Shown: piece by piece, positions 1-64,000 of the stretch
Numbering within the stretch: the first letter of the stretch is position 1
How the letters are laid out: each line of letters begins with the position of its first letter
Source: Balneolaceae bacterium
GTDB taxonomy: Bacteria; Bacteroidota; Rhodothermia; Balneolales; Balneolaceae
NCBI GenBank assembly: GCA_018401935.1
Contig: JAGYJQ010000004.1
Location: 62,001-126,000 of the forward strand
Length of the DNA: 64,000 nucleotides
Direction of reading: 5' to 3'
The notes under the pieces: model-generated
Database searches by the model: none
What the model was told of the DNA's origin: nothing
Seen by the model: only the letters and a program-made list of their open reading frames with translations
Translations under genes and position numbers: made by a program

Positions 1-1705
1 AGTAATTATAGAACAGCCTAGGTGCATTTGGAGTCATTCGCTCGGTTTCTTGTAACCAGTAAAGGGCTTGCTTGGTCTGCTCCTCTAACAGATATAAGGA
101 GGCAAGTAGGTCAACATATCTTGGGTCAAGATTCCCATCATTAATGATTTGGTGCAACATGTTGATTAAATAGCCCTGGTCATCGCCGCTGTTCAAAGTA
201 AATTCAATACTTGTTTCAATTAGGTTACGCGATCGAAGTTGCCATTTAAGCAGATCGTAGGAGTGCTGAACTACAGCCAGTGTATCCTTTCTTTTGCGCG
301 CCTGAGCAAGCACTTCAGTCAGTGCCAAAGGAACAAAAACTTGCTGTTTGGAGGCGACCGCTGCTATGGAGTCTATATAGCTGGTATTCAAATAAGATCG
401 ATAAATTCGCTCAAAGGCCTGTAATTCTTCATCGATGGGAACATTTTTTTCAAAGGGATACCCCACTAAGAGTCGTGCAATACTGACCTCTGCAAATGCT
501 TTTTCAAAGGTGCTGATCTCCGAAGGTGGGCCAATTGGATTCGGATTTAAGTAGTTTTGTAGTTTAGGCAGGGACAAAATAGCCTCAAAAAAAGTATTCG
601 CCATAATTTTATGGCCCCGATCGTTTGGATGCAAATGATCTATAAACAAGCTTGCATCTTCTATTTTACTGGTTGATGCGTTTCGTAGCACAGCTTGAAT
701 AGGTACCAACTCGGCCGACGTTTCTTGGGTAATAGTTGTAAGAATACGGTTCATTTCATCAGGAGCACGAAAACGGGTGCCATCAAGCTCTTTGGCTTGC
801 AGAAATAAGGTAGCAGCTTCATCAAAAAGTCCCTCTTGATAGGTAGATTGGGCTTGCTCATACAAAGCCAAAGCCTCTGGATTATCACTCAAAGGAGCTT
901 GATCCTTAAGATTGGATGCTACTGTGCCTAAGAAAACAGGTACCCTATTTTTATCAAAGCGTTCTACCAGGTTACTCATATTCGAACGATATTGCTGGAT
1001 CCCATGACGATAAATGTCAGAGTCTACTGGAATATCCGATTCACTGATCACCTTCGCCATCATGGTACGACGTTCGCCAGTATCCTGATTTGTGCCACCT
1101 ATTTGTAGCGTGTTCTCAAGGAATTGATAAATCCGCCAGTCTTTAAGCCATAAAATTAATCGCTTTAGTCCGATCGAATTGCTAAAACCAAACTGTGTGG
1201 TGGCCGCTCCAAAAGATCCATAATATTCATTATGTCCTGCGTAGATAATCACCGCGTCTGGTTCATAGGGGAGGACTCGTTTGGATAAATCACGAATCAC
1301 ATACGAGTTAACCGCGGTCATGCCCAGGTTAATTACTTCTACCGGCAACCCTTGCGTATTTAGTAAAAGTTGCTGTTCCAGCTGATCTGCAAAGCCGGTA
1401 TAAAAATTATAGGGAAAACCTTCCGCACTCGATCCACCAAAAACAAATATCCGAAAGGAATTAGGGAGCTTCTCTTTTCGAAACGCATTTGGGGCAATTT
1501 CAGGGACAAACGAAGGAAAGTAGCGTTCGATGAATTTTGCATTTGCAATTAAATAATCCGGCGTGTTGGGTGCCTCTACGAATAGTTCCTGTTTTTCTTG
1601 TTCATACCCACCAATTCTAAGGGCTATTTCTACACCCAAAAAAAGAAGGAATGGAATTAATAAGGTTATGAACCAAAATGCCGCATTTTTGGCTTTTTCA
1701 TGCAT
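1..1705 (-). CDS. SGNH/GDSL-family hydrolase with TPR-like segments (3' end outside window)
   Basis: The minus-strand frame is open from the ATG at 1705 to the left edge, giving at least 568 residues; the C-terminus is missing. An N-terminal hydrophobic helix (about residues 9-24) suggests a membrane anchor or uncleaved signal. SGNH blocks are visible: FGGSSAEGFP (nucleophile Ser), GHNEYYG (block III) and DHLHPND (the Asp/His pair). The family hydrolyses esters of lipids or O-acetylated sugars; the substrate here is unknown. A helical stretch between blocks III and V (ALYEQAQSTYQEG onward) and one near the visible end (YVDLLASLYLLEEQ onward) look like TPR repeats. It lies downstream of the Asp-box gene on the same strand but behind a terminator-like hairpin. 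Confidence 0.8.
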   Translation of the reverse strand, partial: MHEKAKNAAFWFITLLIPFLLFLGVEIALRIGGYEQEKQELFVEAPNTPDYLIANAKFIERYFPSFVPEIAPNAFRKEKLPNSFRIFVFGGSSAEGFPYNFYTGFADQLEQQLLLNTQGLPVEVINLGMTAVNSYVIRDLSKRVLPYEPDAVIIYAGHNEYYGSFGAATTQFGFSNSIGLKRLILWLKDWRIYQFLENTLQIGGTNQDTGERRTMMAKVISESDIPVDSDIYRHGIQQYRSNMSNLVERFDKNRVPVFLGTVASNLKDQAPLSDNPEALALYEQAQSTYQEGLFDEAATLFLQAKELDGTRFRAPDEMNRILTTITQETSAELVPIQAVLRNASTSKIEDASLFIDHLHPNDRGHKIMANTFFEAILSLPKLQNYLNPNPIGPPSEISTFEKAFAEVSIARLLVGYPFEKNVPIDEELQAFERIYRSYLNTSYIDSIAAVASKQQVFVPLALTEVLAQARKRKDTLAVVQHSYDLLKWQLRSRNLIETSIEFTLNSGDDQGYLINMLHQIINDGNLDPRYVDLLASLYLLEEQTKQALYWLQETERMTPNAPRLFYNY

Positions 1706-1760
1706 ATTAAAGGTATTTTCTCGGGTTAATGTGAACTAAATGTACTCGAATTTTATACCA

Positions 1761-1796
1761 ATAAAAAAGCCCCAAGTAATAATTGACTTGAGGCTT
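1761..1796 (-). terminator. Rho-independent terminator-like hairpin
   Basis: On the minus strand a 10-bp stem (AAGCCTCAAG / CTTGGGGCTT, one G-T pair) with a 10-nt loop runs straight into a T-tract. It sits 31 bp after the stop of the Asp-box gene and before the SGNH gene, so it most likely ends transcription of the former. Confidence 0.7.
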
Positions 1797-1827
1797 CTGA
1801 TTCGAATTCTTGGTTTAAAGCTACCGA

Positions 1828-4800
1828 TTACTGCTCAATAGGTGGAGCATCCGTCTGCTCCAATGCAGTTTGCAAGCCCGGCATAACTTCCGATGCAAAA
1901 CGTTCAAGCTCAGCCTCAACCGATACAAACTCTTTTTTTCCGATTTCGAGCATGTCTTTGTGCATCTGAGTTGGGGCATGGGTCGATGTGAATAGCCCTC
2001 TCATACCTATAAACATACGGTCGTTTGGAGTAGGAGGATTTTTCTCACCGATTTCATTCTTAGCTTCACTTCCCTCTACCAATTCTTGTAGTTCAAGCAT
2101 TTGCATATGGGCTTCGTGTAATTCCCTCTCTAGCTCAGCAGAAGGGCGAAGGGCAAGACCATGTGCCGTTTGCATGGCTTGTAAATGGGTCATGTGTTTT
2201 TGAAGCTTTTGGCCAAACTGGGTCAATTCTCGTTGGAACGACGTGAGTTCGTTTTGGAAAGCCAGCATTTCGTCAAAGCTTGGACCAGGAATGCTGGCCT
2301 CACGTAGAGGAACCACCTCAAATTCAATAGGTTCGTCTAAGGGGGTAACCACGCCCTCTTTAACTTTGGCTAAATGCGCCGTATAGGTGCCTGGTACCGC
2401 CATGAAACCGCCACCGAACCATCCACCTCCGCCGCCACGTCGAGCGAGAGAAACCACATTTTGTGAGGCCAATCGAAGGTTCCATGTGGCTCTATTAAGC
2501 CCTTTTCTGGCTGAACCTTTTACGGTTTGAATCACATTTCCGTCCGCATCGGCTATGCTGATACGAATGTATGGGGCGGTTTCTCGCATTTCTTCTTCCA
2601 GTGCATCCCAACCTGGGAATGGAATGTCTTGATCGGCTGCAATGGCCCGCTCGGATTTCATTCTATCAGATTTTTTGCTGCTCAATCCTTCTTTTAAGTA
2701 GTAGGTGAAAGTGGCGCCAAATTCGGGGTTTTTAGCGGTAAAGAAAGAAGCTCCAGGATCAATTTCTACCGCACGTGGCATAAACCATTTAGCCGGACGT
2801 GTTGGGAATAAGTCAGCGTCTTTTGCCAGGGTTTCCTTCGAGATTTCCCGCAGTGGACTTATGTCATCTACGATATAATACCCTCGACCAAAGGTAGCAG
2901 CAACTAAGTCGTTCTCTCGTCGTTGTATGGTGATATCACGCACCGATATGGTCGGTAGACCCGCGTTAAATTCTATCCATTCTTTCCCACCATCAACGGT
3001 GAAAAACACCCCGAATTCCGTGGCTGCAAATAAAAGATTAGGGGCTACATGATCCTGAACTACTCTCCAAACAAGGTGGCGCTCTGGTAAATCACTAGAA
3101 ATTACAGACCAAGATTTCCCACGATTGGTACTTTTAATAAGATAGGGAGTAAAGTCTCCATATTTATGATTATCCAGGGCAGCATATACGGTGTTGACAT
3201 CGTGTAAATCGGCCCGAATATCATTAATAAAAGCAGTTGCTGGGATACCCTTTATGCTACCTACTTCAATTTTGTTCCAATTTCCCCCACCGTCTTCGCT
3301 TACTTGAATAATTCCATCATCGGTTCCTACGTAAAGTAATCCCTCCTGTAAGGGTGATTCTCCCAAAGAGGTGATGGTATTGTAGTTTGACATGGCGTTC
3401 ACATCCCAGGCATTATCCCAGCTTTGTGTGCGTCCCATAATCGGGAGGCTTATGCGCTCTTGATCGCGAGTAAGATCGCCTGATATCGGTGTCCAGGAGT
3501 CTCCTCGGTCATCGGAGCGCCAAACACGGTGAGAAGCAAAGTACAGTCTGGTTGGGCTGTGTGGACTCACTAGGATAGGAGCATCCCAGTTGTAGCGTTC
3601 ATAATCTTCCCCTTCCAGAGGTTGTGGCTGGATAAATGTGACGGTTCCGGTTGCACGATCGATACGATGTAGACCACCTTCCTGAGTTTCTCCATACACA
3701 ATGTTGGGATTTCCAGGCTCGGTTGCTGTGTCATGGCCATCGGCAAATAGTATGTGTTTCCAGTCTGCATTTCGAATACCCTCGCGTAAATCTGTGGCGG
3801 AAGGCCCTTCATGAGTCCCGTTATCCTGAGTTCCCCCGTATAGGTTATAGAAGGGGAGTTCGTCATCTACGGCTATTTTGTAGTATTGGGTGAGTGGTAA
3901 ATTTTCAATATATCGCCAGTTATCTCCATGATCAAAGGTTTCGTACACCCCACCATCAGAGCCAATGAGTAAATAGTCAGGATCGTCGGCGCGGAACGCC
4001 AATGCATGGTTATCTGAATGCTTGTTTCGTTCGGGTAAGTTACTGTAAGTACGACCGTGGTCATTGGAAACTATTGTGCGAACATTCATGAGATAAATGC
4101 GCCCAAAATGGTGGGGCGATGCATAGAGCTCCTGATAGTAATGAGGCCCGGTTCCACCTGAAACCATGTCCGACATTTTTTTCCAACTTGCCCCCCTATC
4201 TTCAGACATGTACAGTCCACCTTTGGTTCGGTCCAATTCTATAGCAGCGTATACTATGTCAGGTTGTTGAGGAGAGATGGCCAGCCCTATTTTACCTTTG
4301 TTGGATCCAGGAATGCCTTTTTTGAGTTCCATCCAAGTTTCACCTCCATCGGTAGATTTGTGAATGCCAGTACCTGGCCCACCACCCATGTAGGCTGCTA
4401 CTGTTCTATGACGTTGCCATGTAGCAGCATAAAGCACATCAGGGTCTCTGGGGTCCATGACCATATCAGTGACCCCTACCCATTCCTCATCGCCTAATAC
4501 TTTGGTCCAAGTCGTTCCGCCATCGGTTGTTTTGTATAAACCTCGCTCTCCTCCCGAACTCCATAGGGGGCCTTGTGCGGCCACCCAGACCACATCGGAG
4601 TTTTCAGGATGAACCACCACTTTTGATATATGCTCGGAGGCTTTTAAGCCCATGTTGGTCCAGGAAGCTCCAGCGTCCGTACTTTTGTATACCCCATCAC
4701 CAAAGCCAACATGCCGGCCACCAACATTTTCTCCGGTTCCAACCCATATGATGTTAGGATTGTTCGGGTCAATGGTTACGCTCCCTATGGAATAGGAAGA

Positions 4801-5076
4801 TTCTCGATCAAAAATGGGAGTCCAAGTGATACCGGCGTTTTCTGTTTTCCAAACGCCCCCAGAGCCAACGGCTACGTACCATAGATTTTCGTCCTCGGGA
4901 TGAATAGCGATGTCTGATATTCGTCCCGATGCGAAACCGGTGCTTACGCCCCTCCAGCTTAGGGCTGAGTAATTTAGTTCAGTGGCGTCAGGGCCTACTT
5001 GTGCAAAAGTGGAAGGAGTGAGCAGGAAGAGTAGTAAAACCCAACTCAATATCCACATTGATGTTTTTCGTATCAT
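1828..5076 (-). CDS. Secreted Asp-box (BNR/sortilin-like) beta-propeller protein
   Basis: 1082 residues. The N-terminus (MIRKTSMWILSW, then a leucine-rich core ending TFAQ) is a clear Sec signal peptide with cleavage near residue 26. The body holds at least eleven Asp-box repeats of the S/T-x-D-x-G-x-x-W type, for example KSTDAGASWTN, KTTDGGTTWTK, KSTDGGETWME, RSDDRGDSWTP and KSTNRGKSWSV, as in VPS10/sortilin and sialidase propellers. A region around residues 800-920 looks beta-rich and contains a Gly-rich run (RRGGGGGWFGGGF). Residues about 925-1007 form a Gln/Glu/Leu-rich coiled coil. Annotation pipelines often call this family glycosyl hydrolase, but no sialidase Arg triad or catalytic pair can be recognised, so a binding or peptidase-accessory role is equally likely. 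It is probably exported or surface-attached. Confidence 0.85.
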   Translation of the reverse strand: MIRKTSMWILSWVLLLFLLTPSTFAQVGPDATELNYSALSWRGVSTGFASGRISDIAIHPEDENLWYVAVGSGGVWKTENAGITWTPIFDRESSYSIGSVTIDPNNPNIIWVGTGENVGGRHVGFGDGVYKSTDAGASWTNMGLKASEHISKVVVHPENSDVVWVAAQGPLWSSGGERGLYKTTDGGTTWTKVLGDEEWVGVTDMVMDPRDPDVLYAATWQRHRTVAAYMGGGPGTGIHKSTDGGETWMELKKGIPGSNKGKIGLAISPQQPDIVYAAIELDRTKGGLYMSEDRGASWKKMSDMVSGGTGPHYYQELYASPHHFGRIYLMNVRTIVSNDHGRTYSNLPERNKHSDNHALAFRADDPDYLLIGSDGGVYETFDHGDNWRYIENLPLTQYYKIAVDDELPFYNLYGGTQDNGTHEGPSATDLREGIRNADWKHILFADGHDTATEPGNPNIVYGETQEGGLHRIDRATGTVTFIQPQPLEGEDYERYNWDAPILVSPHSPTRLYFASHRVWRSDDRGDSWTPISGDLTRDQERISLPIMGRTQSWDNAWDVNAMSNYNTITSLGESPLQEGLLYVGTDDGIIQVSEDGGGNWNKIEVGSIKGIPATAFINDIRADLHDVNTVYAALDNHKYGDFTPYLIKSTNRGKSWSVISSDLPERHLVWRVVQDHVAPNLLFAATEFGVFFTVDGGKEWIEFNAGLPTISVRDITIQRRENDLVAATFGRGYYIVDDISPLREISKETLAKDADLFPTRPAKWFMPRAVEIDPGASFFTAKNPEFGATFTYYLKEGLSSKKSDRMKSERAIAADQDIPFPGWDALEEEMRETAPYIRISIADADGNVIQTVKGSARKGLNRATWNLRLASQNVVSLARRGGGGGWFGGGFMAVPGTYTAHLAKVKEGVVTPLDEPIEFEVVPLREASIPGPSFDEMLAFQNELTSFQRELTQFGQKLQKHMTHLQAMQTAHGLALRPSAELERELHEAHMQMLELQELVEGSEAKNEIGEKNPPTPNDRMFIGMRGLFTSTHAPTQMHKDMLEIGKKEFVSVEAELERFASEVMPGLQTALEQTDAPPIEQ

Positions 5077-5487
5077 AAATTATCCGTGTTAGTGTTACGT
5101 TAGTGGACGTTTAACGGCTTAAATAAGCAATTTAGCAGCTAATGTGGAGACCATTTAACCGTATTTAGTTAACAGCCTCTAGTCCGATTTAGATTCATCG
5201 TACCAAATTATCGCAATCTTATAAATAAGCAAGGTGACTTAACGTAATTTTTCAATAATGGTGAATTGGTTTGCGCAAAAACAGAGTTGGTATAAATAAC
5301 TAAAGCGATAGTAAAAATCCGATGTAGCCAAAAACGAATGAGGAAAGGAATACTCAATATTTCTAGCATGGCATACATCAACCAGAAGGAGTGCTGGTAA
5401 AAGTGGTGATATCTTGTGGATAATTTGATGCGAGTAACTCCATAAGTTTGGTTATCTTTAGTCAACTTAGAATCAGTTGGAGAAACG
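5077..5487. other. Intergenic region with divergent promoters (Asp-box gene / purF)
   Basis: About 410 bp without a convincing gene. It must hold the promoters of two divergent genes. The only motif I can name is TAAGTTTG at 5443-5450, a perfect match to the Bacteroidota -7 element TAnnTTTG, but the nearest TTTG (5424-5427) is too close for a normal -33 box. A purine-rich TTGGAGAAA lies just before the purF ATG and may act as ribosome binding site. No riboswitch or PurR-type palindrome was seen. Confidence 0.4.
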
Positions 5488-6999
5488 ATGAGCGATAAGC
5501 CACGTGAATACTGTGGTATTTTTGGAATAGCCGATCACCCAGAGGCAGCTTTACTTAGTTATTACGGTCTGCATTCCTTGCAGCATCGAGGTCAGGAATC
5601 GGCAGGGATAGTTACCTCGTATTTTGATGAGGAAAAAGGGCGAAAAGTCATGCCCACCTACAAAGATTTTGGTTTGGTTTTAAGTGTGTTTGATAAACCC
5701 AAAATTTTCAAAAAAATCCTTAAAGGACGCTCGGCCATTGGGCATAACCGGTATTCTACTTCGGGTTCGTCCAAAAATCCGGCCAATATTCAGCCATTTA
5801 GAGTACATTATCGTTCCGGAAATATTGCCATTGGGCATAATGGAAATCTCTCGAATGCGAAACAAATAAGAGAAAAATTCACCAAAAATGGCGTGTTGTT
5901 CCAGAGTACATCTGACACCGAACTCATTCTGCATCTGATCGCACAAAGCAAGAAAGAGCAGCAAATGGATCAAATCTTAGATGCTTTAGGACAGATTGAA
6001 GGAGCCTTTTGCTTGGTCATACTTACCGATGAGGCCTTGGTTGCCGTACGAGACCCGAATGGGTTTCGGCCTCTAGCTCTAGGAGTTAAAGATGGGGCCT
6101 ATTGTGTAGCCTCTGAGACCTGCGCCTTCGATATCATAGGGGCTAAGTATGTGCGAGATGTTAAGGCAGGGGAAGTGTTGGTTATTCCTCATGACGCCGC
6201 AGAGAAAGGGCTAAGCCCTTCAGAGTTAATTTCCTTTCACATTTCACCTAAAGATGGGACTGCAACCTCACAGTGTATTTTTGAGTATGTGTATTTTTCC
6301 CGACCCGACAGTATGATTTTTGGCGAGATGGTGGATAAGATTCGTCGGAATCTAGGAAAAGCCCTAGCAAAGGAACATCCTATTCATGAAGTAGTCCAAA
6401 AAGAGACCGGTAGTAAACCTGTTATTATTTCTGTTCCTGATTCGTCCAACACTGCTGCTATAGGCTATGCTAGTGAAAACCAAAAAATGGGCTTCGACTG
6501 TAAATATGATATAGGCCTTATTCGAAATCATTATGTGGGCAGAACCTTTATTTCGCCCGGGCAAAAGTCACGAGAGCAAAAAGTTCGAACAAAATTTAAC
6601 CCGGTGAAGGGTGTGATAGAAGGGCGTTCGGTTATTATTGTGGACGACAGTATAGTTAGGGGTACCACCTCTCAGTATTTGGTGAACATGATTAGAGAAT
6701 GTAATCCTGCAGAAATTCATTTTCTGGTGAGCTCGCCACCCATCATTAGTCCCTGCTATTATGGGATGGATTTTCCTTCGCCTGAAGAACTCATTGCCAA
6801 TCGTTTTGACCGAGACATTGTTAAAATAGCCGAAGAGATTGGAGTGGATAGTCTTCGATATTTATCACCGGATGGACTAGTGAACGCAGTAAAGGAGGCC
6901 AATCCCTCAGAGAATGAGTACTGCACCGCTTGCTTTACCTCTAAGTATCCGGTTCCAGTTAATTTTGGAGCTGAAAAAGAAGAAAATGAGCTTGTATAA
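5488..6999 (+). CDS. purF: Amidophosphoribosyltransferase
   Basis: 503 residues. It catalyses the first committed step of purine synthesis, PRPP plus glutamine to 5-phosphoribosylamine. The N-terminal Ntn glutaminase begins after an 8-residue propeptide, so Cys9 (in REYCGIFGIA) is the expected nucleophile; HRGQES and the IGHNRYSTSG stretch follow. The phosphoribosyltransferase domain has the PRPP loop VIIVDDSIVRGTT. Cys263, Cys423, Cys479 and Cys482 (QCIFEY, PCYYG, YCTAC) match the four [4Fe-4S] ligands of the Bacillus-type, oxygen-sensitive enzyme. The ATG is preceded by a purine-rich TTGGAGAAA. engB follows after 23 bp, so co-transcription is possible. Confidence 0.97.
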   Translation: MSDKPREYCGIFGIADHPEAALLSYYGLHSLQHRGQESAGIVTSYFDEEKGRKVMPTYKDFGLVLSVFDKPKIFKKILKGRSAIGHNRYSTSGSSKNPANIQPFRVHYRSGNIAIGHNGNLSNAKQIREKFTKNGVLFQSTSDTELILHLIAQSKKEQQMDQILDALGQIEGAFCLVILTDEALVAVRDPNGFRPLALGVKDGAYCVASETCAFDIIGAKYVRDVKAGEVLVIPHDAAEKGLSPSELISFHISPKDGTATSQCIFEYVYFSRPDSMIFGEMVDKIRRNLGKALAKEHPIHEVVQKETGSKPVIISVPDSSNTAAIGYASENQKMGFDCKYDIGLIRNHYVGRTFISPGQKSREQKVRTKFNPVKGVIEGRSVIIVDDSIVRGTTSQYLVNMIRECNPAEIHFLVSSPPIISPCYYGMDFPSPEELIANRFDRDIVKIAEEIGVDSLRYLSPDGLVNAVKEANPSENEYCTACFTSKYPVPVNFGAEKEENELV

Positions 7000-7022
7000 C
7001 AGGTTTAGCAGGACTACTTGCC

Positions 7023-7610
7023 ATGTTTAATGATCCCGCAACATTTATTACTAGCGCACCGCGATTAGAAGACTGCCCACCAATGGACTTACCCGAGTTT
7101 TGTTTTGCCGGTAGGTCTAATGTGGGGAAGTCATCGTTAATTAACGCGTTGCTCAAAAGAAAAAACTTGGCTCGTACTTCCAATGTGCCAGGTAAAACCC
7201 AGCAGATGAACTATTATAAAGTGGGTGAGACCTGCTATCTGGTAGATTTACCAGGCTATGGGTACGCTAAAGTACCCAAAAAAGAACGAGAACGTTGGGG
7301 GGAAAACATACGTGTCTATTTAACTAAGCGAGAAACGCTTCGTTTAGTTCTTCACGTAATAGATGCAAGACACCCACCCTCTGCATTGGACGAAGATTTT
7401 TTTTACTGGTTAGCTACCGAACAGATTCCCTTTTCTGTGGTGCTTTCAAAAGCAGACAAAATCTCAAAGAACAAGGTTCAACAAGCCAGGACGAACCTTA
7501 AAAAACTACTATATAACATGAATATCGAGGTTCCTATTCTTTCATATTCTGCTGAGAATAAAGATGGAATTGCCGATATTAAAGAACTTATTAGGGAATT
7601 TGTCGATTAA
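7023..7610 (+). CDS. engB: Ribosome biogenesis GTP-binding protein YihA/EngB
   Basis: 195 residues, the normal family size. It is a small TRAFAC GTPase acting in 50S subunit assembly in the cytoplasm. G1 is GRSNVGKSSL (residues 30-39), G3 is DLPGYGYAKV, and G4 is SKADK, where most family members have TKADK. The ATG chosen gives the usual N-terminus (FITSAPRLEDCPP before PEFCFAGRSN). It lies 23 bp downstream of purF and 94 bp upstream of serA. Confidence 0.95.
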   Translation: MFNDPATFITSAPRLEDCPPMDLPEFCFAGRSNVGKSSLINALLKRKNLARTSNVPGKTQQMNYYKVGETCYLVDLPGYGYAKVPKKERERWGENIRVYLTKRETLRLVLHVIDARHPPSALDEDFFYWLATEQIPFSVVLSKADKISKNKVQQARTNLKKLLYNMNIEVPILSYSAENKDGIADIKELIREFVD

Positions 7611-7704
7611 TGAATGTGTTCATTAGCCATGATGCATGTTCCCTTATCAAACCGTATTATTTCATTTATTTTTTTTACAACCATAACTCTCACGAAGCCT
7701 CATC

Positions 7705-9294
7705 ATGTCATTTTCTGTACTCCTCCTCGATAATGTAGACCCTGTTTGTAAACACGTTTTTGAACAGCGTGGTATTAAAGCGGTACAACCCGGTACCCTC
7801 ACACTTGAAGAATTGAATGCATGTATTGGTGAGTATGATGGATTAGTCGTCCGAAGTGCTACCAGGGTTACTCCTGAACTTCTGCAACATGCCCCAAAAC
7901 TCAAGGTAATTGGTCGCGCAGGGGTAGGGGTCGATAATATTGACATCCCTGCGTCTACTGCAAAAGGCGTACTGGTTATGAATACTCCTGATGGAAATAC
8001 CATTTCAACGGCAGAACACACCTGTGGGTTAATCATTGCGATGTCACGAAATATCCCAGAAGCCGTGCAAACGGTAAAAGGAGGAGGTTGGAATCGAAAA
8101 GCATATATGGGGATCGAAGTTCATGGAAAGACGTTGGGGGTAGTGGGCTTGGGCAAAATTGGATCCGAGGTTGCTAGGAGAATGAAGGTTTTTGGGATGG
8201 AGATTATATCGTATGATCCATTTTCTACCGAGGAACATGCTCAAAACTTAGGGGTGAAGTTAGTGGAGCTTGAAGAACTTCTCTCCACAAGTGATTATGT
8301 AACCGTTCATACTCCACTTACCGAGAAAACCAAGGGGCTAGTTTCACTCGCTAACAAAGAAGGTCTTAAAAAGGGTATACGTTTAGTTAACTGTGCTCGC
8401 GGTGGTATTTACGAGGAAGCTGACTTGGCACAATTATTAGACGAGGGAGTGTTAGGCGGTGTTGCTTTGGATGTGTATTCAACAGAACCACCCACCGAAG
8501 AAATTTATCAGATGTTAGCTCATCCAAAGGTCATTTGTACACCACACTTGGGAGCATCTACGGAGGAAGCTCAGGAAAAAGTAGCGGAACAAATAGCTGT
8601 TCAAATGGCTGATGCGCTCGAAAATACCAATTATAAAGGAAGTATAAACGGTAAATCAATTGCGCTCTTAACTAACAAAGAGGTCCAGCCATATCTAATT
8701 CTTGCAGAGAAACTAGGTAAAGCTATGGTGCAATTATCACCTGAACAAACAAGCGAGTTAGAATTTGAATACGCTGGGGAATGCACCAAATACGCCGATG
8801 TACTTACCGATGGTATACTCAAGGGCATAGTAGGCGAGTACGTAAATGATTCCATTAATTTAATTAACGCACGTGTTTACGCGGATGAGCGTGGGTTTGA
8901 AATTAAAGAAGTAACCTCAAACAAAACCAAAACCTTCTCGGACTTGATCACGATTCGAATGCCTAAGAACGAAGATTACAAAAGTATTTCTGCCACTCTT
9001 TTTGGTGAAGGAGACTATCGAGTAGTCGACATCGATGGCTATGGCTTGGAAATGCGACTGGAAGGCGATCTATTACTTTATCAAAACGAAGATAAACCAG
9101 GTATGTTGGCTTCGGTAAGTGGTGCTTTGGCCAAGGAATCCATCAATATTGGGGCGCTTAGTTTGGGAAGAGCATCCAAAGGCTCAAACGCGATTACTGC
9201 GGTAGCCGTCGATCGCAAGCTAACCGAAGAAGAAACCCAAAATATTCAAGGCATGGATGGCGTAAAAGCCCTGCGATTTATTTCTTTGAGTTAG
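7705..9294 (+). CDS. serA: D-3-phosphoglycerate dehydrogenase
   Basis: 529 residues, the long (type 1) form. It oxidises 3-phosphoglycerate to 3-phosphohydroxypyruvate with NAD, the entry step to serine. The substrate-binding domain comes first, with VVRSATRVTPELL and IGRAGVGVDNID. The Rossmann motif is GVVGLGKIGSEVARR; the catalytic Arg is in VNCARGGI, the Glu in the ALDVYSTEPP region and the His in PHLGASTEEAQ. The intervening ASB domain (about residues 320-450) and a C-terminal ACT domain (LLLYQNEDKPGMLASVSGAL, about 455-529) are present, so serine feedback is possible. It converges on mnmD with only 7 bp between the stops. Confidence 0.96.
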   Translation: MSFSVLLLDNVDPVCKHVFEQRGIKAVQPGTLTLEELNACIGEYDGLVVRSATRVTPELLQHAPKLKVIGRAGVGVDNIDIPASTAKGVLVMNTPDGNTISTAEHTCGLIIAMSRNIPEAVQTVKGGGWNRKAYMGIEVHGKTLGVVGLGKIGSEVARRMKVFGMEIISYDPFSTEEHAQNLGVKLVELEELLSTSDYVTVHTPLTEKTKGLVSLANKEGLKKGIRLVNCARGGIYEEADLAQLLDEGVLGGVALDVYSTEPPTEEIYQMLAHPKVICTPHLGASTEEAQEKVAEQIAVQMADALENTNYKGSINGKSIALLTNKEVQPYLILAEKLGKAMVQLSPEQTSELEFEYAGECTKYADVLTDGILKGIVGEYVNDSINLINARVYADERGFEIKEVTSNKTKTFSDLITIRMPKNEDYKSISATLFGEGDYRVVDIDGYGLEMRLEGDLLLYQNEDKPGMLASVSGALAKESINIGALSLGRASKGSNAITAVAVDRKLTEEETQNIQGMDGVKALRFISLS

Positions 9295-9301
9295 TTCTTA
9301 C

Positions 9302-10114
9302 TCAGATCCATTCTCCTGCATTCCAACGCTCGGTTAAGCGTTGGTGGTCACAGGCTTTTAACTGCTGGTCTTGGAGGACTGCATTGGGCAGTTCTTCCAA
9401 ACTAGCTATAGTCATTTCCCTTTTTCCAAGGGCTCCCGTGGCTTTGTACACTTGCCAGCCTGCAACTGCCATAGCCGCGCGAACTTGAGTGGCAGCAGCG
9501 TAGGTGCTTAATTTTGCTTGAGAACAGCCCCATTTCTTGTATCGCTCAAAAATGCTTGGCTCCCAGCATTCTGGATTCTGTTGAATGGAAAAAGGATCAT
9601 GAAAATAGAAATTGATACCTTGATTCAGAGGACTTAGTTCGGTGATGTCTTGAATATTACCCCAATACAAATGCAAGAAAACAGGAAGATCCTCTTCTGG
9701 TTGATAGTGATTCCACCCCTTCTTGAGCCCATTAAGGCTCGAGGAAATCCACTCTGTCATAGTGCCTTTTTGCCAATCTATGGGATAGTGAAACGTTGCT
9801 GCTAATTCAGTAGAGATGGGATTGGCTTCGACCGAATAAAAATGCAATGCTGCAGCATCTTTATCCATTAGGTTGTGGTATGACGTCAAAAACGCTTGGG
9901 CGGCCAACAAGAAATTGAGTCCTGTGCCAAAGCCCATTTCAAAAATTTTAAGTTCCCCATTCTGTGCCTTAAGATGTGCGGCAATGTTCAGTCGCTCAAT
10001 GAATACGGTCTGACTCTCTGATAAGGCTCCGTTTGGATTGTGATAGTATTGGTTATACCTTTTGGAATAGAGGGTAGAAGACCCATCTTGGGTTACAAAA
10101 GGGTCCACGTTCAT
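9302..10114 (-). CDS. mnmD: tRNA mnm5s2U34 methyltransferase MnmD (stand-alone MnmC1-type)
   Basis: 270 residues. It methylates the wobble uridine aminomethyl group (nm5s2U to mnm5s2U) with SAM; in this form the methyltransferase half of MnmC occurs without the oxidase domain. The SAM motif I is FEMGFGTGLNFLLAA; motif II is the acidic FYSVEANPIS. The family signature after the acidic loop is HDPFSIQQNPECW, where the usual form is D-x-F-x-P-x-x-x-P-x-x-W. The C-terminal pieces TYAAATQVRAAM and GWQVYKATGALGKREM match the family well. It lies 9 bp after the DUF4097 gene and probably shares its transcript. Confidence 0.9.
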   Translation of the reverse strand: MNVDPFVTQDGSSTLYSKRYNQYYHNPNGALSESQTVFIERLNIAAHLKAQNGELKIFEMGFGTGLNFLLAAQAFLTSYHNLMDKDAAALHFYSVEANPISTELAATFHYPIDWQKGTMTEWISSSLNGLKKGWNHYQPEEDLPVFLHLYWGNIQDITELSPLNQGINFYFHDPFSIQQNPECWEPSIFERYKKWGCSQAKLSTYAAATQVRAAMAVAGWQVYKATGALGKREMTIASLEELPNAVLQDQQLKACDHQRLTERWNAGEWI

Positions 10115-10123
10115 CGTCCTATA

Positions 10124-11515
10124 CTATTCAAATTCGGTGGTAATGGTGCCAAGTTCTGCGGATAAGGTAACCACAGGTAATACTCCAAAACTCCCAAAAG
10201 AAGGACGCCCCGGAGCATTAAGATCCATGGTGTTTAATAAGCTTTGTAAATCGCTGGAATATGCGTCGAGTTTATCTTGTGGATATATAAAACCTGTAAA
10301 TGCACCAAAAAGATTTCCAGTAATGGCTGAATTGCTAAAATCTATTCCTGCATTAGCGTTCATGGTACAGAAGTAGGGTTTGGTTTCCGAGCTTGATAGG
10401 CGAATATTTCCTGCTTCGGTGGTCAAGGTAATTTCATCACCTGCCTTCGCAATAGAAACCGTAATATTTCCGCCTTTCGTTAGTGCCCATATACTCCCTT
10501 CCAACTCCTCTACGTCTATGTGCCCCCCTTTTGTGGTAGCCTTAATATTACCAGATACATTTTCTAGGGTAATATGGCCTCCTTCGGTGTATACACTGAG
10601 GTCTCCTTCCATATCCGAAAGATCTATGTGGCCACCTCCCGATTCAACCTCTAAGGAGCCTTTTACCTCCATAACCTCGACATGTCCACCCTTAGTGCCC
10701 AAAGAATGCTTACCGGCTACATTAGCCAATTCAATATGTCCCCTCTGCGTTGTGGCATAGACGTTGGTTTCTTCGGGTACAATCAACTTAGCTTGGAGTT
10801 GAAAATTTGAGGTTTCTTTGCCCGATTTACTTACAAAAACACTCACTCCTTTGTCTGTATTTGAATCGGTAATACTCAATTGGTTTTGCAGCCAGTATGC
10901 ATCGTCGATTTTTCCAGAGGCAGACAAAATAAGGACAGGCTTCTCATTGCTTTCGCCACTAAATTCCAAACTACCAAAAGGAATGTTGATCCTTAGGGTT
11001 TCCTTATTATTTAGTGAGAGTATGGACGAATAGGTGTACAATGCAGGGGATGATTCGATCCATTGATTTAATCGTTCTTCTGAGGTATAAGGGGGGTCCT
11101 GGGTGTCTGTTTTTGATTGATTAGGAATGGGTTGAGCACTCTGTAAGGGAGGGAGTTGTTCCGTTGTACTCTCTTTAATTTTCTGTTCTATTTGTCGGGC
11201 TTTTTGCTCTATTTTCGATTCAATGCTTTGTGCCTTAGACACTAAACGTGCCTTCCTATCCTGTCCCGCCTCACTGGTTGATGTTGCCGCAGCTTTGCTA
11301 CTTGCTTCTACGGCTTGGTTAGCCACTTCTACGGCTTCATTAGCGGCCTTTATGGTTTTCTCTATGGTATGAGCAATACTTTTTTCTAGTATTACCGAAG
11401 GTCGAGCTTCTTGTCGATCCCGCTTTTCTTCTGCCTCTTTTTCATTGCTCACTAGTATAGCCACAAAAAAAAGTAGAATAGCCCCAACAAAGATTTCCCA
11501 AGAAAATGAACGCAT
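10124..11515 (-). CDS. Membrane-anchored DUF4097-type beta-repeat protein
   Basis: 463 residues. An N-terminal helix (FSWEIFVGAILLFFVAILV, residues 4-22) is a membrane anchor. It is followed by an Ala/Glu/Lys-rich helical linker (about residues 25-130, e.g. AANEAVEVANQAVEASSKAA) that should form a coiled coil. The C-terminal half is a DUF4097-like beta-helix, with an exact 18-residue repeat described in a separate entry. DUF4097 proteins are often cell-envelope proteins of unknown biochemical role, sometimes next to anti-sigma factors; no sigma factor is seen here. The protein is probably tethered to the inner membrane with the beta-helix outside. mnmD follows 9 bp downstream. Confidence 0.75.
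   Translation of the reverse strand: MRSFSWEIFVGAILLFFVAILVSNEKEAEEKRDRQEARPSVILEKSIAHTIEKTIKAANEAVEVANQAVEASSKAAATSTSEAGQDRKARLVSKAQSIESKIEQKARQIEQKIKESTTEQLPPLQSAQPIPNQSKTDTQDPPYTSEERLNQWIESSPALYTYSSILSLNNKETLRINIPFGSLEFSGESNEKPVLILSASGKIDDAYWLQNQLSITDSNTDKGVSVFVSKSGKETSNFQLQAKLIVPEETNVYATTQRGHIELANVAGKHSLGTKGGHVEVMEVKGSLEVESGGGHIDLSDMEGDLSVYTEGGHITLENVSGNIKATTKGGHIDVEELEGSIWALTKGGNITVSIAKAGDEITLTTEAGNIRLSSSETKPYFCTMNANAGIDFSNSAITGNLFGAFTGFIYPQDKLDAYSSDLQSLLNTMDLNAPGRPSFGSFGVLPVVTLSAELGTITTEFE
10455..10741 (-). repeat. 18-residue (54-bp) degenerate protein repeat, histidine at a fixed position
   Basis: Within the DUF4097 gene the residues G-H-I/V recur at exactly 18-residue spacing: GHIEL, GHVEV, GHIDL, GHITL, GHIDV, then GNITV where Asn replaces His. 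Each turn has the form GGH-I-x-V/L-x-x-V/M-x-G-x-L/I-x-V/A-x-T/S. The constant period implies stacked beta-helix turns with five histidines in one column. Confidence 0.8.
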
Positions 11516-11601
11516 AGTTTTCCTACATTATAGGTGTATTCGAACATACGAAGAACTCATACGAAAGTTACAGCTTATTCAACTCACATAGTAATTACCC
11601 G

Positions 11602-12798
11602 ATGGACATTCAACAGTGGTGTGCTCCTTATCTACAACAAGCCAATGAAGAAAGGGAATATTTGCATCGTTTTCCCGAACTAAGTTATCAGGAATTTGAA
11701 ACAACCAACTATATTGAGCAGCAATTGAAGAAGCTTGGGTTGGTTGTTGAAAGACCTTTGGACACAGGTTGTGTAGCAATAATTGAGGGCGATATTGCGT
11801 CGGACAGAGTAGTTGCTTTGCGGGCAGATATCGACGCGCTGCCCATACAGGAGGAGGGTGAGGCTAAAGCTGATTTCTTTTCAACGCGACCAGGGATAGC
11901 CCACTGTTGCGGTCATGATGCGCATACAGCCAATTTATTGGGAGTTGCACGAGTATTGGCAAAGCACACTTCCCATTTATCGGGAAAGGTGCTATTAATT
12001 TTTCAACCCGGTGAAGAAACACTGCCAGGTGGCGGGCGCTTACTTTGTGAGACAGGATGGTTACAAAAGTATCCCATTCAGCAGATATTCGGTCTGCATA
12101 CCTCTCCGTCACATAAAGTGGGAACCATTGCCACTCGCCCTGGGGAATTAATGGCGGCTCCGGATGAGTTTCACGTGACTATTCGCGGGGTTGGTGGACA
12201 TGCGGCGCGCCCTCATGAAGCCATTGATCCTGTGGTAATTGCGGCTGAATGTATCTCCGCCTTTCAGACTATTGTAAGTCGAAGCGTTGATCCAACAGAA
12301 TCGGCAGTAGTAACGATTGGCAGAATAGAGGGAGGTACGGCCCACAATATAATTCCGGAAAAGCTTCAATTATGGGGAACTATACGAAGCTTTTCTAGCG
12401 CTACGGCCCAACGTATTGAGCAGAGAATGCACCAAATCTGTACAGGTATCGCTCAAGCCCATGAAGCTGAAATTTCCTTGAACATAAATAAAGGGTATCC
12501 TGCCGTGATCAACGATGAGAGGGCAGCGAAACAAGTACTCAATCATGCACAGAACTTATTTACGTCTGATAAGGTAGTGGAAATGGAACGTCCTATCATG
12601 GCAGGAGAGGATTTTTCGTTTTATCAGCAATTTTTTCCAGGTGCTTTTTTCTTCGTCGGAAGCGGAGCTCAAGAAAGTGATTCAACCTATGTTTGGCATC
12701 ATCCAAAATACAATGTGGATCCTGGGTTTTTTGAAGCTGCAATGCCCTTAATGGTATCATTAGCTATTGGCGCCTCAGGTGACACAGATAAAGGATAA
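11602..12798 (+). CDS. M20 family amidohydrolase (hippurate/IAA-amino-acid hydrolase type)
   Basis: 398 residues. Members of the M20D group hydrolyse N-acyl amino acids or small peptides with a di-metal centre. The metal motif CCGHDAHTAN gives His105 and His108. FQPGEETLPGGG holds the catalytic and metal-binding Glu pair, and GLHTSPS and the late AGEDFSFY supply further ligands. The central dimerisation domain starts at GVGGHAARPHEAIDPV. The protein is cytoplasmic, without signal peptide. The oxidoreductase downstream begins immediately after or slightly inside its end, so the two are probably co-expressed and may act on the same amino-acid-derived substrate; the true substrate cannot be told from sequence. 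Confidence 0.92.
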   Translation: MDIQQWCAPYLQQANEEREYLHRFPELSYQEFETTNYIEQQLKKLGLVVERPLDTGCVAIIEGDIASDRVVALRADIDALPIQEEGEAKADFFSTRPGIAHCCGHDAHTANLLGVARVLAKHTSHLSGKVLLIFQPGEETLPGGGRLLCETGWLQKYPIQQIFGLHTSPSHKVGTIATRPGELMAAPDEFHVTIRGVGGHAARPHEAIDPVVIAAECISAFQTIVSRSVDPTESAVVTIGRIEGGTAHNIIPEKLQLWGTIRSFSSATAQRIEQRMHQICTGIAQAHEAEISLNINKGYPAVINDERAAKQVLNHAQNLFTSDKVVEMERPIMAGEDFSFYQQFFPGAFFFVGSGAQESDSTYVWHHPKYNVDPGFFEAAMPLMVSLAIGASGDTDKG

Positions 12799-12808
12799 GC
12801 CCGAGGTG

Positions 12809-14002
12809 ATGAGTGTGCAAAAATCCGTTCATCGTCCTAACCATGCGCAATGGTCATACTGGGAAAGAGAGTTGGGATGGGATCGAGCATTAACCGGTTA
12901 TCTGGCGTACAAACCCTTGGAAAAAAACTATGATTTTGTTGTAGTTGGGGCAGGGTTTACAGGCCTTTCAGCAGCCTATCACTTAGCTAAAATGCATCCA
13001 ACCGCCAAAATTGCTCTTATTGATCGTCACCTTCCTCCATTGGGGGCGAGTACTAGAAATGCAGGCTTTGCTTGCATTGGTACGATAGGGGAATTTATCG
13101 CGGACAGCCAGTTAGAACGGCCGGAGCGCGTATGGGATCGAATGCATGAACGCTGGCAGGGTTTATCCTTACTAAGAAGTATTCTGGGTGATGCAGCCAT
13201 AGGATATGAACCTTTGGGTGGGCACGAACTGTTTACTGATAAGACAGAATTTGAGAGGGTGTTGACTTATCTGGCTCATTGTAATACAGCTCTAAAGAAA
13301 AGAACCGGTCTAGATCATTGGTACAAACCAACAACCATTAATGATTACTCGGCTATTTTTATGCCGAGAGAGGGACAACTTCAACCAGCAAAGGCATGGT
13401 CTGGATTTGCACAATTGTGTGAGCAGATGGGGATAAGCTTGGCTTGGGGGCAGAGTTTGGTAAATGTGTCGAAGAAAGCGAATGGCGTATGTTTAACAGT
13501 AGAAGATCCTAGCCATCAGAGTCAACAGGTTCATTGCTCATCCGTCATTCTGGCAACTAATGCGTTTTCCACGTCACTGGATCAAGATATTTCGGTGAGC
13601 CCTGGGCGAGGTTTGGTGCTGCTTACCAAAGTTTTAGATTCTCAGCCATGGCAAGGAACCTTTCATGCTCACCAAGGATACATCTATTTTCGAAATGTTG
13701 GGGCACATCGGTTGTTGTTGGGGGGAGCTAGGCATGTGGATGTTACCGGTGAAAACACCACTCAATTTGGTATTAACAAAGCAATTAAATCTTTCCTATT
13801 TGGGTATATGAACGAGGTGTTAGGGATTGATCCTGACAGTGTAGAATATGAGTGGTCGGGTATTATGGGTTTCACTCCTGAAAAAAATCCGATTATCAGA
13901 ACGGAACCGTCCCAGAATATGGTTTGGGCAGTAGGGTTGAGTGGGATGGGAGTGGCATTGAGTACTGGACTGGGTAAGCAAGCGGCAGAATTAGTTAGTT
14001 AG
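12809..14002 (+). CDS. FAD-dependent oxidoreductase (DAO/glycine oxidase family)
   Basis: 397 residues from the ATG at 12809. The frame stays open upstream to a TTG at 12767 that would overlap the M20 gene by 32 bp, but the ATG gives the expected family N-terminus (QWSYWERELGW before the Rossmann motif). The dinucleotide motif is DFVVVGAGFTGLSAAYHLA, followed by the Glu/Asp-ended strand ALIDRHLPP and the flavin loop GASTRNAGFACIG. The C-terminal GLSGMGVALSTGLGKQAAEL closes the FAD site. Relatives include gamma-glutamylputrescine oxidase and D-amino-acid dehydrogenases, which oxidise amines or amino acids. The pairing with an amidohydrolase suggests breakdown of an N-acylated or gamma-glutamylated amine; that is inference. 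Confidence 0.88.
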   Translation: MSVQKSVHRPNHAQWSYWERELGWDRALTGYLAYKPLEKNYDFVVVGAGFTGLSAAYHLAKMHPTAKIALIDRHLPPLGASTRNAGFACIGTIGEFIADSQLERPERVWDRMHERWQGLSLLRSILGDAAIGYEPLGGHELFTDKTEFERVLTYLAHCNTALKKRTGLDHWYKPTTINDYSAIFMPREGQLQPAKAWSGFAQLCEQMGISLAWGQSLVNVSKKANGVCLTVEDPSHQSQQVHCSSVILATNAFSTSLDQDISVSPGRGLVLLTKVLDSQPWQGTFHAHQGYIYFRNVGAHRLLLGGARHVDVTGENTTQFGINKAIKSFLFGYMNEVLGIDPDSVEYEWSGIMGFTPEKNPIIRTEPSQNMVWAVGLSGMGVALSTGLGKQAAELVS

Positions 14003-14008
14003 TTTATC

Positions 14009-14758
14009 CTAACCGTTCTTATTCGCAGTCAGTGTTTGATAAAAGCGTAGCCATTCTGCTGTAATCATAGCGGTAGCTCCCCACAAAGGGACTCGATGTA
14101 TATAGTAAAAGGGTACATTGTAGATTTGATTACGAAGGGTCCATTGTTCCATTTTTATTCGTTTTGTGTCCAGCAGCTGCTCATGGGGTACTCGAATGAT
14201 TTCATCCACCTCATTGGGGCATGCATTCATACTTTCTATATCATGTAACCATGCGATAAAAGGAGTTATCTTGTGTTTACTATGATGCAAATAAAAGGTT
14301 GGGAGTTCTCCAATGAGCTCAACCGTTTCGGCTTTAATGGATAGTTCTTCTTCTATCTCTCTAGCCACCGCTTGCTCAGATTTTTCATTCGGGTCAAGGC
14401 GCCCACCAGGAAAACTGATTTGCCCGCCATGGCTTAGGTGCTGTTTTCGTAAGGTATAGATGAGCTCAAGCTTGGCATTCTCGAACAATGGGGTCGGTCC
14501 TTCGTGGTTGGATGGTGCCTGATAAAGCGGTATGCACACGGCACTTTCGGTATAAAGGACTCCTTTAAGGGGCTTTTGGGGACTTAGGTCTGGGTTCTGG
14601 TTTGTGCCATGGTCTGGGTTCTGGTTTGTGCCATAGGTCCGAATTTGTGAGGCAATGGTATCCCTGGGGGTAGGATGCATTTCACAGTAGTAGGGTTCTT
14701 CTGGACTATAGCCTTCGGCCATCCGTTTGAAGTGCTGTATCAAGGAAGTATATGACAT
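14009..14758 (-). CDS. CoA pyrophosphatase-like Nudix hydrolase
   Basis: 249 residues. The Nudix box is complete: GGRLDPNEKSEQAVAREIEE then EL. The segment just before it, LSHGGQISFPGG, matches the CoA-type signature of the NudL/Pcd1 group, which cleave CoA to phosphopantetheine and 3',5'-ADP. A second, C-terminal half (PFYYIHRVPLWGATAMI) is usual for this group. The N-terminal part contains a duplicated octapeptide (GTNQNPDH / GTNQNPDL) encoded by a perfect 24-bp tandem repeat. It is convergent with the oxidoreductase and divergent from the adenosine-kinase-like gene. Confidence 0.88.
   Translation of the reverse strand: MSYTSLIQHFKRMAEGYSPEEPYYCEMHPTPRDTIASQIRTYGTNQNPDHGTNQNPDLSPQKPLKGVLYTESAVCIPLYQAPSNHEGPTPLFENAKLELIYTLRKQHLSHGGQISFPGGRLDPNEKSEQAVAREIEEELSIKAETVELIGELPTFYLHHSKHKITPFIAWLHDIESMNACPNEVDEIIRVPHEQLLDTKRIKMEQWTLRNQIYNVPFYYIHRVPLWGATAMITAEWLRFYQTLTANKNG
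14587..14634. repeat. Perfect 24-bp tandem duplication in Nudix gene
   Basis: Two identical, adjacent 24-bp copies, 14587-14610 and 14611-14634, each starting ggtctgggttctgg. The unit is a multiple of three, so it inserts eight residues into the Nudix protein's variable N-terminal loop without breaking the frame. Confidence 0.95.
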
Positions 14759-14860
14759 GGTAGAATATAGAGAGTCTAAGGAAAGATTTTTTATGAATCT
14801 CTAGCCTGCTTACCTTATTGGTGTACCATCACATTGATTACACAAGACCGATGGTTATTC

Positions 14861-14920
14861 AACATTCGGTTTGTCCTAACATTTTGTACCAACATTCGGT
14901 TTGTCCTAACATTTTGTACC
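14861..14920. repeat. Perfect 30-bp tandem duplication upstream of the adenosine-kinase-like gene
   Basis: Two identical, adjacent 30-bp copies at 14861-14890 and 14891-14920, followed by a partial third (aacat). They end 12 bp before the ATG at 14933, so they lie in the leader or promoter. Each copy carries TTTG and ATTTTG tracts; TTTG of copy 1 (14883-14886) and the TAACATTTTG of copy 2 (from 14907) are 20 bp apart, the distance of a -33/-7 pair, though the -7 match is poor. Confidence 0.95.
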
Positions 14921-14932
14921 AACATAAATAGC

Positions 14933-15916
14933 ATGAAAAAATATAATGTATATGGGGTTGGAAATGCCCTTGTCGATTTGGAATGTAAGATTTCCACTGA
15001 ATTTTTAGAAGAACAGCAAGTGGCTAAAGGACTAATGACACTGGTTGATGAAGCAACCCAACAGCGTCTGTTAGAGGCAATGCTACGTCATGAGTATGAA
15101 CGTAAGTCAGGGGGTTCAGCTGCAAATACCATGATTGCTATTAGCCAATTAGGAGGTAATGCCTACTATTCTTGCAAAGTTGCAGCCGATGAATTTGGAG
15201 ATTTCTACTTGGACGATATGGCAACTGCAGGAGTTGAAACAAATTTAGATGGTCAGGCTAGGCAAGCAGGGACAACGGGTAAATGTCTGGTGATGGTTTC
15301 AGAGGACTCCGACCGAACAATGAATACTTTCCTAGGAATAAGTTCAGAGTTGTCCGTACAAGAATTATCACCTTTAGCTATACAATCATCAGAGTATGTG
15401 TATGTAGAAGGCTATTTAGTTGCAACCGAAGATGGTTTTGATGCAATGAAAAAAACCTTTTCTATTGCAGAAGAACATGGAGTACGAAGTTCTATTACCC
15501 TTTCCGACCCTTCTATAGTTCAAGCGTTTAGGCCTAAATTTCAGGATGTCATTGGTGCATCGGTCGATCTGTTATTTTGCAATGAAGAGGAAGCAAAAGC
15601 GTATACGGGGGCATCGGATTTACTAGAAGCTCGTGAAGCATTAAAAAAAGATGCTAAACGCTTTGTTATTACGATGGGTAAGAATGGCGCTATGATTTTT
15701 GATGGAGACACCTTTATCGATTTGGAGCCTTTTCCGGTTAAAGCAGTAGATACCAATGGAGCTGGTGATATGTTTGCAGGTAGTTTTTTATATGGCATAA
15801 CCAATGGATTAGGCTATGCTGCGTCAGGTAAGTTAGCGACCAAAGCTGCCTCAAAAGTAGTTGGGCAATATGGCCCGAGGCTGAGTTGGCACCAAATGCA
15901 AGAATTATTGAAATAA
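14933..15916 (+). CDS. PfkB-family carbohydrate/nucleoside kinase (adenosine kinase-like)
   Basis: 327 residues from the ATG at 14933. The frame is open further upstream, but that extension only translates the 30-bp tandem repeat and is unlikely to be used. The start YNVYGVGNALVDLECKIS, the substrate motif KSGGSAANTM, and the C-terminal DTNGAGDMFAGSFLYGI with the catalytic Asp of the DTxGAGD anion hole define the PfkB fold. The closest match I recognise is the adenosine-kinase-like enzyme common in Bacteroidota and related phyla, which would phosphorylate adenosine to AMP; ribokinase-type substrates cannot be excluded. rdgB starts 1 bp after the stop, so these form an operon. Confidence 0.88.
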   Translation: MKKYNVYGVGNALVDLECKISTEFLEEQQVAKGLMTLVDEATQQRLLEAMLRHEYERKSGGSAANTMIAISQLGGNAYYSCKVAADEFGDFYLDDMATAGVETNLDGQARQAGTTGKCLVMVSEDSDRTMNTFLGISSELSVQELSPLAIQSSEYVYVEGYLVATEDGFDAMKKTFSIAEEHGVRSSITLSDPSIVQAFRPKFQDVIGASVDLLFCNEEEAKAYTGASDLLEAREALKKDAKRFVITMGKNGAMIFDGDTFIDLEPFPVKAVDTNGAGDMFAGSFLYGITNGLGYAASGKLATKAASKVVGQYGPRLSWHQMQELLK

Positions 15917-15917
15917 T

Positions 15918-16492
15918 ATGAACGAGATTGTGTTAGCTTCCCGAAATCCCAATAAAATTGAAGAACTCAGAGCATTACTTTCATTGCCTGATGTTCGCAT
16001 TCTGTCTACTACGGACTTTCCAGAACTAGAAGAAGTGGAAGAGGATGCATTAACTTTAGAAGGAAATGCTTTGAAAAAAGCTCATTATGTTGCTATGGTA
16101 ACCGGCTTACCTAGCTTGGCCGATGATACGGGCTTGGAGGTATCTGCTTTGAATGGAGCACCAGGGGTCTATTCTGCTCGGTATGCTGGAGAACAGGCGA
16201 GCTACGAAGATAATGTTGAGAAGGTACTCTCGGAAATGAGTCAGACCAACGAGCGTAAAGCTCAATTTCGAACGGTAGTTGCCTTTGTTGATGCAGACAA
16301 ACAGTGGATTTTTGAAGGTGTTTGCACGGGGCAAATTTCTAGACATAGGAAAGGAGCAGGAGGCTTTGGTTATGACCCTATTTTCGTGCCAGATGGTTTT
16401 GACAAAAGTTTTGCAGAAATGAATCCTACACAAAAAAATGCCATTAGCCATAGAGGTTTAGCGATGAAAAAGGCGGTGGCATTTTTACAAGA

Positions 16493-16502
<10 letters not shown>
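15918..16502 (+). CDS. rdgB: XTP/dITP pyrophosphatase (HAM1/RdgB)
   Basis: 194 residues, the normal length. It removes non-canonical purine nucleoside triphosphates (XTP, ITP, dITP) from the pool. Typical motifs are ASRNPNKIEELRALL, the metal/nucleobase motif LADDTGLEVSALNGAPG, SARYAG and GGFGYDPIFVPDG. It is cytoplasmic. It begins 1 bp after the kinase gene and overlaps the start of the symporter gene, giving a tight three-gene run. Confidence 0.95.
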
Positions 16503-19430
<2,928 letters not shown>

Positions 19431-19778
19431 TTAGGCATCTTCTTTGTATGATGCTACCGCGTCATCCACCGAACGAAAATGTTTAAATACGGTGATAAGT
19501 TTGGTTACCACCAAAAGGCTTTCGATTTTATCGGTTGCATTGGCAATTCGTAGATCGCCTCCCGCTTTTCTCATCGTGGTGAGTCCGCCTATAAGCATGC
19601 CTAAACCCGAAGAATTCATAAACTTTACCTTAGCTAAATCAACAATTACGTTGGTCTTATTTACATCGATTAAGGCGTGTAATTCTTCGTTCAAACTGAC
19701 CGCATCGGGTCCTCCCATAACATTGCCTTTAAATTCTATGACAACGCAGTTGTAACGTTCTGACGTTTGATAACTCAT
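19431..19778 (-). CDS. STAS-domain anti-sigma factor antagonist-like protein
   Basis: 115 residues forming one STAS domain, as in SpoIIAA/RsbV. These bind an anti-sigma kinase and release a sigma factor when a conserved Ser is unphosphorylated. The relevant loop is VKFMNSSGLGMLIGGL; Ser56/57 is the likely phospho-site, and Asn55 stands where SpoIIAA has Asp. No kinase or phosphatase partner is encoded nearby. It starts 14 bp after secF and is therefore likely co-transcribed with the SecDF translocase genes, an arrangement whose meaning is unclear. A strong terminator follows it. Confidence 0.88.
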   Translation of the reverse strand: MSYQTSERYNCVVIEFKGNVMGGPDAVSLNEELHALIDVNKTNVIVDLAKVKFMNSSGLGMLIGGLTTMRKAGGDLRIANATDKIESLLVVTKLITVFKHFRSVDDAVASYKEDA

Positions 19779-19792
19779 GATAATACTAAGGT

Positions 19793-20704
19793 TTATTTAG
19801 TGGTTTTTTTTGTATCTAATTCAAGTACAAGAGGGCTAGCTACAAAAAGTGAGCTATAGGTACCTAAAATTACACCTATTATAAGTGCAAATGACAAACC
19901 TTTCAAGACCTCTCCACCGAATATAAACAGAATAGTTACCACAAAGAAGGTAGTTAATGAAGTAATTACTGTTCGGCTGAGCGTATCGTTTAGACTTTTG
20001 TTGAACATTTCAATAGTGTCCATGCCTTTATGAACCAATTTATTCTCTCGAATCCTGTCAAATACAACCACCGTATCATTTAAGGAGTAACCAACAATGG
20101 TTAGAAAGGCAGCAATGATATTTTGATCGATTAATAAATTGAATGAAACTACATCGCTCAGCAAGGTGAATATACCTAGTGTGATCACCACATCATGAAG
20201 CAATGCAGCAACAGCTCCCGCTGAAAACGTCCATTTTCGGAATCGAATGAGGATGTAAAGGAAGATGATGACAATCGCGTAAATGACGGATTGAGCAGCT
20301 GCTCCTTTTAAATCCTCCGCAAATCGGGGACCGATGGAATCGCTCTTTTCCATGCTGAAGGTAGCGCCACTGATGTTGGCGCTAATGGCATCTTCAATTA
20401 CATTTTGAACTTCATCGGTGCTAAGCTCATTATCGGTTCGGATAAGAATTTCACTGTCCGAGCCAAAGAGTTTGACTTCCGGTGTGGATCCCAAAGGCTC
20501 GGTTAAGAACGATCGAACATCCTGTGTATTTACTGGGGTGTCGAATACATAAACGAATTCTTTTCCCCCTCGGAAGTCAATTCCATATTGTAGACCTTTT
20601 GTAAATATAATCGCTAGAGATGCTACAAATAATATAATAGAAAGGGTGTAGGCAACTTTACGCTTGCCTAAAAAATCAAAAGTGGGTGTTTCAAACCATC
20701 TCAT
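19793..20704 (-). CDS. secF: Protein translocase subunit SecF
   Basis: 303 residues with six membrane helices and one periplasmic domain between helices 1 and 2. SecF works with SecD to pull secreted proteins out of SecYEG using the proton motive force. The family motif YGIDFRGGKEF follows helix 1, and VVFDRIREN lies after helix 4. It follows secD by 29 bp and precedes the STAS gene by 14 bp. Confidence 0.95.
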   Translation of the reverse strand: MRWFETPTFDFLGKRKVAYTLSIILFVASLAIIFTKGLQYGIDFRGGKEFVYVFDTPVNTQDVRSFLTEPLGSTPEVKLFGSDSEILIRTDNELSTDEVQNVIEDAISANISGATFSMEKSDSIGPRFAEDLKGAAAQSVIYAIVIIFLYILIRFRKWTFSAGAVAALLHDVVITLGIFTLLSDVVSFNLLIDQNIIAAFLTIVGYSLNDTVVVFDRIRENKLVHKGMDTIEMFNKSLNDTLSRTVITSLTTFFVVTILFIFGGEVLKGLSFALIIGVILGTYSSLFVASPLVLELDTKKTTK

Positions 20705-20733
20705 AAGAAGTACCTTTTATGTTAAATTTTTTA

Positions 20734-22548
20734 TTAACCGAAGCTAACCGCTTCTGTGTTGTTGCGGGTTAAGTAGTCTATGACTACGCGAGTGATAACG
20801 ATGGCACTAAAGAGTGAACAAGCAATACCCGCAAGCAGAGTAACAGCAAAACCTTTGATAGGTCCTACTCCAAAACTCATTAGGATTAAGGCCACAAAAC
20901 CTGTGGTTACGTTAGCATCAATGATGGCACTCATCGCATTGGCATAACCTGCCGAAATCGCCGCTTTCATGGTTTTACCACCTCGTTGTTCTTCACGAAT
21001 TCGATCAAATATTAGCACATTGGCATCGACCGCCATACCGATGGTTAATACGATACCGGCCATACCTGGTAAGGTTAAAGTCGCTTTGAATCCTGCCAGA
21101 ATACCGAGGATAAAAATGATATTTAGTAGAAGGGCTAAATCGGCAACTCCACCACCAGTCCGGTAATATACAATCATGAAGATTGCCACGATAGATAGCC
21201 CAAAAAGTACCGATCGAAAGCCTGCTTGAATGGAACTTTCACCTAAGCTGGCACCTACTGTTCTCTCCTCCATAATTCGGAGTGGAGCCGGTAGGGCGCC
21301 TGATAGTAAAATGTTTACTAAATCCTCTGCCTCTGCAACATTTTCTAGGCCAGTAATACTCGAGTTTCCACCGGTTATTTTGGTAGATACATTTGGATAG
21401 GAAACTACATATCCGTCAAGTACAATGGCTATAGGCTTGCCAATATTGGCTCCGGTTATCCGGCTCCACACTCTAGCTCCCTCGCTGTTCATCCCCATAG
21501 ATACTTCAGGAACATTGGTGGTTGGATCGAATTGTATAGAAGCTTCTTCAATAACTTCCCCGGTAAGTTCTGCATTATCCCGTACCCCGTACAGAGCAAA
21601 CTGTTCAACGCCCCCTTCAAAATTAAGGGATCTAGAGCCCCATAAAATTACGGTATTTCTAGGCATTAAACGTTGAATGTCTGAAGTACTAAGCAAATCC
21701 ATAATTGCTGCTGTATCCTCCGCCATGGCATAGCCAAAAACGTAGGGGCTTTGGGTTTGAATGAAAGACATTCGCTCCAAAAGAACATTGGAGGGACCAC
21801 TTAGGTTTAGGCTGTCAGAACTATCCGCTTCCACGTTGTAAAATTCGATGGCACGGTTTCTGAAATTAGAGAAATCTTGGGCATCTGCACCTGTTCGGAA
21901 TTCTAGACGCGCGGTACCTTTTAATAAATTTCGCACTCGTTCTTCGTCATCCACACCAGGTAACTCTACTATAATACGGCTCTGTCCCTGTTTTACAATG
22001 GATGGTTCAGTTACACCAAAGCGGTCGACCCGAGTTCGAATAATTTCAATAGCTCGGTTGAGTGCGGCATCCCGTTGTATTTTAAGAAAAGCTACAATCT
22101 CGTCATTGGTAGAACGGCGAGTGATGTCTTGAGATTCGCTTCGATAATACCGACTTAATCGAGCATCTGGGTCTCTTCTTTCAAACTCGAGCTGCATTTC
22201 ATCAATGAAATCAGTGTCGTTTTCCTCTGCTACTTCTTGAGCTAGCTGAACAACTTCGTCGAGATCGTTGTCGCGGTTACTCCCTGCTAGTTCTAGAATG
22301 AGCTGCGGAGTACCAACCTCAAGAGTAACATGCATCCCGCCCTGTAAGTCTAAGCCTAATGAAAGTATATTTTCTTTTAGGTTGGAAAGCTTTTCAGCGT
22401 TATCCATTTCATATTGAGTACGCTCTTCTTCTGTGAAGGTACTCATTTGTCGTTGTTCCAAGTTCCAAATAATGGTTGGATACAAATAGTATAGCGTAAG
22501 GGCTAAAAAAGCCGCGATTACACCTAGTTTAAATCCGTTTCCTTGCAT
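20734..22548 (-). CDS. secD: Protein translocase subunit SecD
   Basis: 604 residues. It has an N-terminal membrane helix (LGVIAAFLALTLYYLYP), a large periplasmic region starting LGLDLQGGMHVTLEV, and five further helices in the C-terminal third. The helix-4 motif DANVLIFDRIREE is conserved and participates in proton-driven movement. The periplasmic P1 domain contains a charged insertion (about residues 90-150) rich in Asp, Glu and Arg. Its start is 84 bp downstream of the unknown gene at 22633. Confidence 0.95.
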   Translation of the reverse strand: MQGNGFKLGVIAAFLALTLYYLYPTIIWNLEQRQMSTFTEEERTQYEMDNAEKLSNLKENILSLGLDLQGGMHVTLEVGTPQLILELAGSNRDNDLDEVVQLAQEVAEENDTDFIDEMQLEFERRDPDARLSRYYRSESQDITRRSTNDEIVAFLKIQRDAALNRAIEIIRTRVDRFGVTEPSIVKQGQSRIIVELPGVDDEERVRNLLKGTARLEFRTGADAQDFSNFRNRAIEFYNVEADSSDSLNLSGPSNVLLERMSFIQTQSPYVFGYAMAEDTAAIMDLLSTSDIQRLMPRNTVILWGSRSLNFEGGVEQFALYGVRDNAELTGEVIEEASIQFDPTTNVPEVSMGMNSEGARVWSRITGANIGKPIAIVLDGYVVSYPNVSTKITGGNSSITGLENVAEAEDLVNILLSGALPAPLRIMEERTVGASLGESSIQAGFRSVLFGLSIVAIFMIVYYRTGGGVADLALLLNIIFILGILAGFKATLTLPGMAGIVLTIGMAVDANVLIFDRIREEQRGGKTMKAAISAGYANAMSAIIDANVTTGFVALILMSFGVGPIKGFAVTLLAGIACSLFSAIVITRVVIDYLTRNNTEAVSFG

Positions 22549-22586
22549 GATAATAGTGTTTTATTGTTAGTAAAAAATGATGGGAG

Positions 22587-22605
22587 GGTTCGCTTTATTC
22601 GAACC
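22587..22605 (-). other. Small hairpin between the unknown exported gene and secD
   Basis: GGTTCG (22587-22592) and CGAACC (22600-22605) pair perfectly around a 7-nt loop. On the minus strand a T-run (ATTTTTTAC) follows about 10 nt later, so it is at best a weak terminator or attenuator ahead of secD. Confidence 0.35.
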
Positions 22606-22632
22606 TAAAAAGAAAAAGCTAAGTGATGGGAG

Positions 22633-23187
22633 CTAGGGAGCACCAATGGCTATTCCACTACTCATGGGCCCTTCTTCCGTGGTAGAAGGGTAGATTGGGC
22701 TTAGTAGGGTAGTGTAGGAAAGGTATTGGGTCTTATGGGTAACAGCTGCGACTACATGTGCAGGGCCCGTAAGCTTGGTTGATTTCGAATGCGCCTGATT
22801 ATTGAGTGCGTACACTCTTGGCTCCTTAAGTAAAGCCATGTGCTGATGCTGATCCATATGATCCAGCATGTTCCACTCTTCAAGAAGTTCTTGATCTAAA
22901 TTTTTTTGTTCTAGATAGGCTTTAACCGCACTCCTCCACTGATCAATATTCTCGCTTTCATTCCATAGTTTTTGGAGGTGAAGGCGTACCGTTTCAAGGC
23001 TTTCTGGATCCGAGAGCTCAGGATACTGATTTGCAGTCAGTGAGCGATCAAAGTGTTTGTTGAGCCATTGGGTAAACCGCTGGTTATCGAGTTCATTTTC
23101 GAGCAAGGGTATACTCTGAATTATGAACGCGCAAAGCAGGAAGCTAAAGCTGACTTTTTTAAGAATATGTGTGCGGAAAAAATTCAT
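22633..23187 (-). CDS. Unrecognised exported or membrane-anchored protein
   Basis: 184 residues, no family recognised. Residues 11-29 (KVSFSFLLCAFIIQSIPLL) form one hydrophobic helix after a basic N-terminus, so a signal peptide or anchor is likely. The middle (about residues 40-120) is helical and charged, with repeated Leu/Gln/Glu and a His/Met-rich patch MLDHMDQHQHMALL. The tail is small-residue-rich and ends GIAIGAP. It sits 24 bp downstream of uvrA and 84 bp upstream of secD on the same strand. The coding potential is supported by good codon flow and tight packing rather than by homology. Confidence 0.6.
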   Translation of the reverse strand: MNFFRTHILKKVSFSFLLCAFIIQSIPLLENELDNQRFTQWLNKHFDRSLTANQYPELSDPESLETVRLHLQKLWNESENIDQWRSAVKAYLEQKNLDQELLEEWNMLDHMDQHQHMALLKEPRVYALNNQAHSKSTKLTGPAHVVAAVTHKTQYLSYTTLLSPIYPSTTEEGPMSSGIAIGAP

Positions 23188-23211
23188 ATCTGAATCTTCA
23201 AGATAGTAAGC

Positions 23212-26055
23212 CTAGAGCTTTCCTACAACGGTAGATAGTCGTTCTAATTCTTGTTTCAAAAACTGCCCTGTGTGTGAATTCAGAACTTCAGAAATACTTT
23301 TAGGGCTTCCTTGTGCTACTATTTGACCACCGGCCTTACCTCCTTCTGGTCCTAAGTCTATTACCCAGTCGGCGGCCTTAATCACATCTAAGTTGTGCTC
23401 GATGACCATGACGGTGTTTCCTTTATCCACTAGCTGCTGTATTACGGTCACCAACAGTCGTACATCTTGAAAGTGTAAGCCCGTAGTGGGTTCATCCATG
23501 ACATAAAGCGTATTACCCGTTCCTATTTTCGAGAGTTCTCGGGCTAGTTTTATCCGCTGTGCTTCTCCGCCGGAAAGGGTGGTACTGGATTGACCAAGAG
23601 TAAGGTACCCCAACCCAACGGATGTGAGCGTTTGGAGTATCCTCGAGATAGCCGGTTGTGAGCTGAAAAATTCAACTCCTTCCGATATAGGCATTTCTAA
23701 AACTTCAGAAATATTTTTTTTCCGGAAATAAATTTCCAGTGTTTCTCGGTTATACCGGCGTCCTTGACAGGTTTCGCAGGATACGTACACATCAGGCAGA
23801 AAATTCATTTCTATTTTACGTACACCATCACCCTTACAGGTCTCGCAACGCCCCCCTTTTACATTGAATGAAAACCGGCCTTGATCATAGCCGCGTATCT
23901 TAGATTCGGGCAATTCCGCAAAGAGTCTTCTAACATGATCAAACACCTTGGTGTAGGTCCCAGGATTGGAACGAGGCGTTCTACCTATAGGACTTTGGTC
24001 AATAGATATGATTTTGTCCACGTTATCCAGCCCTTGAACCTCATCGTAGGGTAAAGGAACCGCTTTCGATTTATAAAAATGGTTCGACAGAATAGGAACT
24101 AATGTCTGGTTGATGAGTGAGCTTTTTCCGGAACCACTCACCCCTGTTACGGCAATAAAGGTACCTAAGGGAAACTCCAAATCTACCGACCGAAGATTAT
24201 GCCCTCGAGCATTAGTAATACGGATTTTTTTTGAATTCCCTTTTCTGGGGGCTTCTGCAACCGTTACTTGTTCTTGGTCTCGTAAAAAACGGGCGGTCAT
24301 CGATTCTGGGTCCAATTCATCTGGTTTACCCTGGGTTACAATATGCCCTCCATATGCGCCTGCACCAGGACCCATATCAATTACATAGTCAGCTTTCTCG
24401 ATGGTATCGCGGTCATGCTCTACCACGATAACGCTATTTCCAAGGTCACGGAGGGTTTCAAGAGATTGAATAAGTTTCTTATTATCTCGTTGATGGAGGC
24501 CAATACTGGGTTCATCGAGTATGTAGAGAACTCCAACGAGCTGCGTTCCAATTTGGGTAGCTAGTCGAATTCGTTGAGCCTCGCCTCCACTCAGCGTTTG
24601 TGCCTCTCGATTAAGACTTAGGTAATTGAGACCTACATTCAACAAAAAATCGAGTCTATCTCTGATTTCTTTGAGAATTTGATGCCCTATTTGTTGTTGC
24701 CGATCGCTTAGGTGTATATTATATAAGGTATCCCTGAGTTCCTGGATGTCCATTTGTACTAAATCCTGAACACCAAAGGTATCCAGCTTGTAGGAAAGTG
24801 CTTCTTTGTTTAATCGCCCGCCACCGCAGTCTGGGCAGCTAACTTTAGACATAAACGCCTTTGCTTTCTCACGTTGCTTAGGGGATTTAGATTGTTCGTA
24901 TTGTTCAATTATCGTATCACGAAGCCCTTTGTAGCTGTGTTGATAAGTGACCTTATCGGAGCGAAATTCGTAGGTAACCGCATATTTTTGGGTACCACTT
25001 CCCGTCATAATCGTACGAATGAGTTCATTTGAGTACTCAGCAATGGGGGAGTTAAAATCCTCTCCAAAGTGAGCCAAAACGGCTTCCAACTGTTTAAAGG
25101 CAAAGATATCTCTTGGCTTTCCAAGAAAGCGAATACCTCCATCCTCCACACTTTGTTGTGGATTAGGTACCAAGAGTTCCCAACTAACATCGTAGGCATG
25201 ACCTAAACCATCACAAGTGGGACATGCCCCGAAAGGAGAGTTAAAGGAAAATAAATTAGGTGCTGGGTCTTCATAAGCAACACCCGCTTCTGGATCGAAT
25301 AATTTTTGCGAAAATAAGCGGTCTTCCCAGCCATCTTTTGATTTAATTGCCAAAACAACGGTTCCATCGGCCATTTCAAGAGCGGTTCTTACACTGTCAG
25401 CGATCCGTTTTTCACTCTTGGAGCTAACCACAAAACGGTCAACAACAATTTCTATGGTATGGGTTTTGTACCGGTCTAGCATGAGTCCAGTTTCCAACTC
25501 AATAATTTCCCCATCTACCCGAGCTTGTAAATAGCCCTGTTTGACCATTTGCTCGAAGAGCTCTCGATAATGTCCTTTTCGTCCTCTAATTACCGGTGCT
25601 AGGCAGTAGGCCTTAGTACCTTCTTCAAGGCCAAGAATGGAAGATACCACTTGGTCTGCCGTTTGTTTTTCCATTTTTATTCCCGTTGCATAGGAGTAGG
25701 GAATTGCGACCCTAGCATATAACAAGCGAAGAAAGTCATAGATTTCGGTCACCGTACCCACGGTAGAACGAGGATTTCGATTGGTTGTTTTTTGATCGAT
25801 AGAAATTACAGGGGATAGGCCATCGATAAAGTCCACTGCAGGGCGTTCCATCATGCCTAAGAACTGACGTGCATAGGCCGATAAAGATTCTAAAAAACGG
25901 CGTTGGCCTTCGGCGTAAATGGTATCGAAGGCTAAGGAAGATTTGCCAGAGCCAGATAAACCGGTGATTACCACGAGTGCATCTCTAGGGATGGTTACAT
26001 CAATGTTTTTGAGATTGTGTTCGCGAGCTCCACGAATAACAATAGACTCTTGCAT
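23212..26055 (-). CDS. uvrA: Excinuclease ABC subunit A
   Basis: 947 residues from the ATG at 26055 (start [19 protein letters not shown]). The open frame extends 20 codons upstream, but family alignment favours this start. UvrA is the damage-sensing ABC ATPase of nucleotide excision repair. Two Walker A motifs ([28 protein letters not shown]), two ABC signatures ([12 protein letters not shown] and [12 protein letters not shown]), and zinc-finger cysteines ([30 protein letters not shown]) are all intact. It is divergent from the DAHP synthase gene. Confidence 0.97.
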
Positions 26056-26222
26056 ACAACTTCCTTGATAGGGTTTGGCCGGCCAAATAAAACAAAAGGC
26101 TAAATTACCAAACATCTAAAGCAAATTCTTCTATTTGGACTCCTTTTTTTACGTAGCTTTCCAAAAAATACTGTATGTTAATTGCCCTCATAATCTTATC
26201 GAAATTGTAAACCTGAGTTATT

Positions 26223-27578
26223 ATGTCTTTACGTACCGCTGAATGGAGTCCAACTAGTTGGAGAGAATTTCCAATTCAACAACTTCCTGATTATCCTGAT
26301 AAGGAAGAACTTGAACGCTCTTACGCTGAGTTACAAACCTTACCTCCATTAGTTACTTCTTGGGAGATCGAATCCTTAAAGGATAAACTCGCCGCAGTAA
26401 GCGCAGGAAAAGCTTTTTTATTTCAGGCAGGTGATTGTGCCGAAAGTTTTGATTTAACCCGTTCATCTAAGATTGTCAATTTGGTAAAGGTACTTTTACA
26501 GACCAGTTTTATCATGATACATGAAATGGGGGTGCCCGTAATTAGGGTTGGAAGAATGGCTGGACAATATGCAAAGCCTCGTTCCTCTGCTTTTGAAATC
26601 GTGGATGGGGTTGAAATGCACAATTATCGTGGAGATCTAATTAATGGTTTTGAAAAAGACCAAGCTAAGCGAGTGCCTGATCCGAAACGTTTGTTGGAAG
26701 GGTACCATAAGGCGGGATTGACCTTGAATTTTATTCGCGCACTGGGTGATGAAGGCTTTGCTGATTTACATTATCCCGAACAATGGGAGCTAGATTTCAT
26801 GCAGAATAACCCCTATCACCAAGAATATGAGTCTATGGTGAGATCTATTACCCAGGCGGTAAAATTTATGGATGCGGTCTCCGAGCGTAGATTACAACAA
26901 TCGCAAAAGGTGGATTTTTATACTTCACACGAAGCGCTTAATCTGTTTTATGATTCCGCTCAAACCAGAAAAGTGCCAAGAAAAGAGGGTTATTTTAATT
27001 TAAGTGCCCATATGGTATGGTTAGGAAACAGAACCCGTGATTTAGATGAAGCTCACGTAGAATATTTACGCGGAATAGAAAACCCAATCGGAATAAAAAT
27101 AGGCCCGCCTTATACCCTTGATGCTACGTTAAAACTAATAGAGAAATTGAACCCCTCTCATGAGGCCGGAAAAATCGTACTTATAACCCGGTTTGGTAAA
27201 GATCAGGTTCAAGAAGGCCTACCAGGACTTATCCAAGCAGTACGTAGAGAGGGATTTCCTGTGGTTTGGAGTTCGGATCCAATGCATGGCAACACTTTTT
27301 CATCTACAAATGACTATAAAACACGCAATTTTGATCATATAATGGAAGAGTTAACTCATGCTTTTGCCATTCATAGATCGGAGGGTAGTTATTTAGGAAG
27401 TGTCCACTTGGAACTGACTGGGGATGATGTTACCGAATGCGTAGGGGGTGCAAAAGGGTTGGATGAAAATGGACTAAATGTGAATTACGAAACTTTTTGT
27501 GATCCGCGACTGAATTATGAGCAATCCTTAGAATTAGCTTTCCTCATATCTAAGGAATGGAAGAAAAGCTACGGTTAG
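26223..27578 (+). CDS. 3-deoxy-7-phosphoheptulonate synthase, class II
   Basis: 451 residues. It condenses phosphoenolpyruvate and erythrose 4-phosphate, the first step of the shikimate pathway. This is the plant/Mycobacterium-type (class II) enzyme: LFQAGDCAESF near the N-terminus supplies the metal-binding Cys, followed by VGRMAGQYAKPRSS, IGIKIGPPYT, VWSSDPMHGNT and LELTGDDVTECVGG. There is no extra regulatory domain. It stands alone: uvrA diverges upstream with a 167-bp gap and Hsp20 follows after 221 bp. Confidence 0.96.
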   Translation: MSLRTAEWSPTSWREFPIQQLPDYPDKEELERSYAELQTLPPLVTSWEIESLKDKLAAVSAGKAFLFQAGDCAESFDLTRSSKIVNLVKVLLQTSFIMIHEMGVPVIRVGRMAGQYAKPRSSAFEIVDGVEMHNYRGDLINGFEKDQAKRVPDPKRLLEGYHKAGLTLNFIRALGDEGFADLHYPEQWELDFMQNNPYHQEYESMVRSITQAVKFMDAVSERRLQQSQKVDFYTSHEALNLFYDSAQTRKVPRKEGYFNLSAHMVWLGNRTRDLDEAHVEYLRGIENPIGIKIGPPYTLDATLKLIEKLNPSHEAGKIVLITRFGKDQVQEGLPGLIQAVRREGFPVVWSSDPMHGNTFSSTNDYKTRNFDHIMEELTHAFAIHRSEGSYLGSVHLELTGDDVTECVGGAKGLDENGLNVNYETFCDPRLNYEQSLELAFLISKEWKKSYG

Positions 27579-27638
27579 TGACAGTTTTTCTTGGTAGATG
27601 ACGTACTTTCAGATGGCATCTGCCTCTTTTACGTAGTC

Positions 27639-27710
27639 TACTGACAATCTATTCTATTGCGCTGAAATCCCGTCATACCCTACCTAGGATACAAAAGAGG
27701 GCTGTCAGTA
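27639..27710. repeat. Inverted repeat upstream of hsp20
   Basis: TACTGACA (27639-27646) and TGTCAGTA (27703-27710) are exact reverse complements, 56 bp apart. A third related element, TTAGTGACAG at 27575-27584, overlaps the stop of the DAHP synthase gene. The 221-bp gap holds the hsp20 promoter, but no CIRCE element or sigma-32 box was seen. Function unknown. Confidence 0.4.
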
Positions 27711-27799
27711 ATAGATGTGGGGCTTGCCTAATGGCATACCTTTTGTGTTTATCTGTTCAAACGAAACGTAAAACGATAAACAATATTGAGGTACCAATT

Positions 27800-28228
27800 A
27801 TGGCACTAGTACGATATACCCGACCTAATTACCGACATCTATCAAAGAGCTTTAACGAGCTAATGGATGAATTTTTTGAGCCAATGAATGCTCGAACTCC
27901 GAATAGCTTTACCCCTAAGGTAGACATTCATGAAAACGAGCAGGAATTTGAGTTCCTTCTAGAGCTACCTGGAGTGCGCAAAGAAGACATGCAGATAGAG
28001 GTAGATCAGGATGTACTTTATGTTTCTGGCGAGCGTAAAGCGGCGAAAGAAACAAAAGAAACCAACGTGCACAGAATGGAACAATTTTATGGTTCCTTTC
28101 ATCGAAGTTTTCACCTCCCTCAAGGGCTAGACAAGGAAACCATTGCTGCCCAATATCAGGATGGTATACTTCGATTGACGATTAAAAAACTCGAAAAAGC
28201 GATAAAAAAGCAGATAGTAATTCAGTAG
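27800..28228 (+). CDS. Small heat shock protein, Hsp20/alpha-crystallin family
   Basis: 142 residues from the ATG at 27800, which is preceded by a clear ribosome binding site GAGGT at 27788-27792. The longer open frame from 27731 is not supported. The alpha-crystallin domain runs from about residue 40 (FTPKVDIHENEQEFEFLLEL) through LPGVRKEDMQIEVD and VLYVSGER to the conserved A-x-x-x-x-G-x-L motif AAQYQDGILRL near the C-terminus. It holds unfolded proteins in a refoldable state, without ATP. HtrA and ClpB genes follow. Confidence 0.95.
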   Translation: MALVRYTRPNYRHLSKSFNELMDEFFEPMNARTPNSFTPKVDIHENEQEFEFLLELPGVRKEDMQIEVDQDVLYVSGERKAAKETKETNVHRMEQFYGSFHRSFHLPQGLDKETIAAQYQDGILRLTIKKLEKAIKKQIVIQ

Positions 28229-28368
28229 TAAAGATCCAATACTCATTTTAAATGGAGTTTGGATGATTCGATCTTGGGCGGCCACTATGTATTCCCACAA
28301 ATACATACGACAGGGCGCCCTTGCTTCGTTATGAGAACAAATTTTTAAAACCATTAAAAATACATCTT

Positions 28369-29907
28369 ATGAAGCTTATGAAGCGTACATCAACCACCAC
28401 TTTTGCGTTACTTGTATCCTTATTCATTCCAATTGCACTATTCTTTCTCGCAGCTGACCGGGGAGCTAACACCGAAACGGCCTCGAGCAAAACTCACGAG
28501 GTAGGAGTAATGGATTCCTTAGAGTCTTCAGAGGATCGCTACGATTCACTGCCTAGTTCTGAGATGCTTGATAAACCTGTAATGCGGCTTAAGGATTTCA
28601 ACGATGCCATTGTAGAGATTGCTGAAAATTCGAACCCATCGGTGGTAACTATTACCACTCAAAGAACACGTGAAGTGCGTGTAATGGATCCATTTTCGAT
28701 GTTTTTTGGTAATCCAAACACCCGTGAAAATACGCGTGAGTATGTACAAAGGGGCTTGGGTTCAGGAGTGGTAGTCTCCGATGAAGGTTATATCCTAACC
28801 AATAATCATGTAATTGAGAATACCGATCAAATAATGGTTCGATTATATGACGGACAAGAGCTAGAGGCTACATTAGTTGGAACGGATCCCATGACTGATA
28901 TCGCTGTGTTACAAATTCAGGAAGGGGCGGCTCCAGCTTTACCTTTGGGTAATAGTGATGAAGCTAAGGTAGGCTCCTTTGTGTTGGCTATTGGTAGTCC
29001 ACTTAGTGAAAATCTTGCACATACGGTATCTTTTGGTATCGTAAGTGCTCGCGGGCGTTCCTTAAATCTAACGGCGTACGGGGACTACATTCAAACCGAT
29101 GCGGCGATCAATCCTGGTAATTCAGGTGGAGCCCTGGTAGATTTGAACGGCACCTTGGTAGGAATAAATTCCGCCATCGCCTCACGCTCGGGTGGAAATG
29201 ATGGGATTGGTTTTGCCATCCCTGTTAAATTAGCTAAACGTATTATGGACGACCTCATTGAAGATGGTTCTGTGAGCAGGGGCTACTTAGGCATGTATAC
29301 TGCGGGAGAACTAGATCCTACCATGGCCGACGCCCTGGGTTTAGAGGTGTCAAAAGGTGTTATTGTAGGCCGTGTTGAGGCCAAAGGTCCTGCCGATAAA
29401 GGAGGGCTAAAGGAAGAGGATATTATTGTTGGCCTAAATGGGGAGTCTGTTGAAAGTTGGGATTCATTTCGAACAGATATTGCGAGTCTAAAACCTGGTG
29501 AGAAAATTCAAGTGCAGGTAGTAAGGGATGGCAAACCAGTTAAATTAACTATTACTATTGGAGAGCGTCCAGGTGAGGAGACACTTGCTTCGAACTCCGC
29601 GACCACCAAAAATATGGTTGAAGATTTAGGGTTTAGTGTTCGAACTTTGACAGAGACCTTGCGATCGGAGCTTCGGTTAAGTGACGAGCTTAAAGGGGTA
29701 CTGGTACAGGGTCTCAATGAATCAAGTGAAGCCTACCAAAGAGGCCTCAGAAATGGGGATATTATCTCAGCGGTTAAGCGAAAATCCGTAGACAATGCTG
29801 AGGAATTCTACACAGAGGTAAATCGTAGCCTTGAAGCAGGCGATAAGGCGCTATTACTGACGGTAGAGCGAGATAATCTAAAACAATTCATTGCATTTAG
29901 GATGTAA
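28369..29907 (+). CDS. htrA: Periplasmic serine protease, HtrA/Do family
   Basis: 512 residues from the ATG at 28369 (a second ATG follows at 28378). The N-terminus is basic, then hydrophobic (TFALLVSLFIPIALFFL), a signal peptide or anchor directing it to the periplasm. The trypsin-like domain has His147 (NNHVIEN), Asp177 (MTDIAVLQI) and Ser252 (NPGNSGGAL). Two PDZ domains follow, the first at about residues 295-385 (SRGYLGMYT onward), the second at about 410-500. It degrades misfolded envelope proteins. A hairpin terminator follows before clpB. Confidence 0.95.
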   Translation: MKLMKRTSTTTFALLVSLFIPIALFFLAADRGANTETASSKTHEVGVMDSLESSEDRYDSLPSSEMLDKPVMRLKDFNDAIVEIAENSNPSVVTITTQRTREVRVMDPFSMFFGNPNTRENTREYVQRGLGSGVVVSDEGYILTNNHVIENTDQIMVRLYDGQELEATLVGTDPMTDIAVLQIQEGAAPALPLGNSDEAKVGSFVLAIGSPLSENLAHTVSFGIVSARGRSLNLTAYGDYIQTDAAINPGNSGGALVDLNGTLVGINSAIASRSGGNDGIGFAIPVKLAKRIMDDLIEDGSVSRGYLGMYTAGELDPTMADALGLEVSKGVIVGRVEAKGPADKGGLKEEDIIVGLNGESVESWDSFRTDIASLKPGEKIQVQVVRDGKPVKLTITIGERPGEETLASNSATTKNMVEDLGFSVRTLTETLRSELRLSDELKGVLVQGLNESSEAYQRGLRNGDIISAVKRKSVDNAEEFYTEVNRSLEAGDKALLLTVERDNLKQFIAFRM

Positions 29908-29990
29908 TATACCTTGAGAAATAAAACCTGCAAATAAGGCAGACTTTCCTTAGATAGCGCCATTAGTGGCACGGTTTTGGTAGTTTAAAG

Positions 29991-30032
29991 AGCGAGGGTT
30001 GTCGTTGAAAGACGTTCAATACCTCGCTTTTT
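29991..30032 (+). terminator. Terminator-like hairpin between htrA and clpB
   Basis: AGCGAGG (29991-29997) pairs with CCTCGCT (30022-30028) around a 24-nt loop that can pair partly within itself, followed by five T. It lies 84 bp after the htrA stop and ends about 20 bp before the clpB start, so it probably ends htrA transcription or regulates clpB. Confidence 0.65.
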
Positions 30033-30042
30033 GATTTAAAAA

Positions 30043-30048
30043 AAGGAG
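30043..30048 (+). promoter_or_regulatory. Strong ribosome binding site of clpB
   Basis: AAGGAG lies 5 nt before the clpB ATG at 30054. It is the best Shine-Dalgarno sequence in a window where most genes have none, consistent with high expression on stress. Confidence 0.75.
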
Positions 30049-30053
30049 AGACC

Positions 30054-32726
30054 ATGAATTTGAACAGTTTTACATTAAAGGCGCAACAAGCCATACAAGC
30101 ATCTCTAGACCTGGCCCAAGATGCCGCTCATCAAGCAGTAGAGGCAGTTCATATTGCAAAGGCCTTATTGGAAGGAGAACAGGATACTATCCACTCCATT
30201 CTATTAAAATTAGGGGTTCAAAAAGAACAGCTAAGAGCCATTGTAGACAAAGAGCTAACTACACGGCCGAGGGTATCGGGTGCATCGGTATCGGGTCCTT
30301 ATTTAGGGGCTACTGCAAAGAGTATGCTGGATCAGGCAAAGGTAGAAGCTCGTGATATGGGCGATGAATATATTAGCACCGAGCATGTGCTCATGGCCAT
30401 ATCCAAGGTAGACGAAACATGGGCGAAGGATTGGCAGGGGCTAGGGCTTAAAAAAGAAGCTATTCAGCAAGTACTTAAAGAAACACGTGGTGGACAAAAA
30501 GTCGATGACCCGAACGCAGAGAGCCGCTTTGCTGCACTAAAAAAATATGCAAGAGATTTAAATGAATGGGCAGAAAAAAACAAGTTAGACCCTGTCATTG
30601 GAAGAGATGCTGAAATCCGTAGAGTGATGCAAATCCTGTCCAGGAGAACCAAAAATAATCCGGTATTGATCGGAGAACCTGGAGTGGGTAAAACAGCTAT
30701 TGCTGAGGGTATGGCATTACGTATTGTTCGTGGTGATGTTCCTGAAGGCCTTAAACAGAAGCGAGTTTTGGCTTTAGACATGGGGGCATTAATTGCTGGG
30801 ACTAAATTCCGGGGTGAATTTGAAGAACGTTTAAAAGCGGTGGTTAAGGAAGTAACAGACTCAGATGGAGAGATCATTCTTTTTATTGATGAGATACATA
30901 CCCTTGTTGGAGCGGGAGCCACCGATGGAGCCATGGATGCGGCTAACATTCTAAAACCAGCTTTGGCTAGAGGGGAAATGCATGCTATTGGGGCGACCAC
31001 CTTGGATGAGTACCGGAAATACATTGAGAAAGACAAGGCATTGGAACGGCGCTTGCAAACGGTAGTGGTGGGTGAGCCGAGTGTGGAAGATACGGTCTCC
31101 ATTTTAAGAGGGTTACAAGAGCGTTACGAACTCCATCATGGTGTTCGAATAACCGATGCCGCCATTGTGGCCGCTGCTGAATTATCTCATCGATACATTG
31201 CAGACCGATTTTTGCCAGATAAGGCCATCGATTTGATTGACGAGGCTGCTTCTCGTTTACGCCTACAAATAGACTCCCTGCCAGAAGAACTAGATGCCTT
31301 GGAGCGACAAATTCGGCAACTTGAAATAGAGCGAGAAGCCCTAAAGCGGGAACAAGATTCCACTACAAAAAAACAAGTAGAGAAAGAGTCTGCTAAACTT
31401 AATCAACTCGAAAAAGAACTTGCAGATTTAATCGAGAAGCGAACAGGTATGCGTACTCAATGGGATCAAGAGCGGTCGGTCATTCAACAAGTACGAGATC
31501 TCAAACAGGCTATAGAAACCACACGTAATCAGTCAGACAAGGCTGAGCGAAAGGGAGAATATGAACGAGTAGCCGAGCTTCGCTATGGTACCTTGGTGCA
31601 GCTTGAAAAGGAGTTACAACTAGCTCACGAGCATGCACAGCGATTACAAGAAGGAACTACCCTGCTAAAAGAAGAAGTGGTAGCGGAAGATATTGCCGAC
31701 ATTGTGGCGCGCTGGACCGGCATACCCGTCAGTAAAATGGTGCAATCTGACAGGGAAAAACTGTTGATGCTTGAAGAAGAGTTGCATAAGCGTGTAATTG
31801 GGCAAAATAATGCCATTGAAGCCGTCGCTAATGCCGTACGACGATCTAGAGCGGGCTTACAGGATCAAGATCGTCCTATAGGTTCCTTTTTCTTTTTGGG
31901 TTCTACTGGGGTTGGTAAAACGGAATTGGCTCGTACGTTAGCTGAGTTTTTGTTTAATGATGCTCAAGCCATGATTCGTATAGATATGAGTGAATACATG
32001 GAAAAACACTCCGTGAGTCGTCTCGTTGGTGCCCCTCCGGGATATATTGGACATGATGAGGGCGGCCAGCTTACCGAGGCGGTTCGCCGGAGACCGTATT
32101 CAGTATTGTTGTTGGATGAGGTGGAAAAAGCACATCCCGATGTGTTTAATATTTTACTACAAGTTCTCGATGAGGGGCGCTTAACTGATAGCAAAGGTAC
32201 AACGGTCGACTTTACGAATACCATCATCATAATGACTTCCAATCTTGGTTCCTCCTTAATTATGGAAGAAATGGAGCGAAACAAAGGGCCATGGGATCAA
32301 TCGCAGTATACCAGAATGCAAGAGCAGTTGATTGATTTGTTGAAGAAGAGTATTCGTCCTGAGTTTTTAAACAGAGTGGACGATATCATTGTGTTCCATC
32401 CATTAGAAGCTCGTCATATTCGCTCTATTGTAGATATTCAACTCCAGAGGTTACATCATGTGTTAGCTAAACAACAGGTTGTGCTTCAGATACCAGAAGA
32501 AGTTAAAAATTGGCTGGCTGAACGAGGATTTGATCCTGTATTCGGTGCGAGACCATTAAAGAGAATGATTCAGCAGCATTTGGTTAATAATATGGCCACC
32601 GAATTATTGAAAAAGGAACTCAGTGGGGCAATAGAATTTGAAGCTCAGGTTTCCGAACAAGGGGATACCATTCTATTTGCAGAGATTTTACATGATCCAC
32701 AAGAATGGGCTAAAGAAGAGTCTTAG
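30054..32726 (+). CDS. clpB: ATP-dependent disaggregase ClpB
   Basis: 890 residues. ClpB threads aggregated proteins through a hexameric pore with the DnaK system. The N-terminal Clp repeat domain occupies about residues 1-150, AAA-1 has Walker [14 protein letters not shown] and Walker [11 protein letters not shown], and the M-domain coiled coil (about residues 400-530) is full length, which separates ClpB from ClpA/ClpC. AAA-2 has [14 protein letters not shown] and the pore loop [13 protein letters not shown]. There is no ClpP-docking IGF loop, as expected. It completes an Hsp20-HtrA-ClpB stress cluster. Its stop overlaps the decarboxylase tail-to-tail by 17 bp. Confidence 0.96.
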
Positions 32727-34104
32727 CGTCTGATGCTATCCGGGAAAGTAAGTCCTCAATGGTATACTCTTGCTCGGGCTTCATAAGTACACTTCTGAGT
32801 AGAACTACATCGCTGCTATCCACCGGGATTTCAGGGAATCTCTGGCTAAAATCTCGTGAACTTACCGTATAGAGTGAAATAAAATACTGGTGACTAGGAT
32901 CCTTGTGGGCCATACCTTGTTGGAACAGTTTTTTGGACAAATTACTAATGGTTGATGTAGACCTTAGCGAATTTTTGTCCCCAGCAAAGTAAGTGATTAT
33001 GTCGAGTTCAGGCGGTATATAAGCCGTTAATACCTCGCTTTTGTTAAGGTAATTGAAGGCCTTGATAGCTGCATGGTGACAAGCGGTGAGTATAGGCCCA
33101 AATCCAAGATCTGACTGCAATGGAAAACACTGTAAAGTAGCCCAAAATGCTGCTGCTGCTGCGCCTGCCCGAGAACATTCTAAGCTAATTTCACCTAGAT
33201 GCAACTCTTTAGAACTGAAGTAAGTGTAGGGAGAATCATGTTTGTAGAATACACCAACTTCTGGATTTTTAAATAGCACGCAGCCACATCCATAGGGTTG
33301 TAACCCATGCTTATGTGGATCGATTACAATACTATCGGCCTCATGCATCCGGTCCCAATGGGCGACAGAACCAGGGAGCAGGTCCGAAATCGTTTTAAAA
33401 AAACCACCGTAAGCGGCATCGATATGAATTCGAATACCCCTGGAGTGAGCCCAATCGAGTATATGGGCAAGGGGTTCAACTTTCCCCAAGCCAGTAGTAC
33501 CCATCGTGACGATTAACGTACCAATAGAATCGAACGGGAGTGCATCAAGATGTTCAGTAATGGAATGCTCAGAATCTAGCTGATCAGTACTTAGCTGAAA
33601 AGAATGAGCTTCCATGCCTAGGACTTGAGCCATCCGGCCATGAGTGTAGTGGGCTTCACTTGAATAGGCAATCCCTTTCTTTGGGTGTATACTCCGGGCA
33701 ACCCAAAGAGCTTCTAGATTGGCAATGGTTCCACTTGAACTCAGATGCCCTAAATAAGGATGATGATAACCGAACAAATTGGCCAAAGCGTGGATACACT
33801 CTTTTTCCATTTCAGAACTAGGTGGTCCTCCGTCTAAAGCGTGATTATTTGGGTTTAACCCCATCGTTAATGAATAGGCTAGCGCAGCAATAGGATGGGG
33901 CGGCTTGAGCATTTGACCTGCATAACTGGGATGATGAAAAGGATAATTCCCAGTAAGTCGTTCACTTAGGGTACGTAGAGTTTCTTGAATGATTGAATCT
34001 TCGACTACTAAGCTAGGGTGCGTAGTAGATGGCCCATAGGAGTCTTTCCACTCTTGAAGTTGTTCTAGAGAAGCTTGGATGGTCTGAAATGTTGAGAGAT
34101 CCAT
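32710..34104 (-). CDS. Group II pyridoxal-phosphate decarboxylase-like enzyme
   Basis: 464 residues. Fold type I PLP enzyme of the group II amino-acid decarboxylase class (glutamate, tyrosine, DOPA or diaminobutyrate decarboxylases). The PLP lysine is Lys265 in VIDPHKHGLQPYG; the ring-stacking region is RIHIDAAYGGFFKT with the conserved Asp. TSGGT-like loop is LSSSGTIANLEALW, which anchors the phosphate. The substrate cannot be told from sequence; about 460 residues is a normal length. It faces clpB and shares 17 bp of its 3' end with it. DUF3078 lies upstream on the same strand. Confidence 0.88.
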   Translation of the reverse strand: MDLSTFQTIQASLEQLQEWKDSYGPSTTHPSLVVEDSIIQETLRTLSERLTGNYPFHHPSYAGQMLKPPHPIAALAYSLTMGLNPNNHALDGGPPSSEMEKECIHALANLFGYHHPYLGHLSSSGTIANLEALWVARSIHPKKGIAYSSEAHYTHGRMAQVLGMEAHSFQLSTDQLDSEHSITEHLDALPFDSIGTLIVTMGTTGLGKVEPLAHILDWAHSRGIRIHIDAAYGGFFKTISDLLPGSVAHWDRMHEADSIVIDPHKHGLQPYGCGCVLFKNPEVGVFYKHDSPYTYFSSKELHLGEISLECSRAGAAAAAFWATLQCFPLQSDLGFGPILTACHHAAIKAFNYLNKSEVLTAYIPPELDIITYFAGDKNSLRSTSTISNLSKKLFQQGMAHKDPSHQYFISLYTVSSRDFSQRFPEIPVDSSDVVLLRSVLMKPEQEYTIEDLLSRIASDAKTLL

Positions 34105-34119
34105 TATCCAAACAGTGAT

Positions 34120-35007
34120 TTAGAATAAATCCATTGATACACCCGCACTCAGTACTTGTTTAAGCTGAATATCCGTTGAAAAATCATGATCATATCGCAG
34201 TTCAAACTGCAATGAAGTTCGTAGAGTTGAATTAATTTTACCTATAAATTCGTTAGTCCAGTACACATCGGTTTCGTTTATAGGGTGCAATAAATTGGTG
34301 AAGGTTTCAATATCTGTATTGTACTGTACATTTTTGAGCACCTCTTTTTGGAAGGTAACCCCCGTTGTAAGGCCACCCTCAAACCGATAATTATCCCCTT
34401 GCTTAAGTCCGTAGTTAGGGGCTAAATCCTCTCTCATGATAATAGTTTGTTTTAAACCAAGTCCTGCTTCCATTTGAAAACTTTTTTCGACATTAAAACT
34501 TATCCCTACCCCCTCGGTTAGGTAAGCTGGAGCAAAGAAACCAGAAATCAGAGAGTCAGCACCTGCTGGGTTAGTTTTGGCATTGTACTCGAAACCGTCG
34601 CGAAACTGTGTGCGTAACATAACCGTACCATAGGCAGAAAGTCGTGTGCGGTCGGAGAATCCAAAGGTACTTCGTGTCCGAATGGTCAATAAATCATCTG
34701 ATTTACGGGTATCCCCATTAAAACGAGCTTGACCGTACCTGCCATTAATTCGAATCCCAAAGGCAAATAAATCACTTCTGTAAATCTTGGAATAATTAGT
34801 CGAAAAAGTACCACTAATGGTGTTTACACCTCCTTCACTCCAGTTGTCAAAGCTTGCCTGAGCACCATTAAGGTTAACCACCCAATTATCTTCCCATCCT
34901 TTTAATGTGTCTGGGATAACAATAGTTTGGGCTATGGTATATCCACCAAATAATAGAAATAAAATAAAGGAAAGTAGCGCCGTTAGGCGTGAGTACGTTG
35001 GCCTCAT
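34120..35007 (-). CDS. DUF3078-type outer-membrane beta-barrel protein
   Basis: 295 residues from the ATG at 35007; a TTG at 35016 is a less likely alternative. The signal peptide ends near GGYTIAQ. The family motif is WVVNLNGAQASFDNWSEGG then VNTISGTFSTNY. The rest is a succession of amphipathic beta strands with alternating aromatic residues and a terminal Phe (GVSMDLF), as required for BAM insertion. DUF3078 proteins are outer-membrane proteins of unknown role in Bacteroidota and relatives. It starts 10 bp after the PyrR-like gene stop, suggesting co-transcription. Confidence 0.82.
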   Translation of the reverse strand: MRPTYSRLTALLSFILFLLFGGYTIAQTIVIPDTLKGWEDNWVVNLNGAQASFDNWSEGGVNTISGTFSTNYSKIYRSDLFAFGIRINGRYGQARFNGDTRKSDDLLTIRTRSTFGFSDRTRLSAYGTVMLRTQFRDGFEYNAKTNPAGADSLISGFFAPAYLTEGVGISFNVEKSFQMEAGLGLKQTIIMREDLAPNYGLKQGDNYRFEGGLTTGVTFQKEVLKNVQYNTDIETFTNLLHPINETDVYWTNEFIGKINSTLRTSLQFELRYDHDFSTDIQLKQVLSAGVSMDLF

Positions 35008-35017
35008 GCTGATCAAT

Positions 35018-35515
35018 TTATGAGTTTTTAAATAATACCACTGCTTCTAAGTGGTTTGCGTTTAATAATACCTCTACGTGCTCTCCAACTTTGGTTGGGA
35101 TGTGTTCGCCAACAATATTGGCCAATATTGGGTAGCGCCTGTGTCCACGGTCAATTAAGGATACAATTTCGATGGCCCCAGGTTCTTGTGAGTGAAACAG
35201 TACGGAAAGCGCTTGGAATAAGGTCCGCCCAGAGAATACCACATCATCTACAATAAGAACTTGTTGGTCATTTAAATCGGGTATGGCTTGATTACCTTTG
35301 CTGAACACGTCTAAATTATACATGACATCACCCTGGTCGGGTCTGAGCTGTTTGAGTTCGGAAACCAGCTCCTCGGCCAAGGCATACCCCCGTTCGTTCA
35401 ATCCAATTACGTGGAGTGGATCATTCGCCGGGAAGCGTTCGTAAATCTGTATAGCCATTCTCTTAATGCATCGAGAAATTCGGGCTCGATGCATGAGTGT
35501 AAGTTGATGCCCCAT
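35018..35515 (-). CDS. pyrR: PyrR-like phosphoribosyltransferase / pyrimidine regulator
   Basis: 165 residues from the ATG at 35515; a TTG eleven codons upstream is possible. The PRPP loop is VLIVDDVVFSGRTL and the PyrR-specific segment is SLIDRGHRRYPILANIVGEH followed by IPTK. In Bacillus, PyrR binds pyr-leader RNA and also has uracil phosphoribosyltransferase activity. The N-terminal half is more divergent, and no pyr operon adjoins it (pyrF lies 9 kb away and is transcribed separately), so the regulatory role is inferred only. It is followed directly by the DUF3078 gene. Confidence 0.82.
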   Translation of the reverse strand: MGHQLTLMHRARISRCIKRMAIQIYERFPANDPLHVIGLNERGYALAEELVSELKQLRPDQGDVMYNLDVFSKGNQAIPDLNDQQVLIVDDVVFSGRTLFQALSVLFHSQEPGAIEIVSLIDRGHRRYPILANIVGEHIPTKVGEHVEVLLNANHLEAVVLFKNS

Positions 35516-35647
35516 GAGCTCTGAACGTTGTTTTGGGATGTGATACAATGGAATAAAGATACGATTTTAGCCCTATTATTTAGTGTGTTTTTTTGGGTAA
35601 AGCTTTTGCATGTTTCACCAATGGTAAAAAAATAGATGGGTTCAGTC

Positions 35648-35678
35648 TTGATTAGGGATTCGTAGCTCCCTATCTTTA
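35648..35678 (+). promoter_or_regulatory. Candidate promoter of tRNA-Gln
   Basis: TTG (35648-35650), then 20 bp, then TATCTTTA (35671-35678) resembles the Bacteroidota -33/-7 promoter (TTG, about 19-20 bp, TAnnTTTG; last base differs). The predicted start falls about 16 nt before the tRNA. The -7 element overlaps a 6-bp inverted repeat TAGGGA / TCCCTA (35653-35672). Confidence 0.45.
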
Positions 35679-35696
35679 AAGTCTGTTAACGACTTT
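35678..35696 (+). other. Short hairpin with T-run just before tRNA-Gln
   Basis: AAAGTC (35678-35683) and GACTTT (35691-35696) pair around a 7-nt loop and are followed by further T. It looks like a small terminator yet lies 3 nt before the tRNA and overlaps the candidate promoter; no plus-strand gene precedes it. It may simply be a processing hairpin in the tRNA leader. Confidence 0.3.
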
Positions 35697-35699
35697 TTA

Positions 35700-35770
35700 T
35701 GCCCGGTCGTCTAATGGCAGGACACCTGGTTTTGGTCCAGTATGTGGGGGTTCGAGTCCTCCCCGGGCAA
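35700..35770 (+). tRNA. tRNA-Gln (anticodon TTG)
   Basis: A 71-nt cloverleaf. The acceptor stem is TGCCCGG / CCGGGCA with discriminator A; the D-arm has TCTAATGGCAGGA; the anticodon loop TTTTGGT reads TTG, decoding CAA and, with wobble modification, CAG; the T-arm is GTGGGGGTTCGAGTCCTCCC. The 3' CCA is not encoded. The anticodon stem has only four standard pairs with an outer C-T mismatch. The wobble U is a likely substrate of the mnm5s2U pathway represented here by MnmD. Confidence 0.93.
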
Positions 35771-35852
35771 CAACACTCGATGGATGTCAAGGTTAAGAGT
35801 CCATCGTTTTATGTAATCCTGAACATTTCAGTGCTAGCAAAATAACACAACC

Positions 35853-36785
35853 TTGGACAGTCCACTCGCTATATTCTCTGGTACCAGTAACCCAGCTTTG
35901 GCTCGTGCTATAGCAAAGGAATACGGAACCAAATTAGGTAAAATTACCATCAAACAGTTCTCAGATGGTGAAATTTATGTCAAATACGAACAAAGCATTC
36001 GTGGAGAGGATATATTCATTGTCCAACCAACTCCCCCATCAGGCGACAACATTATTGAGTTATTACTCATGTTGGATGCTGCCAAGCGTGCCTCTGTCAA
36101 ACGTGTAACAGCCGTTATTCCTTACTTTGGATATGCGCGGCAAGATCGTAAAGACCAGCCTAGAGTGTCCATTGGGTCAAAGTTGATGGCAAATCTACTG
36201 GTCGAAGCAGGCGCGGATCGCATACTAACGATGGACCTGCACGCAGCACAGATTCAAGGATTTTTTGATATTCCTCTAGATCATCTTTATGCTTCCCGAG
36301 TATTTATTGATCATATGACCAAGCATCCTATCGACAATTTGGTGGTTGTTGCACCCGATGTCGGTAGTTTGAAAACGGCACGATCCTATTCAAAAAAGCT
36401 TGGTGCTTCCCTGGCCTTCATTGATAAGCGCAGACCCAAGCAAAATGAATCAGAGATAATGAACATTATTGGTGAAGTAGAGGGTAAGAATGTACTAATT
36501 GTTGACGATTTAATTGATACAGCTGGTACGTTGACCAATGCTGCAGCTGCTATGAAGGAGCGTGGAGCGCTAGATATACGAGCTATGTGTTCGCACCCCA
36601 TACTTTCAGGGCCGGCATTTCAAAGAATCGAAGACTCACCCATTGATGAACTATTGGTAACCGACACCATTCCATTGCGTCAGCCATCTGAAAAAATTAA
36701 GGTGCTCAGTGTAGCAAATATTTTTGCTGAAGCAATTGAACGGATTCATACCAATGACACCATCAGTGCATTGTTTGATAATTAA
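35853..36785 (+). CDS. prs: Ribose-phosphate pyrophosphokinase
   Basis: 310 residues. It makes PRPP from ribose 5-phosphate and ATP, feeding purF, pyrR/pyrF and histidine pathways. The start is TTG at 35853; an in-frame stop at 35835 excludes a much longer protein and no ATG fits. Motifs: LAIFSGTSNPALARAIA, FSDGEIYVKYEQSIRG, the ATP/regulatory RQDRKDQPRVSIG, DLHAAQIQGFFDIPLDHLYA and the PRPP loop VLIVDDLIDTAGTL. rplY follows after 19 bp and pth after that, the common prs-ctc-pth order. Confidence 0.95.
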   Translation: MDSPLAIFSGTSNPALARAIAKEYGTKLGKITIKQFSDGEIYVKYEQSIRGEDIFIVQPTPPSGDNIIELLLMLDAAKRASVKRVTAVIPYFGYARQDRKDQPRVSIGSKLMANLLVEAGADRILTMDLHAAQIQGFFDIPLDHLYASRVFIDHMTKHPIDNLVVVAPDVGSLKTARSYSKKLGASLAFIDKRRPKQNESEIMNIIGEVEGKNVLIVDDLIDTAGTLTNAAAAMKERGALDIRAMCSHPILSGPAFQRIEDSPIDELLVTDTIPLRQPSEKIKVLSVANIFAEAIERIHTNDTISALFDN

Positions 36786-36804
36786 AAAGTAGAATAGGAA
36801 AAAA

Positions 36805-37449
36805 ATGGCAAAGCCAGAATACGTTAAACTTGAGGGAATTCCTCGAGAAACCAATAAAAAAGCAAACCGTGAGCTGCGAGCAGCTAAACGTGTACCTGCT
36901 GTATTATATGGTCCTGAAGTTCAGGAAAACACACATTTTTCAATAGACGAGTTAGCACTAGAGAAGATTTTGAGTCGAGCTCAAACGAAAGTGCAAGAGC
37001 TTACCATCGACGGGAAAGTGTACAATACACTACTAAAGCGAACAGAATTTGACCCGGTTACGGATCGCCCTATTCATGCCGATTTTTACGTGTTAAGTGA
37101 TAAGCATAAAGTGACGCTTCGAGTGCCTATTGGCATCAAGGGAACCGCACGTGGAGTGGTAGAAGGGGGTGGACGTTTATTCCAGCCCATGAAATTCCTT
37201 CGCATACGAGTGTTACCAGAGAACATTGTTGCTGAATTTGAAGTGGATGTGACTCCATTAAAAATTGGGCAATCGTTTCATGTATCTGATTTAGAGTTGG
37301 ATGGTATTATTCCATTAGATTCTCTAAATAGAACAATTGTTACTATTCGACCACCAAAAGGACAACTATTGAAAGATGTCATTGATGATGAGGATGGTGA
37401 TGATGCTGAAGGAACAGAAAATTCCTCAGAAGAAACTTCTGAAGAATAA
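36805..37449 (+). CDS. rplY: 50S ribosomal protein L25 (Ctc form)
   Basis: 214 residues, the two-domain Ctc/TL5 type rather than the short L25. It binds 5S rRNA. The N-terminal L25 domain contains REL RAAKRVPAVLYGPE-type sequence; the C-terminal beta domain (about residues 95-185) has HVSDLELDGIIPLD. The tail after residue 190 is almost wholly acidic (DDEDGDDAEGTENSSEE), a common low-complexity end. It lies between prs and pth. Confidence 0.95.
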   Translation: MAKPEYVKLEGIPRETNKKANRELRAAKRVPAVLYGPEVQENTHFSIDELALEKILSRAQTKVQELTIDGKVYNTLLKRTEFDPVTDRPIHADFYVLSDKHKVTLRVPIGIKGTARGVVEGGGRLFQPMKFLRIRVLPENIVAEFEVDVTPLKIGQSFHVSDLELDGIIPLDSLNRTIVTIRPPKGQLLKDVIDDEDGDDAEGTENSSEETSEE

Positions 37450-37463
37450 GTAAAAGGGTACCC

Positions 37464-38021
37464 GTGGCGCTGTTAGTTGGACTTGGAAATATAGGCGCAG
37501 AGTATGAGGGTACTCGACATAACATTGGTTTTGAGATTGTGGATAGACTTGCTCATAAATTGGGCAGTTCTTTTCAGCCAGGTGAAGGCCCCTTTGTCGT
37601 CGCTCAAGCACGATTTAAGGGCCAGAACTTGTTTTTAATTAAACCAACCAATTACATGAATAACAGCGGTTCTTCCGTAACCAAAGCCATGGCACAGTTC
37701 AATCAAAAGACAGACCAAAGCTTAATCATCTATGATGATTTACATTTGGCCTTAGGAGATTTGAAGTTGCGACCCAAGGGAAGCGATGGTGGACACAATG
37801 GAATCGCGGATGTTCATGAGAAGATAGGTTCTCAAGCCATACCTCGCTTACGAATAGGCATAGGAAATGATTTTACTAGGGGCAGACAAGTTGAATTTGT
37901 GTTGTCACCATTTAGATTTGAAGAACTAGAAACGGTAAATCAAGTGATTGATCATGCTGTTCAAGCAAGCTTAGATTTTGTTGGCTTAGGACTAAACAGA
38001 GCAATGAATTTACATAACTAA
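37464..38021 (+). CDS. pth: Peptidyl-tRNA hydrolase
   Basis: 185 residues. It frees tRNA from stalled peptidyl-tRNA. The start is GTG at 37464, preceded by AAAAGGG. Motifs include LLVGLGNIGAEYEGTRHNIG with the catalytic His, KPTNYMNNSG with the key Asn, YDDLHLALGDLKLRPKGS with the catalytic Asp, and GGHNGI. It ends the prs-rplY-pth operon, 14 bp after rplY. Confidence 0.95.
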   Translation: MALLVGLGNIGAEYEGTRHNIGFEIVDRLAHKLGSSFQPGEGPFVVAQARFKGQNLFLIKPTNYMNNSGSSVTKAMAQFNQKTDQSLIIYDDLHLALGDLKLRPKGSDGGHNGIADVHEKIGSQAIPRLRIGIGNDFTRGRQVEFVLSPFRFEELETVNQVIDHAVQASLDFVGLGLNRAMNLHN

Positions 38022-38087
38022 GATACCTCTTTTTTCGGGTGCAGAGTCACCTAGTTAATTACCATATAAAACATAGATCGCAGAATT

Positions 38088-40298
38088 ATGCAAACCATAC
38101 TATACTTAATACCAATTGCAGGACTTATAGCACTGCTTTTCACGTTTATGAAGTCATCATGGGTTTCCAAGCAAGAAGTTGGAACCGAACGGATGGGGCG
38201 AATAAGCGAAAGCATCGCAGCTGGTGCAATGGCTTTCTTAAAAGCTGAATACCGAGTACTTGCAATTTTTGTTTTTGCAGTAGCCATCCTTCTTGGAGTC
38301 AGCGCTAACCCCGAGACATCTAGTTGGATGGTAGCCATTTCCTTTGTGGTGGGTGCTATTTGTTCTGGACTTGCCGGATTTATCGGAATGCGTGTTGCGA
38401 CCAAAGCAAACGTCCGAACCACAAATGCAGCCCGCACAAGTCTAGCTAAAGGCTTAGAAGTTGCTTTTGCGGGTGGTTCGGTTATGGGACTCGGAGTAGT
38501 AGGACTAGGTGTACTGGGACTTAGTCTTCTGTTGTACATTTTTGGAACTATATTTGGTCTTGAGGGCGCTAGTGCGGTAAACAAAGTATTGGCTATTGTA
38601 ACAGGCTTTTCTTTCGGTGCATCATCTATAGCTCTGTTCGCTCGAGTGGGTGGTGGTATTTACACGAAAGCAGCGGATGTCGGCGCCGATTTGGTTGGTA
38701 AAGTGGAAGCTGGTATTCCAGAAGATCACCCATTAAATCCTGCTACAATTGCCGATAATGTGGGCGATAATGTGGGTGATGTTGCCGGAATGGGGGCCGA
38801 TTTATTTGAGTCTTATGTAGGCTCTATTATTGGTACAATGGTATTGGGTGCTGCTTTTATGACGATTCCATCTTGGTCAGATAATTTTGAAGGCCTCTCT
38901 GCTGTCTTACTACCGTTAGTACTAGCGGCTACAGGAATCCTAACCTCTATTGCGGGTACTTTTTTAGTACGTGTAAAAGAAGGTGGAGACCCACAAAAAG
39001 CACTTAATTTTGGAGAGTTATTCTCTGGTGTGGTTATGTTAATCGCTTCTTATTTTATCATTACCTGGATGCTACCAGAGAGTTGGACATTCACTGGCAT
39101 TGAATATACGAGCACAGGTGTTTTCATTGCGACCATTTTTGGTTTACTCTCTGGTTTAGCGATTGGTTTCGTGACCGAACATTATACGGGTACTGGGACA
39201 AAACCAGTTCTTTCGATCGTAAAGCAATCCGTTACTGGGTCTGCTACAAATATTATTGCTGGTTTAGGTGTCGGAATGATTTCTACGGCGATTCCTATCC
39301 TAATCATTGCTGTTGCCATTATTGGTGCTTTTAGCTTTGCTGGATTGTACGGTATAGCTATTGCAGCAGTTGGTATGTTGGCAAACACGGGCATCCAATT
39401 GGCTGTAGATGCGTACGGACCTATTTCTGATAATGCTGGTGGTATTGCTGAAATGGCGGAACTAGAACCAGAAGTTCGTGAGCGTACCGATAAATTGGAC
39501 GCGGTAGGTAACACCACAGCGGCTATTGGTAAAGGTTTTGCAATTGGTTCTGCTGCCTTAACGGCCTTGGCTTTATTCGCTGCATTTATTACTGCTTATG
39601 AAGCGGTTAATCCAGGCCTAGAAGTAGTTATTAACGTTACTAATCCGTATGTGATGGCTGCATTATTCGTAGGTGCAATGTTGCCCTTCCTATTCTCTGC
39701 TCTTTCCATGAACGCAGTAGGACGTGCTGCTATGAGTATGATTGAAGAAGTACGCCGTCAGTTTAAGGATATTCCTGAGCTTCGTGCGGCCCTTGACGTG
39801 ATGAACAGTAATGACGGAAAAGAGTTTGCCGACTGGTCAAAAGAAGATCAAGCAACTTTTGAAGCTGCTGATGGTAAAGCTGAATATGAGAAATGTGTGG
39901 AGATTTCTACCGCAGCTTCTATTCGTGAGATGGTTTTACCAGGTTTATTAGCAGTGATTGTACCTGTGTTATTCGGCTTCGTGCCAGGCTTTATTAGTGA
40001 CGATCCAACCTTAGGTGCAAAAATGCTGGGTGGACTTCTCGCTGGTGTTACATCTGCTGGTGTTCTAATGGCTCTTTTTCAATCAAATGCTGGTGGTGCA
40101 TGGGATAATGCCAAAAAGATGATTGAAGAAGGGGTTATTATTGACGGTGTTGAATACAAAAAAGGCAGTGAGCCACACAAAGCCGCAGTTGTAGGAGATA
40201 CGGTAGGTGATCCGTTCAAGGATACTTCAGGTCCATCTCTGAATATCTTATTAAAACTTATGTCCGTAGTGGCATTGGTTATAGCAACAATGATTTAA
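38088..40298 (+). CDS. hppA: Ion-pumping membrane pyrophosphatase
   Basis: 736 residues with about 16 membrane helices. It couples pyrophosphate hydrolysis to H+ or Na+ export. The signature is [20 protein letters not shown] followed by [20 protein letters not shown], which holds the PPi-Mg ligands; [17 protein letters not shown] is the C-terminal acidic site. At codons 474-479 the sequence is GNTTAA, with Ala at position 478 where K+-independent enzymes have Lys; it should therefore be K+-stimulated. H+ versus Na+ specificity is not resolved by this alone. A 10-bp inverted repeat follows the stop. Confidence 0.95.
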
Positions 40299-40300
40299 AA

Positions 40301-40334
40301 ATTATTTTCCAACCGATTTTCTTAGGAAAATAAT
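40301..40334 (+). repeat. Inverted repeat spanning the start codon of the next gene
   Basis: ATTATTTTCC (40301-40310) and GGAAAATAAT (40325-40334) are perfect reverse complements with a 14-nt loop. The right arm includes the first two bases of the ATG at 40333 and probably its leader purines (AGGAAAA), so the folded RNA would hide the translation start. It might alternatively act as a weak transcription stop after hppA. Confidence 0.7.
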
Positions 40335-41046
40335 GTCAACAAATCAATTACTTAAACTAGTGTTCTTCCATGATCAGCGCATGGAAGAACTTACTAGTTC
40401 AAGTTCAGATTCTATTAAGGTTGACAACGATATACTTTCGTTATTTACCAAGCCTGATCCGACCTATTCTCGGTTATTTTTTATGGGAAGCGATCTAGCG
40501 AATAATCGTTACGGGATTAATTTATTAGATGCCTATCCTTCCGTAGCTACCATTATTGAAAAACTTTATACCTTACCTTCAAAGCTAGAATGGTCAAATG
40601 AGCATGGAATAGGTGATTGGATGCAAAATGCTCCAATGGATGCCTACCTCAGGTTAGTTCGAAAATCTAAAGACACCATACAGCCATCACGTACTGACTT
40701 GGATACTTCTTTGGCTAAAGATATTCCAACCACAGATAAAAAGAATCTAGAACAGGCTTGGGGGTATGAAATAGAATCCTCTGTGTTACACAAATTGTTA
40801 ATGAAAGAAGAGGTTGTTTTAGTTAAACGTGCAGCAATGGATGGTTTTGATATAGATTTATATAGTAAACGGAATCCCTACATCGATTTTTTCTATCCTT
40901 TACAGTCTTTATTGCCGGATGCGTTTAGATTTTTTTCCATTAACGGTAAGCGGGTGTATTCTAAAGAGGCATTGTATTTTGAACAAACGCGTCTACATAA
41001 ACCACCTCATGGTTTTGAAGAAGTTCATCCAGAGTCCGTGCTGTAA
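40333..41046 (+). CDS. Unrecognised cytoplasmic protein downstream of hppA
   Basis: 237 residues, no family recognised, no signal peptide or membrane helix. It starts LLKLVFFHDQRMEELTSSSS and contains a charged, low-complexity middle (KSKDTIQPSRTDLDTSLAKD). The C-terminal part has aromatic runs (YIDFFYPLQSLLPDAFRFFS). It lies 34 bp after hppA on the same strand with its start codon inside an inverted repeat, so translation or transcription may be attenuated relative to hppA. Confidence 0.65.
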   Translation: MSTNQLLKLVFFHDQRMEELTSSSSDSIKVDNDILSLFTKPDPTYSRLFFMGSDLANNRYGINLLDAYPSVATIIEKLYTLPSKLEWSNEHGIGDWMQNAPMDAYLRLVRKSKDTIQPSRTDLDTSLAKDIPTTDKKNLEQAWGYEIESSVLHKLLMKEEVVLVKRAAMDGFDIDLYSKRNPYIDFFYPLQSLLPDAFRFFSINGKRVYSKEALYFEQTRLHKPPHGFEEVHPESVL

Positions 41047-41135
41047 ACGGCTGGTCCCGATACTCTATTAGATAGAACTGAATTCTTTTTAAATAGTGGA
41101 ATATTTCAGTACAAAATAAGCCAACAAATATTTAT

Positions 41136-41160
41136 CTTATTTAGACTATATTTAAATAAG
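41136..41160 (+). promoter_or_regulatory. Palindrome in front of feoA, candidate metalloregulator operator
   Basis: CTTATTTA (41136-41143) and TAAATAAG (41153-41160) are perfect inverted repeats with a 9-bp spacer, ending 1 bp before the feoA start. A third AAATAAG half-site lies at 41114-41120. Fur- and DtxR-type repressors bind AT-rich palindromes of about this length ahead of feo operons; which of them, if any, binds here is inference. Confidence 0.5.
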
Positions 41161-41161
41161 G

Positions 41162-41395
41162 ATGATTATACCACTTACCACTACTAAAATAGGCGAACAA
41201 GTTCGAGTCAGCTGTCTAAACTGCACGAGTGAAGACACGTGCCGGTTACAAGAGCTTGGTTGTGTAGAGGGTGCAACAGGAACCGTTGTCTCAAATCAGA
41301 AAAACATTATACTTCAAGTCGGTGAATGCCGATTGGCGATAACGCACCCATTGGCCATGAATATTTTAGTTGAACCGGTCTCCAAAAAAAAATAA
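41162..41395 (+). CDS. feoA: FeoA-type protein with cysteine motif
   Basis: 77 residues forming one FeoA SH3-like domain (KIGEQVRVSC onward, RLQELGCVEGATGTVV, CRLAITHPLAMNILVEP). FeoA is a small cytoplasmic partner of the iron channel FeoB. Unusually it has Cys18, Cys21, Cys27, Cys34 and Cys56, including a C-x-x-C pair, where ordinary FeoA has none; a metal or Fe-S site is possible. It starts 1 bp after the palindrome and is followed by the second feoA after 24 bp. Confidence 0.85.
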   Translation: MIIPLTTTKIGEQVRVSCLNCTSEDTCRLQELGCVEGATGTVVSNQKNIILQVGECRLAITHPLAMNILVEPVSKKK

Positions 41396-41419
41396 CCCTA
41401 ACCTAAAGAGACGTAACCT

Positions 41420-41638
41420 ATGTTGCTTTCTGACGCACGTGTTCAGCAAAAATATGAAGTGAAGCAGATTCAAGGGGAAGAACTTGTTAGAATAATGGAG
41501 ATGGGTCTTACGCCAGGAAGTGTGTGTGAAGTCATCAGAAGGGCCCCAATGGGATATCCAATAGAGATAAAAATACGCGGGTATCTGCTTAGCTTACGGA
41601 AAAAAGAGTCCGATGCAGTTGAGGTGAGCCCAATATGA
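41420..41638 (+). CDS. feoA: FeoA-type protein (standard form)
   Basis: 72 residues, a standard FeoA domain: EELVRIMEMGLTPGSVCEVI, RRAPMGYPIEIKIRGYLLSL then RKKESDAVEV. It is thought to assist FeoB in ferrous iron import. Its stop overlaps the feoB start by 4 bp, so translation is coupled. Confidence 0.93.
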   Translation: MLLSDARVQQKYEVKQIQGEELVRIMEMGLTPGSVCEVIRRAPMGYPIEIKIRGYLLSLRKKESDAVEVSPI

Positions 41639-43812
41639 ATAACCAGACCTTGAATATTCAGAAAGACCTATTACGACAGCCTAGTACTATCGCACTGGTA
41701 GGGAATCCAAATACGGGTAAATCTACCATCTTTAATGCCCTTACCGGTTTGCGTCAGAAGATAGCGAATTATCCGGGCATCACCGTTGAACGTAAAATGG
41801 GGACTACCATCATCAATGGAGTACTTCATAAGGTTATTGATTTACCTGGTGCGTACAGCCTAAATCATAAGAAAGCGGACGAGCGTATCACCTATGAAAC
41901 GCTTATAGGGAGTTTTGACCACGAAGAAAAACCAGATATGCTGTTGATGGTGGTCGATGCAAGTAATCTTGAGCGTAATCTATTCTTGGCCTCTCAGGTC
42001 ATGGATTTGCAGATTCCTATGCTCATGGTTCTGACCATGAGCGATATCGCTGATGAACGTGGTATTCAGATTCAATCCCAACAGTTATCTGATACATGGG
42101 GTGTGCCTGTTATCTCAATAAATGCCCGAACTAAACAGTGCGATACGCAAATTAAACAAGCATTGATCGAACAAGGTGTCGCTACCCCCAAACCTTTTCA
42201 ATGGAAACCTTCCACACCACTTAGACAGGCCGTTGAACGATTGGATAAGGAGTGGCTATCCAAGCATACTCAATTGCCGGAGCGTGCTCGTCCTATAGAA
42301 GCTTTACGACTTCTTGCAGAAGGTAGTCTTGAGGATAGTTTTTATCAGTATTCAGAGGAAGGGAAAGCCAAGAAACTAATTGAGGAATTGCAAAACTTTT
42401 TAGAAGATCAGGGCGAGAATCCAACGGCTGCCGAAGTAGTTCAACGCTATCGTTTTATTGGCGATAGCTCGGAGAGTAGTGTTACCAAAGAGGTTCGGGA
42501 GCAGCAGACTTGGACCGATCGATTAGATAATGTGTTGACACACAGAGTGGCTGGGCCAGTAACCTTTATATTGGTTTTATTGATCATGTTTCAGTCTATT
42601 TTCAGCTGGGCCACTCCCTTTATGGACATGATTGATATGCTCTTTATTGAATTGGGTGCATTTGTCGGTAATCAACTTCCAGCCGGACTATTAAACAGCC
42701 TACTGGTTGATGGGGTTATTGCCGGTTTGGGCGGGGTGGTTATCTTTCTGCCCCAGATTATTTTTCTTTTTCTGTTTATTTACTTCCTAGAAGGCACTGG
42801 GTACATGGCTAGGGCTGCGTTTGTTATGGATGGTTTTATGACGAAGGTGGGATTGCATGGACGTTCGGTGGTCCCTTTGATGTCGGGTTTTGCTTGTGCT
42901 ATTCCTGGAATAATGGCTACAAGAACCATAGAAAACTGGCGAGACCGGCTTATCACTATCATGGTGTTACCCTTCATGGCCTGTTCAGCTCGACTACCTG
43001 TATATGCAGTGATGATTGCAGCATTTGTGCCTGATAATCGCGTGATTGGTTTTTTAACGCTGCAAGGGGTAGTTTTTTTCGGCTTATATTTGTTCGGTAT
43101 ACTGATGGCGGTCGGATCCGCTGCGGTGATGAAGCGTATTTTTCCAACGGGGAAACCCACCCCTTTTTTAATGGAATTGCCACCGTATAAGTGGCCTAAT
43201 GTTAGCTCGGTCGTAATCCAATCCTTAGAACGAGGTAAGATTTTTGTTACGGAGGCGGGAAAAATTATCGTAGCTATTTCTATTGTGTTATGGTTTTTAG
43301 CTTCTTTTCCGACTTATGACCCTACTGGTAGTGATCTAGCAGCTGTAGACGCGAACGAGCAGATGAGCGAGCAGATGTTATCGACTTTACAGTTGAATCA
43401 AAGCTATGCAGGTACCTTTGGGCAGTGGATTGAGCCTGCTATTGAGCCACTCGGATTTGATTGGAAAATTGGTATTGGCTTGTTGACTTCTTTCGCTGCC
43501 CGTGAAGTAATGGTGGGTACTCTAAACACGATTTATAGTATTGAAGAAACAGAGGAACAGCTTGGATTAATAGAGCGTCTAAGGAGTGAGAAAGATCCGG
43601 AAACCGGACTTCCTAAATATACGCTGGCAACGGCTCTTTCCTTGATGATATTTTTTGCCATAGCCATGCAATGTATGAGCACCTTGGCCATTGTTAAGCG
43701 AGAAACAAATAGTTGGAAATGGCCTCTGGTTATGTTCGGTTACATGACTGTTTTAGCCTATTTTAGTGCATGGATAACCTATGAATGGGCCAACGCCTTT
43801 TTACTGGGCTAA
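41635..43812 (+). CDS. feoB: Ferrous iron transporter FeoB
   Basis: 725 residues. The N-terminal GTPase domain has G1 GNPNTGKSTIFNAL, G3 DLPGAYSL and a G4 region LTMSDIADE in which Thr stands at the usual Asn position. The membrane part has two Gate domains: CAIPGIMATRTIENWRDR with MACSARLPVY, and the C-terminal FAAREVMVGTLNTIY. It imports Fe2+ across the inner membrane. It forms feoA-feoA-feoB with a palindrome at the front and a terminator-like hairpin behind. Confidence 0.95.
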   Translation: MNNQTLNIQKDLLRQPSTIALVGNPNTGKSTIFNALTGLRQKIANYPGITVERKMGTTIINGVLHKVIDLPGAYSLNHKKADERITYETLIGSFDHEEKPDMLLMVVDASNLERNLFLASQVMDLQIPMLMVLTMSDIADERGIQIQSQQLSDTWGVPVISINARTKQCDTQIKQALIEQGVATPKPFQWKPSTPLRQAVERLDKEWLSKHTQLPERARPIEALRLLAEGSLEDSFYQYSEEGKAKKLIEELQNFLEDQGENPTAAEVVQRYRFIGDSSESSVTKEVREQQTWTDRLDNVLTHRVAGPVTFILVLLIMFQSIFSWATPFMDMIDMLFIELGAFVGNQLPAGLLNSLLVDGVIAGLGGVVIFLPQIIFLFLFIYFLEGTGYMARAAFVMDGFMTKVGLHGRSVVPLMSGFACAIPGIMATRTIENWRDRLITIMVLPFMACSARLPVYAVMIAAFVPDNRVIGFLTLQGVVFFGLYLFGILMAVGSAAVMKRIFPTGKPTPFLMELPPYKWPNVSSVVIQSLERGKIFVTEAGKIIVAISIVLWFLASFPTYDPTGSDLAAVDANEQMSEQMLSTLQLNQSYAGTFGQWIEPAIEPLGFDWKIGIGLLTSFAAREVMVGTLNTIYSIEETEEQLGLIERLRSEKDPETGLPKYTLATALSLMIFFAIAMQCMSTLAIVKRETNSWKWPLVMFGYMTVLAYFSAWITYEWANAFLLG

Positions 43813-43818
43813 GCTTAT

Positions 43819-43841
43819 ATAGTGCTTAGAACGCTATTTTT
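43819..43841 (+). terminator. Terminator-like hairpin after feoB
   Basis: ATAGTG (43819-43824) and CGCTAT (43832-43837) form a 6-bp stem with one G-U pair and a 7-nt loop, followed by a T-run. It begins 7 bp after the feoB stop. Confidence 0.5.
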
Positions 43842-43879
43842 GATTCGCAATTAATACGGTAAAAAGAGATATTTGGCAG

Positions 43880-44746
43880 ATGAAATTTTTAACCAAATTA
43901 GCTAACTCAATACGCGAATCTTCATCGGTATTGTGTATAGGACTTGATCCGAATCTACCTCGCTTGCCTGAGCAGCTTCGTGCTTTTTCTGAAGATCCGG
44001 TTGAACAGGTAGTATATTTTTGCCATCAGGTCATTCAGGCTACCGAGAAACATTGCGCAGCCTTTAAACCTAATGTAGCCTTTTTTGAAGCCTTAGGTCC
44101 CCAGGGTTTGGATGCATTTAAGCGTGTTATCTCTGCTATTCCCAGTCGTCATATAATTATAGCCGATGCCAAAAGAGGGGATATTAGCACCACGGCAGAG
44201 CATTATAAGAAAGCATTTTTCGATCAATTCAAGGTAGATGCGATTACCCTAAATCCATTAATGGGAATGGAAACTTTAGAGGCTTTTAATGGCGATAGTA
44301 GTAAAGCGGTTTATGCACTGGCGCTGACGTCCAATGCCGGTGCACAGGATTTTCTATTGGCGAGGAGTGGTAACTTTGAGAGTCTTTCGGCTCATATAGC
44401 CCATCAACTAGCCAATGCCCAGAAGTACTCTGAGACTCATCTTGGCATGGTCATCGGGGCCACTCAAAGCCAAGTGGCGCAACAGGTCTTAGCTCTACAT
44501 CCAAAGGCAGCCTTATTAATTCCTGGGTTTGGTGCACAAGGGGGAGATATCGAAGCATTAGCAACCTTATTAGCAACCCACCCTGGACTACCCCTAATTA
44601 ATTCTAGTAGAGGAATTCTGTTTGATGTGAACGACCACACAGATAACGATCCAACCCCTGAAAGTTGGCAGGATAGAGTTCTTGCTCGAACCCTTATTGC
44701 AAATCAACGATTGCTTCCCATTTTTGAACAAATAGAGCTCAATTAG
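43880..44746 (+). CDS. pyrF: Orotidine 5'-phosphate decarboxylase (type 2)
   Basis: 288 residues, the longer type 2 form. It converts OMP to UMP, the last step of pyrimidine synthesis. The charged catalytic network is IADAKRGDIST with Asp96, Lys98 and Asp101. The N-terminus LCIGLDPNLPRLP and the late IPGFGAQGGD and INSSRGI phosphate loop are typical. rnhA follows after 7 bp. Confidence 0.95.
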   Translation: MKFLTKLANSIRESSSVLCIGLDPNLPRLPEQLRAFSEDPVEQVVYFCHQVIQATEKHCAAFKPNVAFFEALGPQGLDAFKRVISAIPSRHIIIADAKRGDISTTAEHYKKAFFDQFKVDAITLNPLMGMETLEAFNGDSSKAVYALALTSNAGAQDFLLARSGNFESLSAHIAHQLANAQKYSETHLGMVIGATQSQVAQQVLALHPKAALLIPGFGAQGGDIEALATLLATHPGLPLINSSRGILFDVNDHTDNDPTPESWQDRVLARTLIANQRLLPIFEQIELN

Positions 44747-44753
44747 AAAAATT

Positions 44754-45197
44754 ATGAGTATCTCAGAAGTCATTATTTATACCGACGGTGCGTGCAGCGG
44801 CAATCCCGGACCAGGAGGTTGGGGGGCTTTGTTGCGACATAATGGGAAAGAAAAAGAACTCTCAGGTGGAGAAGCTCACACCACCAATAATCGAATGGAA
44901 ATGATGGCGGTGATCGAAGCAATAAGAGCCATAAAAAAGCCCTGTTTACTTAAGATTCATAGCGATAGTGCGTTAATTATCAATGCGATGACGAAGGGCT
45001 GGATAGAGTCATGGCAGGCAAAAGGGTGGAAGAAGGCAGACAAAAAGCCAGTGGAAAATCAGGATTTGTGGTTGGAATTGTTGGAGGTGATCGGGGCTCA
45101 TCAGGTGGAGTGGATAAAAGTGAAGGGGCATTCGGGTATTCCAGATAATGAGCGAGTGGATCAATTAGCGGTGCAGGCGGCCAAACAATTTATGTGA
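44754..45197 (+). CDS. rnhA: Ribonuclease HI
   Basis: 147 residues. It cuts RNA in RNA-DNA hybrids. The catalytic residues are all present: Asp11 (YTDGACSGNPGPGGWG), Glu49 (NNRMEMMAVIEA), Asp71 (IHSDSALI) and Asp136 (ERVDQLA), with His126 in VKGHSG. The basic handle (WQAKGWKKADKKPV) is also present. It lies 7 bp after pyrF. Confidence 0.96.
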   Translation: MSISEVIIYTDGACSGNPGPGGWGALLRHNGKEKELSGGEAHTTNNRMEMMAVIEAIRAIKKPCLLKIHSDSALIINAMTKGWIESWQAKGWKKADKKPVENQDLWLELLEVIGAHQVEWIKVKGHSGIPDNERVDQLAVQAAKQFM

Positions 45198-45253
45198 ATT
45201 TTTTTGTAGCTTCGGAACTGGACGTTTATCACGAATCTCTAAATTAAATCACC

Positions 45254-45685
45254 ATGGAAGAAAACAACGATTTTGCTCCTTTTCACCTCGCTTTTCCAGT
45301 CAAAGACTTAGCCGAAACGCATCAGTTTTACACCCAAGTACTGGGTTGTAGTACAGGAAGAAGCTCTGATCACTGGATAGACTTTAATATGTGGGGACAT
45401 CAGGTGGTTGCTCATTTAAGTCCAGATGAGGCAAAAGAATCTTCCAAGAATGCCGTTGATGGGCATGGAGTCCCCGTTCGCCATTTTGGTGTAATTTTGA
45501 GTATGGAAGAGTGGGAAGCTTTGGCCGAACGTGTGAAAACTGCCGGTGTCCGTTTTATTATTGAGCCTTATATCCGTTTCAAAGGTGAGGCAGGTGAGCA
45601 GGCAACCATGTTCTTTTTGGATCCAAGCGGAAATGCATTGGAGTTCAAGGCCTTTGCCGATAAAAGCCAAATATTTGCTACCTAA
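45254..45685 (+). CDS. VOC-family (glyoxalase/bleomycin resistance-like) protein
   Basis: 143 residues covering one vicinal oxygen chelate fold of two beta-alpha-beta-beta-beta modules. The first is FHLAFPVKDLAETHQFYTQV with His11, the second RHFGVILSMEEWEALAERV; the late FFLDPSGNALEFKAF supplies the usual Glu ligand. Relatives include metal-dependent lyases and dioxygenases, and also metal-free binding proteins. The reaction is unknown. Confidence 0.85.
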   Translation: MEENNDFAPFHLAFPVKDLAETHQFYTQVLGCSTGRSSDHWIDFNMWGHQVVAHLSPDEAKESSKNAVDGHGVPVRHFGVILSMEEWEALAERVKTAGVRFIIEPYIRFKGEAGEQATMFFLDPSGNALEFKAFADKSQIFAT

Positions 45686-45725
45686 GACAGTGGTGTCTCA
45701 TGTGAATAGGATCAGGTAGTCAGTA

Positions 45726-45766
45726 AAGCGTCTTGCTCGAAGAAGACTCACTTAAGCGTCTTGCTC
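45726..45766. repeat. 13-bp direct repeat at the 3' end of the ABC-F gene
   Basis: AAGCGTCTTGCTC occurs at 45726-45738 and 45754-45766, 28 bp apart. The right copy encodes the last residues of the ABC-F protein; the left copy lies just after its stop codon. Confidence 0.8.
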
Positions 45767-47734
45767 AAATTCAGCTTCTAAGTGTTCCACTCGTTGTTGA
45801 TATTCCTCCCACTGAAACATGAGCTCGGTTAATTCTTGCTTAATCTTTTCATATTCGATGCTGGTTTCTTTTACTTGAAGGGGATCCTCATAAAAATCGA
45901 CTTCAGCCATAGTAGCCTCAATAGTACGTAATCTGGTTTCGCAGGTCTCTATAGCCGTCTCTACTTTAGCAATTTTTTGCTTTAGTGGCCCCATTCGCTT
46001 ACTAAGTGCATTTCGACGTTCTGCTTCTAGGCGTTTTTTTTCTTTTTTTGAGAAAGAATCCGAGTCCTCAGTATCGATTTTTTTGAAGATTTCTTTCCCT
46101 TTTTGGGGGGATTGCGCTAATTCGGCTTCCTCTTTCTTTTTTTCCAAATAATAGCTGACATTACCTAGGAAAAGTCTAACCGAACCGGGTTGAATCTCCA
46201 AGACTTTGTTTACGATGGGGTCTAAGAATGCTCTATCATGAGAAACAATCATGCAGGTACCTTCATATTGTTGAAGAGCTTGTTGCAGAACGGCTTTACT
46301 ACTCATATCCAAGTGATTCGTAGGCTCGTCAAAGATGAGAAAATTTGCTGGTGATAACAGCATTTTAGCTAAGGCAAGACGAGATTTTTCACCGCCAGAG
46401 AGTACTTTTACTCTTTTGAAGACATCGTCACCAGTGAACAAAAAGCTTCCAAGAATAGACCGTAAACGACTCTCTTTTTCACCGGATCCTGCCCCCATCA
46501 TAATACCCAGTGGATCTTCGGTTTCATCGAGTTCATCTGCTTGATGCTGTGCAAAATAGGCATGTTGTACTTTGTGGCCTAGTTTTTGGGTTCCATTTTG
46601 AATGGGTTCAAGTCCACTCATAATCCGGATGAGAGTGGATTTACCTGCCCCATTAGGACCAACTACCGCTATTTTATCTTCTCGTTCTATTTCTAAATCA
46701 ATGCCATCGAATACAGTGTGTTCTCCGTACCGCTTAACTACTTGGTCTAATTGAACGACCACTTGCCCTGTTCGTTCTGGTGTAGGGAAGCGAAAAGATA
46801 CGGTATCAAGTTCGGATTCGACCTCTATTTGATCAAGTTTTTCAAGTTGTTTAACTCGGCTCTGTACTTGTCGGGCTTTACTGGCTTTATATCGAAAACG
46901 GTCTATGAACTCCTGAGTATCTTTAATTTGCTTCTCTTGGTTACGCTGCGCATTTATGAGTAATTCTCTCTCTTCTGCCCATTTGCGCTCGTAAAAACTA
47001 TAGTTTCCAGCATAATCCTGGAGTTTTCCTTGCCGTATGGCAAGCGTTCGATTGGTCAGGCTATCCAAAAAGTATTGGTCATGGGAAACCACAATAACCG
47101 CTCCATTATATTGAACTAAAAATTGTTCTAACCACTGCAGCGACTCAATATCTAAGTGATTGGTAGGTTCATCCAGTAGTAAATAAGTTGGGTCTTGCAG
47201 TAAAAGCTTAGCTAGGGCCATTCGCATGAGCCAACCACCACTGAATTCACTCGTGGTTCGGCTAAAATCATCCGAGCTAAAACCAAGACCCGTCAGCACT
47301 TTTTCCACTTTGGAACGGATGCTATAAATGCCAGATTGTTCTAACTCGGTTTGAAGTGAACCAAGTTGATCTAGATAGCTGTCATACGTAGAGGAGTTAG
47401 GGTCTAATTCTCCAAGTTTATGTTGCATTTCTTGGACCTCTTTTTCTAGATCAAATATGTGTTGAAAGACACTTTCCACTTCTTCTACAACGTTGAGGGA
47501 AAAATTAGGCTCTACCCCATCTTGTGGTAGGTAACCTAAGCTTTCGGTTTTACCCATACTCACCGAACCTTTATCAACTTCTTGAAGCCCCATAATCACC
47601 TTAAGTAAGGTAGACTTACCCGCTCCATTTGGGCCCACCAATCCAATTCGATCCCCTGGATTGATAATTACCGACATGTCATCGAGTAAGGCCCGATCAC
47701 CGAGAGAGAGGCTAATATTAGCACATTGTAGCAT
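45752..47734 (-). CDS. ABC-F family ATPase
   Basis: 660 residues with two ABC cassettes and no membrane helices, so it is a ribosome-associated or translation-factor-type ABC-F protein. Walker A motifs are GLVGPNGAGKSTLLKV and AVVGPNGAGKSTLIRI, signatures SGGWLMRMALAKLL and LSGGEKSRLALAKML, both followed by DEPTNHLD. A long interdomain linker (about residues 240-310, RNQEKQIKDTQEFIDRFR) is the P-site tRNA interaction motif. A C-terminal coiled coil (about residues 560-655) resembles the Uup/YdiF types. Housekeeping ABC-F factors resolve stalled ribosomes; antibiotic resistance subtypes cannot be excluded. Confidence 0.92.
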   Translation of the reverse strand: MLQCANISLSLGDRALLDDMSVIINPGDRIGLVGPNGAGKSTLLKVIMGLQEVDKGSVSMGKTESLGYLPQDGVEPNFSLNVVEEVESVFQHIFDLEKEVQEMQHKLGELDPNSSTYDSYLDQLGSLQTELEQSGIYSIRSKVEKVLTGLGFSSDDFSRTTSEFSGGWLMRMALAKLLLQDPTYLLLDEPTNHLDIESLQWLEQFLVQYNGAVIVVSHDQYFLDSLTNRTLAIRQGKLQDYAGNYSFYERKWAEERELLINAQRNQEKQIKDTQEFIDRFRYKASKARQVQSRVKQLEKLDQIEVESELDTVSFRFPTPERTGQVVVQLDQVVKRYGEHTVFDGIDLEIEREDKIAVVGPNGAGKSTLIRIMSGLEPIQNGTQKLGHKVQHAYFAQHQADELDETEDPLGIMMGAGSGEKESRLRSILGSFLFTGDDVFKRVKVLSGGEKSRLALAKMLLSPANFLIFDEPTNHLDMSSKAVLQQALQQYEGTCMIVSHDRAFLDPIVNKVLEIQPGSVRLFLGNVSYYLEKKKEEAELAQSPQKGKEIFKKIDTEDSDSFSKKEKKRLEAERRNALSKRMGPLKQKIAKVETAIETCETRLRTIEATMAEVDFYEDPLQVKETSIEYEKIKQELTELMFQWEEYQQRVEHLEAEFEQDA

Positions 47735-47739
47735 AGTCT

Positions 47740-48447
47740 CTAGGAGGTAAATTCAATGGATTTTGCTTCAAGTGCACCCGCAATGAGCCGAGCCGTAATA
47801 TCTAAGCCATCTGGGCCTAGTTGGGACATCGATTTTTCCTGACTAATACCGTATCCACCACCCATGATTGGAGTAAAGCCATTTTCTATGAGGGTTTCAA
47901 GCGAGCCGCAGTGCTGGTATACGCTCATTGTATTGGGGTTTGCTTGCCCATATTCATTATCGGTTTTTATGAGCTTGGTGGCTTCTACATATTGCGTAAG
48001 AATTCCCCAAGATAGGGCCGTTTGGCTTAGTACAAATGCAGCCATTTGATCTCCAATAGGAAGGATAGAATCCACCCATCTGTCTTGATGAGCGCGCATT
48101 TTATCGGCATAACCCAGAAGTTTTTTTAGCCGAAATGAATATTCTTCTAATTTTTTATCGGTTGTTTCTAGTATGAGGGTATTTTTAGGATTTGGATGGC
48201 CTTCAAGTGCCTGCCGGATCAGATCATAATACAGATCGTAGATTTCATCACAAAGGGCATGAGCGGCATCTAAATTGCCTGATACAGCGGTGTCCGTAAT
48301 GGCTAATAACTTATTGCGGGTCTGATCAAATGCAGTTACGACAATGATGGCTCGATCGTATTGTTGAATATAGGTAACTGCATCAACCAGATTGGAGACA
48401 TTCGTGATACTTTGACCTTCAAAACTTAATACATGTATATCCTTCAT
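47740..48447 (-). CDS. Degenerate aspartokinase-like (amino acid kinase fold) protein
   Basis: 235 residues. Several blocks align with the catalytic half of aspartokinase: LSFEGQSITNVSNLVDAVTY against the KFGGTSV block, AIIVVTAFDQTRNKLLAI against the VVVVSA block, ILPIGDQMAAFVLSQTAL against the SLGERLSA block, and QLGPDGLDITARLIAGALEA against the LGRGGSDYTA block. Catalytic Lys is Ser8, the first glycine of the KFGG loop is Glu10, and the GGSD motif is PDGLD, so kinase activity is doubtful. The usual C-terminal ACT domains are absent. It ends 6 bp before the ABC-F start and begins 9 bp after lysA, so an operon with lysA is likely. Confidence 0.72.
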   Translation of the reverse strand: MKDIHVLSFEGQSITNVSNLVDAVTYIQQYDRAIIVVTAFDQTRNKLLAITDTAVSGNLDAAHALCDEIYDLYYDLIRQALEGHPNPKNTLILETTDKKLEEYSFRLKKLLGYADKMRAHQDRWVDSILPIGDQMAAFVLSQTALSWGILTQYVEATKLIKTDNEYGQANPNTMSVYQHCGSLETLIENGFTPIMGGGYGISQEKSMSQLGPDGLDITARLIAGALEAKSIEFTS

Positions 48448-48455
48448 AGTTGTAG

Positions 48456-49643
48456 CTATTCTGTATCAATTGTTGTGTGGTTTAGTTCATCGGAATAGAG
48501 CACAGGAAAATCGGGTCTTAGATTGTACCGGCTTTTCATGACCTGGCCATACGCCCCTGCACTACGAATAGCTAATAGATCGCCTCGTTGGAGCTTATTA
48601 AGTGGATGATCTGTGATGAAGGTGTCGGAACTCTCACAAATGGGACCAACTACGTCGTAATTTGTTATTGGTGCATTAGAATCGTTCAGGCTCAAGACTT
48701 GAATTTTATGGGTTGCTTGGTAGAGTGCAGGCCGAATTAGTTCGGTCATGCCTGCATCGACTACCGCAAAATTTTTTGTTGAACGCTCCTTTATGTAGAG
48801 AACCCGTGTGAGCAGACTACCTGCTTGGGCAATGATTGACCGGCCAAGTTCAAAATGGACTTCTTGGTCTTGACGGTAATTTAAATGGGTGTCAAATACC
48901 TCAAAAAAGGATTTTAAGTCAGGAATAGGTTCTGAATCAGGGTCCTCGTAGTTGACTCCAAAGCCTCCACCCATGTTTAGGACTTTGACAGAAAAACCAC
49001 GGTTTTCTATTTGCGTAACATAATCATTGGCTTTATGACATAATTCAACAAATGGTTCAAGGCTAGTAATTTGAGAGCCAATATGAAAATGAATACCTAA
49101 GAATTGAATATGCGAGAGATCAGCTAAGGCGTCTAAAACTAAGAGTAGCTCCTCATCAGTTATACCAAATTTGTTTTCGTGTAAGCCCGTTGTGATGTAT
49201 TTGTGGGTATTTACCTGCACATTGGGATTGAGTCGCAGAGCGATTGGAGCTTGAGTGTTTTTTCTTTTAGCGATTTCGTTAATCACGATAAGCTCTTGTA
49301 GCGATTCCACATTAAAGCAAAAAATTCCCTTTTCCAGTCCTAATTCGATCTCGGCGTCTGACTTTCCAACTCCGGCAAAGGCAATATGCTTTGGATCAAA
49401 GTGGCAATCGATGGCTTGTTGCACTTCACCACCACTTACACAATCGGCCCCAAGCCCCGCCTGTTGAATTCGTTGTAATATGGTAGGTTCATGATTCGCT
49501 TTTAATGCAAAATGAACATGATAGCCCTTAGCTAAGCCATACTTTTTGACTAGATCTAAGGTCTGATTTAACAAGGCAATATCGTAATAATAGCAAGGAG
49601 TAGAGCGATGCTCTGCGGCCGCAATTATGTCACTAGCATTCAT
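48456..49643 (-). CDS. lysA: Diaminopimelate decarboxylase
   Basis: 395 residues. It makes lysine from meso-diaminopimelate with PLP. The PLP lysine is Lys48 in HFALKANHEPTIL; other motifs are GLGADCVSGGE, HFHIGSQI, LNMGGGFGVNY and the active-site CESSDTF. It is a fold type III barrel enzyme. The degenerate aspartokinase-like gene follows 9 bp downstream, an order reminiscent of real lysine-pathway operons. Confidence 0.94.
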   Translation of the reverse strand: MNASDIIAAAEHRSTPCYYYDIALLNQTLDLVKKYGLAKGYHVHFALKANHEPTILQRIQQAGLGADCVSGGEVQQAIDCHFDPKHIAFAGVGKSDAEIELGLEKGIFCFNVESLQELIVINEIAKRKNTQAPIALRLNPNVQVNTHKYITTGLHENKFGITDEELLLVLDALADLSHIQFLGIHFHIGSQITSLEPFVELCHKANDYVTQIENRGFSVKVLNMGGGFGVNYEDPDSEPIPDLKSFFEVFDTHLNYRQDQEVHFELGRSIIAQAGSLLTRVLYIKERSTKNFAVVDAGMTELIRPALYQATHKIQVLSLNDSNAPITNYDVVGPICESSDTFITDHPLNKLQRGDLLAIRSAGAYGQVMKSRYNLRPDFPVLYSDELNHTTIDTE

Positions 49644-49702
49644 AGGTGTTTACTGAAAATTGGTATATGAGCGTGATGTAAATCTAAAGATAACCGTACA
49701 GG

Positions 49703-51553
49703 CTAAGAAACGGATTCTAAATGTGACGAATAAGGTATTAAACCAAGATCATTACTTGGTTCATATTCGTCCTTATAAAAGATAATAATTAAATCGCCCA
49801 ATTGGGTAGTTGGTGGGTTATCTAATGAATTAGCTAGTAAATTGTCATCCCCATTCAAAACCGCAACAATTAATCCATTTTTCCCCAATTTTTGACTGAA
49901 ATTCTTTAGGTTAAATCCATCGGTAATTCGATACAGACCTAAATGATTTGGGTTGGACATAAAATCATCAATAGCTGAATGATTCCATTCATTTGAAAAC
50001 AGAATTCGACCGCCTAAGGCTTCGGTAGTTTCGCTTTCTTTGTGAATGGATATAGCTGATTGGGGTAACTGAAAAACATTAGAGCTGCCGAAAATTTCAG
50101 AAAATCGTATGGATGCGAGTGCATTTACTTCATCATTTGGGGTTAAGGCAAAAAGCTTACCTATCCCATCAAAATTCATTTCTTCCATGGCAAATTCTGA
50201 AAGGATATTCCCGTAATAGGTTTCTAAGTTTCGTTTTCTAGCCTTTGAAATATTTTCCCAGTTTGAATCCGCAACCATGACTTTTAATCCTAATTCTTGT
50301 AATTGGCAGGCCAATTCCAAACTCCAACTGTGAGCACCTAAAAATAACACTCCTTTTGGCTGGGGTTTGGCTACCTTCAATAAACGCGCAACAGGATTCG
50401 CAGATAGTCCGTAGACGGTAACCGTGGCTATGATTACCACAAAGGTATAAGGGACCAATTTTTCTGCATCTGCAACACCTTCTTGCTCTAATCGCAAAGC
50501 AAATATAGCCGATATAGCTGCTGCTACAATTCCTCTAGGTGCCATCCATGCTAGGAATGTTTTTTCTTGAAGACTCAGTTTAGATCCCCATGTTGCCACG
50601 TAGATAGATACAGGGCGTACTACAAGCATTAAGGCTAAGATGAAGAGTCCACTTTGAACATTAAAATAAGCCAAATCGGATACCTGTAGTCTAGAGGCCA
50701 ATAAAATAAATAACGCTGAGATTAATAGAACCTGAAGGTTTTCTTTAAACTCGATAATATGTTTGACTCGTACACTTTTTTGATTTGCTAGTAGTATTCC
50801 CATAATGGTTACCGCCATTAAACCCGATTCGTGCTGTAGTAGGTTGGAGGCGGTGAAGGCAGCGATGACCAACATTAACGTAACAGGATTCTGCAAAAAG
50901 TCTGGAATCCAATGTTTTTTCAGCATGATGTATAATATTCCAGCACCCAAAGCTCCAAAAAAGCTACCATCCACAATCGTAGTTACAATGACAAGAGCAG
51001 AGCGGCCATCCATATTGGTAAAACCTCCAGCCAAGATTATTTCAAATACTAACACGGCCATCATAGCTCCAATAGGGTCATTTACAATGCCTTCCCACTT
51101 TAGTACCGAACCAGCGGTTTCAGTGGGCCGCACTTGACGCAGAAGTGGAATGATTACTGTGGGACCAGTTACAATCAAAATAGCGCCAAAGAGTACTGCA
51201 ATTTCAATGCTTAGTCCCAATAGATAATACGCAGCTAAGGCAGCTAAAAACCAAGTTATAGCGATTCCAACGGTAATTAGCTTAATAACTACGCCACCAA
51301 TTTTGCGAAACTCACTCATTCGTAAGCTGAGCCCTCCCTCGAACAAAATGATGGCAACCGAAAAGGATACAAAAGGGCTTAGAATATCACCTAGCAGTTC
51401 ATCAGGATTAATCCAACCGGTTACCGGACCTGCTATAATTCCGAAAATTAATAAGACCAATATAGCAGGTAATTTGGTCCTCCATGCAAACCACTGCGCT
51501 GAAATCCCGAGTGCAACCACGGCACTTAGCCCCACTAAAATGTGTTCATCCAT
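49703..51553 (-). CDS. CPA1-type cation:proton antiporter with C-terminal RCK/TrkA-N-like domain
   Basis: 616 residues. The N-terminal 400 contain about 12 helices of the NhaP/CPA1 type, with ILFEGGLSLRMSEFRKIGG in an early helix and GIVNDPIGAMMAVLVFE carrying the Asn-Asp ion-binding pair, and a conserved MAPRGIVAAAISAIFAL. The C-terminal part starts VLFLGAHSWSLELACQLQEL, a Rossmann nucleotide-binding fold similar to TrkA-N/RCK, followed by MVADSNWENI. It probably exchanges Na+ or K+ for H+ under nucleotide control. It is divergent from the amino-acid permease, which also carries a regulatory tail. Confidence 0.9.
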   Translation of the reverse strand: MDEHILVGLSAVVALGISAQWFAWRTKLPAILVLLIFGIIAGPVTGWINPDELLGDILSPFVSFSVAIILFEGGLSLRMSEFRKIGGVVIKLITVGIAITWFLAALAAYYLLGLSIEIAVLFGAILIVTGPTVIIPLLRQVRPTETAGSVLKWEGIVNDPIGAMMAVLVFEIILAGGFTNMDGRSALVIVTTIVDGSFFGALGAGILYIMLKKHWIPDFLQNPVTLMLVIAAFTASNLLQHESGLMAVTIMGILLANQKSVRVKHIIEFKENLQVLLISALFILLASRLQVSDLAYFNVQSGLFILALMLVVRPVSIYVATWGSKLSLQEKTFLAWMAPRGIVAAAISAIFALRLEQEGVADAEKLVPYTFVVIIATVTVYGLSANPVARLLKVAKPQPKGVLFLGAHSWSLELACQLQELGLKVMVADSNWENISKARKRNLETYYGNILSEFAMEEMNFDGIGKLFALTPNDEVNALASIRFSEIFGSSNVFQLPQSAISIHKESETTEALGGRILFSNEWNHSAIDDFMSNPNHLGLYRITDGFNLKNFSQKLGKNGLIVAVLNGDDNLLANSLDNPPTTQLGDLIIIFYKDEYEPSNDLGLIPYSSHLESVS

Positions 51554-51699
51554 AAATTATGTTCTTATATTAAAAGCCCTATAAAGAAAAAAGTGTATAT
51601 TCTTCGTATTGAATTAAGTATCTCTTTTCATAAGGGGGGGTAACTTACAAAACTATCTGCGCATTGTCATTGCAGGAATAACTTCTAGACCAAAAGATT

Positions 51700-53790
51700 A
51701 TGGCCAAGAAAGAACGTCTATCAAAGAAATTGACTCTATTTGATGTATATGCGGTAAGTACAGGCGCAATGTTTAGTTCAGGCTTTTTTCTGTTACCAGG
51801 TATTGCGGCAATGGAGACAGGGAACAGTGTATATTTGAGTTACTTAGTTGCTGGTTTTTTAATCCTGCCCTCTATGTTGACGGTTGCAGAACTAGCAACC
51901 GCTATGCCCAGAGCGGGTGGAGCTTATTACTTTTTAGACCGTAGCCTTGGGCCATTGGTTGGTACCATTGGAGGATTGGGTTCATGGATTGCACTCATTT
52001 TTAAAAGTGCATTTGCTCTGATTGGGATGGGTGCTTATTTGAGTCTGTACATTGACCTCCCAATGCTTCCCTTGGCCCTCGTTTTAACTGTTGTATTTGG
52101 TCTGTTAAATATATTTGGTGCCAAGGAAACAGCCTTTTTACAACGCTTATTGGTATCGGCGTTAGTGTTGATTATGGGGTATTTCTTGATTGAGGGGGTG
52201 GAATATCTTACAGGTAATGCGGTGCTCCCTGAAATGCAAGAAAGTAATTTTCTGACCAATGGCATGAACGGATTTATCTCCACGGTTGGCTTAGTATTTG
52301 TATCCTATGCGGGTCTAACCAAAGTGGCAAGTATAGCCGAGGAAGTTCAAAATCCAGATAAAGCTATTCCATTAGGCATGACCCTATCGCTTTTAACGGC
52401 TAGCATAGTGTATGTGTTAGGGGTATTTATTATGGTTAAAGTACTACCAGCCGCAACCTTGTTTTCTAGTCTAACACCGGTCACGGATGCGGGCTCTGTG
52501 GTAATTACTTGGATCCCAGAGTCAATAGGAATACTTCTGATTGTTATCGCCGCCATCGCCGCTTTTGCATCAACCGGTAATGCAGGTATTATGTCCGCCT
52601 CTCGCTACCCTTTGGCGATGAGTCGGGATGGGTTAATGCCACAGTTTTTTGGGAAAATTGGACGATTTAAAACTCCCCATATTTCGGTGTTAAGTACCAC
52701 CTTTGTGATGATTCTGGTTTTACTACTGTTTGATGTTGAAGCGGTTGCTAAATTGGCTAGTGCATTCCAGCTACTCTTATTTTTCTTGTTGAATTTGGCG
52801 GTTATTGTTATGCGTGAGAGTAAAATAGAGGCGTATAAGCCTGGTTTTAATTCGCCTTTTTACCCTTGGGTTCAAATTCTAGGGATGATAATTTCTTTAT
52901 GGTTAGTAGCTGAGATGGGTTTATTAGCCGTTGGACTGACCGGGACTTTAATCATTCTTTGTATTGCTTGGTACTTCTATTATGCACATGGGAAGGTTAA
53001 ACGTCAGGGGGCTATTTATCATGTACATGCTAGGCTTGGGCAAATGCGTTATGAGGCGCTTGAACATGAGCTAATGACTATTATTAATGAAAAGAATTTA
53101 GATTCTTCCATGACCTATGAAGAGGTAATTGCTCGCTCGGAAATAATACGGGCACAGTCAGCTGACAAAGACCTAGATATACTGTCCAACAAAGCTGTCA
53201 AGAGCTTGGAACAGCGTCTGCAAAAGGAAACCAACTTGGAATCGGGTTGGGCTACGGCATTGACCGATATGGCTACTCAAGCTACTCGATTAAAACAAGG
53301 GGTATACTTTAAATATGTGCAACTAGAAGGCCTTCGCATGCCAGAAATGGTTGCAATACAATGTAAGGGTGGATTGACCATGCCTGCCTTTGGCGAAGAA
53401 AAAATTCATGCCCTTATCTTTCTCGTTACCCCTGAAGAACAGCCGTTGTTACATATGCGGATCATTGGACATATGGCAGAGTTGATAGAAGCCGAAGAGT
53501 TTTTAGATCGATGGATAGCTGCTACCGATGAACGTACCCTTAAAGAAGTATTGCTGAGTGATGAACGCCTCGTTCATGTACGTCTTCAACAGCATACTCC
53601 TTCTGAAGCGTGGATAGATAAAGAAATTATGGAAATTGAGCTACCTGGAGAATGTTTGGTCACCATTATAGAGCGGAACAACGAAATAATTATACCGAAG
53701 GGAAGAACCAAACTTCATTCTGGTGATGTTTTATCAATATTAGGCTATCCAAAAGATATCCAAGAATTACGACAGTGGCTTGGTAAGTAG
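51700..53790 (+). CDS. APC-family amino-acid permease fused to PTS EIIA-like and TrkA-C-like domains
   Basis: 696 residues. Residues 1-430 form a 12-helix APC transporter (start LTLFDVYAVSTGAMFSSGFF, GSWIALIFKSAFALIGMG, FASTGNAGIMSASRYPLAMS). A charged linker is followed by a segment at about residues 470-610 resembling PTS EIIA type 2: ATRLKQGVYFKYVQLEGLRM, then ALIFLVTPEEQPLLHMRIIG. The phospho-His of EIIA (AIPH) is Tyr539 here, so phosphotransfer is lost. The last 80 residues match TrkA-C/RCK-C (PKGRTKLHSGDVLSILGYP). Substrate unknown; tail overlaps hisS by 24 bp. Confidence 0.83.
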   Translation: MAKKERLSKKLTLFDVYAVSTGAMFSSGFFLLPGIAAMETGNSVYLSYLVAGFLILPSMLTVAELATAMPRAGGAYYFLDRSLGPLVGTIGGLGSWIALIFKSAFALIGMGAYLSLYIDLPMLPLALVLTVVFGLLNIFGAKETAFLQRLLVSALVLIMGYFLIEGVEYLTGNAVLPEMQESNFLTNGMNGFISTVGLVFVSYAGLTKVASIAEEVQNPDKAIPLGMTLSLLTASIVYVLGVFIMVKVLPAATLFSSLTPVTDAGSVVITWIPESIGILLIVIAAIAAFASTGNAGIMSASRYPLAMSRDGLMPQFFGKIGRFKTPHISVLSTTFVMILVLLLFDVEAVAKLASAFQLLLFFLLNLAVIVMRESKIEAYKPGFNSPFYPWVQILGMIISLWLVAEMGLLAVGLTGTLIILCIAWYFYYAHGKVKRQGAIYHVHARLGQMRYEALEHELMTIINEKNLDSSMTYEEVIARSEIIRAQSADKDLDILSNKAVKSLEQRLQKETNLESGWATALTDMATQATRLKQGVYFKYVQLEGLRMPEMVAIQCKGGLTMPAFGEEKIHALIFLVTPEEQPLLHMRIIGHMAELIEAEEFLDRWIAATDERTLKEVLLSDERLVHVRLQQHTPSEAWIDKEIMEIELPGECLVTIIERNNEIIIPKGRTKLHSGDVLSILGYPKDIQELRQWLGK

Positions 53791-55035
53791 CGAAACAAGT
53801 TCGTCTAGACTCCCTTTAGTCTCGGTACTTTGCTCCATATCTCTTAACACAAATTGTTCGTCCTGAAGTTCTTGTTCTCCCGCAATTAAGGTGAACCTAG
53901 CAAGTTCGCGATTTGCTTCTTTCATTTGAGCCTTCATTGAACGTCCAGAATAATCCATACTGGCGGACAAGCCATGAGCGCGTAAAGTTGGAAGACAGCC
54001 CAAGGCCCACTGCCGAGCGGCATTTCCTAGACTCACGACATACACGTCAAGTTTAGTTGGGTCAGTTAACGATATATTTAATTCTTCACATGCGATGAGT
54101 AAGCGCTCCATCCCAGCAGCAAAACCAACGGCAGGGGTAGGTTTGCCACCAATTTCTTCCACCAGTAAGTCATATCGGCCACCACCAGCTAAAGCATCTT
54201 GTGATCCTAAATCTGGGCTGCTTAATTCAAATGCCGTACGAGTGTAATAGTCCATGCCACGCACTAAATAGGGATCGAGGATATAGGATATTCCGAGTGT
54301 ATTAAGCCCATTTTTTACCTGTTCAAAATGAAGAGAGGATTCTTCATTTAAGAAATCCTGAATAATAGGCGCTTTGGTTATGAACTCTTGGTCTTCAGGT
54401 TCTTTTGAATCCAAAATACGCATTGGATTCTTGTCTAATCGTTGTTGTGAGAGTTCACTTAGTTGAGCTCTATGTGGCTCCAAATATTCTTTAAGTACAT
54501 TCTTATAACGTTCCCGGCTTTCTGGATCACCGACAGAATTGAGCTTGAGGGTGAAATTTTTTATGCCAATTCGCTCGTAAATCCGCATCATGAAAGCGAT
54601 GGTTTCTATATCTGCAATGGGATCTGCGCTTCCAATAACCTCTAATCCAAATTGATGAAACTGTCGTTGCCTTCCCTTTTGGGGTCGTTCGGCTCTAAAC
54701 ATGGGTCCAATATAGTAGAGTTTCTGAACACCTCCTCGCTGGTCTAGGTGATGTTGTACGAAAGAGCGAACAACGGGTGCGGTTAGTTCTGGTCGAAGTA
54801 CGTAGTGTGTATCTCCTTTTTTAAAAGCAAAGATTTCTTTAGTTACAATATCGGTAAGTTGTCCGACACCTCGCCTGATGAGCTCGGTGGGTTCCAAAAT
54901 AGGGGTTCGAATTTCCTGAAAATTAAATTTGGCGGCTTCTTCGTGGATAATTTGTTCCAATGCTCTCCACGATGGAGTTTCTTCCGGTAGAATATCTACC
55001 ATGCCAAGTGGGGTGCTGAATGAAGGCTTAGCCAT
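53767..55035 (-). CDS. hisS: Histidine--tRNA ligase
   Basis: 422 residues, class II synthetase. The N-terminus STPLGMVDILPEE, motif 2 FRAERPQKGRQRQFHQFGLE, the histidine-binding LVRGMDYYTRTAFEL and motif 3 GFAAGMERLL are all typical. The C-terminal anticodon-binding domain (about residues 330-420) contains LDVYVVSLG. It is upstream of the flippase on the same strand and marks the last ordinary housekeeping gene before the AT-rich island. Confidence 0.96.
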   Translation of the reverse strand: MAKPSFSTPLGMVDILPEETPSWRALEQIIHEEAAKFNFQEIRTPILEPTELIRRGVGQLTDIVTKEIFAFKKGDTHYVLRPELTAPVVRSFVQHHLDQRGGVQKLYYIGPMFRAERPQKGRQRQFHQFGLEVIGSADPIADIETIAFMMRIYERIGIKNFTLKLNSVGDPESRERYKNVLKEYLEPHRAQLSELSQQRLDKNPMRILDSKEPEDQEFITKAPIIQDFLNEESSLHFEQVKNGLNTLGISYILDPYLVRGMDYYTRTAFELSSPDLGSQDALAGGGRYDLLVEEIGGKPTPAVGFAAGMERLLIACEELNISLTDPTKLDVYVVSLGNAARQWALGCLPTLRAHGLSASMDYSGRSMKAQMKEANRELARFTLIAGEQELQDEQFVLRDMEQSTETKGSLDELVSLLTKPLS

Positions 55036-55120
55036 AGAGTAGGATTTTAATTGTCTTTAAGATATGTTTATTAACGACTTGAAAATAGCAGGTATTTCGT
55101 AAAACTGCTTAATAAGCCTT

Positions 55121-56590
55121 TTATTTTTTCAGCTTTAGAAACATATCTGCTACCTCCCTCATAATTCTGAAACTATACAATAAGCCAAAATAGAGAGCTA
55201 TGATCATTATGTTACGATAGCTGATGTCCATGAATGTGTTTGATAGGGTAGGTAAATTATTATTTAGAATATATAAAGATAGAGTTATCAAGAATGTTAC
55301 TAGATGTTTCCATTTGAAAGGTTGAATTCCGATTTGATACCACAGATAAATTATCTTTATAAGGTTGTATATAAATATTGTTAGTGCTGTTGCAATGGCA
55401 GCACCAGTAATTCCATATATTGGAATAAGTATTAGATTACTCGAAATACTTAATACGATTAGCAGAATATTTGCAATAAAATCAAATTGATAGAATTTAG
55501 ACATTCTAATAATACCGCCATTTAATCCACTAGCCATGTCAAATACCTTAGCTAGTCCAATTATGATAATTATATTTTTTGCTGCCATATAATTTGTGGG
55601 AAGTAGGCTTAAAATATAAGGTGTGTTTATTGTTATAAGTAACAATATGAATGTCCCCATTATCAACTGTATAAATGCAGATTTTTTATATATGATCTCG
55701 ACATTTTTATAGTCTTTAGTCTTAATTGATGAGGAAATAATAGGAACTGCAATTTGGAAAATGGATTTTTGAGGTATACCAATAACAGAAGAAAAGTAGA
55801 AGGCAACAGCATAAACTGAAACATCGGATAAATTTGAAAATGCCCCTAACATTACAATATCAATCCTGCCAATAATTACTGAAGTGATGCCTCCGAGAGT
55901 AGAAAATAAAGAATAGCGTATGATACTTGAGAGTAATAATGGGCGGAAAATAGTACTTGAAATTTTAAGATTCCATTGTCTTAGTTTGACTAGATAAAGG
56001 AATAACAAAAAAGGTGTTAGTACATGCGACAATACAAAAAACAATATGAAATTTTCAAAATTGATGTAACCTAATGCATATACTATAATTGAGGCTATTA
56101 TTGCAACTCTTTGTATAATTTCATGACTTGCAATTGAAAATACAGTGTGTTTAAGCCCTTTTAGGTATGACGTGAATAATTCATAGTAACTTCTTGCAAT
56201 AATTAACAATACAATTAGAAGGTAGTAGTCAACCAGTAATGTATTATTTGATTGTGAAGATGAAATAATCCAAGGTTTCGCTAATAAAAAGATGATACTT
56301 ACGAATAATGTACCTGCCAGGGTTATATAAAATGACATACCCAACAAGCCACTATTTAGAATATTATTTTCACGGTTAAAAAATGGAAAATACCGTACTA
56401 CTACACTTCTCATCCCAAGTGTACCAAACGTTGATGCTAATGCTCCATAACTGATCAGAATACGGGTCAAACCATATTCATTCGGTGTTAAGTAATTTGG
56501 GAAAATAAATATTGTCAAAATAGCGCCTAGTGCTGTACCACCATATAGTACTATTGAGTTAGAAACGCTTTTTTTTAAGATAATTCCCAT
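55121..56590 (-). CDS. Polysaccharide flippase (Wzx-like, MATE/MVF fold)
   Basis: 489 residues and about 14 hydrophobic helices. It starts SNSIVLYGGTALGAILTIFI and includes the periplasmic-side NEYGLTRILISYGALASTFG and SVVVRYFPFF; late helices include ITGAAIATALTIFIYNLIK, common in O-antigen flippases. These export lipid-linked oligosaccharides to the periplasm. The gene is very AT-rich compared with hisS. Its start codon lies only 31 bp from the start of the divergent sulfotransferase gene. Confidence 0.88.
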   Translation of the reverse strand: MGIILKKSVSNSIVLYGGTALGAILTIFIFPNYLTPNEYGLTRILISYGALASTFGTLGMRSVVVRYFPFFNRENNILNSGLLGMSFYITLAGTLFVSIIFLLAKPWIISSSQSNNTLLVDYYLLIVLLIIARSYYELFTSYLKGLKHTVFSIASHEIIQRVAIIASIIVYALGYINFENFILFFVLSHVLTPFLLFLYLVKLRQWNLKISSTIFRPLLLSSIIRYSLFSTLGGITSVIIGRIDIVMLGAFSNLSDVSVYAVAFYFSSVIGIPQKSIFQIAVPIISSSIKTKDYKNVEIIYKKSAFIQLIMGTFILLLITINTPYILSLLPTNYMAAKNIIIIIGLAKVFDMASGLNGGIIRMSKFYQFDFIANILLIVLSISSNLILIPIYGITGAAIATALTIFIYNLIKIIYLWYQIGIQPFKWKHLVTFLITLSLYILNNNLPTLSNTFMDISYRNIMIIALYFGLLYSFRIMREVADMFLKLKK

Positions 56591-56621
56591 ATTATGATAG
56601 ATTAAGTATATTCTGAGACTT

Positions 56622-57620
56622 ATGTCGAAGCATGAAAAATTGAGTAATATTATATTAATTGGCCCTCCAAGATCGGGCAGTTCCTGGATATCTAGTGTTT
56701 TGAGTCAATCATTAAACATGAAATTAATCCATGAACCTGATAACGAAAGGCATAATATTGTAGCTTGGATATTAAAAAAAAATAATCCAAGATTTCCCTC
56801 ATCAACTTGTATAAATTCTTCAGTACAATTACGAAACCTCTATGATTTAAGTTATTCGGGATGCCCTTTTAACCAGAAAAATTTACTTAACAGAATATTT
56901 AAACAAACGATAGGTTTTAGTGAATCAAAAGTTGAAAATACATTAAAAAAATATCAATTAGCAGATAGCCAAGATATTTTCACACTAAATAGAAAAGAAA
57001 AAATTATCCTAAAAATAAGCTTAGCAATACAAAGATTACATGGCTTTATCCTTAGAGATAAGAGACTGCTTATAAAAAGTGTACATGCTATTCACGGGTT
57101 TGACTACTTCCTAGGGCGAACTGATTTAGAGTCATTAATACTATTACGACATCCCGCTGCATTAGTTAATAGTTACCTTAGAATGAATTTATCTGATGCT
57201 AATAGAGTGTTATTTTCTTACTATGATATAAAGCAAGAAGATTCTCTGAAGATAAAAAAAAGATTAGATGAATTAGATGACCCAATAATTAGAGCATCTG
57301 CTCAGATATCTTACTTTTATCACAAAATTTCATTTTCTAAACAACTTAAAAATAACCAAATATTGTTTTTTGAAGATTTTAGTAAAAATGCTCTAAATGA
57401 ATTTGAGAAACTGCATCAAAGGTTAAATTTAGAGTGGGGTGAAGAAATTGAACAATACATTACAGAGACGAATACTGAGGGTTCTGGATTCAGTATAAAT
57501 AGAAAAATTGAGTGCCAAGCTGATAAGTGGCGAAATGAATTAAATGAAGAAAAAATTGATAAGATTAGAGAAGGATATTCAATGTATCAATCAAAATTTT
57601 ACCAAGATTTTTTGGCTTGA
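56622..57620 (+). CDS. PAPS-dependent sulfotransferase
   Basis: 332 residues. The 5'-phosphosulfate loop is LIGPPRSGSSWISSVLSQ (about residues 12-29), and the 3'-phosphate region is LILLRHPAALVNSYLRM (about 171-187). It should transfer sulfate from PAPS to a sugar or lipid hydroxyl or amine. The rest is lysine-, asparagine- and isoleucine-rich, reflecting the low GC content of the island. It overlaps the second sulfotransferase start by one base and begins 31 bp from the divergent flippase start. Confidence 0.82.
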   Translation: MSKHEKLSNIILIGPPRSGSSWISSVLSQSLNMKLIHEPDNERHNIVAWILKKNNPRFPSSTCINSSVQLRNLYDLSYSGCPFNQKNLLNRIFKQTIGFSESKVENTLKKYQLADSQDIFTLNRKEKIILKISLAIQRLHGFILRDKRLLIKSVHAIHGFDYFLGRTDLESLILLRHPAALVNSYLRMNLSDANRVLFSYYDIKQEDSLKIKKRLDELDDPIIRASAQISYFYHKISFSKQLKNNQILFFEDFSKNALNEFEKLHQRLNLEWGEEIEQYITETNTEGSGFSINRKIECQADKWRNELNEEKIDKIREGYSMYQSKFYQDFLA

Positions 57621-58429
57621 TGACTAGAATAATGATAGTAGGTTTGGCTCGTTCTGGTACCACCTTGTTACAAAAATTAATAGGATCTTTTGCCAATGTA
57701 CATACAATTCCAGAATCACATTATTTTGATTACCATTATCAAAACTACGATTTATTTGGCTTTAATTATTTTAAACAGAAAAGATATTATGATCCAAAAA
57801 CATTAAAAAAAAATATTGATGATTCACTGGTAGGCGTAAAAAATTTACATCCTAAGACTAAACAAGAATTTGTAGCTCAGTTTTTATTAATCTTAGATAA
57901 TATTGCAACTCGGCATGGTAAAGAAATATGGCTGGAAAAAACCCCAAGTCATTTAGAGTTTATACCGCTGATTGAATCATTTACTAAGGAAGTTGATTTT
58001 ATACACTTAATAAGGAATCCAATAGACAATGTCTCATCACTTGTTAGAGCATCAAGGCTATATCCAGATTACTTTAAACATCAAGATCTATATAAAGCTA
58101 TAAAAAGATACAGAAAATATTTAGCCGTCAGTTTAAAACACAGTATTAATAAAAAGCATCATTTAGTTAAATATGAAGATTTGTGTGATGATACTGAAAA
58201 ATATCTAACACACTTCCAACATTTATTTGAACTAAAAAAAGCGGAAATATCATGCCCAGAGAACATCGTGCAAGGACATGAAGAATGGAAGAACCAGAGT
58301 CTTAGTAATAATGTTGAAAAGCAAACAAATAAATTTGAAACATTAACAAAAAAAGAAATCAAATTGCTCAAAGATGTTATGCAAAAAGATTTGATTCAGT
58401 ATAAAAAAATAGAAGATGGTATCAACTAG
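57620..58429 (+). CDS. PAPS-dependent sulfotransferase (Sulfotransfer_3 type)
   Basis: 269 residues from the ATG at 57620, overlapping the previous stop by one base. The phosphosulfate loop is IMIVGLARSGTTLLQKLIGS; the 3'-phosphate motif is HLIRNPIDNVSSLVRASRL. It is not closely similar to the preceding sulfotransferase outside these motifs, so this is not a simple tandem duplication. The substrate is probably the locus polysaccharide. The following glycosyltransferase gene overlaps its end by 14 bp. Confidence 0.82.
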   Translation: MTRIMIVGLARSGTTLLQKLIGSFANVHTIPESHYFDYHYQNYDLFGFNYFKQKRYYDPKTLKKNIDDSLVGVKNLHPKTKQEFVAQFLLILDNIATRHGKEIWLEKTPSHLEFIPLIESFTKEVDFIHLIRNPIDNVSSLVRASRLYPDYFKHQDLYKAIKRYRKYLAVSLKHSINKKHHLVKYEDLCDDTEKYLTHFQHLFELKKAEISCPENIVQGHEEWKNQSLSNNVEKQTNKFETLTKKEIKLLKDVMQKDLIQYKKIEDGIN

Positions 58430-59612
58430 GAAAGTCAACAAGATTGGTATTATTGAACTGGACTATCATTTGGAATGCCTACAAAGCAGTATTCATCTAT
58501 TTGATAAAAGTGATATAGAATTGCACGTTTTTACTAAGAAAGAATTTTTCAATGAATTATCACCTACTTGTAGTAATCATAATGTGAAGTGGCATATACC
58601 AATTAATGATAACCCAAAAGCAGTAAATGACTTTTTAAACGACCAAAAAAAACTGCTTGAAAGCATGAACATGGTCCTATTCAACACTTTAGAATCTAAT
58701 TTCAAATTTTTTGTAAAATTCAAATTGTCTACCCATGTTGTTCTTAGGGTTCACAATGCATTTACATTTTTGGATCCTTTAGGGAATATAAAGTGGCCAT
58801 CTGATATTTTTAGCTTTTATAAGTTTATCTCTTACATTTTCAGAGAAGAAATAATAAAGCAACGAACATACTGGGCAAATCGATTTCTCTCGGAGGTTAA
58901 TTACATAATGTTTCCTAACGTAAACATTACAGAATTTACCTCAAAAAATATTACAAATGCTTACAAAACTAAATTACTTAGCCCTTTGCCAATGGCATAT
59001 CCAAAGCAAGTTAAGATAAAGCTAAAACATCAGTTAAATAAAGAATTAACCATAGTGCTGCCAGGATCAGTTGATCCAAAGCGAAGAAACTACAGTGAAA
59101 TATACGAGGCATTTAAGAGTTTAAGTGTGAAATCTAAAAAAAAAATTAAAGTAATTTTTTTAGGGAAATCCAATTTATTTGGTGCGAATTATTTAAAGAA
59201 ATCTTTTAAAAATATTAGCTCAGAAAAACTTGAAGTTATGTTTTTTGAGAAGCGAATTCCTATGGCTGAGTATGAAAACTATATGAATTCATGTGATGTA
59301 ATGTTAAATCCTATCAAGATCAACACAAGCTATCATATATTCAAAGAGATCTATGGTAAAACAAAAGTCAGTGGTGCAGTTACTGATATAGTCAGATATG
59401 GTAGACCACTAATTTTACCGAATACCTATGATATTGATATGGATTTGAAAAGTTGTTGTCTTACTTATAGTAATAAGGATGATTTAATTACCACAATCAT
59501 GAACTTAACAGATAATAGGTACTTAAACAGCTTGAATGATTCAGTCAATAGCACCTTGCTGAAAATTAAAAAAAACAACTATCTTGGTGTTATGCTAAAT
59601 GAAATAACCTAA
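58416..59612 (+). CDS. Glycosyltransferase, GT-B fold
   Basis: 398 residues. The N-terminal half (KIGIIELDYHLECLQSS, ELHVFTKKEFF) and the C-terminal half beginning LTIVLPGSVDPKRRNYSEIY look like the two Rossmann domains of GT-B enzymes. The nucleotide-sugar region probably includes SCDVMLNPIKIN, EIYGKTKVSGAVTD and RYGRPLILPN. I cannot assign donor or acceptor. Composition is strongly AT-rich (12 G/C in 60 at 59101-59160). It overlaps the sulfotransferase gene, so the three form one transcript. Confidence 0.68.
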   Translation: MVSTRKVNKIGIIELDYHLECLQSSIHLFDKSDIELHVFTKKEFFNELSPTCSNHNVKWHIPINDNPKAVNDFLNDQKKLLESMNMVLFNTLESNFKFFVKFKLSTHVVLRVHNAFTFLDPLGNIKWPSDIFSFYKFISYIFREEIIKQRTYWANRFLSEVNYIMFPNVNITEFTSKNITNAYKTKLLSPLPMAYPKQVKIKLKHQLNKELTIVLPGSVDPKRRNYSEIYEAFKSLSVKSKKKIKVIFLGKSNLFGANYLKKSFKNISSEKLEVMFFEKRIPMAEYENYMNSCDVMLNPIKINTSYHIFKEIYGKTKVSGAVTDIVRYGRPLILPNTYDIDMDLKSCCLTYSNKDDLITTIMNLTDNRYLNSLNDSVNSTLLKIKKNNYLGVMLNEIT

Positions 59613-59621
59613 ATTAACCCT

Positions 59622-60260
59622 ATGCAAAGCATTCAATCAGTACTTATTCTAGCTCCTCATACCGACGATGCAGAGTTGGGCTGTGGTGGAACCATAGCAC
59701 GCTTTTTAGAGGAGGGTAAGAAGATTTATGTAGCCGCTTTTTCAACGGCCAGAGCATCCCTACCTGAAGGTGCCAATCCAGATCAACTAAGGGATGAATT
59801 CCATGCGTCTATGGATATTCTAGGTATCCCAAAAGAGCAGTTATTTGTCTATGATTATCAGGTGAGAATGCTGTCCTATCACCGGCAAGAAGTTCTTGAA
59901 GAATTAGTAAAGTTACGCCAGCAAATCAAACCAGATTTAGTACTAGTTCCCTCTGGTAGTGATCTGCATCAGGATCATCAAGTAGTTCATAATGAAGGAT
60001 TGCGAGCGTTTAAGCAGGTTAGTATCTGGGGATATGAACTTCCATGGAATCACATCAGCTTTGACACTCAGGCGTTTGTACCACTAGAGCAACGGCACCT
60101 AGATCTAAAGTGGAAGATGATGCAAGCCTACGATTCACAGTTCGAGAAACAACGTCCTTATTTTACAAAAGAATTTATTGAGGGCTTAGCCCGGGTTCGT
60201 GGCGTACAAGTCAATGAGGCTTTTGCTGAGGCTTTTGAAGTCAAAAGACTTAAATTATAA
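59622..60260 (+). CDS. PIG-L family N-deacetylase
   Basis: 212 residues. The metal motif APHTDDAELGCGGT (His13, Asp15/Asp16) and the distal HQDHQVVHNEGLRAF match PIG-L/LmbE zinc deacetylases, which remove N-acetyl groups from GlcNAc-type sugars. It has no signal peptide, so it works in the cytoplasm on nucleotide- or lipid-linked sugars. Base composition is much higher in GC than in the gene 9 bp upstream, so the junction near 59615 is a compositional boundary. LpxD-like, ACP and ligase genes follow. Confidence 0.9.
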   Translation: MQSIQSVLILAPHTDDAELGCGGTIARFLEEGKKIYVAAFSTARASLPEGANPDQLRDEFHASMDILGIPKEQLFVYDYQVRMLSYHRQEVLEELVKLRQQIKPDLVLVPSGSDLHQDHQVVHNEGLRAFKQVSIWGYELPWNHISFDTQAFVPLEQRHLDLKWKMMQAYDSQFEKQRPYFTKEFIEGLARVRGVQVNEAFAEAFEVKRLKL

Positions 60261-60295
60261 GTGCTTTTTCTATCCTAACCTGAGTTTCTATATCT

Positions 60296-61219
60296 ATGGC
60301 CAATAAACAGCCTTTTTTCTTGGATAACCTATTAGATGTACTGCGCGGAGCCTACAGCCGTGAGGGTTTGGCTGATAATCATCAATTACACATCGTGGCT
60401 TCCATAGACGATAAAAAATACGATCCTGGCAAGAAAGCCATTACATGGTGTCATCCTAATGCAAATAACAAACAAGAGATGGTTGAACAAACTCAAGCAA
60501 CTGTTATTGTGTGTGATGAGAGCATAGTGTTGAGTTCGAAAGGTCAATCCACAAAGACACTGATTAAGGTGGTGGATCCGAAACTTGCCTTTACCAGGAT
60601 GATTCGATCAATCACTGTTGACCAGAATGAACCTGGAGTACATCCTAGTTGCGTAGTGCATCCGGAAGCAGAGATAGATCCATCGGCTAGTATAGGACCT
60701 AATTGCACTATTGGAAAGTGCGTAATTGGAGCTAGAACCAATATTCATGGTAATTGTTTCCTCTACGATGGGGTGGAAATTGGAGAGGAGGTAGTCATTG
60801 AAGCAGGTGTCGTTTTAGGTGCTGAAGGCTTCGGATTGGCAAAAACTTCTGAAGGGGCATGGGAGCGATTTCCTCATCTTGGTGGGGTGCGATTATCCAA
60901 TCGGGTTGAGGTAGGAGCCGGTAGTACCATTGACCGAGGCGCGATTCAGGATACGGTGATCGGTGAAGGAACTAAAATTTCCAAAGCGGTACACATCTCA
61001 CATAATGTGAAAATAGGGAAGCATTGCCTAATTACTGGGGCAGTTTCTATCGCTGGTTCTACCACTATTGGGGATCATGTTTGGCTTAGCCCTGGAGTAA
61101 CTATTTTGAATAAACTTAGTATTGGGGATCATGCTTTTGTTGCAATTGGTGCAACGGTAACCCAATCTATTCCTGATCACTACCAAGCAATTGGGCGAAA
61201 AATTATTCCTAAAACCTAA
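60296..61219 (+). CDS. lpxD: LpxD-like N-acyltransferase (left-handed beta-helix)
   Basis: 307 residues. The N-terminal 100 residues form a divergent substrate-binding domain; from VHPSCVVHPEAEIDPSASIG onward hexapeptide repeats make a left-handed beta-helix. Landmarks of LpxD are GAEGFGLAKTSEGAW, STIDRGAIQDTVIGEGTKIS and HISHNVKIGKHC, where His236 matches the catalytic His. LpxD transfers a hydroxyacyl group from ACP to the amine of a UDP-glucosamine derivative. The position between a deacetylase and an ACP, far from other lpx genes, suggests a specialised acyltransferase for a surface sugar instead of lipid A. Confidence 0.8.
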   Translation: MANKQPFFLDNLLDVLRGAYSREGLADNHQLHIVASIDDKKYDPGKKAITWCHPNANNKQEMVEQTQATVIVCDESIVLSSKGQSTKTLIKVVDPKLAFTRMIRSITVDQNEPGVHPSCVVHPEAEIDPSASIGPNCTIGKCVIGARTNIHGNCFLYDGVEIGEEVVIEAGVVLGAEGFGLAKTSEGAWERFPHLGGVRLSNRVEVGAGSTIDRGAIQDTVIGEGTKISKAVHISHNVKIGKHCLITGAVSIAGSTTIGDHVWLSPGVTILNKLSIGDHAFVAIGATVTQSIPDHYQAIGRKIIPKT

Positions 61220-61227
61220 CAACGGTA

Positions 61228-61452
61228 ATGAACAACATAGAAGAACTGATTCGACAAACACTCATGTTGTCAGCAGATACACAAATTAACGACCAAACTA
61301 CTCCTCAAGACATACCGGCATGGGACTCCCTAGGTCATATCAATATTATAACCGCTATCGAAGATGAATACGATATTGAAATTACCCCTGAACAAATAGC
61401 TAAGCTTGAATCGGTAGCTCATTTCAAAGAACTAATCGAAGAATTATCCTAA
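61228..61452 (+). CDS. Acyl carrier protein
   Basis: 74 residues. The phosphopantetheine site is Ser34 in AWDSLGHINIIT, followed by the acidic helix AIEDEYDIEITPEQIAKLE. It is distinct from the housekeeping AcpP type (DSLD motif has Gly at the position after Leu). It lies 8 bp after the LpxD-like gene and 5 bp before the ligase, so a dedicated acyl-transfer role in this locus is likely. Confidence 0.92.
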   Translation: MNNIEELIRQTLMLSADTQINDQTTPQDIPAWDSLGHINIITAIEDEYDIEITPEQIAKLESVAHFKELIEELS

Positions 61453-61457
61453 GCGGA

Positions 61458-62927
61458 ATGTCAACGCCCAATTCCATTATTCGGCTTTTTTTTCAAGTAG
61501 TTGAAGAAAACCCGAATAAAACAGCCATTATTTGGAAGGAGGATTCGCTAAGCTATACACAACTTGCGAAGTGGGTGGTAGCATATGCCAACTTTTTTAC
61601 AGCTAAAGGGGTTAAACGGGGAGATAGAATATTATTTCATGGGCAAACATCCTTACGCTTTCCAGCTATTTATTTAGCCTGCCATCGAATAGGGGCTGTT
61701 GCTGTACCTGTTGATGCGAGGATGACACCAGCAGAACGAAATGAATTATTTAATCAAATTGAACCAGCGATAGCATTATTCCCAGGCTCCATAGAAGCTC
61801 ATTTCGCCTTTGAAGAGCTGGATCAGGATATTGATACGCATCAACCAGAAGTAATAAACCCTTTTCCTGAAGGCAATGAGATTGCAGATATTTTATTTAC
61901 CACAGGTACGACGGGTTCTCGAAAAGGGGTACAGCTTACCCATGAAAATATCTTTGCCGGGGCTGCCAACTCAAACGAGTTCATAAGGAATACCGCTCAC
62001 GATAAAGAAATAATCCCACTACCACTACATCATGCCTTTGGACTTCGAAGGTTACGGGTAAACTTGATGATGGGTGCGACAGCTATTTTAGAAGAAGGGT
62101 TTATGTTTCCCCAGCGTTTTTTTGATCATATTTCAAAAGGGGCTACTGGTTTATGTATGGTACCCACCGGATTTCAAGTGGTGAAAAAATTGATGAAAGA
62201 TCGTTACGTACCTTATTTTCAGAAGTTACATTATATTGAATTTGGTAGCATGCCCATGCCAGCTGAGCAGAAGCGAGAATTGGCGGAACAGCTTCCATCC
62301 ACTCGCATTTGTATGCATTATGGGTTGACGGAGGTCGCGGCCAGTATTTTTACCGAATTTCATGACGATGCAGCCCATTTGGATACCTTGGGTAAGCCGT
62401 CGCCTAATGTAGATGTTGCTGTTATGGATGCATCGATGAGCCCTGTATCCGTTGGGGAGCTAGGTGAAATTGCGGTACGTGGATCCATACAAACCCCCGG
62501 ATATTGGAATAACCCGGAGCGAAGTCGGCAGGTTCTGGTAGAGGGATGGTTTAGAACGGGAGATCTTGCGGTTCTAACCCACAGCGGGCACATTCAAATG
62601 AAAGGTAGGAACGATGATGTTATCAATATTGGGGGTAAAAAAGTATTCCCTCAGGAGATTGAACAACATCTTATGAGCCACCCAACTGTCCTGGATTGTG
62701 CTTGTTGCTCGGTGGCGAATGAACTACTGGGGGAACAAATACAGGCATTTATCGTATCTAATGATAAAAAGCTCAGCAAACAGGAGTGGGTTAATATTTT
62801 GCGTGAATCGCTCGATTCGTATAAAATTCCAACGCAATTTGAATATGTTGATAGCATACCCTATACCAATACTGGTAAGAAAAAAAGAGAGGCGTTGGTT
62901 AACGAAAGGGCTCGCAAAAAGCCATAA
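61458..62927 (+). CDS. Acyl/aryl-AMP ligase (ANL superfamily)
   Basis: 489 residues. Adenylate-forming motifs are A3 LFTTGTTGSRKGVQLTHEN, A5 MHYGLTEVAASI, A7 WFRTGDLAVL, A8 GRNDDVINIGGKKVFPQEIE and the catalytic Lys near NTGKKKR. It activates a carboxylic acid with ATP and loads it on CoA or a carrier protein. With an ACP gene 5 bp upstream, loading that ACP is likely. Substrate unknown; the active-site pocket cannot be read by eye. It ends 1 bp from the convergent glycosyltransferase. Confidence 0.9.
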   Translation: MSTPNSIIRLFFQVVEENPNKTAIIWKEDSLSYTQLAKWVVAYANFFTAKGVKRGDRILFHGQTSLRFPAIYLACHRIGAVAVPVDARMTPAERNELFNQIEPAIALFPGSIEAHFAFEELDQDIDTHQPEVINPFPEGNEIADILFTTGTTGSRKGVQLTHENIFAGAANSNEFIRNTAHDKEIIPLPLHHAFGLRRLRVNLMMGATAILEEGFMFPQRFFDHISKGATGLCMVPTGFQVVKKLMKDRYVPYFQKLHYIEFGSMPMPAEQKRELAEQLPSTRICMHYGLTEVAASIFTEFHDDAAHLDTLGKPSPNVDVAVMDASMSPVSVGELGEIAVRGSIQTPGYWNNPERSRQVLVEGWFRTGDLAVLTHSGHIQMKGRNDDVINIGGKKVFPQEIEQHLMSHPTVLDCACCSVANELLGEQIQAFIVSNDKKLSKQEWVNILRESLDSYKIPTQFEYVDSIPYTNTGKKKREALVNERARKKP

Positions 62928-62928
62928 A

Positions 62929-64000
62929 CTAGCTAATAAGCTCCTTCATAGTCGAATCTAATTGCTGAGTTAGCTCAGTGAAGCTGTATTTCTGCATAGA
63001 TTCGTTTCTGATATTAAATACCGATTCATTGCGAACGAACGCCTCAAAACAGCTGAGTAAATACGTGTATACACCTTCTGTATCGGCTCTATCAAAAAAT
63101 TGACCAATGCCCGTAGTGGTAACCACCTCCGCAGCGGCGCCTTGGCTAGGGCCAATGCCAAGAACTTTAGAGCCAGAAATCATGTATTCAAATACTTTAG
63201 TTGATAAGGCATAACTACTGTTTTTCGAATTTCCTATGGATAAGAGTAACAGATCACTCTTTGGTAGTAAGGCCATCATATCTGAGTGCTGAATGAATTC
63301 GTTCTTTTTAAAGGTGATATTATCACAAATCGACTCTATTTCTGCTTCTACATCAGAATCCAAACTCCCAAAGAATTCGAAACGTATTCGATGTGCCATT
63401 TCAGGAGTTTCATTTTCGATTCGGCTTAAGGCTTCTAAAAAAGCAGTGGGTTTCTGGTTTATTTTTAGACTTCCAAAATATCGAATCGTAAAGGCTTCGT
63501 TTCGGTGAGGTATATTTTCTTGAGCCTGTATATGATCCGGATCATACCCATTGGTTATTCGCTTCATTTTGGCCCTTACAGAATCGGGTAATTCATCAAA
63601 AAAACCATGATTTACCACCGTGATCCTATCGGCAGAGCGAAGAACTTTTTTTTCTAATCGCTTATTTTTTTTCGCCGCTAATGGACCCAAAGGTGTTTGA
63701 TCATAGTAGTATATATTGGTCCATGGATCTCTAAAATCAGCTAACCATGGGATGGCACTCCAAGAAGCCAGTTGTTGCGCTATTCGATGAGTGGTGGGAG
63801 GTGGTGAGGTGGAAAAAATGATATCGGGAGCTTCTTGCTTGATTACCTTTTTTCCTAAAGGAACAGCGAACCATTTCCACGTTAGTTTGGCATCTGGGAT
63901 GAGAATATTTAACCGCAACCAAACAGCTATTTTGGCAAGTAATCCTTTATGTTTAGCGTAAAATATAGAAGGGTTGTGAGTAATACTAGCTTTGCCAGAA
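62929..64000 (-). CDS. Glycosyltransferase family 4-like protein (5' end outside window)
   Basis: The frame is open from the right edge, so the true start is beyond 64000; at least 356 residues are visible. The N-terminal domain piece IIFSTSPPPTTHRIAQQLAS and PWLADFRDPWTNIYYYD is typical of GT4 glycosyltransferases of polysaccharide loci; the C-terminal domain has FTIRYFGSLKINQKPTAFLE and the donor-binding FEYMISGSKVLGIGP. The TTG at 63918 is not a real start. It converges with the ligase with 1 bp between stops. Confidence 0.82.
   Translation of the reverse strand, partial: SGKASITHNPSIFYAKHKGLLAKIAVWLRLNILIPDAKLTWKWFAVPLGKKVIKQEAPDIIFSTSPPPTTHRIAQQLASWSAIPWLADFRDPWTNIYYYDQTPLGPLAAKKNKRLEKKVLRSADRITVVNHGFFDELPDSVRAKMKRITNGYDPDHIQAQENIPHRNEAFTIRYFGSLKINQKPTAFLEALSRIENETPEMAHRIRFEFFGSLDSDVEAEIESICDNITFKKNEFIQHSDMMALLPKSDLLLLSIGNSKNSSYALSTKVFEYMISGSKVLGIGPSQGAAAEVVTTTGIGQFFDRADTEGVYTYLLSCFEAFVRNESVFNIRNESMQKYSFTELTQQLDSTMKELIS

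Follow-up and report, generated by a model that had tools for sequence, protein, structure and literature searches.

A conserved deacetylase, LpxD-like acyltransferase, acyl carrier protein and ligase module in Balneolaceae: a probable route to an N-acylated amino sugar in a surface glycan

A four-gene module in a polysaccharide locus

What does a bacterium that lacks detectable genes for lipid A make with an LpxD-like acyltransferase? The question is raised by a marine Balneolaceae MAG (2.6 Mb, 94% complete), to which MAGs of Balneolaceae and Balneola are the nearest among public contigs. Here we analysed a stretch of 64,000 nucleotides (the window; positions 62001-126000 of its contig), in which such a gene stands in a compact set at 59622-62927 together with genes for a PIG-L-type deacetylase, an acyl carrier protein (ACP) and an acyl-AMP ligase. 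From the sequence comparisons below, we consider that the module probably N-acylates, in an ACP-dependent way, an amino sugar that is a conserved part of a surface glycan. The genes of the locus are as follows.

55121 to 56590, minus strand: polysaccharide flippase (MATE/Wzx-like) of the cassette; PF01943, 31.7 bits; GC 30%
56622 to 57620, plus strand: ST1, sulfotransferase-like, low-GC cassette; GC 29%
57617 to 58429, plus strand: ST2, sulfotransferase-like, low-GC cassette; GC 29%
58416 to 59612, plus strand: GT, glycosyltransferase in the variable, low-GC cassette; ends 9 bp before the PIG-L gene
59622 to 60260, plus strand: PIG-L/LmbE-family de-N-acetylase, 212 aa; PF02585 (75.8 bits) and zinc motifs
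60296 to 61219, plus strand: LpxD-like left-handed beta-helix acyltransferase, 307 aa; family scores, fold and alignment
61228 to 61452, plus strand: dedicated ACP, 74 aa; PF00550 (22.6 bits), Ser in WDSLGH
61458 to 62927, plus strand: acyl-AMP (ANL) ligase, 489 aa; PF00501 (210.7 bits) and PF13193 (46.9 bits)
62929 to 63999, minus strand: GT4-like glycosyltransferase (GT2), convergent and conserved beside the module; 437 aa in full, running past the window (L101:930-2243)

The four module genes are consecutive on the plus strand, and the ORF coordinates give gaps of 35, 8 and 5 bp in the order PIG-L, LpxD-like protein, ACP and ligase, exactly as the first-pass annotation had described them. 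The families named there agree with the Pfam and NCBIfam profile scores and with the catalytic motifs, none of which is missing. The block drawn around the four genes was too short on its left side; the directon consists of seven genes, including ST1, ST2 and GT (56622-59612). The sulfotransferase-like pair scored 22.3 bits with PF00685 (cut-off 22) and 68.9 bits with PF13469. Beyond the flippase lies hisS, on the strand opposite to the seven-gene run, and downstream of the module the convergent GT4-like glycosyltransferase is followed by a YfhO-like membrane protein and then by gatC, HPr and ptsI.

Conservation of the module in Balneolaceae

An LpxD-like protein of at least 50% identity was found in 13 of 92 genomes of the family, in 4 genera, and a ligase orthologue at the same threshold in exactly the same 13. 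The order of deacetylase, acyltransferase, ACP and ligase was kept in 13/13, although eight of these genomes belong to one genus and the locus is inherited in place, so that the count does not represent 13 independent events. The conservation of the four genes together, proposed earlier as a check on co-occurrence, was thus borne out across four genera, and since the order is repeated in this way it is not due to chance. In every one of the 13 whose contig extends there, the convergent glycosyltransferase follows the module. On the opposite flank, hisS and a flippase were seen in all those with a contig long enough to include them; one relative (G039) is an exception, with no flippase recognisable by similarity to that of the window. 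A sample of 395 genomes of the phylum, with few candidates scored per genome, yielded at least one further LpxD-like protein (G251) and, at E 1e-110, no additional orthologue of the ligase. A plasmid search gave no match to the ligase.

A resident core beside an exchangeable cassette

The GC content of the deacetylase, acyltransferase and ligase genes is 43-44% and that of the ACP gene 37%, against 42% for the window, whereas the flippase, sulfotransferase and GT genes have 29-30%. Where the stretch from hisS to the PIG-L gene could be read in relatives, its content differs, and ST1, ST2 and GT of the window find no good match in it; the intervals scanned hold DegT aminotransferases, hexapeptide transferases, sulfotransferases and various glycosyltransferases. 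A sugar aminotransferase is present in some of these relatives, and none was found in the locus of the window. The normal GC content of the module and the differing cassettes indicate that the acyl module is resident and the repeat-unit genes exchangeable. The module is thus what is conserved in the locus, and its neighbours are a conserved glycosyltransferase and a YfhO-like membrane protein; its target is therefore more likely to be a conserved portion of the glycan than the repeat that varies. We therefore refine the earlier proposal of a surface glycan: the setting in a polysaccharide locus supports it, and the N-acyl group would be placed on the conserved part rather than on the variable repeat.

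The acyltransferase resembles LpxD but falls outside the lipid A enzymes

In the acyltransferase, hexapeptide repeats scored 88.4 bits, the best PDB sequence matches were LpxDs, and LpxD structures were the top fold matches of a model of only moderate quality and low global accuracy (pTM 0.53), from which only the ranking of hits was used. The catalytic histidine, His236 (His239 in E. coli), is kept in 13/13 proteins. The LpxD N-domain (PF04613) reached 23.1 bits, under its cut-off of 30.8. The protein passed the cut-off of the NCBIfam LpxD subfamily PRK00892 (246 vs 207 bits) and missed that of the lipid A LpxD equivalog TIGR01853 (208 vs 242.5 bits).

Residues around the LpxD substrate site are altered. 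His276 (E. coli numbering) is Lys in 13/13 module proteins and His in 36 of 37 lipid A LpxDs, Asn233 is replaced by Lys, and the loop of the N-domain appears changed: the columns of the uracil-stacking aromatics F41 and Y47 hold Trp (13/13) and Lys or Arg (13/13), the alignment of this loop being uncertain. If the uracil-binding loop is altered in this way, a UDP-sugar substrate would be doubtful. The beta-helix is shorter than that of E. coli LpxD, and the C-terminal helical extension is absent, the protein stopping just past the beta-helix in 13/13.

We built a tree with 37 LpxDs encoded beside lpxA or lpxC, 36 unlabelled LpxDs and 5 flavobacterial second LpxDs (LpxD2). In this quick tree, with references selected by matching the window protein, the 13 module proteins formed one group (96% SH-aLRT) outside the 37 lipid A LpxDs. 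The separation that the first-pass annotation had proposed to test was recovered. That annotation had held that a sole lpxD clustering with lipid A enzymes would speak against its reading; the module copy is indeed the only LpxD homologue found in the host genome, but it forms a clade of its own. Identity with the flavobacterial LpxD2 was also considered and rejected, as the latter is a separate clade.

Could the genome's only LpxD nevertheless serve ordinary lipid A biosynthesis? Its being the sole homologue and its PRK00892 score would fit such a role. Searches of the host genome found no LpxC, LpxB or WaaA, and LpxC was detected in 0 of 92 Balneolaceae genomes by a search that was positive in control genomes. 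With the missed TIGR01853 cut-off, the position outside the lipid A clade and the invariant Lys at His276, these absences make a lipid A function extremely improbable, and we reject the identity of the protein as a lipid A LpxD, a non-homologous lipid A pathway aside.

The PIG-L deacetylase and its ties to the acyl genes

The deacetylase scored 75.8 bits with PF02585 (cut-off 28.2), and its zinc motifs, PHxDD and HxDH, are kept in the PIG-L proteins of 15/15 relatives. Assignment to the bacillithiol deacetylase BshB1 was rejected, the TIGR04001 cut-off being missed (72 vs 182.5 bits). The same genome encodes a second PIG-L protein (43% identity) with KASIII, SDR and hexapeptide proteins, beside UDP-ManNAc3NAcA-type genes.

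Among the 13 genomes, the acyl genes never occur without PIG-L. The converse does not hold, as PIG-L stands without the acyl genes at the same kind of locus in G023, G027 and G038 (at least 70% identity), where WbqC and a sulfotransferase adjoin it, and in G033 and G040 (49%). These PIG-L-only loci suggest that the enzyme may serve a separate step, and they weaken the idea of PIG-L as an obligate partner of the acyl genes. Within the genus, PIG-L is 90-99% identical, and the LpxD-like protein, ACP and ligase drop to 52-67% in one subclade, where a sharp break separates PIG-L (90-91%) from the LpxD-like protein (62-63%). One possible reading of this break is that PIG-L moves together with the cassette upstream of it rather than with the acyl genes. 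We rejected a swap of the acyl cassette as one unit, because PtsI downstream diverges too; that divergence makes it more likely that the break marks a recombination edge near PIG-L.

The ACP and the ligase

The ACP scored 22.6 bits with PF00550 (cut-off 20.8), and the motif WDSLGH with the phosphopantetheine serine is present in 13/13. Its only PDB match was 2lml, a 'putative acyl carrier protein' (E 2e-7), which we take to be GmACP3 of Geobacter, encoded among LPS genes. That ACP comes from a different organism; the four-gene set was seen here around the ACPs of the 13 Balneolaceae genomes.

The ligase (PF00501, 210.7 bits; PF13193, 46.9 bits) has the phosphate loop, YGLTE, TGDL and GRxDD in 13/13, and the C-terminal GKK motif in 11/13; of the two exceptions, one is ended by a contig edge and one is seemingly frame-disrupted. 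Its PDB and fold matches were acyl- and aryl-CoA ligases and NRPS A domains, and the best-matching models were those of fatty-acyl ligases. The A4 motif, PLHHAFG, hints at a ligase of non-amino-acid acids, and three invariant arginines near it might bind a polar acid. The conserved adjacency of the ACP gene suggests that the ligase would load holo-ACP; an acyl-CoA product, or O-acylation, may also be compatible with the sequence.

Related gene sets and the proposed reaction

Similar parts recur elsewhere in other arrangements. Two genomes (G006, G124) have PIG-L, an LpxD-like protein and a glycosyltransferase, with no ACP or ligase found. In G251, from another family, a weakly scoring CE4-type deacetylase is encoded 2 bp upstream of the LpxD-like gene. 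In G045, NeuB- and NeuC-like genes adjoin a set that encodes a GNAT-like protein, an ACP, a ligase (39% identical to that of the window) and a CE4 deacetylase; the GNAT-like protein (no Pfam match) and the NeuB- and NeuC-like genes were recognised by eye. That a deacetylase and acyl-transfer genes come together repeatedly, in different families, is the strongest ground for placing deacetylation and acyl transfer in one pathway, and these recombined sets support a logic of deacetylation followed by re-acylation.

From the gene content and order, the motifs, their conservation and the absence of lipid A genes, we infer each reaction, the order of steps and the substrates as follows. The ligase would adenylate a free carboxylic acid and load it onto holo-ACP. 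PIG-L would remove the N-acetyl group of a GlcNAc-type residue; this residue would most likely belong to an intermediate, lipid-linked or glycosylated in some other way, that the conserved GT4-like transferase next to the module helps to make. Through its catalytic histidine, the LpxD-like enzyme would then move the acyl group from ACP to the freed amine. The predicted product is an N-acyl amino sugar, conserved and close to the base of the glycan, whereas the outer part of the glycan would be set by the exchangeable upstream cassette. This chemistry, outlined in the first-pass annotation, remains the best fit, and deacetylases recur beside LpxD-like or ACP and ligase genes. A correction to that outline is that PIG-L is not strictly tied to the other three genes.

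A rather unlikely alternative is that two functions lie side by side, the acyltransferase, ACP and ligase N-acylating a nucleotide-linked, aminotransferase-made amino sugar (perosamine- or viosamine-like) and PIG-L deacetylating a different residue. The PIG-L genes found without acyl genes, the DegT aminotransferase in the cassette of several relatives and the identity break between PIG-L and the LpxD-like protein all agree with such a division. The cassette of the window, however, has no aminotransferase and all four genes are kept nonetheless, the acyl genes are always accompanied by PIG-L in the 13 genomes, and pairs of a deacetylase and an LpxD-like protein recur in G124, G006 and G251.

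The module might instead provide a lipid anchor standing in for lipid A: with a fatty acid loaded by the ligase, PIG-L and the LpxD-like enzyme would form N-fatty-acyl glucosamine at the polysaccharide's reducing end and so fix the polysaccharide in an outer membrane devoid of lipid A. This is a special case whose chemistry overlaps that of the main model. The missing lipid A genes, the place of the module among the conserved genes of the locus and the fatty-acyl ligase models that match best speak for it, as does the precedent of the Vi antigen, whose anchor, an acylated HexNAc at the reducing end, is produced by an ACP-dependent enzyme (PMC9597891). Such an anchor cannot be a general replacement, because the set occurs in only 13 of the 92 genomes. 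Also against it are a beta-helix shorter than that of E. coli LpxD, the missing C-terminal helices, the different residues around the LpxD active site and the fact that the module showed no second acyltransferase. We regard this assignment as quite unlikely. Similarly doubtful is the broader proposal that in outer-membrane bacteria without lipid A the four genes place an N-acyl-glucosamine at the polysaccharide base, as an independent counterpart of LpxC-LpxD and possibly a glycolipid anchor. We favour N-acylation of a conserved amino sugar in the surface glycan.

Comparison with known systems

In the open-access text searched, we found no report of PIG-L, an LpxD-like protein, ACP and ligase in combination, and nothing direct on lipid A of Balneolaceae. 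Each enzyme family is familiar; in the literature searched, their combination in a family without a detectable lipid A pathway appears to be the new part. The module would offer a testable route to new N-acyl sugars, and it bears on how lipid-A-less Balneolaceae build and anchor their surface.

In Nod factor synthesis, deacetylation by NodB is followed by N-acylation by NodA from a dedicated ACP, NodF; NodB is a CE4 enzyme, NodA is not LpxD-like, and the pathway has no ligase. The module shares the logic of deacetylation and then N-acylation with a dedicated ACP, but differs by its PIG-L, LpxD-like enzyme and ligase. In finished teicoplanin the sugar bears another acyl group as well, and re-acylation is carried out there by a different, CoA-dependent acyltransferase. 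The PIG-L-type deacetylase of that antibiotic pathway, a family shared with the module, acts on N-acetylglucosamine (LmbE review, PMC4101496).

Among the tetronate genes of the wbe cluster of Vibrio cholerae O1, wbeK presumably encodes the ACP and wbeL the ligase; the acyltransferase is not known to be LpxD-like. Perosamine is N-acylated with tetronate there by way of the genes VC0248-0252 (PMC3441752). Compared by description, the two systems are alike in concept, an ACP and an AMP-ligase N-acylating an amino sugar of a surface polysaccharide, whereas the amine comes from an aminotransferase in V. cholerae and would come from a deacetylase in the module.

The Raetz pathway of lipid A is alike in that LpxC-LpxD deacetylate a GlcNAc-type residue and then N-acylate it from ACP with a beta-helix enzyme that has a conserved histidine. 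The module differs from it in having PIG-L instead of LpxC, an ACP and a ligase of its own, altered residues at the substrate site and no C-terminal helices, in a genome without LpxC, LpxB or WaaA. If our reading is correct, the two-step logic of lipid A, deacetylation and then N-acylation, arose independently for surface glycans.

Genes around the acyl module

The interval between hisS and the PIG-L deacetylase gene, whose gene content differs among relatives, is an exchangeable surface-glycan cassette of low GC content (29-30% for these genes):

window 55121-59612: genes for a flippase, two sulfotransferase-like proteins, and a glycosyltransferase

At other PIG-L loci (L146, L147, and L148), the LpxD-like, ACP, and ligase genes were absent and PIG-L was flanked by WbqC and a sulfotransferase, which may represent an alternative modification. 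LpxC was found in none of the 92 Balneolaceae genomes searched, and LpxB and WaaA were likewise not found in the genome of the window; lipid A may be missing from the family altogether.

Related loci

L102 (contig C11:1-14000, genome of the window): second PIG-L with KASIII, SDR, and hexapeptide genes
L171 (G251:C39): CE4-type deacetylase gene followed after 2 bp by an LpxD-like gene
L186 (G045:C68): NeuB-like, NeuC-like, GNAT-like, ACP, ligase, and CE4 deacetylase genes

The second PIG-L, 43% identical to that of the window, and its group adjoin WbpA/B/D/E/I-like genes, possibly as another acyl-amino-sugar pathway. A very divergent second LpxD-like protein (31% identity) adjoins an aminotransferase in G007 (L105:7697-8626), and the C-terminus of one MAG ligase (L113:4219-5667) appears frame-disrupted, through error or decay. 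The L171 pair, whose deacetylase scored only just above the cut-off, is accompanied by DegT, FemAB-like, and radical SAM genes. L186, with a ligase 39% identical to that of the window, is an acyl module within what appears to be a nonulosonic acid locus.
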